From positions 1 to 24,224 of IMG/VR virus record IMGVR_UViG_3300011188_000015: a DNA stretch of 24,224 bases. The stretch is one strand, 5' to 3'. The translations under genes and the position numbers were made by a program. How positions within the stretch are numbered: the stretch's first letter is position 1; each line of letters opens with the position of its first letter. Positions 1 to 24,224 of this stretch are shown in pieces. This DNA is from a virus. The notes under the pieces were generated by a model. It ran no database searches. It saw only the letters and a program-made list of their open reading frames with translations, and had not been told where the DNA came from.

Positions 1-79
1 CACTAAATTCTACAACCAGCGGCATGCTGTTTTGTAGCGTGTTTACGATGGCTATATTTAAAAAAGTAGCTGCGATCAT
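1..79 (-). CDS. Next tail gene, 5' end only (runs off left edge)
   Basis: An ATG at 79-77 overlaps the TGA stop of the tape measure gene as ATGA, and the frame stays open to the window edge. The visible 26 residues begin MIAATFLNIAIVNTLQNSMP. The position directly after the tape measure is where siphoviruses usually encode a distal-tail or baseplate protein. Too little is visible to recognise a family, so the function is inferred from position only. Translational coupling through the ATGA overlap is the main reason to call it a gene. Confidence 0.6.
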   Translation of the reverse strand, partial: MIAATFLNIAIVNTLQNSMPLVVEFS

Positions 80-2391
80 CGTGTACGGTTATTTCTAGAT
101 TCGGTTCGCGTTATTACTTGCACTAAGGTGTCACCACGCAATATAAATTCACCGCCTACGGTCACGTTTGTAAAGCCGCCAGATGCTGGCTCTATAAGTT
201 TTTTCAATTTATTAAGAGGTGCGATAACCTCTGGGTTTGTGCGCGCACCGGCATACTCACCCACGAGCGCATTTGTAGGACCGTACACAATACCACCCTT
301 TGCAAACGGTGTTGCACCGCCGCCAGCTATATTGCCCATCGCGCTTTTTGCAAATGTACCTAAGGCCACCAGTGCAATACCAGCAGCAATAGCCACGACA
401 GGATTTAAAGATTCTAAGGCTACTTTAATTCCTTTTACAGCTAAACCTATACCTATAGCCGTTTTACCTACATTAATTGCCATGTCTGCAAGCGTGCCTA
501 CAAACAACTGCGCAAAACCTTTTATAAAATTACCACCTGTTGCGGCGGATGCTAACAACTCACCAAAACCACTTGCAAAACTACCTGCTGCCTGTTCCAT
601 TATTGGGCCTATTGCTGCATTAAATAACTGCGTAGTTTCTATCATGTTATACATACTATCCGTTAATATAACAGCTGACGCGTTTGCGCTTAATGCGGTT
701 GCAGCCAGCGGTGCAGCAACCTGTGAAAAGATTGTTTCTAAGCCTGTAATTTTAGGTAGTTTGGTTAGTTTTTTATTAGCTTCTATAACAGCTTTAGTCT
801 GTTCCTTAATAGATGCTGTAGCGGTATCATTCTTAGGAATAAAATCCTCGTTAGTACGTATAATAGAAACAAGCGCATCACGTTGTGATATAAGATTTGC
901 ACTAGACGCTGCAACTACTTTATCATAACTCACCAGCCTTTGCTGCACTTGCTGGGTAACACTTATACCATCTTTTTGCCTTGTGTTATACTCATCCTGC
1001 GCAGCAAGCAGACCATTTTGAATATTTGACCGCGACTTTGCAGCACTCAACTCAGCATCTATTAACTTGCGTTCTATCTCTACCAGCTTTGCCTGAGCAG
1101 CTTTAACTTTTGCAGTACGTATAAGCGACTCGTTATACTTGTCTACAGCTACGCGTGCAGCGTCTGTGTTAATAGTTTCTAAAGTAAGATTACCCAGATA
1201 TTTAGGAGCTATTTCATTAAGCTGTTTGATGGCTTTAACACGTTGCTCCTTACTTACTTTCTCATCACGAGCTACTATTAATAGCTCGTTAAGTTTTGCA
1301 CGCTCAGCAGCAATGCTTTTTGTAGCCTCGTTATTAATTGCTACTAGGGTAGATTGCGCTTTTACAACGTCGTCTGTAGATTTTCTAAAAGCGAGAAACG
1401 CAGCCACGAGCAGCCCCACAGCTATGGCAATAGCCCCGAAAGGGTTTGCAGCCATGAGCACAGTCATAGCGGCAAATCGTACAGATAGCGCAGTAAAGGC
1501 AGCCATGAGCCCTGGTATAACGGTGGTGGCCAGCAAGCCTATTGCAACTAGAACGGGACCTATTGCAGCGGCCAGTGCGGCTACTACTACAATGGTTTTT
1601 TTAGTGCTGGCGTCCATACCCTGAAAGCCTGCCACCAGTTCTTTTAGATAGTCGATTATAGGGATGAGGGCCTTGGTTATAATTTCGCCAAATTCCTCAG
1701 TTAGGTCGCCGATGCTATTCGATAGCTGTTTAAAAGGTCCGGTACCCGCAGCGGCAGCGGCAGCGGCAGCACCGCCGTATTGTTTTTCTAACTCGTCTAA
1801 AATGAGCGTTTGTGCCTCGGCAAGATTTCCGGTACTTGCTAGGCTATTTATAACTGCTTTCTGATCCTCGCTAAATTGTATACCTGATTTTGCAAGTGCG
1901 CTCAATCCTTTAACTGGGTCGTTTAATGCTTTACCCAGTTGTATAGATGCACTTTTTAGATCACCATCTAACCTAGTTGCAAGGTCTAACGCCGCCTGTT
2001 GTGTGCGGTCAAACTGCGTGCCGGCTATGTTTGTAAAGGTGAGCAGCTGCGCGGTAACATCTTGCAAGATTTGCTCATCACCAAAAAGCGAACTGTTTTG
2101 TAAACCACTCGCAAGGTCTTTTAATTGGGTTAAGGTTTTACCAGCTGTATTACCTGTAGATTTAAGACCAGCCTCTACCTGTGCAACGGCTTTTGCCTGT
2201 TTGTCAAAGGCTATAACGCTGGCCGCACCAAGCGCAACAATAGGCGCGGTAAGCCCGACACTAAGCTGTGATCCTATTTTGGTAAATTGCTTGCCCACGC
2301 TTTTCATGGTGCGCTCGGCATTTTGCATTTGCGATGAGAACTGCGCCAAATCGGCAAGAAACTTAATATTAATGCTTGCTAAATTTGCCAT
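76..2391 (-). CDS. Phage tail tape measure protein
   Basis: A 771-residue protein, by far the longest in the tail block, directly downstream of the tail assembly chaperone pair, which is the classic tape-measure position. The N-terminal 60 residues (MANLASINIKFLADLAQFSS...) match the usual start of these proteins: amphipathic helix, Lys/Gln-rich coiled coil, then the hydrophobic LTAPIVALGAASV. Hydrophobic helices at about 267-335 and again at about 655-700 are typical of tape measures, which are ejected into the host envelope. An eight-alanine run at 208-215 comes from a hexanucleotide repeat. The protein sets tail length and passes into the cell with the DNA. At 771 aa it predicts a moderate-length tail. 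The start ATG lies next to the stop of the frameshifted chaperone. Confidence 0.93.
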   Translation of the reverse strand: MANLASINIKFLADLAQFSSQMQNAERTMKSVGKQFTKIGSQLSVGLTAPIVALGAASVIAFDKQAKAVAQVEAGLKSTGNTAGKTLTQLKDLASGLQNSSLFGDEQILQDVTAQLLTFTNIAGTQFDRTQQAALDLATRLDGDLKSASIQLGKALNDPVKGLSALAKSGIQFSEDQKAVINSLASTGNLAEAQTLILDELEKQYGGAAAAAAAAGTGPFKQLSNSIGDLTEEFGEIITKALIPIIDYLKELVAGFQGMDASTKKTIVVVAALAAAIGPVLVAIGLLATTVIPGLMAAFTALSVRFAAMTVLMAANPFGAIAIAVGLLVAAFLAFRKSTDDVVKAQSTLVAINNEATKSIAAERAKLNELLIVARDEKVSKEQRVKAIKQLNEIAPKYLGNLTLETINTDAARVAVDKYNESLIRTAKVKAAQAKLVEIERKLIDAELSAAKSRSNIQNGLLAAQDEYNTRQKDGISVTQQVQQRLVSYDKVVAASSANLISQRDALVSIIRTNEDFIPKNDTATASIKEQTKAVIEANKKLTKLPKITGLETIFSQVAAPLAATALSANASAVILTDSMYNMIETTQLFNAAIGPIMEQAAGSFASGFGELLASAATGGNFIKGFAQLFVGTLADMAINVGKTAIGIGLAVKGIKVALESLNPVVAIAAGIALVALGTFAKSAMGNIAGGGATPFAKGGIVYGPTNALVGEYAGARTNPEVIAPLNKLKKLIEPASGGFTNVTVGGEFILRGDTLVQVITRTESRNNRTR
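1748..1771. repeat. GCAGCG hexanucleotide microsatellite in tape measure gene
   Basis: Four tandem 6-bp units (three GCAGCG, one GCAGCA) encode a run of alanines in the tape measure protein. Whole-unit slippage would add or remove two alanines without breaking the frame, so tail length could drift slightly. No functional claim is made. Confidence 0.6.
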
Positions 2392-2772
2392 TTATTGTTC
2401 TTTTTTACTGTCTATTTTTTCCCATACGCGGGCTGCGTGTTCTTTCTTTTGGTCTGGTGTGAGGCTGCTTTTACTCACTGCCTGTTTGTCCCAGGGAAAA
2501 GGCCATGAATCTTGTACTGTTTTCTGGTCTTTTTTTGCTAGATGTGGCAGCAAGGCAGACCACACGGTGTAGCGGTTTTGTTCCATTTTAAACTGGTATT
2601 GTTCGCTTTCGCGAAAGCGAACACCTTGTAAATAATTATAAAATTGCCGTGGTGTGTACTCGTACAACCGGTGCAATGGCAACAGTATCTCGCCGCTTAA
2701 CTGTTCTAACCTATCCCAGGTTAAGGGTTCTTGTTCCGTTTTTTGCGCGGTGCTTTCACCGGTTGCGGATTC
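2392..2772 (-). CDS. Tail assembly chaperone, T-like domain reached by -1 frameshift (GT-type fusion)
   Basis: This frame has no convincing start of its own; its only early initiator is a TTG at 2682. It is open without a stop from 2392 back to the slippery run at 2772-2781 in the upstream chaperone gene, and it lies exactly in that gene's -1 frame (3116 minus 2682 leaves 2 modulo 3). A slip on A_AAA_AAG therefore joins 115 residues of the G-like protein to 126 residues here, giving a fusion of about 241 residues. Lambda G/GT and many siphoviruses make tail chaperones this way: the G-like part coats the tape measure and the T-like part recruits tail tube protein. The C-terminus is charged and lysine-rich (ending KIDSKKEQ). 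The palindrome CTTTCGCGAAAG lies inside and encodes FRES. Confidence 0.85.
   Translation of the reverse strand, partial: ESATGESTAQKTEQEPLTWDRLEQLSGEILLPLHRLYEYTPRQFYNYLQGVRFRESEQYQFKMEQNRYTVWSALLPHLAKKDQKTVQDSWPFPWDKQAVSKSSLTPDQKKEHAARVWEKIDSKKEQ
2600..2623. repeat. 24-bp perfect palindrome containing CTTTCGCGAAAG
   Basis: Perfect inverted repeat centred between 2611 and 2612, with core GCTTTCGCGAAAGC. It lies inside the T-like reading frame, where it reads FRES. The same core recurs at 18685-18696, 20191-20202 and, with one end mismatch, at 23776-23786. Confidence 0.85.
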
Positions 2773-3116
2773 TTTTTTTTTGCGGTTTCCTGCGGCATGC
2801 TGGCTGCAAATTCCTGCACGATACTACCAGCAAGTTCCATGTTTGCAAAAAGCGCGTCAGCCACGTCATTGCTGTCAAATTCTACCTTATTACCTGCGGC
2901 AACGATGCTTGCAAAAACAAGGTCAGAAAGTGTGTCTATGATCGTGCCACTTAAAGAGCCGTTTCCTAAATCACCTATAGCACCAAGTTTTACAAAAACC
3001 TCCTGTAGGTTGTCCATTTTCCACAAGCTGCTTAATGCTCGTAGCGATGCATAGCCAAATCTAAGCGGGTAATCCACGCCATTTATCTCGATTGTAATTG
3101 TGCTGGTTCCTTGCAT
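2721..3116 (-). CDS. Tail assembly chaperone, G-like
   Basis: A 131-residue protein encoded between tail tube protein and tape measure. It starts with a beta-rich segment (TITIEINGVDYPLRFGYASL), followed by helices, as in TAC proteins of HK97- and TP901-like phages, where they bind the tape measure during tail assembly and are absent from the virion. The last 25 residues are very Lys/Pro/Arg-rich and lie beyond the frameshift site, so the unshifted product carries a basic tail that the fusion lacks. Its ATG overlaps the last base of the tail tube gene stop. The family is recognised by position, fold pattern and frameshift rather than a strong motif. Confidence 0.8.
   Translation of the reverse strand: MQGTSTITIEINGVDYPLRFGYASLRALSSLWKMDNLQEVFVKLGAIGDLGNGSLSGTIIDTLSDLVFASIVAAGNKVEFDSNDVADALFANMELAGSIVQEFAASMPQETAKKKNPQPVKAPRKKRNKNP
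2748..2778 (-). promoter_or_regulatory. Programmed -1 ribosomal frameshift signal
   Basis: On the minus strand the heptamer A_AAA_AAG occupies 2778-2772, correctly phased (zero-frame codons AAA and AAG) inside a run of nine A. This is the same heptamer as E. coli dnaX, the most slippery known in bacteria. Ten bases downstream a small GC-rich hairpin, CGGTG / CACCG with loop AAAG, occupies 2761-2748 and could act as a stimulator. The -1 frame then stays open for 126 codons. Everything is visible in sequence; use in vivo is inferred from the conserved tail-chaperone frameshift. Confidence 0.87.
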
Positions 3117-3529
3117 TATGCTAATGTAAATTTCTCGATAATACCAGAACCACGTAAGCTAATAGACGCTGTAGCATCTTCCTCATTAGGCGCATTCATT
3201 TCTAGAGATTCAACAAAACACTTGCCTTTGTAGCCCGTTGTGCCTACAGTATCTAGTACAAACTCAATGTCTAGTGCCACGTCTGCATCGTACTTATCGA
3301 ACAAGTCAGAAAATGCCAGTGCGGTGGTTACACCAGCAGGTAATGCCTGGACCGCTAGTGCGCTACAAGAAGCTGAAAAGCTCTTAACGCCAGGCGCTAC
3401 TTCTATACCGTCCGTGTCCTTAGTGCTGCGCTCTTTAAACTCGCGTGATAAGCTAATAGATGCCTCAGTGCTGTGAAAGACGGTCTTGCCGTCTAGTAAT
3501 ATTCTTAATAATGAACCGTCGTAAATCAT
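3116..3529 (-). CDS. Major tail tube protein
   Basis: A 137-residue, beta-rich protein immediately upstream of the tail chaperones, the standard place for the tail tube subunit. Features consistent with the TP901-1/HK97 tail tube family are an N-terminal strand with KTVFHSTEASISLSRE, a loop with KERSTKDTDGIEVAPG (the usual segment that contacts the next ring), and a final strand pair with ATASISLRGSGIIEKFTLA. The protein stacks in hexameric rings to form the tail tube and is polymerised around the tape measure. The size is normal for the family. It is the last gene before the tail-specific block and nearly abuts the completion protein (1 bp gap). Confidence 0.82.
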   Translation of the reverse strand: MIYDGSLLRILLDGKTVFHSTEASISLSREFKERSTKDTDGIEVAPGVKSFSASCSALAVQALPAGVTTALAFSDLFDKYDADVALDIEFVLDTVGTTGYKGKCFVESLEMNAPNEEDATASISLRGSGIIEKFTLA

Positions 3530-3530
3530 G

Positions 3531-3893
3531 TTATGTAATTTTAATGTTAAAGTTTAAATCTGCATACGAGCGGTCTTGCTCGTCTGTATAAAATGTATCG
3601 CCGTTTGTAAACTGAAAACTGCGTATGTTATTCTTAATGTAGGTGCGCAGGTGATCGTAGCCTGTAGCCACGTCATCGTATTTTTTTGCCACAACGGTGA
3701 GCGTTAAAATATAATTGCGCAGGCCGTCTTTAGTTGCCTCTGGTTGCTCACTAAGCCTGTAAACCACAAAGGGTGTCTCAGAGCTAATGTTTGCCTGCAC
3801 CGGTTGCACACTCTTAAAAAAGCTTGCTATGGCTGGCGTGGCATTTGCTTCTAAAATAAGCCTGCGTATTTCTTCTGAGTCCTGTCTAAGCAT
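3531..3893 (-). CDS. Tail completion / tail terminator protein (DUF3168-like)
   Basis: A 120-residue protein between the HK97 gp10-like protein and the tail tube protein, the usual place of the tail terminator. It begins with a helix (LRQDSEEIRRLILEAN) and continues with the strand pattern of the DUF3168/gpU-like fold: TPFVVYRLSEQPEATKDGL, then NYILTLTVVAKKYDDVATGYDH, then a helix and two final strands. These proteins cap the tail tube and form the head-tail interface. The gene overlaps the upstream gene by 8 bp, so it is probably coupled to it. Assignment is by fold pattern and order. Confidence 0.72.
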   Translation of the reverse strand: MLRQDSEEIRRLILEANATPAIASFFKSVQPVQANISSETPFVVYRLSEQPEATKDGLRNYILTLTVVAKKYDDVATGYDHLRTYIKNNIRSFQFTNGDTFYTDEQDRSYADLNFNIKIT

Positions 3894-4350
3894 TGCCTAA
3901 TTTGTCAATTTGTTTTTGCACGTAGCGTGTCACTTTACTCTCTAATTCTGGAACTATGCGACCTTGCGTCTGGTTGTATGCTCTTTGCATAAACGGGTTT
4001 GCTTTTTGCAGCACCGTGCCACCGTGTACCATCGCGCCATACCAGCCGTCCCATTTCCCTTTTGTTCTAGGGCCTACATAAATAACCGCTTTGGTTTTGG
4101 CTTTACCGGTTATTGTTCCAATACTATCGCGCAGCTGTCCGGGCTGTATTACTTTACGCGCTCGGGAACCACTTATAACGTGCGCTTTTTTACTAACTGG
4201 TGCCTGTGATCTAGCTGCACCAACGGTACTCTTTGCTACTTGCCGCTGTATTTTAAGCATCTCATTACGCTTGAGCCTATCGTTGCCTAACAGCTTTATT
4301 TTGCGCTGTAGTTCTTGGAACCCTTGTATTTCAGTCTCTAGCTTATTCAT
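3886..4350 (-). CDS. HK97 gp10-like head-tail joining protein
   Basis: A 154-residue basic protein. Hallmarks of the HK97 gp10 family are visible: an N-terminal amphipathic helix region, the segment AAARSQAPVSK-like near residues 45-55 (here GAARSQAPVSKKAH), a GQLRDSIG motif, a strand ending VYVGP-like (here VIYVGPRTKGKWDGWYGAMVHGG), then KANPFMQRAY and a terminal helix. Family members act at the head-tail junction. The gene overlaps both neighbours by 8 bp, typical of this compact late operon. Confidence 0.88.
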   Translation of the reverse strand: MNKLETEIQGFQELQRKIKLLGNDRLKRNEMLKIQRQVAKSTVGAARSQAPVSKKAHVISGSRARKVIQPGQLRDSIGTITGKAKTKAVIYVGPRTKGKWDGWYGAMVHGGTVLQKANPFMQRAYNQTQGRIVPELESKVTRYVQKQIDKLGNA

Positions 4351-4684
4351 AGATCACACAACTTAATTTAAGGAACTTGCGGCGCTGCACTTCGCTTGCA
4401 TAGCGTACCGTATATTTATCGCCAGCATCCGTAATGTTTAAGGTAATGCGATTATTCCAGGCTACGGTATTAAACCTGACAATGTACTCGCGGGTGTTTG
4501 TATAGATCACTTTTTCTGAGTCATCATTTAAACCACCAGCCTTGTCTATAATCTTTGCCCAGACCTTGCCTATTAATACATCAGTCTCAAGCAGCTCACC
4601 TGTAGCACTTGTTACGGCCGTTCTATAAGACAGCTCTATTTGTCTGTCCATCTCACCGATATAAGGTTGCTCGTTTCTAGGCAT
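4343..4684 (-). CDS. Head closure / head-tail adaptor protein (SPP1 gp16-like)
   Basis: A 113-residue beta-barrel-like protein. The pattern IGEMDRQIELSYRTAVTSATGEL, then VWAKIIDKAGG, then a Y(I/V)VRFN strand, and a C-terminal DKYTVRYASEVQRRKFLKLSC is the usual phage head-tail adaptor (head-tail joining) signature. These proteins form a ring that closes the portal channel after packaging. It sits between the DNA-packaging connector and the gp10-like gene, as expected. It overlaps the following gene by 8 bp. Confidence 0.8.
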   Translation of the reverse strand: MPRNEQPYIGEMDRQIELSYRTAVTSATGELLETDVLIGKVWAKIIDKAGGLNDDSEKVIYTNTREYIVRFNTVAWNNRITLNITDAGDKYTVRYASEVQRRKFLKLSCVIYE

Positions 4685-4686
4685 GA

Positions 4687-5253
4687 TTACTGCTTATAAG
4701 GTCTCATTAATGCATACACGGCACGTTCTGTACCCGGTATATTTCTATCTTCGCGGTAGGTATCACTATCACCTATAAGCAAACGCACTGCCTTTTTAAT
4801 GTCTGCCGGTATGGTTGCGGTCCCGCAAGTACCTTTAATGAGTATAAATGTATCTTCAAACATATCAGGAAAAACACCTTTAACGTAAATCAAAGATTCA
4901 TGCCTGGTTATGTAGCTGCTTAATCTGTAGCTGGTTTCTGGCAAGGTTGTTAAAACGTTTTCGCGATTATAATACTGAATAGACGTAATTGTCAACACCT
5001 TGTAAAACGGTATGATGAGCTTGTCTTTAATCTCCGATACCGTAAGCTCAAAAGCACGAGTTCCTAAAATAACACCGCTCAAATTTTCTACTTGCGTTAT
5101 TGCGCTATCAATCATGGTCTGCACCTCGTCAATGGTTACCTGGTCTACTTCTAGCGCACCTGTGCTGTCATACGCATCTAACCTAAGATGTTTAAGCGCT
5201 TGCTGCATGGTGCAGTACACGTCGGAATTTAGTGAGTCGATTGCGTAATCCAT
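4687..5253 (-). CDS. Head-tail connector (gp6-like adaptor)
   Basis: A 188-residue mostly helical protein following the capsid gene, in the position of HK97 gp6/SPP1 gp15 connectors. Helix DEVQTMIDSAITQVENLSGVI, the strand FELTVSEIKDKLIIPFYKV with following ITSIQYYN, and a C-terminal helix beginning PADIKKAVRLLIGD are characteristic of the family ('phage gp6-like head-tail connector'). It would form a dodecameric ring under the portal. It is longer than the typical 100-residue gp6; the extra length is an inserted beta region at about residues 85-140. Assignment is by pattern and position. Confidence 0.75.
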   Translation of the reverse strand: MDYAIDSLNSDVYCTMQQALKHLRLDAYDSTGALEVDQVTIDEVQTMIDSAITQVENLSGVILGTRAFELTVSEIKDKLIIPFYKVLTITSIQYYNRENVLTTLPETSYRLSSYITRHESLIYVKGVFPDMFEDTFILIKGTCGTATIPADIKKAVRLLIGDSDTYREDRNIPGTERAVYALMRPYKQ

Positions 5254-5258
5254 TATTT

Positions 5259-5468
5259 TTAAGCTTTAACGGCGCACTTTGCGTCTATTATTTCTTGCGC
5301 TAGTTTTGCGTCTAGCTCTATGTTCTGGCCTATAGTATAAGGCAGCATAAACAAACCAGATACGTGGTCTGTGATTTTAATTTTTAAGGTGCTACTGGCT
5401 TTCTTTTGCTTTTTTGTAGTGCCTGTTGCAGGAACTTCTGGTGTTGATTTAGTTATCTTATCTGACAT
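5259..5468 (-). CDS. Small basic protein after major capsid gene
   Basis: The chosen start is the ATG at 5468 (MSDKITKSTPEV, 69 residues). An in-frame ATG at 5507 exists but falls inside a hairpin region. The N-terminal half is low-complexity and rich in Lys/Thr/Ser/Pro; the C-terminal half (DHVSGLFMLPYTIGQNIELDAKLAQEIIDAKCAVKA) looks like a small folded domain ending in a helix. Short proteins of this kind often lie directly after the capsid gene in Bacteroidetes phages, but I do not recognise a defined family. It could be a head decoration or fibre protein, or a connector cofactor. It lies 5 bp upstream of the connector. Confidence 0.62.
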   Translation of the reverse strand: MSDKITKSTPEVPATGTTKKQKKASSTLKIKITDHVSGLFMLPYTIGQNIELDAKLAQEIIDAKCAVKA

Positions 5469-5508
5469 GATTTTATAATTTATAGGGTTAACTAATGAAC
5501 TGGTCATA

Positions 5509-5530
5509 GGGCGCTACTTTATTCACGCCC
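5509..5530 (-). other. Hairpin between capsid gene and downstream structural genes
   Basis: GGGCG and CGCCC arms (5509-5513 and 5526-5530) with a 12-nt loop, in the only sizeable gap of the head block. There is no T-run after it on the minus strand, so it is not a complete intrinsic terminator. It may stabilise or trim the abundant capsid transcript. Confidence 0.35.
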
Positions 5531-5552
5531 CAGGAACCAACCCAATTAAAAA

Positions 5553-6860
5553 TTAAATTCCTTTTATAAAGGTATTTTTTGCAAATGCTGTAGGCTTTGC
5601 GATTGCAACGTCTGCGTACAGATTTGCCACAAGGCGTACACTGTCAGCGTCTAGCTCTGAATAAGGGTCTACTGCGATGCTCATTGCACCCCACTGTCCC
5701 ACAAACAACTGCGAAAAGTCGCCGTAAATTAACGGGTGAACATCTGTACCGCCAGCGTCTAGCGTAGGAATAAGGTTAGTGCTAACGTACTTGTACCCCA
5801 TTAACTGGTCTACAAGCTCTAGCAAGAAACGGCCTGAACCTGCATCTTTTGTAATAGTCATCAATGCTGCACGCACTTTAGGATGCATCAACCAGCCGCG
5901 TGAAACGTCAGAGGCGTCTGCACTGTCTACAAGAGACTCAAGCTGGACTAAAAGAGCGTGCGTTGCGTCTGCTGCTGCGCTGCTGCTGCCTGTTAAAACA
6001 CCTGTGGTATTTAAAATACCAGTAGGTGCTACACCGCCAGCACCGTTTATGGCTGCACCATTAAGGATACGGCTACCTGCCTGACCTAAAAGGTTACGAA
6101 CATATTGCTCCACACCTACGCTTGCCTGCATGATTAGCTGGTTAGTGATGGATGCACTTGCTGACGCTCTTTTTGCCGAAAGCTTAGGACCTACAAACTT
6201 TTGTTTTTGTCCGGTTACACTAGCGCCCTCTGCAAGCCACTCCATGTTAAAGTTGTTTGCATTAGGCAACGGAACATCACCAGCAGACAAGCCTCTAAAA
6301 AATGTTGCTCCTAATTCCTCTATAAAAAGCTTAGGCATAAATGGGTCCTGAAGAATAGGAGCATTTGCAGTAACCAACTGGCCACCATACTCACCAGCAT
6401 CCTGCGTTACTGTATGCTGTGTAGCTCTAGTCACACCTAATGGTATAACGATAGCTGCGCTGTCTGGTGTGGTCACACCCGCTGCGCGGTTTTCTTCACG
6501 GCCTATGGCGTCAAGTTCAGCCTCTGCGCCCGTTAAGGCCTTACCGGCTAAACGAGAACGTATAGCTGCAATAATAGATGCCTTGCCATTTATGGCTGCT
6601 TTTTCGCCAGCTTCACCACGGTTTGCACTGCCTGGTATAGTTATACCATCTAATGCAGCTGCACGAGCTTGCGCAGTTTCTACTGCTTGCTCGTCTATAA
6701 TTTTTGAGTCTAGCGCTTGCACTTGCGTGTCCAGCGTTCTAAACTCGGTTTGCTCAGTTTCCGTAAACTCGCGGTTTTCTGCATTACGTGTGTCGATGAG
6801 CGTTTTTTGCGCTGTTACTTTAGCCGCGCGGTCTTGTTGAAGTTGTGCTAACTTTGTCAT
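5553..6860 (-). CDS. Major capsid protein, HK97 fold, with N-terminal scaffolding domain
   Basis: A 435-residue protein downstream of portal and S78 protease. The first ~110 residues are charged and coiled-coil-like (many Gln/Ala/Glu; AQLQQDRAAKVTAQKTLID), matching the delta/scaffold domain that the prohead protease removes. The rest shows the HK97 capsid pattern: GGQLVTANAPILQDPF, then FRGLSAGDVPLPNANNFNMEWLAEG, SASITNQLIMQAS (spine helix region), ILNGAAINGAGG...PTGILNT, and RGWLMHPKVRAAL. Ends with LVANLYADVAIAKPTAFA, the usual P-domain strand. It builds the icosahedral shell. The family call is secure; the cleavage site cannot be fixed from sequence alone. Confidence 0.95.
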   Translation of the reverse strand: MTKLAQLQQDRAAKVTAQKTLIDTRNAENREFTETEQTEFRTLDTQVQALDSKIIDEQAVETAQARAAALDGITIPGSANRGEAGEKAAINGKASIIAAIRSRLAGKALTGAEAELDAIGREENRAAGVTTPDSAAIVIPLGVTRATQHTVTQDAGEYGGQLVTANAPILQDPFMPKLFIEELGATFFRGLSAGDVPLPNANNFNMEWLAEGASVTGQKQKFVGPKLSAKRASASASITNQLIMQASVGVEQYVRNLLGQAGSRILNGAAINGAGGVAPTGILNTTGVLTGSSSAAADATHALLVQLESLVDSADASDVSRGWLMHPKVRAALMTITKDAGSGRFLLELVDQLMGYKYVSTNLIPTLDAGGTDVHPLIYGDFSQLFVGQWGAMSIAVDPYSELDADSVRLVANLYADVAIAKPTAFAKNTFIKGI

Positions 6861-6861
6861 T

Positions 6862-7467
6862 TTACTTGTTGTTTAAATTATACATATATGCAGCGTCAAA
6901 CTCATCGAGCATGGCTGTATTTCTTGTGGTGGTTGGTGGTGTGGTGGTTGCTTTTGCGAAAGCTTCTAGACCCTCATTGTTTCTTTTTATTGCGTCCTTA
7001 TTGCTAGGCACGGGAACGACAGACCACTCTACCAAGGTCTGGCGCGTGAAGTATACTAAGTCTGGGTTTTCGCCTTTGTCAAAATCACCGCGTGCGGCCT
7101 CATGTATTTGCGCACCTACAGACGCGCCTTTAAGCGTGCCATTGTCTAGTTTGCGTTTCACCTTGTCTGCAACCGGGTTACCTATTTCTAAATCTAGAAC
7201 CGCTATCATTTCTTGATTTTCAAAACGCACGGTAGAGGTCCCTATAACAGCAGCATCTGGGTCAGATGACCATGTCGCATGATTAAGACTCACAATGTTA
7301 TTTGCGCGGTATGCTTCAAGTTCCCAACCTGACTGGCGAAAAACAGTACCATAGCTATCTGGGCTCTCCGTAGAAATAACAAACTCGTACGAGCGGTTCT
7401 CTGGGTCTATAACCTGTGGTGCGCGCACAGTTGCGTAGCGGGTCTGAATGATGTTCTTGTTATCCAT
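6862..7467 (-). CDS. Prohead maturation protease, HK97 family (peptidase S78)
   Basis: A 201-residue protein between portal and capsid genes. The S78 catalytic pattern is visible: His63 in LNHATW, Ser116 in LKGASVGAQ, and Glu147 in TLVEWSVVPVPSNKDA, the family's signature segment. It cleaves the scaffold domain from the capsid protein and then itself inside the prohead. The C-terminal ~40 residues (Thr/Pro-rich TTTPPTTTR) look like a disordered, self-removed tail. It overlaps the portal gene by 8 bp and ends 1 bp before the capsid start, so the three are co-translated. Confidence 0.93.
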   Translation of the reverse strand: MDNKNIIQTRYATVRAPQVIDPENRSYEFVISTESPDSYGTVFRQSGWELEAYRANNIVSLNHATWSSDPDAAVIGTSTVRFENQEMIAVLDLEIGNPVADKVKRKLDNGTLKGASVGAQIHEAARGDFDKGENPDLVYFTRQTLVEWSVVPVPSNKDAIKRNNEGLEAFAKATTTPPTTTRNTAMLDEFDAAYMYNLNNK

Positions 7468-8674
7468 TTAAAGATTCTATTTTTGCGTCTACTTGTTCTT
7501 GCGTTTGTGCGTTTACTGGCTGGTAGGGCTTTTCAAGTCCTTCTATAGCCGGTAAGTTTTCTAGCCTGCGCACCTCGTTAGGTGCTAGCCAACCAGAGAA
7601 AATGCCTTTACTATACCAGTCTGCTCGGGACTTAATGTCGGTGCGCAGTAAGATGTTGTTGTTAAATCTTGTAAAATATTGTTCAGCTTTTTCGGCTGGT
7701 GTAAATAGTTTGCGGTCGCATTCTTGTTCTAGTTTAAGCTGCCACGGCATCACGCAGTCTTGCTGGTGCTCAATACCTAAATACTCTAATGATGAGTAAT
7801 TTGCATTACTCATGTCCTTAATTTTGTGAGGTGCAATATTTAGAAAGCGGGATATTTCTATAACACCATTTTTCATGGTGTCCAATATCTTGAGCTCGTC
7901 TGGTGTTAAACTTATGCGCTGGTATTTTAAGCCATCGTCTAGAACTGCGGTGTTATGCTTGTGGCCAGCGTTCATGTGCTCATTAAACTTAGTTGATATA
8001 ACCTTTTTATTTTCGAGTTTAATTTGTGATTCTGTACTAAGAACACCAGAACTTATCGCCTTATTATCATAACTCTTACGCGCAAAGTCTTGCGCATTTA
8101 TAGAAATACCCAGAGAAGCTGCCATGTATTTTACAACGCTTATGCCTCTTAAACCCTCGTCAGAAAAGCCCATAATATGAATCATGCTGCTTGCTGGTAT
8201 GGGTAGCGTGTAACCTTTTACGGTGTAGTACAGTTGGTTTTGATATTTCTTAACGTCAGTAACTTCGTCAAATGGTGTGTACACCAGCTCGACCGGTACG
8301 CCACTATTGTTAGTCACAATAACCGCAAAGCCATCGCCTTTTATAATAGCCGACTGTATGAGCATTTTACGAAATGTAAAGCTGGTCATAAGCGGTGAAG
8401 GCTCTTTATGCAATAGCATGTCTACTGGGTGTTCGCTCACACGCTCTACCTTATTACCTACGTTTCTAAATACTTTAAATGGGGTTTTTGCAATGTCGTT
8501 AGATATCTGATCTACGGCATTATAGAATGCCCCTACGGTAAGTGCTGTGCTTTGGTTTACACTAATTCTACCAGGTGCGCCCATATTAAACAAGCCGCCA
8601 AAGATACCAGACGAGTCAACGCTGGCAGCTCTAACGGCTGTAGGGTTTTTTATGAAAGCGGCACCTAGTATCAT
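7460..8674 (-). CDS. Portal protein (HK97 family)
   Basis: A 404-residue protein at the start of the head block. Recognisable family features are LTVGAFYNAVDQISNDIAKTPFKVFRN near residues 47-72, HPVDMLLHKEPSPLMTSFTFRKML, a long segment GLRGISVVKYMAASLGIS at about 175-190, the clip/stem region with DELKILDTMKNGVIEISRFLNIAPHKI, and the C-terminal PNEVRRLENLPAIEG found in nearly all HK97-type portals. It forms the dodecameric vertex through which DNA enters and leaves. The length is normal for the family. A 122-bp gap upstream separates it from accessory genes, so a promoter could lie there. Confidence 0.95.
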   Translation of the reverse strand: MILGAAFIKNPTAVRAASVDSSGIFGGLFNMGAPGRISVNQSTALTVGAFYNAVDQISNDIAKTPFKVFRNVGNKVERVSEHPVDMLLHKEPSPLMTSFTFRKMLIQSAIIKGDGFAVIVTNNSGVPVELVYTPFDEVTDVKKYQNQLYYTVKGYTLPIPASSMIHIMGFSDEGLRGISVVKYMAASLGISINAQDFARKSYDNKAISSGVLSTESQIKLENKKVISTKFNEHMNAGHKHNTAVLDDGLKYQRISLTPDELKILDTMKNGVIEISRFLNIAPHKIKDMSNANYSSLEYLGIEHQQDCVMPWQLKLEQECDRKLFTPAEKAEQYFTRFNNNILLRTDIKSRADWYSKGIFSGWLAPNEVRRLENLPAIEGLEKPYQPVNAQTQEQVDAKIESLNG

Positions 8675-8753
8675 AGCTTCTATTATGAAAAGAGATACAA
8701 AGATTAAATACTAGGTAAGATAAAATAGGGATGAGTTTTCCATTTTTTTAAAA

Positions 8754-8769
8754 ACGCAAGTTTATGCGT
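8754..8769 (-). terminator. Weak intrinsic-terminator-like hairpin before portal gene
   Basis: Arms ACGCA and TGCGT with a 6-nt loop, followed on the minus strand by four T and an A-rich run. The stem is only 5 bp, so read-through of the late transcript is likely. It lies 28 bp after the stop of the small cysteine protein gene. Confidence 0.3.
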
Positions 8770-8796
8770 ATATCTGCTAGTTGTAAAACATAACCA

Positions 8797-9018
8797 CTAA
8801 ACAGGGCATCGCTTACTATAACACTTTACGCCATCCGTTGGTAAGTTGCATACTATGCAAAGGTTGTCCTGTGGCAACGATTTCACAACAACGGGTATAG
8901 TTAATTGCTTTATTAGTGCTTCCCAAATAAGTTCAGGGCTATTAAATTCTGCTCTAAATTCATCTTCAAAAGTATCTTCAATCTTACTTACTATTTTTAT
9001 AAATTCTGCTTTTTTCAT
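8797..9018 (-). CDS. Small protein with C-terminal four-cysteine cluster
   Basis: A 73-residue, AT-rich gene. The N-terminal half is acidic and helical (KIEDTFEDEFRAEFNSPELIWEALI). The C-terminus has CIVC, then C and C within 20 residues (Cys54, 57, 66, 71), a spacing able to hold one zinc ion. I do not recognise a family. It is preceded by a dyad-bearing spacer and followed by a 122-bp spacer, unlike the overlapping genes around it, so it looks like an inserted accessory gene. Confidence 0.6.
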   Translation of the reverse strand: MKKAEFIKIVSKIEDTFEDEFRAEFNSPELIWEALIKQLTIPVVVKSLPQDNLCIVCNLPTDGVKCYSKRCPV

Positions 9019-9056
9019 TTCGTTTATTTATTAAATCCTGTTATCATTCAACGCAA

Positions 9057-9079
9057 CTAACCATACCCACGAGCGTTAG
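9057..9079. repeat. Dyad at boundary of AT-rich gene insert
   Basis: CTAAC (9057-9061) and GTTAG (9075-9079) are inverted around a 13-nt spacer; the stop codon TAA of the upstream gene lies inside the arm. A TAACG tract just after a stop codon also occurs next to the other two AT-rich gene inserts. Confidence 0.4.
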
Positions 9080-9507
9080 CGGTCAGTTAAAGAATTAATC
9101 CGCAATTCCTCACTATTCCGAAAAAAGAATATATTTTGCAAATGATGAAGCCCTTTGATTTCAACTCTTGAAACGTATTCAATCCATAATCCATTTACAA
9201 AATTAATTTGCATACCGAATAAGTTAAAACTTGGAAAATCTTTGAAATCTAATTTTATTGCATTTAATTTTAATAATAATTCTTCTGAAATTGGTATTGC
9301 TTCAAATTCTGAATGTTCAGTATAGTCAAATGTAATTTCATCAATGTATATGTATTCAGAATCTACGCCAGTAACTGTACTATATTTTCTTTGTCCGTAA
9401 ATTAATTTTACGATATTTCCAATACGTATTTCAGTTGGTAAAATAACCGAACCGCTAACAGCATTTTGCCGTAATTGTGGGTTTTCGTTTATATCGTTGT
9501 TTTTCAT
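9076..9507 (-). CDS. Conserved Bacteroidetes phage/cassette-type hypothetical protein
   Basis: A 143-residue AT-rich gene. The order IRIGNIVKLIYG...VTGVDSEYIYI...FEAIPISEELLLKLNAI...KGLHHLQNIFFFRNSEEL resembles a very common Bacteroidetes family of unknown function whose members read like RIGN(L/Y)V ... PIPLTEEWL ... VHQLQNLYFALTGEEL. That resemblance is from memory and should be checked. The beta-rich first half may be a small SH3-like barrel. No catalytic motif is seen. The flanking spacers (56 and 74 bp, each with a dyad) and low GC mark it as an insert between the small 83-residue gene and the cysteine protein. Confidence 0.7.
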   Translation of the reverse strand: MKNNDINENPQLRQNAVSGSVILPTEIRIGNIVKLIYGQRKYSTVTGVDSEYIYIDEITFDYTEHSEFEAIPISEELLLKLNAIKLDFKDFPSFNLFGMQINFVNGLWIEYVSRVEIKGLHHLQNIFFFRNSEELRINSLTDR

Positions 9508-9560
9508 ATTTAGTATTTTAATAATTAATTTTTCGTTGTTTAAGCCACAAATACGGCAAG

Positions 9561-9581
9561 ATGCAGGACGTTATGGTGCAT
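9561..9581. repeat. Dyad in spacer upstream of AT-rich gene
   Basis: ATGCA (9561-9565) and TGCAT (9577-9581) are inverted around an 11-nt centre containing ACGTTA. On the minus strand TAACG lies 9 nt after the stop of the upstream gene. Possible recombination or insertion boundary; not a recognisable terminator because no T-run follows. Confidence 0.35.
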
Positions 9582-9833
9582 TTAAGAAGTAGATTCTTGG
9601 TTTAATCTGAATTGGTCAGGTACTGGGTCTTTTCTAGGGTGATCTGTGGTTATGAACTTCATACCTTCTAGCGTTGTGCGTGCGTTGTCTATGATGCTTT
9701 TTGCAATGGAGTTGATTGCTTTGGAACGTATCATTTCTTTCTCTAGATCGGTGTCTGTAATTGCCTCATCGCTTAGGCGTTCTAGTTGTGCGAAAAGATG
9801 ATTGTTTAAATCGGTTAGCTTATTGTTTGCCAT
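9582..9833 (-). CDS. Small helical phage protein, often found beside HNH genes
   Basis: An 83-residue, mostly helical acidic protein (MANNKLTDLNNHLFAQLERL, then DTDLEKEMIRSKAINSIAKSIIDNARTTLEGMKF). Short proteins with the core NDLNNHLFxQLERL...R(A/S)KAIxxIAxxIIxNA are common in phage and prophage regions, but their role is unknown. The start overlaps the HNH gene by 14 bp, so the two are translationally linked. The C-terminal 25 residues look disordered. Confidence 0.7.
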   Translation of the reverse strand: MANNKLTDLNNHLFAQLERLSDEAITDTDLEKEMIRSKAINSIAKSIIDNARTTLEGMKFITTDHPRKDPVPDQFRLNQESTS

Positions 9834-10455
9834 CTTGTAGGTTTTTAAGTTTGTTGTTAATTTGGGTTATTAGTACCAGAGATTTAATAGTCTCTGGTGG
9901 GTGTTTCATGTGTGAGTTCCGGTGCATGTTTTCTAACATAGAAATGCACTCTAAATTTAAAAGGTCCAAGTTGTTAGTGTTGCCGTCTTTAAATTTAATT
10001 ACATGTTTGTCCGGAATATCCCCATGCGCTTGCTGCCAGATGTAACGGTGGTACAGATCCCACACACCTATCGATGTGCGTATGTACAAGTATTCTGCAC
10101 CTGTTTTGTCTTTACGCAATCTTACTACCCCATTAGCAGGTGCTGTGTTGTGTGGCTTGTGCCCTTTTTTAAACCGGGTGTTTGCTGTTTTTTTAATACT
10201 TTTTGCGCTCATCCATTGTGCCTGCGGTATGCCTTTATTGTGCGACTGCATCCCTTTTTGAAATGTGGTGCTGCGCTTGCGCTGGTCCCGTATTTCTTGT
10301 GAGATGACAAGACCATTTTTAAGCAGGTAGTTATTTACCGCCCCATAGCTACTACCTATGTGTGAGGCTATGCGTTTAATGGGTAGACTTAAATAGTTTG
10401 CGTCTATGTATGCGGTGTCTTGTGCTGTGTATGGGGTGTGTTTTCCTTTGGGCAT
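9820..10455 (-). CDS. HNH endonuclease with N-terminal helix-turn-helix
   Basis: A 211-residue basic protein. Residues ~8-55 form a Myb/HTH-like segment (AQDTAYIDANYLSLPIKRIA, then GSSYGAVNNYLLKNGL), as seen in stand-alone phage HNH proteins. The C-terminal half carries an HNH_3-type core: LYHRYIWQQAHG, then HVIKFKDGNTNNLDLLNLECIS with the N...N and final N/H ligands. Such enzymes cut or nick DNA; many are mobile (homing) endonucleases, others regulate packaging. No intron or intein is visible nearby, so it would be a free-standing version. It overlaps the 83-residue gene at its 3' end. Confidence 0.85.
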   Translation of the reverse strand: MPKGKHTPYTAQDTAYIDANYLSLPIKRIASHIGSSYGAVNNYLLKNGLVISQEIRDQRKRSTTFQKGMQSHNKGIPQAQWMSAKSIKKTANTRFKKGHKPHNTAPANGVVRLRKDKTGAEYLYIRTSIGVWDLYHRYIWQQAHGDIPDKHVIKFKDGNTNNLDLLNLECISMLENMHRNSHMKHPPETIKSLVLITQINNKLKNLQDGKQ

Positions 10456-10497
10456 GGTTTTGAGTTTAGTGGTTCCGTTGTTTTGTTTGTTATCGTT

Positions 10498-10695
10498 TTA
10501 CTGGCTTTGGGAAAACGATTTTTTATCTCTTATAAACTCTTGTATTTTTTCATGAAGTGTTGAGGATAAAGGCTCTTTCATTTTTCCCTTAACCTTGTGA
10601 TGATTCATTTCTAGTAAATAAGCTATTAAAGCAAGTTCGTCATGGTCTAACTCTAATACTGTTCGGTCTTTACAATTATATCTATATATTGTCAT
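10498..10695 (-). CDS. Small hypothetical protein, 65 aa
   Basis: Starts MTIYRYNCKDRTVLELDHDE and continues with helices (LALIAYLLEMNHHKVKGKMK; LHEKIQEFIRDKK). No family recognised. It could be a small regulatory protein. It is followed by 42 bp and then HNH, and preceded by 32 bp. The base composition is lower in GC than terminase. Confidence 0.55.
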   Translation of the reverse strand: MTIYRYNCKDRTVLELDHDELALIAYLLEMNHHKVKGKMKEPLSSTLHEKIQEFIRDKKSFSQSQ

Positions 10696-10727
10696 TTGTT
10701 TTTATTTAAAGTTTCACATATCCCGTG

Positions 10728-10922
10728 TTAATCCACAGCACTGGTTAAATTAACGAACGCTAGGTATAAGCCTGTGCACAGTGTGGTTATCATTAAGACG
10801 GTAACTATTAACTGTCGCTGCCAGTGTGCTGCTATCCAGTACCAGTCTAGTAAGAGGCTTATAAGACTAGCCAGTATTATGGTTATGATGAGCAGAATGC
10901 CTGCGTTTTTTATATTTTTCAT
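10728..10922 (-). CDS. Small membrane protein with two transmembrane helices
   Basis: 64 residues with two hydrophobic segments (about 8-26, AGILLIITIILASLISLLL, and about 38-58, LIVTVLMITTLCTGLYLAFV), separated by a Trp-rich loop with WYWIAAHWQRQ. The topology fits a holin-like or superinfection-exclusion protein, but the lysis genes lie elsewhere. It overlaps the preceding gene as ATGA, so they are co-translated. The function is unknown. Confidence 0.62.
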   Translation of the reverse strand: MKNIKNAGILLIITIILASLISLLLDWYWIAAHWQRQLIVTVLMITTLCTGLYLAFVNLTSAVD

Positions 10923-11149
10923 TTAGATTTCTTTAAATAGTTGGTAAGGTGTGTGCGAAAGCCGCGATGCGTTTCAAATTTGAACTCACCAAATAGTTCT
11001 AAGCATTCGTCGTTAATCGCGTTAAATGCCTCTATGGTTGTGCGGCTGTGTTGTAGTTGCTTAAAATATGCCTGGGTAAAACCTGCATGTGTAGCAAGCT
11101 GACATGCGCGCTGGTACTTGTGGTAAGGTATGTCTGTCGGGTTTTTCAT
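10919..11149 (-). CDS. Small hypothetical protein, 76 aa
   Basis: Basic, helical protein (HKYQRACQLATHAGFTQAYF; IEAFNAINDECLELFG; RTHLTNYLKKSK). No recognised family. It lies 7 bp after the DnaA-domain-like gene and shares an ATGA overlap with the membrane protein gene. It is part of the block between terminase and portal where these phages usually carry variable genes. Confidence 0.6.
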   Translation of the reverse strand: MKNPTDIPYHKYQRACQLATHAGFTQAYFKQLQHSRTTIEAFNAINDECLELFGEFKFETHRGFRTHLTNYLKKSK

Positions 11150-11156
11150 GGGTTGG

Positions 11157-11543
11157 TTATTTAGAAATTTGTATGCTTGCGTAATAGTGGAGCTCGTGCA
11201 TAGAGCTAATAGGTTTTTCGGGCATCAGTGTGCATAGCGATTTTAAGCGCTGTTCAAGCTTTTTACATTGTGCTGCAAATGCAGGATAGGTATCTATTTG
11301 CGACTGTATCTGCTTAATGCTATTTATGATCGTAGAGTGATCGCATTTGCGTTTTAAGGATTGTTCGAAATCTCGTATATCGTATAAAATATAGTTCCCA
11401 GATTTATAAGCAAGCCATCTAAATAGGTGACGGGCTTGTGCTATAGGAAGTTTTCTCGAAATAGAAAAAATAACATCTTTATCTAGTCCTGTAAATTCAC
11501 AAACGATGTCTAGTGCGTGGTCCATGGGCTGTTTTGTTTTCAT
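11157..11543 (-). CDS. Stand-alone DnaA domain IV-like DNA-binding protein
   Basis: The chosen start at 11543 gives 128 residues and a TAATG stop-start junction with the large terminase; an in-frame ATG at 11552 gives 131. The N-terminal ~75 residues resemble the DnaA C-terminal DNA-binding domain: VCEFTGLDKDVIFSISRKLPIAQARH, helix LFRWLAYK, and the signature-like DHSTIINSIKQIQ (DnaA: DHTTVLHAVRKI). In DnaA this domain reads DnaA boxes; here there is no AAA+ domain. The remainder is a helical tail with a Cys/Leu-rich heptad pattern (CKKLEQRLKSLC). It could bind the phage or host origin, or act as a packaging or transcription factor. Confidence 0.72.
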   Translation of the reverse strand: MKTKQPMDHALDIVCEFTGLDKDVIFSISRKLPIAQARHLFRWLAYKSGNYILYDIRDFEQSLKRKCDHSTIINSIKQIQSQIDTYPAFAAQCKKLEQRLKSLCTLMPEKPISSMHELHYYASIQISK

Positions 11544-13249
11544 TAAAAGCATATATTTTGTGGATCATTGTAAGAACTTGACCGGTTTTCTACAGGCGTC
11601 ATGGTACCACCTATGCCCATAACTATAGCGATAAGGCCGTCTATACGGCGGGTGCTGCGTGATTTGTCTAGTCGTAGGTTTTCGTTTGGATCCTCTATTG
11701 TGATGAGGCCGCCTACCTGCCAGCGCAATAATGCATTACCGCCGTGTACGAGTTTGCCCTCTATAACTAATGCCTCAAATTGCTTAGTGGGCGCGGTGTA
11801 GTTAATGATGTTTTGGTTGAACTCGCGCACGTTAACGCCATTGTTTATGAGGTTGTTTTTGATAGCATCTGCATTGTAACGGTCTATTTCTAGAACGGAT
11901 GCGTTGTATTTTGTATACCATTGCAGGACAAGTTTTTCTACTTCATTATAGTCTATGGTTGCGCCTGGTGTCGCTATTAAAAAACCTTGTTCTACAAATG
12001 ACTGATACGGCACTCCGTCCTCTTTTGCTCTTAATGCAATAGTTTTCGCTGGGCAAAAATGCATCACGCGTGTCATAACGATGCCCTGTGGGCATGGATT
12101 TGAAACTACTGAAAGTGCAGTAAGATCCTTACGGGTAGATAAATCTAATGCCATACAGCAGCCGTAGTCCGTAAAATAACTTTCGTCTATAGGCTCTGCA
12201 TTGTGGCCACGCATCCACTCATCGTCTGTAAGCCAGGACTCCATCGCATTTACCCATTTGTTTAAATGCTTTGTGAGAAAGTTGTTTATTTTGCTGGGTT
12301 GGTTTAGGGCTTTTGTAAACTCAGTGCGCAGGTTTTTAATGTCCAGACCATTACCTAGCAGCGGGTTTGCCTTGTACCAGTTAGCCTCATCTTGCCAGTC
12401 GTCGTCATCGTCTAGGTCGTGTATCATAATCCATAGATGTTCGTCTTTTTTTATTCCTTTTAAAATTTCGATACATACCTGCTCATAGTCATAACAGACA
12501 GAGCCTATCATTGCGCCTGCGGTTGTAATTTGGTATGTAATAGGCTGTGATCGCATGACGCTTGAGCTTTCTAGATTTTCTTTTACAGTGTCATCGCGGT
12601 GCGCGTGGTACTCGTCTATGATGCTCAAGTGTGCAGATATACCGTCTTGCGTGCGGCTGTCTTTAGAGAGCGCCATCATTTTACTGCCTAATGGCGGGAA
12701 TAATATCTTAGTTTGCAGGCACTCAAATTTTAGCTTTTTTAAAATAGGATTTGACTTTTTATGCTGAATAAAATCGTGTGCCTGGTCCCAGCATATTTTT
12801 GCCTGTTCTTGTCTGGTGGCACCTACGTATACCTCGCTTGAACTTTCGTTTTCAAAGGACATCATAAAGAGCGCAAGCATAGCCATCTCTGCTGTCTTGC
12901 CGTTTTTTTTTGCACGCTTATCGTAGACAGTAGATATACGGCGCAGTCCGGTACTCTTATTTTTCCAACCGAAAACATTATACAAGCAAAATTGCTGAAA
13001 AGGTGCGAGTATAAATGGCTGCCCGGCTAGTTTGCCCTTGGTATGGTTAATGCAATTTTCGGAAAAGTTTATAGGCATCATTCCCGCTGTGTGGTCTAGT
13101 GTGTAGCCATCGTGTTGTGCGGTTTGGATCCACGAGAAAAAACGAGTTACTGACAGCTGCATTTTGCGGCCGGTAGGTATCGCACCACTACGCACGTCTA
13201 GTGCATAGTTGTATGGTACGCTGTTTTTTATTTCCCGGGTTAGTTTCAT
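11543..13249 (-). CDS. Terminase large subunit
   Basis: A 568-residue DNA-packaging motor of the HK97/Terminase_1 type. The ATPase domain has a Walker A at 111-119 (KRAKKNGKT), an adenine-binding region upstream (PFILAPFQQFCLYNVFGW, 78-95), Walker B with catalytic Glu at 208-213 (LSIIDE), and the coupling motif ITTAG at 241-245. The nuclease domain has acidic residues in CCMALDLSTRKDLTAL (Asp369, Asp375) and LEIDRYNADAI (Asp456). The length is standard. It hydrolyses ATP to translocate DNA into the prohead and cuts the concatemer. Its start overlaps the preceding small gene as ATGA. Confidence 0.95.
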   Translation of the reverse strand: MKLTREIKNSVPYNYALDVRSGAIPTGRKMQLSVTRFFSWIQTAQHDGYTLDHTAGMMPINFSENCINHTKGKLAGQPFILAPFQQFCLYNVFGWKNKSTGLRRISTVYDKRAKKNGKTAEMAMLALFMMSFENESSSEVYVGATRQEQAKICWDQAHDFIQHKKSNPILKKLKFECLQTKILFPPLGSKMMALSKDSRTQDGISAHLSIIDEYHAHRDDTVKENLESSSVMRSQPITYQITTAGAMIGSVCYDYEQVCIEILKGIKKDEHLWIMIHDLDDDDDWQDEANWYKANPLLGNGLDIKNLRTEFTKALNQPSKINNFLTKHLNKWVNAMESWLTDDEWMRGHNAEPIDESYFTDYGCCMALDLSTRKDLTALSVVSNPCPQGIVMTRVMHFCPAKTIALRAKEDGVPYQSFVEQGFLIATPGATIDYNEVEKLVLQWYTKYNASVLEIDRYNADAIKNNLINNGVNVREFNQNIINYTAPTKQFEALVIEGKLVHGGNALLRWQVGGLITIEDPNENLRLDKSRSTRRIDGLIAIVMGIGGTMTPVENRSSSYNDPQNICF

Positions 13250-13512
13250 TGTCTTGAATCTTTGCGCATTTCTAATTTTTCTAATGCTTTGATATCTCCA
13301 GATTTTGCCATGTTAAAAAGTTTTAAATCAATCACATAATCTGACATGTCAATTCCTTTTTGTATTAATAAGGATATTTCGCTTTTACTAGATTTAAGCT
13401 GCTTTTTTACTGCTTCTAAATCTAGGTTTGTCACATTTGAAATTTTAACAGCATCATATCTAAAAACACCGCAATTTATAAGTATGTCCTTTTGTTCGTT
13501 ATTTATTATCAT
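13246..13512 (-). CDS. Small HTH-like protein between terminase subunits
   Basis: 88 residues, AT-rich. The segment FRYDAVKISNVTNLDLEAVKKQL could form an HTH. The C-terminal LFNMAKSGDIKALEKLEMR recalls the tail of many small terminase subunits, where 'GDikALkyLe' is frequent. It may therefore be an accessory or second small-terminase-like protein. The gene overlaps the PLD-like gene by 4 bp and TerL by 4 bp. The function is inferred from context; an alternative is a partner of the PLD-like protein. Confidence 0.65.
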   Translation of the reverse strand: MIINNEQKDILINCGVFRYDAVKISNVTNLDLEAVKKQLKSSKSEISLLIQKGIDMSDYVIDLKLFNMAKSGDIKALEKLEMRKDSRQ

Positions 13513-14084
13513 AGCTGCGTAAATTCTGTTATCCAGTTTTTATGAAAATTATACATTTGCTTATTTTCTTCTAAAAGATATTGTTCGACTCTTGCATTAT
13601 CACTTAGATTACCAGAGCCTTCAAATACTATATGCTTTTCACATTTAGTTTTACAAGCAAATATTTTTGCATGATTTAGTCCAAAGCAAATATTTACATT
13701 TTCATTTATTTTTGAAAAATTAATAAGGGATTCACACCATTTTTCGTAACGCTTATTTTCTCTAAAAAATGAGGATAATAGAATTGTCATTTTTATATTT
13801 CCTGCTGTCACATATTCCTTTAATTTTTCCACGCTCTTTTGATTCATTCTATATATGGCTATGTACATTTCTTCTACCTCATATTTGCTCGTTATATATT
13901 TAATGACTGTTATTGCATTAAAGTGGTTATTTGTTACAAACCTATATTGCGTGCCCTCCTTTAACTCCGAATCTATAATGTCATTTATGCTATTTGCTTT
14001 TTTGCATATTATTTTATCGTATTTAACTCTCGTTTCATATTGCTTAATTGTTTCTTCTTTTTCATTTAGATTATACCAAGCCAT
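13509..14084 (-). CDS. PLD-like (HKD-motif) protein inserted between terminase subunits
   Basis: 191 residues with low GC. Near the C-terminus is a single HKD-type signature: NHAKIF at 137-142 (His138, Lys140), followed after ~15 residues by EGSGNLSDNARVEQY at 155-169 (Gly156, Ser157, Asn159, Glu168). PLD-family nucleases and lipases use two such motifs, often by dimerisation of single-motif chains (as in Nuc). The N-terminal half has a Rossmann-like pattern (YRFVTNNHFNAITVIKYI; EEMYIAIYRMN; IKMTILLSSFF). The likely role is a nuclease, or a DNA-binding protein without activity. It lies where the phage normally keeps only terminase genes, with a 4-bp overlap to the following small gene. Confidence 0.75.
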   Translation of the reverse strand: MAWYNLNEKEETIKQYETRVKYDKIICKKANSINDIIDSELKEGTQYRFVTNNHFNAITVIKYITSKYEVEEMYIAIYRMNQKSVEKLKEYVTAGNIKMTILLSSFFRENKRYEKWCESLINFSKINENVNICFGLNHAKIFACKTKCEKHIVFEGSGNLSDNARVEQYLLEENKQMYNFHKNWITEFTQL

Positions 14085-14086
14085 AA

Positions 14087-14563
14087 TTAAGAACTAGCGG
14101 TTAATTTATTCATCACGTCACCGAAAAGATCTAACTGGTTAGACGGTTCTAGATTTAGTTCTTTTTCAGACTTAGGGTCTAGACCAAATTGCTTGAGGCA
14201 TTGCAGCATTGTTTTGGTTGCATCCCTTTTAAGCGTTAATTCCACGCTTATGTTTTTTGCACCTGTAGAGAAACTTTGTATATAGCCAGTACCTTGCTTT
14301 TTTTTGTTAGCAGTATTAATCGCTTTTACCGAAAATTCAAACTGCGACTTTGCATCTACCAGAATCTCTAGACCGGTAAGATGTATCTTTTTGAGCACGT
14401 CTGCATCTATTAATATTTGTGCTATCAATCGCCAGTGTCTTTTTGAAACCGTGTCCAAATAAGCTGGTGCAGCGGGCACCTTTTTTAATAGCTGGTTTTT
14501 AGGCAGCGACTTTACATTGTTTTTTATAGTTTTCATAGTTACGTGTTTAAGGTCCCCCCTCAT
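14087..14563 (-). CDS. Terminase small subunit, P27 family
   Basis: 158 residues; an ATG at 14536 (giving MKTIKNNVKSLPKN) is an alternative start. The P27 pattern is visible: AYLDTVSKRHWRLIAQILIDADVL, helix LTGLEILVDAKSQFEF, then GYIQSFSTGAKNISVELTLKRDA and the characteristic end LKQFGLDPKSEKEL. It recognises phage DNA and loads the large subunit. In most relatives the large subunit follows directly, but here 838 bp with two AT-rich genes intervene. It lies 21 bp after the HNH gene. Confidence 0.85.
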   Translation of the reverse strand: MRGDLKHVTMKTIKNNVKSLPKNQLLKKVPAAPAYLDTVSKRHWRLIAQILIDADVLKKIHLTGLEILVDAKSQFEFSVKAINTANKKKQGTGYIQSFSTGAKNISVELTLKRDATKTMLQCLKQFGLDPKSEKELNLEPSNQLDLFGDVMNKLTASS

Positions 14564-14584
14564 TTATCTTTTGCGTGTAAACTT

Positions 14585-14929
14585 CTACCTATCAAGCGAT
14601 GTACGCCGAGACGCACCAATAATAATTATACCCCTACCCCTTTGTTTTGCGCTTTCTTTTGCGCTTTTTTTATCGTGACACGATTTACACATGGCTTGTA
14701 AGTTATTTTCCTCCAGCTTTGCGCCACCATTTGTAATAGAAACAATGTGGTCTACTACGTTTGCCGGTGTTATCACGTCATCACTATCACAGGCCACGCA
14801 CATAGGATTTTTATCTAGATATCTTTTGCGAGCATTGCGCCATGTTCTACTGTTGTAGAACTTAGAGTTATCTACGCTGCGTGCGTGTTTAACTTGCGGC
14901 TTATGCCATGGTCTGTTTACCTTGCTCAT
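14585..14929 (-). CDS. HNH endonuclease of the packaging cluster
   Basis: 114 basic residues. A compact HNH domain is visible: MCVACDSD (first CxxC), NVVDHIVSITNGGAKLEENNLQAMC with the catalytic His-Asn spacing, and CKSCHDKKS (second zinc CxxC/H). The upstream FYNSRTWRNARKRYLDKNP is the usual lead-in of phage HNH proteins beside terminase, which in HK97-type phages help the large terminase cut at cos. That role here is inferred from gene order. The basic C-terminus probably binds DNA. It lies 2 bp downstream of the helicase stop. Confidence 0.92.
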   Translation of the reverse strand: MSKVNRPWHKPQVKHARSVDNSKFYNSRTWRNARKRYLDKNPMCVACDSDDVITPANVVDHIVSITNGGAKLEENNLQAMCKSCHDKKSAKESAKQRGRGIIIIGASRRTSLDR

Positions 14930-14931
14930 TG

Positions 14932-16368
14932 CTATATATCTCTATTAAAATCAAACGCTTGTGATGGGTCTGCAACCTTATCTAATCTAATAGCATCCTG
15001 GCTGTAGTTCTCTATATACTCGTGATCGTAGAATTTTGTCTTGTCGCCTTTCCAGAAGATAGGTACAGTGCCGGTGCCACCTTGTCGGAACTTAGAAAAT
15101 ATCAGTTCACTGTTCGCATTCTCAGCAGCGATGTCAGGCTCTGGTTCTAGACCATAATAATCTGGCCTGTACAAAAAGCAAACGATATCACTATCTTGTT
15201 CTATTGCACCAGATTCCCTAAGGTCAGAGAGCAGTGGACGCTTGGCACCGCCTCGTGTCTCTACTGCTCTAGATAGCTGACACGGTACAATCACAGGTAT
15301 CTTTAATTCTTTTGATAAGGCTTTAATCTTACGCGTTATGCTCGCTATCTCTTGCTCACGATTGCCGCGTGAGTCTACCGACTTATCACTAACAAGCTGC
15401 AGGTAGTCTACAAACAAAATACCTAGACCGTTCTCACGTTTCCATTTACGGGCTATGTTTATAATGTTGCTTATGTCTTGCGATGGTGAATCATTAAAGT
15501 GGCATTTATATTTAACCATTCTATCACGCACAACATATAGCTCTTGAAAGTACTCTTGCTTTTCAAACCCTTTGGTTAAGAGCTGTGATAAATGAAAATG
15601 GCTATCTATAGCTACAGCACGCGAGACAAGCTCAGTCGTAGGCATTTCTATAGATATAAATCCCGTAGTTACACCAGCCTTTGCAGCAGCTACCATGTTA
15701 CCTACCAGTAAAGATGTTTTACCCATACCAGGGCGCGCGCCTATCGTTATGTACGTACCAGGCTGCCAGCCGCTTGTAAACTTATCTACTCGTTTAAGTC
15801 CAGAGGTAACGCCAGTTATCTCATCGCTTTCTTTATTGCTTAACATTTCCACGCGTTTCTGCACAAAGTCCAATGCCTCTGGCATTGTCATTTGGTGCGT
15901 GCCAGAATCTAGTAGGTTGGTTATAGAATCTAGACCAGCTGTCTGTTTGCTTATTAAATCAAATATATCTACCTCGTCATCATACGCGTCGTGAATCATA
16001 AGTGTTGCGAGTCTTATAGCTTCACGACATACATATTTTTCTAGTAAAATTCTACAGTGAAACTCAACATTTGCAGAGCTTGACACTGAGTTAGAAATAT
16101 TTATTAAGAATTGCAAACCACCTATTTGCTCTATCGTGCCATCTTCTTTTAATTGCTGTACAACCGTCATTAAATCTACAGGAGTCAGATTTACATATAG
16201 CGATTTAATAGCCTTAAAAACGAGTGCATGCTTGCGGTCGTAAAAAACTACATCGCTTTTAATTACATTTACCACAGTGTCCACGCAGTCACCATCTACA
16301 AGCATTGCGCTTATAACAGCCGTTTCTAGTTCTTGACTATGTGGTGGTATTCTTAACAGATCAGTCAT
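14932..16368 (-). CDS. dnaB: Replicative DNA helicase, DnaB-like
   Basis: 478 residues, full-length DnaB architecture: an N-terminal helical domain (about 1-105, starting with the typical PHSQELETAVISAML), linker, and RecA-like domain from about 180. Motifs are Walker A GARPGMGKT (210-218), catalytic Glu241 in ISIEMP, Walker B LFVDYLQL (318-325), QLSRAVE (364-370), LSDLRESGAIEQDSD (380-394) and the arginine finger in SKFRQGGTG (425-433). It unwinds DNA at the phage fork. It overlaps the initiator gene by 4 bp; the initiator most likely loads it. The phage supplies its own helicase rather than a loader for the host one. Confidence 0.97.
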   Translation of the reverse strand: MTDLLRIPPHSQELETAVISAMLVDGDCVDTVVNVIKSDVVFYDRKHALVFKAIKSLYVNLTPVDLMTVVQQLKEDGTIEQIGGLQFLINISNSVSSSANVEFHCRILLEKYVCREAIRLATLMIHDAYDDEVDIFDLISKQTAGLDSITNLLDSGTHQMTMPEALDFVQKRVEMLSNKESDEITGVTSGLKRVDKFTSGWQPGTYITIGARPGMGKTSLLVGNMVAAAKAGVTTGFISIEMPTTELVSRAVAIDSHFHLSQLLTKGFEKQEYFQELYVVRDRMVKYKCHFNDSPSQDISNIINIARKWKRENGLGILFVDYLQLVSDKSVDSRGNREQEIASITRKIKALSKELKIPVIVPCQLSRAVETRGGAKRPLLSDLRESGAIEQDSDIVCFLYRPDYYGLEPEPDIAAENANSELIFSKFRQGGTGTVPIFWKGDKTKFYDHEYIENYSQDAIRLDKVADPSQAFDFNRDI

Positions 16369-17099
16369 AGCATTAATTTTCTAGTCGCAGGTGCGTTTGC
16401 AGCCGCTTCGTTAGGATCTATCTTCCAGTTGTTAATTAAAGCCATGAGCCTGCCATATAGCACCCGTGCATCGTACTTTAATTCCTCTTTTAAAACAGCC
16501 GCATTAAAATGGTTTATCACTTTAGGCCAGTGTTGCTTAACATGCTTTGGAGCTTTCATTTGTGCACTTTCGTAAAGAGATGGTGCATGAGCAGCCATCC
16601 AGTCACTAGCAAAATCGATTACAGCTGTTTCTGATACATTTGTATTTTCATTTGTTATTATAATATGTTCCTTATATGAACTGCCCGTTTGGGAACATCG
16701 ATGTTCCCGATTGGGAACATCGATGTTCCCATTTGGTAAAATGCATTTGCCCTTTTCGGAATCTATACAAATAGCTAATTCTTCCGGTGCACTTTTATCT
16801 GTTAACGCATACCATTTAGTTCTGTCCCAGCCGCTTGCGTTGTGGTTAGCATCTAGCAATAGACCAGCGTCTAGAAGCCTATTTATGGCGGTTCTTATTT
16901 GTTTTGTGGTAAGCCACTTAAACTGCTCAGCATACGCGGCTGCGCTGTTATATGTCCAGTATCTGTCCTCGTAAAAATGCTTTTGATTCGTGGCATTTTT
17001 GTACACCCAATATTGAATATTAGATAAAATAATTGCGCAGTTTACATCTAGTTCCTGGGCTATATTAATATCAAAATTCATCTTAACAACGTTGCTCAT
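16365..17099 (-). CDS. Phage replication initiator (lambda O-like), carrying the origin
   Basis: 244 residues. The N-terminal domain shows the winged-helix layout of Bacteroidetes phage replication proteins: FDINIAQELDVNCAIILSNI, RYWTYNSAAAYAEQF, TTKQIRTAINRLLDAGLLL and YALTD. The middle (about residues 119-140) is encoded by tandem DNA palindromes and reads PNGNIDVPNREHRCSQTG, a disordered linker. The C-terminal domain (about 160-235) is helical, the likely helicase-contacting part. As in lambda O, initiator binding sites probably lie inside its own gene, followed directly by the helicase gene. It overlaps the helicase and the preceding gene by 4 bp each. Confidence 0.85.
   Translation of the reverse strand: MSNVVKMNFDINIAQELDVNCAIILSNIQYWVYKNATNQKHFYEDRYWTYNSAAAYAEQFKWLTTKQIRTAINRLLDAGLLLDANHNASGWDRTKWYALTDKSAPEELAICIDSEKGKCILPNGNIDVPNREHRCSQTGSSYKEHIIITNENTNVSETAVIDFASDWMAAHAPSLYESAQMKAPKHVKQHWPKVINHFNAAVLKEELKYDARVLYGRLMALINNWKIDPNEAAANAPATRKLML
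16621..16735. other. Candidate replication origin: tandem palindromic iterons plus AT-rich stretch
   Basis: Two identical 18-bp palindromes, GGGAACATCGATGTTCCC, occupy 16691-16708 and 16713-16730 (22-bp period). The flanks extend the repeat to partial third copies (CCCGTTT on one side, ATTTGG on the other). Immediately beside them, 16621-16680 is strongly AT-rich with tracts such as TTGTTATTATAATATG. Iterons plus an adjacent unwinding element inside an initiator gene is the lambda-origin layout. The repeats are directly visible; origin function is inferred. Confidence 0.8.
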
Positions 17100-17446
17100 G
17101 CCTGTAATTTGTTAAAGCCAGTTATGATGATGTCTAGTGCTCTACCTAGCGTAGTGCCTTCATTTCGCTCACTTTCCCATGCCTGAGTTGCTAGATCAAG
17201 AGAACTGTAGCATACACCAGCCGTGTAGCCGCAATCGTAAAAACTGCGCAACTTGCCAGAGCAATGTAGCAAGTAGCCATACATAAGTTTAACCGGCAGG
17301 TTTCCAGGTTTATTAAAAAGAGCTGGCTCAACTTCAAAAACGTGTGCCACATACTTCTGGCGCATGTTTAAAGATTCATTCACTACCATATTTTTAATAT
17401 GTGCAGCACTTACTTTATTATCGCGATTATTGCTAACTACAGTCAT
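17096..17446 (-). CDS. Early hypothetical protein upstream of the replication initiator
   Basis: The start is taken at 17446 (MTVVSNNRDNK, 116 residues), 2 nt after the stop of the small cysteine protein; a longer frame to 17521 would overlap that gene. It is a mostly helical protein with VSAAHIKNMVVNESLNMRQKYVAHVFEVE and a C-terminal LGRALDIIITGFNKL. No recognised family or catalytic motif. Its place directly before the initiator and its 4-bp overlap suggest a replication-associated or early regulatory role. Confidence 0.65.
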   Translation of the reverse strand: MTVVSNNRDNKVSAAHIKNMVVNESLNMRQKYVAHVFEVEPALFNKPGNLPVKLMYGYLLHCSGKLRSFYDCGYTAGVCYSSLDLATQAWESERNEGTTLGRALDIIITGFNKLQA

Positions 17447-17448
17447 AA

Positions 17449-17604
17449 TTAAGAGATTAAAGGGGTTACAGCACCACACTTGCGGCACTCGTCTATAAAT
17501 GGTCCAGCATCTAGAATACACTCACCCGGCTTGCAGGTAGGCTTGTTACTTGCCGCATAGCTGCGTGCTATTTTACAGTTATGTGCAAGGCTATTAATCG
17601 TCAT
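17449..17604 (-). CDS. Small cysteine-rich early protein, 51 aa
   Basis: Read directly from the minus strand: ATG at 17604-17602, TAA at 17451-17449. The product begins MTINSLAHNCKIARSYAASN and contains five cysteines (10, 24, 29, 40, 43), the last two as CRKC before GAVTPLIS, resembling half of a zinc ribbon. It overlaps the preceding gene by 11 bp and ends 2 nt before the next start, the spacing of a real operon member. Family and role are unknown. It is too short to be picked up by simple length cut-offs. Confidence 0.65.
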   Translation of the reverse strand: MTINSLAHNCKIARSYAASNKPTCKPGECILDAGPFIDECRKCGAVTPLIS

Positions 17605-17833
17605 CACCGACAACTTTATCTAACATCCCTACATAAAAATCGCTACAGTCTTTTTTAAAGAGAATGTTGTTTTCAATTAAAGATTTCTCAATATCACATT
17701 GACACAAACAACTATCTATTTCAATTTTATTATAGTAGGTTTCTTTCTCTGCCATAAATCCAAAATGCTCTAAAAACTGTCTTGGCGTTTCTATTTCTTT
17801 TTCGCCTTTGTTTATTACTATTATATTACACAT
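17594..17833 (-). CDS. AT-rich small hypothetical protein with cysteine triplet
   Basis: 79 residues, acidic C-terminus (GDDD). The segment IDSCLCQCDIEKSLIENNILF has three cysteines in five residues. The pattern PRQFLEHFGFMAEKETYYNKIEID looks folded. No family recognised. It is preceded by the longest spacer of the early operon (168 bp, with dyads), which suggests its own promoter or an insertion. Confidence 0.6.
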   Translation of the reverse strand: MCNIIVINKGEKEIETPRQFLEHFGFMAEKETYYNKIEIDSCLCQCDIEKSLIENNILFKKDCSDFYVGMLDKVVGDDD

Positions 17834-17860
17834 AGTTTTAAAATTTAATTTTAGTTTTAA

Positions 17861-17957
17861 ACCCGCCCATCACATAACATTGTATATAAAACAGCTTTAG
17901 TTCTGTGCTTTATAGGTGGTTATTGTTTGTTTATTTAAGTTGTTTCCATTTTGGAAA
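17861..17957. other. Dyad-rich spacer in early operon
   Basis: Two structures are visible. The first has imperfect arms 17883-17894 (TATATAAAACAG) and 17903-17914 (CTGTGCTTTATA) around an 8-nt loop, flanked by ACCCGCCC and GGTGGTT. The second is TTTCCA/TGGAAA (17943-17948 and 17952-17957, 3-nt loop). The stop of the next gene upstream (TGA at 18002-18004) is followed by TAACG. It could hold a promoter, an operator, or an insertion boundary. No TAnnTTTG box is seen on the minus strand. Confidence 0.35.
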
Positions 17958-18001
17958 TATGTGCTATTTTACAAGCCGTTTCATATACTTTAACGTTAGC
18001 A

Positions 18002-18316
18002 TCACTCACTAATAATGCGTTTTACGGCACTGGTTAGCACCTTTTGAACACCGTGTATTGCGGCTATCTCATCCGGTTTAACACCCATTTTAACAATGCC
18101 ATACTTTAAACCTGTGATGCTGGTATAAGGCAATAGTTTTGACTTCAATATATCGTTGTAGGATAACCATTTGCGGCGTAGCAATGTCGATTGCAAGTCT
18201 CTAGTTTTCTGTAGTTCTACCTCGCTATCGGTGCGCACGAGCTCGCGTTTTGCGATAACCATACCCTCACTTTTCAGGTGTTTCATAAATTCAGATGCGC
18301 TTATTAAATTATCCAT
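18002..18316 (-). CDS. Putative DNA-binding early protein
   Basis: 104 residues. It begins MDNLISASEFMKHLKSEGMVI, which resembles the start of winged-helix or excisionase-like proteins. A second helical region (SYNDILKSKLLPYTSITGLK, then GIVKMGVKPDEIAAIHGVQKVL) may form another HTH, and the C-terminus is basic. It may be a regulator or excisionase, but no exact family is recognised. Its start overlaps the stop of the small membrane protein gene by 8 bp. Confidence 0.6.
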   Translation of the reverse strand: MDNLISASEFMKHLKSEGMVIAKRELVRTDSEVELQKTRDLQSTLLRRKWLSYNDILKSKLLPYTSITGLKYGIVKMGVKPDEIAAIHGVQKVLTSAVKRIISE

Positions 18317-18482
18317 CGTGCTCGTTTTTTAAAGATTTACCTAAAATTATAAGTACAAAAAGAAAGCAGGCAGTAACCATACCGCCGCCTATAAACGGGT
18401 GCCCAGATTCTATAAAGTACAGCCCGGCACTAAAAAACAGGATAGAAAACAAAGTCACAAAAAGTTCGATATTAATTCTCAT
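18309..18482 (-). CDS. Small membrane protein, two TM helices, 57 aa
   Basis: Read from the minus strand: ATG at 18482-18480, TAA at 18311-18309. It starts MRINIELFVTLFSILFFSAG. Hydrophobic stretches lie at about 7-24 and 34-49, separated by a short loop with ESGHPFIGGG; the C-terminus is charged (KSLKNEHDG). The ATG overlaps the TGA of the upstream gene as ATGA, and the 3' end overlaps the downstream start, so it sits correctly in the operon. Function unknown. Confidence 0.68.
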   Translation of the reverse strand: MRINIELFVTLFSILFFSAGLYFIESGHPFIGGGMVTACFLFVLIILGKSLKNEHDG

Positions 18483-18658
18483 TGGGTTGGGGTTTTAAGT
18501 AATTTTTGCAGGTAGGCCCGCTCATTTTCATTGTGTGCGATTAGATCTATTTTTTCAGATTCAGACCATAGCGTGCCACTATGTAGGCCATTAATACGTG
18601 CGTTTACCGCATTAAGGTTGCTTTGTATTTTACTACAGGGTAGACTAGTACACTCCAT
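18479..18658 (-). CDS. Small early protein, 59 aa
   Basis: Read from the minus strand: ATG at 18658-18656, TGA at 18481-18479. It starts MECTSLPCSKIQSNLNAVNA and continues as two polar helices ending in KLLKTPTQ. It overlaps the preceding gene by 14 bp and the following one as ATGA. No family is recognised. The case for it being real is gene packing: without it 162 bp would be empty in an otherwise overlapping operon. Confidence 0.62.
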   Translation of the reverse strand: MECTSLPCSKIQSNLNAVNARINGLHSGTLWSESEKIDLIAHNENERAYLQKLLKTPTQ

Positions 18659-18929
18659 CTTGCGCCATTTTTAGGGTTTTAACGCTTTCGCGAAAGTTAT
18701 CAAGCACCATTTCCATGTGCTCATTTACATCTTCTCTATACAAGCGGCCGTTCCAAAATCTTTCAGCAAGGCTTATTTTTTGCCAGTCCTTAAAAAAATC
18801 ATTATGCTCACGGCAGGTAATCACAAATTGCTGCCTGCTAGTAATAGGAATTTTTAAAAATTGATTACGTATATAAAGGGCATTTGCCGCTATTTTAATC
18901 GTTTCATTTACGGGGTTGATAACTACCAT
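18645..18929 (-). CDS. First gene of the leftward early operon
   Basis: The start is taken at ATG 18929 (MVVINPVNETIKIAANALYI, 94 residues); a longer frame begins only at a TTG inside the promoter region. It is helical, with RNQFLKIPITSRQQFVITCREH and WQKISLAERFWNGRL, ending KMAQDGVY. As the first gene opposite a repressor it occupies the place of Cro-like or early regulatory genes, but I see no clear HTH. It contains a CTTTCGCGAAAG palindrome encoding FRES. Confidence 0.68.
   Translation of the reverse strand: MVVINPVNETIKIAANALYIRNQFLKIPITSRQQFVITCREHNDFFKDWQKISLAERFWNGRLYREDVNEHMEMVLDNFRESVKTLKMAQDGVY
18685..18696. repeat. CTTTCGCGAAAG palindrome
   Basis: Perfect 12-bp copy within the first early gene, read as TTT CGC GAA AGC (FRES). 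Confidence 0.8.
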
Positions 18930-19077
18930 AATTAGACTATTTAAGATGAGTTTTAAAACAAGGCACAAATTTTGCCTCTTTGTTATACCGCAAATATATA
19001 CAAATAGATATAAATATGTACATATCAGAACTAAAATAAATACATATATTTGTAACTTACCAAAAACTCATGAAATT
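18930..19077. promoter_or_regulatory. Divergent lysis-lysogeny control region
   Basis: A 148-bp AT-rich gap between divergent early and repressor genes. A TATATTTG box at 19045-19052 (plus strand) lies 25 bp before the repressor ATG, and the same box on the minus strand at 18998-18991 faces the early operon; both match the Bacteroidetes TAnnTTTG (-7) consensus. Candidate operators lie between and over them: the perfect palindrome ATATGTACATAT (19014-19025) and the TACA/TGTA dyad at 19041-19054, sharing the half-site TACATAT. No good -33 box is seen for either promoter. Confidence 0.7.
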
Positions 19078-19512
19078 ATGGACTTCCAAAAAGCACGTAA
19101 ATGGCTCATAGACAATAGATATACTGCCTACGAGTTAACCAAGCACGTAGACCTAAGTCTACAAGGATTGCAAGATGTCTTAAATGGTGAAAGAACACCA
19201 CAACGTAAAACCATAGTCAAAATAGAAAACTTTGTACTTCAGGAAATAGACAAAAAAAAAGACAAAGGAAACGTTGTTTTAGAACCAATACATGAGTACA
19301 AAGCGATTACTAATAATGAGTTGTTTATCGCAATCCAAGACCTTACCACTGCTTTAGGTGAGAACGCAATACTAGTTTCAGATATTTTAAATAAAACCTA
19401 TCAGAATACTAAAGAGATAATCTCAACTATAAGGGTTATCGATAAAAGGCTATTAAGTGCTGCAAATTCCGATTTAAACAATAACAATAAAACTTATGGA
19501 AAACAAGAATAA
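19078..19512 (+). CDS. CI-like repressor of lysogeny (HTH)
   Basis: The start is taken at ATG 19078 (144 residues); the upstream part of the frame lies in the promoter region. The N-terminal domain is HTH-like: DFQKARKWLIDNRYTAYELT, then KHVDLSLQGLQDVLNGERTP, then KTIVKIENFVLQEI. The rest is a helical region (ELFIAIQDLTTALGENAILVSDIL, then NTKEIISTIRVIDKRLLSA), probably oligomerising. There is no S24 peptidase domain or Ser/Lys dyad, so induction by RecA-stimulated self-cleavage is not expected. It is divergent from the early operon and first in the only plus-strand operon, as expected for a lysogeny repressor. Confidence 0.8.
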   Translation: MDFQKARKWLIDNRYTAYELTKHVDLSLQGLQDVLNGERTPQRKTIVKIENFVLQEIDKKKDKGNVVLEPIHEYKAITNNELFIAIQDLTTALGENAILVSDILNKTYQNTKEIISTIRVIDKRLLSAANSDLNNNNKTYGKQE

Positions 19513-19672
19513 TAACAAGGTAAAAAACGCTAAAAAATCTCACAAAACAGAGCAAATTCATCTATTAAAACAGCAAAATAAGCACTTAAAAACCATAGAA
19601 AACTGGCTTACTTTTTTTGGAATTTTAACAATTTTATCAATGATAGCCATTGCATTATACGTAAATAAATAA
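19496..19672 (+). CDS. Small single-TM protein coupled to the repressor, 58 aa
   Basis: Read from the sequence: ATG at 19496-19498, TAA at 19670-19672. The N-terminal 35 residues are very basic and polar (start MENKNNNKVKNAKKSHKTEQ), followed by a hydrophobic helix (about 37-55, NWLTFFGILTILSMIAIAL) and a short polar end. The topology predicts a cytoplasmic basic domain and a membrane anchor. It overlaps the repressor by 17 bp in another frame and ends 3 nt before the secreted protein gene, so all three are made in lysogens. It may be a superinfection-exclusion protein or a membrane partner of the repressor; both are inference. Confidence 0.7.
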   Translation: MENKNNNKVKNAKKSHKTEQIHLLKQQNKHLKTIENWLTFFGILTILSMIAIALYVNK

Positions 19673-19675
19673 CCC

Positions 19676-20182
19676 ATGAAAAAAACAATTTTACTCATCC
19701 TTTTGCCTTATATGGCACTTGCGCAGCACGACTTTAAGGCAGCTAACAATGCCATCACCTGGACCCATATTTTCACTCAAGAAGTGAACGCAGCAGACTA
19801 TGCCAGCTATCTTTTAAAAGAGCTGCCGCACGCTACGCCTCAAACCATTAACGGTGATTTAATTAACGGCACTACAGCCTTTGCCCCTATTATATTAGAC
19901 CGCAAAGGCATACCCGCAGCCTATGCAAAGCAGGTGCGGTTTAATTATACGGTAGCACTTAAAGATGGACGTTATCGCGTACAGGTAAATAATATAGCCT
20001 ACGAGGGAATTATGCTAACCTTGTACGGTGTTACAGACGATAGCGACACGTACATAGATCGAAGCCTTATACGCACCAGAGACGGTGAGCTACGTAAAAA
20101 CAGCACCACAGCAGAGATACTGCAACGCCTGCACGATGCATTAATAGAGAAATTCAGCTATAAAAAACCAGAGGGCTGGTAG
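19676..20182 (+). CDS. Secreted DUF4468-like protein expressed from the lysogeny operon
   Basis: 168 residues with a Sec signal peptide (MKKTILLILLPYMALAQ, cleavage probably after ALA). The mature part resembles DUF4468 proteins of Bacteroidetes: an N-terminal TWTHIFTQEVNAADYASYLL, and a central strand pair with VRFNYTVALKDGRYRVQVNNI. No lipobox cysteine, so it should be periplasmic or surface-exposed rather than lipid-anchored. It is the last gene of the repressor operon and convergent with the integrase. Expression in lysogens suggests lysogenic conversion, for example envelope change or exclusion of other phages. Confidence 0.75.
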   Translation: MKKTILLILLPYMALAQHDFKAANNAITWTHIFTQEVNAADYASYLLKELPHATPQTINGDLINGTTAFAPIILDRKGIPAAYAKQVRFNYTVALKDGRYRVQVNNIAYEGIMLTLYGVTDDSDTYIDRSLIRTRDGELRKNSTTAEILQRLHDALIEKFSYKKPEGW

Positions 20183-20189
20183 TTTACAG

Positions 20190-20203
20190 GCTTTCGCGAA
20201 AGC
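20190..20203. repeat. GCTTTCGCGAAAGC palindrome between convergent genes
   Basis: A perfect 14-bp palindrome lies exactly between the secreted protein gene (stop at 20182) and the integrase stop (20204-20206). It is the only copy outside a coding frame. As RNA it would form a short hairpin, but no T-run follows, so terminator activity is doubtful. Confidence 0.75.
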
Positions 20204-21406
20204 TTATAGAGTAATGTTTATTACCTTGAGATGGGCATTATCGCGAATGTTTTGTGCGAAAAGATCTTTATAATAATTATCTATATCATTGCGTTGGTGT
20301 CCCATAAGCTCGCGCAACAGGTCGCCATCTATACCCAACTCTTTAGCACGACTACTAAACGTATGGCGAGCCGTTTTAAGCGATACATTAGCTCCAGTTA
20401 CAGTTGTAACGTTCATTTTTGTACAGGCTATTTTCAAATCTCTAGAAACGTTGCGGCGCCATGTCTTGTAGCCGGTAATACTTTTGTCCCACGGGAAAAC
20501 GTACTGCGCGCCAGGCTGGCCATAGCGCACTATAAAACGCCACACATGCATGCTACACATAATATTAATATCAGAACCTCGCACCTTGCTGCGTTCAAAA
20601 GAGATATAACCCTGGTGCAAGTCTGTCCATTTTAGGTAGTAAAAATCTATTAAATCACAACCTCCTAGTTCAAATAAACATAGGTACATATCAGTTGCTC
20701 GCTGCATGTTGCCAAATAACTGCACTGTGTATAGCTGAACTAGCTGCTCATTGCTCAGTCGTTTGCGTCGCCCTTGAAATGCGCGCGCAGTCACTTTGTT
20801 AATAGGCACGTCCCAAGCATTTGTACTAATTAAATTAAGATCCTGCACCATTTTGCCGTGGAGCGATTTAATACGTCCCAAATACCTAGCAGCTGTACTG
20901 TCACTGAGTGCTAAGTCGGCAAAAAGCATGTTTTGCAGGTTTTTAACAAAACTACGATCTATGATGCTATACGGAATTTCTTTGTAGTAGATTTTAAGTT
21001 TCTGATAAACGTCATTGTAATGATTGATATGTCCAGAGGTGCGGTTGCGCTCTATGATGTTGCCAGCAGCATTGTATCGCAGCATTATTTTACGCTTGTT
21101 ATCGAGATAGTCGCGAATCCAGAGCATAAAACTAGGATCTTTATTTTCGCTTTCGAATAGTAACGCCTTTACCTGGTCTGAACTTGTATAATTTTTGCGC
21201 ATTATTATTTTTGCGCGCACTTGTAAATCCATGATAAAAGGGTATATATTTTCAAAATCTGGGTGCTTTCCAGTTATCATTTTCATATTTTGGTTCCAAT
21301 GTTGAGGTAAACAGGCTGCAATTTTGACGCTTTTTTTGTCTTGCTTATGCTGTATTTTCAAAAATATTGATTCTTTTTCTTTGCGGTAATAAAGTGATAT
21401 GGTCAT
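20204..21406 (-). CDS. int: Tyrosine recombinase / phage integrase
   Basis: 400 residues. Layout: an N-terminal arm-binding-like domain (1-~85), a core-binding helical domain (~90-200, with LWIRDYLDNKR and YLGRIKSLHGKMVQDLNL), and a catalytic domain. Visible catalytic residues are Lys274 (SFERSKVRG, beta-hairpin), Arg347 and following His (KTARHTF), His370 (LMGH) and a Tyr at 378/379 (DIDNYYKDLF). Two canonical positions differ: the first Arg is Asp251 (GGCDLIDFYYLKW) and the HxxR His is Lys344. Bacteroidetes integrases such as IntDOT also lack Arg I. The gene faces attP, and arm-type repeats begin 2 bp upstream of the ATG. It catalyses integration into and excision from a tRNA-Arg gene. Confidence 0.93.
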   Translation of the reverse strand: MTISLYYRKEKESIFLKIQHKQDKKSVKIAACLPQHWNQNMKMITGKHPDFENIYPFIMDLQVRAKIIMRKNYTSSDQVKALLFESENKDPSFMLWIRDYLDNKRKIMLRYNAAGNIIERNRTSGHINHYNDVYQKLKIYYKEIPYSIIDRSFVKNLQNMLFADLALSDSTAARYLGRIKSLHGKMVQDLNLISTNAWDVPINKVTARAFQGRRKRLSNEQLVQLYTVQLFGNMQRATDMYLCLFELGGCDLIDFYYLKWTDLHQGYISFERSKVRGSDINIMCSMHVWRFIVRYGQPGAQYVFPWDKSITGYKTWRRNVSRDLKIACTKMNVTTVTGANVSLKTARHTFSSRAKELGIDGDLLRELMGHQRNDIDNYYKDLFAQNIRDNAHLKVINITL

Positions 21407-21408
21407 TT

Positions 21409-21430
21409 GGTTTCCTTTTGGTTTCCTTTT
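21409..21430. repeat. Integrase arm-type repeats, int-proximal pair
   Basis: Two tandem copies of GGTTTCCTTTT (21409-21419, 21420-21430), directly upstream of the integrase start. The same pair recurs on the other side of the tRNA core. Overlap with the int translation start suggests that integrase binding would shut off its own gene. Confidence 0.78.
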
Positions 21431-21499
21431 TAGTCATAAAATAGCGATATAAAGGTATAATAAGATGACTAAATAACAACTAAAAACGAATAAAACAAA

Positions 21500-21527
21500 A
21501 AAACCACACTGTTAAAAGTGTGGTTTT
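21500..21527 (-). terminator. Intrinsic terminator after the tRNA 3' half
   Basis: AAAACCACACT and AGTGTGGTTTT (11-bp stem, 6-nt loop), followed on the minus strand by a T-rich run (positions 21499-21486, TTTTGTTTTA). It sits 18 bp after the tRNA discriminator base. It may be the tRNA gene's own terminator carried in attP, and would also insulate int from upstream transcription. Confidence 0.85.
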
Positions 21528-21544
21528 GAGCAAATTACTACCAG

Positions 21545-21590
21545 TGATCGCAGAAGGATTCGAACCTTCGACCGCCTGCTTAGAAGGCAG
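21545..21590 (-). other. attP core: 3' half of a tRNA-Arg(UCU) gene
   Basis: On the minus strand, 21590-21545 reads as a perfect tRNA 3' half: 3' part of anticodon stem/loop with CTTCTAA (anticodon TCT at 84-82), stem pairs CTGC/GCAG, variable loop CGGTC, T-arm GAAGG-TTCGAAT-CCTTC, acceptor strand TGCGATC and discriminator A. The matching D-arm and 5' acceptor (GATCGCA) are absent upstream, and base 27 mispairs with 43. This is the identity block a phage keeps to restore the tRNA on integration. The bases are seen directly; the att role is inferred. Confidence 0.88.
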
Positions 21591-21649
21591 TTAGTAAATA
21601 CCTGTAAAATACTTATCTTCAATAGTTTATTGTTTAATTAAAGCGTTTA

Positions 21650-21671
21650 GGTTTCCTTTTGGTTTCCTTTT
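21650..21671. repeat. Integrase arm-type repeats, distal pair
   Basis: Two tandem copies of GGTTTCCTTTT (21650-21660, 21661-21671) in the same orientation as the int-proximal pair, 59 bp beyond the tRNA core. Paired repeats on both sides of a core are the classical P and P' arms. Confidence 0.78.
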
Positions 21672-21709
21672 TTTCTAAAAACCCATTTTTCTAGACTATA
21701 AAATATGGT

Positions 21710-21988
21710 CTAATTTAAGTCTATTCCATTCATTCGATTCTCATCTTTCTCAGCTGGCACTAGATAGGGCCGCAATGCTAATGCGCCATTTATGCGGCAA
21801 TAATTTTCAAAAGACATATTGCTTTTGTTATTCCAGTATTCGTGCAGACTACCTTCTGAAACACCAGATTGCTGCGCGAGCCAGTAGCGTGATTTTCCCA
21901 TTTCATCTAGACGTTCTTGCCAATAGTTAATGGTAAATGTATGCGCTGCTTTTGCAGCTGCTAAATAATTTGTATTTTTGGTGCTCAT
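21710..21988 (-). CDS. XRE-like HTH protein beside attP
   Basis: 92 residues. The HTH region is MGKSRYWLAQQSGVSEGSLH followed by EYWNNKSNMSFENYCRINGAL, a clear XRE/Cro-type helix-turn-helix. The N-terminal 35 residues form a long helix (NYLAAAKAAHTFTINYWQERL). The position next to attP suits an excision/integration directionality factor or a regulator of the flanking accessory genes. It is followed by the distal arm repeats and preceded by a strong terminator, so it is transcribed on its own. Confidence 0.75.
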   Translation of the reverse strand: MSTKNTNYLAAAKAAHTFTINYWQERLDEMGKSRYWLAQQSGVSEGSLHEYWNNKSNMSFENYCRINGALALRPYLVPAEKDENRMNGIDLN

Positions 21989-22025
21989 AAGTGATGTTTA
22001 AAATGTTACTTATTGTTTGAAAAGG

Positions 22026-22053
22026 ATAGCCCGATGTTAACGCATCGGGCTAT
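22026..22053. terminator. Strong hairpin terminator of the accessory operon
   Basis: ATAGCCCGATG and CATCGGGCTAT, an 11-bp perfect stem with a 6-nt loop, followed on the minus strand by CCTTTTC and on the plus strand by TTGATTTT. It lies 7 bp after the stop of the 114-residue gene. Confidence 0.85.
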
Positions 22054-22059
22054 TTGATT

Positions 22060-22404
22060 TTAAATATAAAGTAGTTCAAAAATTTCATTATCCGGGTCTA
22101 TCGTATTTAGCATGGAACGTACGACATCATCCCAGCTGTCATAGAAGTGGTGGTTTTGAAAATTGTCATGCATGCCGTCTTTCCACGCGTCTACAAGTTC
22201 CATGTTACTGGTTCTTGTTTTTATGATTAAAGGCTTGCCGTCTATGTGAAATGATGCCTCTATTGAGTAGTGTCCATGACCAGATGGCAACAACTGAATG
22301 CCGTTTAAATCTAGTGTTTTTGGCTGCATTTGCAACGTTGAAAAGGCAGTTTCTAAATTTTCATTTGTTACTTTGTGCTGATAAGTGGTGAAGGTAGTTT
22401 CCAT
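22060..22404 (-). CDS. Accessory hypothetical protein, 114 aa
   Basis: Acidic protein with beta character in the middle: DLNGIQLLPSGHGHYSIEAS, then FHIDGKPLIIKTRTSNMELV, then helices with WDDVVRSMLNTIDPDNEIFEL. No family recognised. It is co-transcribed with the 160-residue gene (25-bp gap) and closed by the terminator at 22026-22053. The pair is a self-contained unit between attP and lysis genes, where phages usually keep accessory (moron) genes. Defence or anti-defence roles are possible but unsupported. Confidence 0.65.
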   Translation of the reverse strand: METTFTTYQHKVTNENLETAFSTLQMQPKTLDLNGIQLLPSGHGHYSIEASFHIDGKPLIIKTRTSNMELVDAWKDGMHDNFQNHHFYDSWDDVVRSMLNTIDPDNEIFELLYI

Positions 22405-22429
22405 TTTGTGTGTGTTTAAAGTGTTAAAA

Positions 22430-22912
22430 TTAGTTCATTAAAGCTGTTAATCTGAAAGTATTGAAGTTTTCTAGGATGCTATTTCCGTAAGCGTTGTCTA
22501 GCACAGTTAAGCCGTTAGCAGCTCTGAGGTTGTTCTCAACATCTTCTAATCCTGCGCTTATGGCTAGAGCAGTAACGATGCCCTTAATGCCTCTTCTGGT
22601 CTTGTAAACTACGTTCTTAGACTCAACCTCGTTAAGCAAGATTTCCATAGCATTTTTAAGGTTTAAATAGCCTCTGTAGTTGGTCTTATTCTTCATTAAC
22701 CAGATGATAAGACCTTTAAATTCTACAAGATCTTCTTTGGTAACGAACTGACCTTTTTCGGCGGCCTTAACTTCTGATAGTTTAGCAGTAAGAGATTGCA
22801 CCTTGTAGTAGGCTTTTTTGTCAGCAGATTTTAATGCCTTTAAAGTCCGTCCCGCTTTTAAAGATTCGATCTGTGTAGCGTAGTCTGTGTTTTGAGTTAC
22901 TTTGATTAACAT
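22430..22912 (-). CDS. Accessory hypothetical protein, 160 aa
   Basis: Helical, basic protein: IESLKAGRTLKALKSADKKA, then YYKVQSLTAKLSEVKAAEKG, then EFKGLIIWLMKNKTNYRGYLNLKN, a 'small cytoplasmic helical' profile without transmembrane segments. No recognised domain or catalytic motif. It is preceded by the best promoter in the window and an operator-like repeat, so it is independently and conditionally expressed. The C-terminal GLTVLDNAYGNSILENFNTF is less charged. Confidence 0.68.
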   Translation of the reverse strand: MLIKVTQNTDYATQIESLKAGRTLKALKSADKKAYYKVQSLTAKLSEVKAAEKGQFVTKEDLVEFKGLIIWLMKNKTNYRGYLNLKNAMEILLNEVESKNVVYKTRRGIKGIVTALAISAGLEDVENNLRAANGLTVLDNAYGNSILENFNTFRLTALMN

Positions 22913-22953
22913 AATGATAAATTTTAACTGTTAGTTCTTATTGTTTGATGTAC

Positions 22954-22984
22954 CAAATATACAACATACTTTGAGATATCAAAG
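22954..22984 (-). promoter_or_regulatory. Promoter with operator-like inverted repeat
   Basis: On the minus strand TATATTTG (22961-22954) matches the Bacteroidetes -7 box; upstream, TTTG lies 18 nt away, as the -33 element. An inverted repeat, CTTTGA/TCAAAG with a 4-nt centre (22969-22984), covers the -33 box, the expected place for a repressor operator. The transcript would start about 30 bp before the ATG at 22912. Confidence 0.75.
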
Positions 22985-23033
22985 CATTAATGATGTTTAT
23001 TTGTTAAACTACACTATAAAACCGATTAAACGC

Positions 23034-23055
23034 AAAAAAACACCCTATAAAGGTG
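23034..23055 (-). terminator. Terminator at the end of the lysis operon
   Basis: CACCT and GGGTG arms (one G-U pair; 23041-23055) followed on the minus strand by seven T (23040-23034). It lies 31 bp after the stop of the secreted coiled-coil gene. Confidence 0.65.
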
Positions 23056-23086
23056 GTTAAATATAAGTAGACAATACTAAAACTTT

Positions 23087-23608
23087 CTAAAAAACCCGAT
23101 ACCCTACGCCTGTAAGGTATTGCGCGGGACCATCTAGCGGCACCATAGCTGTGGCTTGTATAGACCATTTACCTGCTATAGGTATAGATAGTGTCGGAAT
23201 AGCCACTAATCGCTGCCAGTCGTTTACGGTGCTGTTTAGAGATAGGTCTAGGCGTATGCCTTTACTTAGGCGTTTCCAGTAGGTTATTTCTTCTTTGTTG
23301 ATTTTATCTATGTCTGTGGTAATTGCCTCTATGCCTATGCGTAAATCTTTAAGTTCTTGCACGGTTCGCTCGTAGTCATGCAGCAACACGTCTATATCGC
23401 CTATGGCATCGTTTAGTTGCCAGGCTAATTGCTTATTGCGTTCTAGCAATGTATCGCGTTCTATGACTACAACAGCAAGCTCACGCGCCATGGCCACGGT
23501 CATTTCTATTTTACCAGTTGCTGCGTTATAGCTTGCGGGTTGCGCTATTAATAACTGCGAGAATATCGCTAGTGCCGCTAGGTGCAGTAATTTGAGGTGC
23601 TTTTTCAT
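23087..23608 (-). CDS. Secreted coiled-coil protein overlapping a spanin-like gene (possible outer spanin)
   Basis: The start at 23608 (MKKHLKLLHLAALAIFSQLLIAQ) gives 173 residues with a clean signal peptide; a longer frame to 23638 is less likely. Mature region: a long coiled coil (about 40-125, with VIERDTLLERNKQLAWQLND and VQELKDLRIGIEAITT), then a beta region ending KWSIQATAMVPLD and the terminal GVGYRVF, a Phe-ended strand like outer-membrane proteins. No lipobox is present. The gene starts 83 bp inside the preceding membrane gene in another frame, as outer-spanin genes often do. It would span the periplasm during lysis; this is inferred from architecture. Confidence 0.72.
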   Translation of the reverse strand: MKKHLKLLHLAALAIFSQLLIAQPASYNAATGKIEMTVAMARELAVVVIERDTLLERNKQLAWQLNDAIGDIDVLLHDYERTVQELKDLRIGIEAITTDIDKINKEEITYWKRLSKGIRLDLSLNSTVNDWQRLVAIPTLSIPIAGKWSIQATAMVPLDGPAQYLTGVGYRVF

Positions 23609-23873
23609 TTTTACTGAGTGTTTGTTTACGGATTTCATTTTTGTCTCTGTATATGATTACAGTTTTGGCAGCTTTGTTTTCTAGATTTTGGGCTTGCGCT
23701 GCTTTATCCACACGCTGTTCTGTTAGCTGCTTTTTGCGCTCGTTTCTTACCCTGTTTAGTTGCTGGTTAAGTTCGCTTTCGCGAAAAGAAAAAAACACCA
23801 TTAAAGCAGCTATAACTGCGAAGGTGATACAGATAATAACTACGGCCTGTTTACTTGTTAGATGTATCATCAT
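23526..23873 (-). CDS. Membrane-anchored coiled-coil protein (possible inner spanin)
   Basis: 115 residues with a single N-terminal transmembrane helix (about 9-28, QAVVIICITFAVIAALMVFF), followed by a highly charged coiled coil (ESELNQQLNRVRNERKKQLT) and a proline-containing tail. The N-in, C-out layout and the embedded, overlapping secreted gene match Rz/Rz1-type spanin pairs; the neighbour to the right is a murein enzyme. It carries a CTTTCGCGAAA palindrome reading FRES directly after the membrane helix. Family identity is by topology, not by a sequence motif. Confidence 0.7.
   Translation of the reverse strand: MMIHLTSKQAVVIICITFAVIAALMVFFSFRESELNQQLNRVRNERKKQLTEQRVDKAAQAQNLENKAAKTVIIYRDKNEIRKQTLSKNEKAPQITAPSGTSDILAVINSATRKL
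23776..23786. repeat. CTTTCGCGAAA, degenerate copy of the palindrome
   Basis: Copy with one end base changed (A instead of G at 23787). Read as TTT CGC GAA AGC GAA in the minus-strand gene (FRESE), the same 15 bases as in the copy at 2600-2623. Confidence 0.7.
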
Positions 23874-23881
23874 TTTCTCTA

Positions 23882-24224
23882 TTAAAATTCTTTAAGTAGC
23901 ACCATGCTTATACGCCGCTGGTGCTTTACCTTGTGCAAAATCTCTAAATACCTGTCTACGCTTGGTACGACAAAACAGCCTACAGACCAGCCGCCTATAA
24001 GACGACGCCAGAACCCGGGGCGCATGGCATAGTCCACACCGTGAAAGTTTATACCATAAATTCCTATAACTTCTTTACCTAGCTCTTCTGCCTTGTTATT
24101 TCTGTTATTGTCACGATAACCTACTATACTATTTACTTGGCGCAATGCAGGCATGCGCCCGCGGTGCAGGCCATAGGACCATAGATCATGATGCCACATG
24201 TTTGATTTTGCAACAAAGGTTCCG
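23882..24224 (-). CDS. Putative YkuD-like murein enzyme (endolysin candidate), 5' end beyond window
   Basis: The frame is open to the right edge, upstream of the Met at 24199, so the gene is 5'-truncated here; about 113 residues are visible. A His-Gly and a Ser-x-Gly-Cys motif (INFHG ... GGWSVGCFV, about 19 residues apart) resemble the L,D-transpeptidase/YkuD catalytic signature (HG ... SxGC). The upstream segment WHHDLWSYGLHRGRMPALRQ, followed by VGYRDNNRNN, is typical of a phage/Bacteroidetes family of such proteins known to me by pattern only. Context: it is the first visible gene of a lysis-like operon with spanin-like genes. L,D-carboxypeptidase or transpeptidase activity is an alternative to lysis. 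Confidence 0.68.
   Translation of the reverse strand, partial: GTFVAKSNMWHHDLWSYGLHRGRMPALRQVNSIVGYRDNNRNNKAEELGKEVIGIYGINFHGVDYAMRPGFWRRLIGGWSVGCFVVPSVDRYLEILHKVKHQRRISMVLLKEF

Follow-up and report, generated by a model that had tools for sequence, protein, structure and literature searches.

The locus studied here raises the question of how a phage reading frame is expressed when the best conserved part of its protein lies upstream of its first possible start codon. The frame, referred to as T, stands between the gene of a short protein, G, and a tape measure gene in a viral record of IMG/VR, which was analysed as a single strand sequence over its whole length of 24,224 bases (hereafter the window). 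Tailed phages use -1, -2 or +1 shifts in their tail chaperone gene pair (PMC5009743), and the -1 frameshift in the tail assembly chaperone G/GT of phage lambda is attributed in that source to Levin 1993 and to Xu, Hendrix and Duda 2004. A first-pass annotation of the window had claimed a programmed -1 frame change at an A run joining the two tail-chaperone frames, and its coordinates, phase and -1 relation of G and T all hold on recomputation. Our analyses identify the locus as a siphophage tail assembly chaperone pair of the lambda G/GT kind, a genuine but ordinary case with an A9 slip site, in which the frame change at the run is supported by position, phase and conservation in relatives.

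On the minus strand, ORF calls together with PHROG and Pfam matches give the order major tail protein, G, T and tape measure protein (Table 1), with two overlapping frames between the major tail protein and tape measure genes. On its own, the G protein of the window has a weak match to phrog_183, 'tail chaperone protein' (E 0.0044), and neither G nor T has a significant match in Pfam; relatives of G match PF12363 (Phage_TAC_12) at 1.2e-7, as well as phrog_4888 and phrog_183. An AlphaFold model of G built from 25 homologues (pLDDT 77) finds as its best viral fold match in BFVD a 'Tail assembly chaperone protein' (E 2.4e-4, probability 1.0), and the solved structures, searched by sequence and by fold, returned nothing significant and sensible. 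By its predicted fold and via its relatives, G is assigned to the tail assembly chaperone family. The family to which T belongs, phrog_16333, is listed with unknown function.

Table 1. Features of the G/T locus and its neighbouring tail genes in the window.
Feature	Positions	Strand	Basis
Major tail (tube) protein, directly upstream of G	3116..3529	-	phrog_1407 3.9e-18; PF06199 1.6e-11
G gene, tail assembly chaperone, short product of 131 aa	2721..3116	-	ORF from ATG 3116 to TAA 2721; predicted fold and relatives
A9G slip run	2772..2781	-	exactly nine A's (2781-2773), then G 2772; in-frame reading GCA AAA AAA AAG
5-bp hairpin, 4-nt loop, 10-nt spacer after the slip site	2748..2761	-	sequence (stem 2761-2757/2752-2748); doubtful stimulator
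T part, 126 aa, read after a -1 shift	2392..2772	-	open -1 frame; phrog_16333 E 1.3e-9
Conserved LTWDRLEQLSGEI... start of T, 16 codons	2674..2721	-	alignment; nearly all upstream of TTG 2682
Tape measure protein, directly downstream of T	76..2391	-	phrog_27166 6.7e-67; PF06791 6.6e-8

Elsewhere on the same strand, two HNH endonuclease genes were found at 14585-14929 and 9820-10455 (phrog_589, phrog_1891), the first of which adjoins the gene of the terminase small subunit, and an endonuclease-like gene (13509-14084; phrog_16945 at 9.8e-6, plus phrog_20533) lies between the terminase small (14087-14563) and large subunit genes. The replication initiation gene (16365-17099) contains a tandem repeat at 16684-16736 with 2.4 copies of a 22-bp unit, CCCGTTTGGGAACATCGATGTT, which is possibly a replication origin iteron.

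The T frame lies in -1 relative to G and is open from 2823 to its stop at 2392. Since T is open only from 2823 and G ends at 2721, the frame change must fall within 2823-2721. Joining the frames at the run gives a GT protein of 241 residues, and this size and the 131 residues of G, both of them as predicted in the first pass, are confirmed from the sequence. The run offers two heptamers of the form X_XXY_YYZ in phase, A_AAA_AAA (2781-2775) and A_AAA_AAG (2778-2772). Taken by itself the run is not significant, as A8G occurs 3 times in the window for 1.9 expected and terL carries a second in-frame A9 (GCA AAA AAA AAC, 12911-12903, minus strand); an argument from the improbability of the run was consequently rejected. 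What exceeds chance is where the run lies, how it is phased and that it is conserved across relatives.

The first ATG, GTG or TTG in the T frame is the TTG at 2682, from which a mechanical ORF caller yields an ORF of 96 aa (2682-2392), and the sister lineage has a TTG at the same place. It would be conceivable on these grounds that T is a separate gene started there, or reached by re-initiation after the G stop, its overlap with the A run being accidental. Such a gene would nevertheless lose LTWDRLEQLSGEI, the part best conserved with distant relatives; many of these relatives have their first T start at other, non-homologous positions, and the conserved phase and run would be left unexplained. 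Indeed, LTWDxLEE, the motif near the start of T that relatives conserve most strongly, precedes the first possible T start codon, and T must therefore be entered from G and not from a start of its own. The downstream frame is thus a -1 frame entered from upstream, with no start codon before its conserved part; the warning that a start-codon-driven gene call here would be spurious is borne out by the motif upstream of TTG 2682, and we regard a separate T gene as very improbable. A group of relatives represented by L012 narrows the place of entry, as the last A of their T-frame TGA is at the same time the first base of the run; T is thus readable only from the slip site, and the shift is pinned to the run. 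A stop codon between the run and 2682, which would have spoken against entry from G, was found in no close relative.

To place the junction in a wider context, T homologues were gathered by scanning IMG/VR with T, with the N-terminus of the tape measure protein and with T of a divergent lineage, and 128 related loci had a readable G/T junction; scans of genome contigs found no relatives in bacterial genomes, and a literature search on tail chaperone frameshifts in Flavobacterium phages found nothing. A first set of 89 T homologues, most of them adjoining tape measure genes, formed 34 clusters, 31 of which remained after leaving out one truncated representative, L103 (no overlapping G) and L091 (no heptamer). 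Among these 31 representatives with readable junctions T lies in -1 in 28 and in +1 in 3; L168 was rejected as a +1 case, being an ORF-picking artefact that is -1 on inspection. Relatives use GGGAAAG/C, A6-A7G or A8-A10, the lambda heptamer GGGAAAG thus occurring at the homologous junction. In the 13 -1 clusters without a run of A8 or longer (GGGAAAG/C in 8, A6-A7G in 5), the heptamer stands in exact X_XXY_YYZ phase in 13/13, for a chance expectation of about one in three per cluster, and this exact phase is the signature that tandem tRNA slippage on the ribosome leaves.

These relatives also bear on the reading of the frame break as a sequencing or assembly error, or as a decayed gene, at a homopolymer. 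A9 homopolymers are prone to errors, and the one isolated phage found with a homologous T, Cellulophaga phage phi39:1 (A8, T in +1), could represent a one-base undercount of an A9 that would restore -1. The two-frame arrangement is, however, repeated in the window's clade of 12 contigs, as well as in dozens of relatives found in unrelated metagenomes, and relatives of the GGGAAAG type show the same two frames with no homopolymer; an artefact or a decayed gene seems extremely improbable.

The window's clade comprises 12 contigs (the window, L001-L005, L094-L097, L148 and L216), in which the identity of G falls to about 42%. GCA AAA AAA AAG at the junction is intact in all 12, a conservation for which the first-pass annotation had suggested looking in related phages. 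The A9 of terL serves as a control: in L068, L070 and L074 it is broken by a silent AAA to AAG change that leaves the protein unchanged, and these are the same three contigs as L005, L096 and L216, in all of which the G/T A9 is intact. As the terL run is silently broken while the junction run is intact, the latter is conserved at the nucleotide level.

RNA structure provides less. The GC-rich mini-hairpin noted in the first pass exists in the sequence; its place as a conserved stimulator was rejected, as the sister lineage L094-L097 lacks it and its fold does not surpass that of shuffled sequence. A search for it in L094/L097, where A9 is kept, found no hairpin (z about +0.6). In the window, the 101 nt around the run gave a fold z of +0.47 against dinucleotide shuffles and the 65 nt downstream of it -1.34 against shuffles, and these values give no support to a stimulatory stem-loop of the dnaX type after the slip site. 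Structure follows the slip site in representatives of the short-heptamer clusters (mean z -2.11, 13/13 negative), whereas there is little of it in -1 lineages with A8 or longer runs (mean z -0.72; Mann-Whitney p 0.011, for lineages that are not fully independent). A long A run seems to replace the downstream structure.

A different frame relation was found in a marine lineage (L153, L156, L171-L214), whose T is in +1 (= -2) and whose run is A9 in 33/33 loci (L153, L156, L171-L176, L179, L180, L182-L185, L189, L191, L193-L197 and L203-L214). Two run phases occur, GGA/ACA/TCA AAA AAA AAG and GAA AAA AAA AGG/AGC, with the G stop adjoining the run, and in a nested marine group (L177, L178 and others) the run is A8 and T is in -1. 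The +1/-2 position of T at A9 cannot be explained by -1 ribosomal slippage, and the marine +1/A9 clade is a candidate case of a tail chaperone made through -2, +1 or transcriptional slippage. On a tree of T, at least four changes of the frame label are required on starred branches, a count that is only indicative, as the tree is a quick one of few columns and the misassigned L168 is included. In the literature searched, no account was found of a single homologous family whose frame switches on an A8-A9 run. Within the coding sequence of T, the marine clade also has an 11-bp hairpin about 40 nt past the slip run (L171-L214, e.g. L171:3042-3069), in which 4 pairs show compensatory changes, 98.1% of cells are paired and the covariation score is 0.337 vs 0.166 shuffled; it is common to the +1/A9 and -1/A8 groups and lies further downstream than a frameshift stimulator usually would.

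How, then, would the window phage produce its two proteins? Most translation of G would stop at 2721, giving the 131-aa chaperone, and a minority of ribosomes would re-pair one base back at the A9G run, either on A_AAA_AAG or, three bases earlier, on A_AAA_AAA, and would read the -1 frame to 2392 to give the 241-aa GT protein. If lambda is a guide, G would coat the tape measure protein, with the T part recruiting the tail tube protein; the product ratio and these roles are what we infer. Slippage of the ribosome specifically on A_AAA_AAG, as originally claimed, agrees with the phase of that heptamer, but A_AAA_AAA is equally well phased and a share of the polymerase is possible. As almost every phase of a long run holds an in-phase heptamer, ribosome and polymerase are inseparable by sequence for A9.

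In transcriptional slippage, the host RNA polymerase would add or drop A's on the T9 template, and an A10 (or A7) mRNA would give GT by ordinary translation. Nine-A runs slip with high efficiency in bacterial transcription, as used in Thermus dnaX (PMC5009743; PMC3711429), the run length for polymerase slippage being An with n>7 (PMC3711429). The A9 of the window, which is a run of nine A/T, is enough for the polymerase and longer than a -1 heptamer requires, although its extra A's also make a second in-phase heptamer, so that transcriptional slippage is not needed to account for its length. In 22/23 four-fold cases the codon that precedes AAA AAA AAG has A as its last base, vs 20% expected, among related sequences that are not independent. 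The marine clade with its constant A9, T in +1 and two run phases, the sister lineage with A9 and without the hairpin, and the weaker structure in A8+ lineages, as expected if some depend on the run alone, all point the same way. Conversely, transcriptional slippage does not explain GGGAAAG/C or A6-A7G in exact ribosomal phase in 13/13 clusters, which indicates that the family can use the ribosome, and A9 is also tolerated inside terL of the same genome. We therefore consider polymerase slippage unlikely for the window phage, in which the ribosome is probably the main slipping route.

A broader proposal is that the long A runs of this chaperone family act as slip sites free of direction, with RNA polymerase responsible for at least part of the slipping, and that the window A9 is such a site. 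This we advance tentatively, as a rather doubtful generalization. If true, a slight alteration of the run or of the bases beside it could move T from -1 to +1/-2 while the GT product stays, and the tail assembly chaperone of the window phage would be expressed by transcriptional slippage. The homologous junction offers a natural series (GGGAAAG, A7G, A8 and A9, in -1 and +1 frames) that could test when phages use the ribosome and when RNA polymerase for the same protein ratio. Furthermore, the results supply the missing GT gene for a phage group whose T family has no assigned function, and in which automatic gene calls split or mis-start GT.

Comparison with known systems places the locus among several precedents. 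Cellulophaga phage phi39:1 has in gp19/gp20 the same gene order as the window and a homologous T with 32% identity, but its deposited run is A8 (L007:3945-3960) with T in +1, and the two genes are annotated as hypothetical proteins with no frameshift noted. The A8 is possibly a homopolymer miscount, one more A giving the common -1 arrangement; it was held back as proof of a differing frame relation, and the +1 relation rests on the 33 metagenomic A9 loci. The -2 tail frameshift of phage Mu (PMC5009743) is resembled by the marine clade, which likewise reaches the +1 frame in the tail chaperone pair, with A9 and by a candidate mechanism, whereas T of the window lies in -1. The A9 run has the same length as that of Thermus thermophilus dnaX (PMC5009743, PMC3711429), but T in the window's clade is in a fixed -1 frame, and relatives with short in-phase heptamers argue for the ribosome. 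With E. coli dnaX the window shares the A_AAA_AAG heptamer in the same phase and a stem downstream; it differs in its 10-nt spacer, its short unconserved stem and the lack of a demonstrated upstream Shine-Dalgarno-like stimulator. Compared with lambda G/GT, the slip site is A9G in place of GGGAAAG and G and T of the window are without significant Pfam matches, but the gene order, the overlapping frames, the -1 shift near the end of G and the long product with a T domain are alike.
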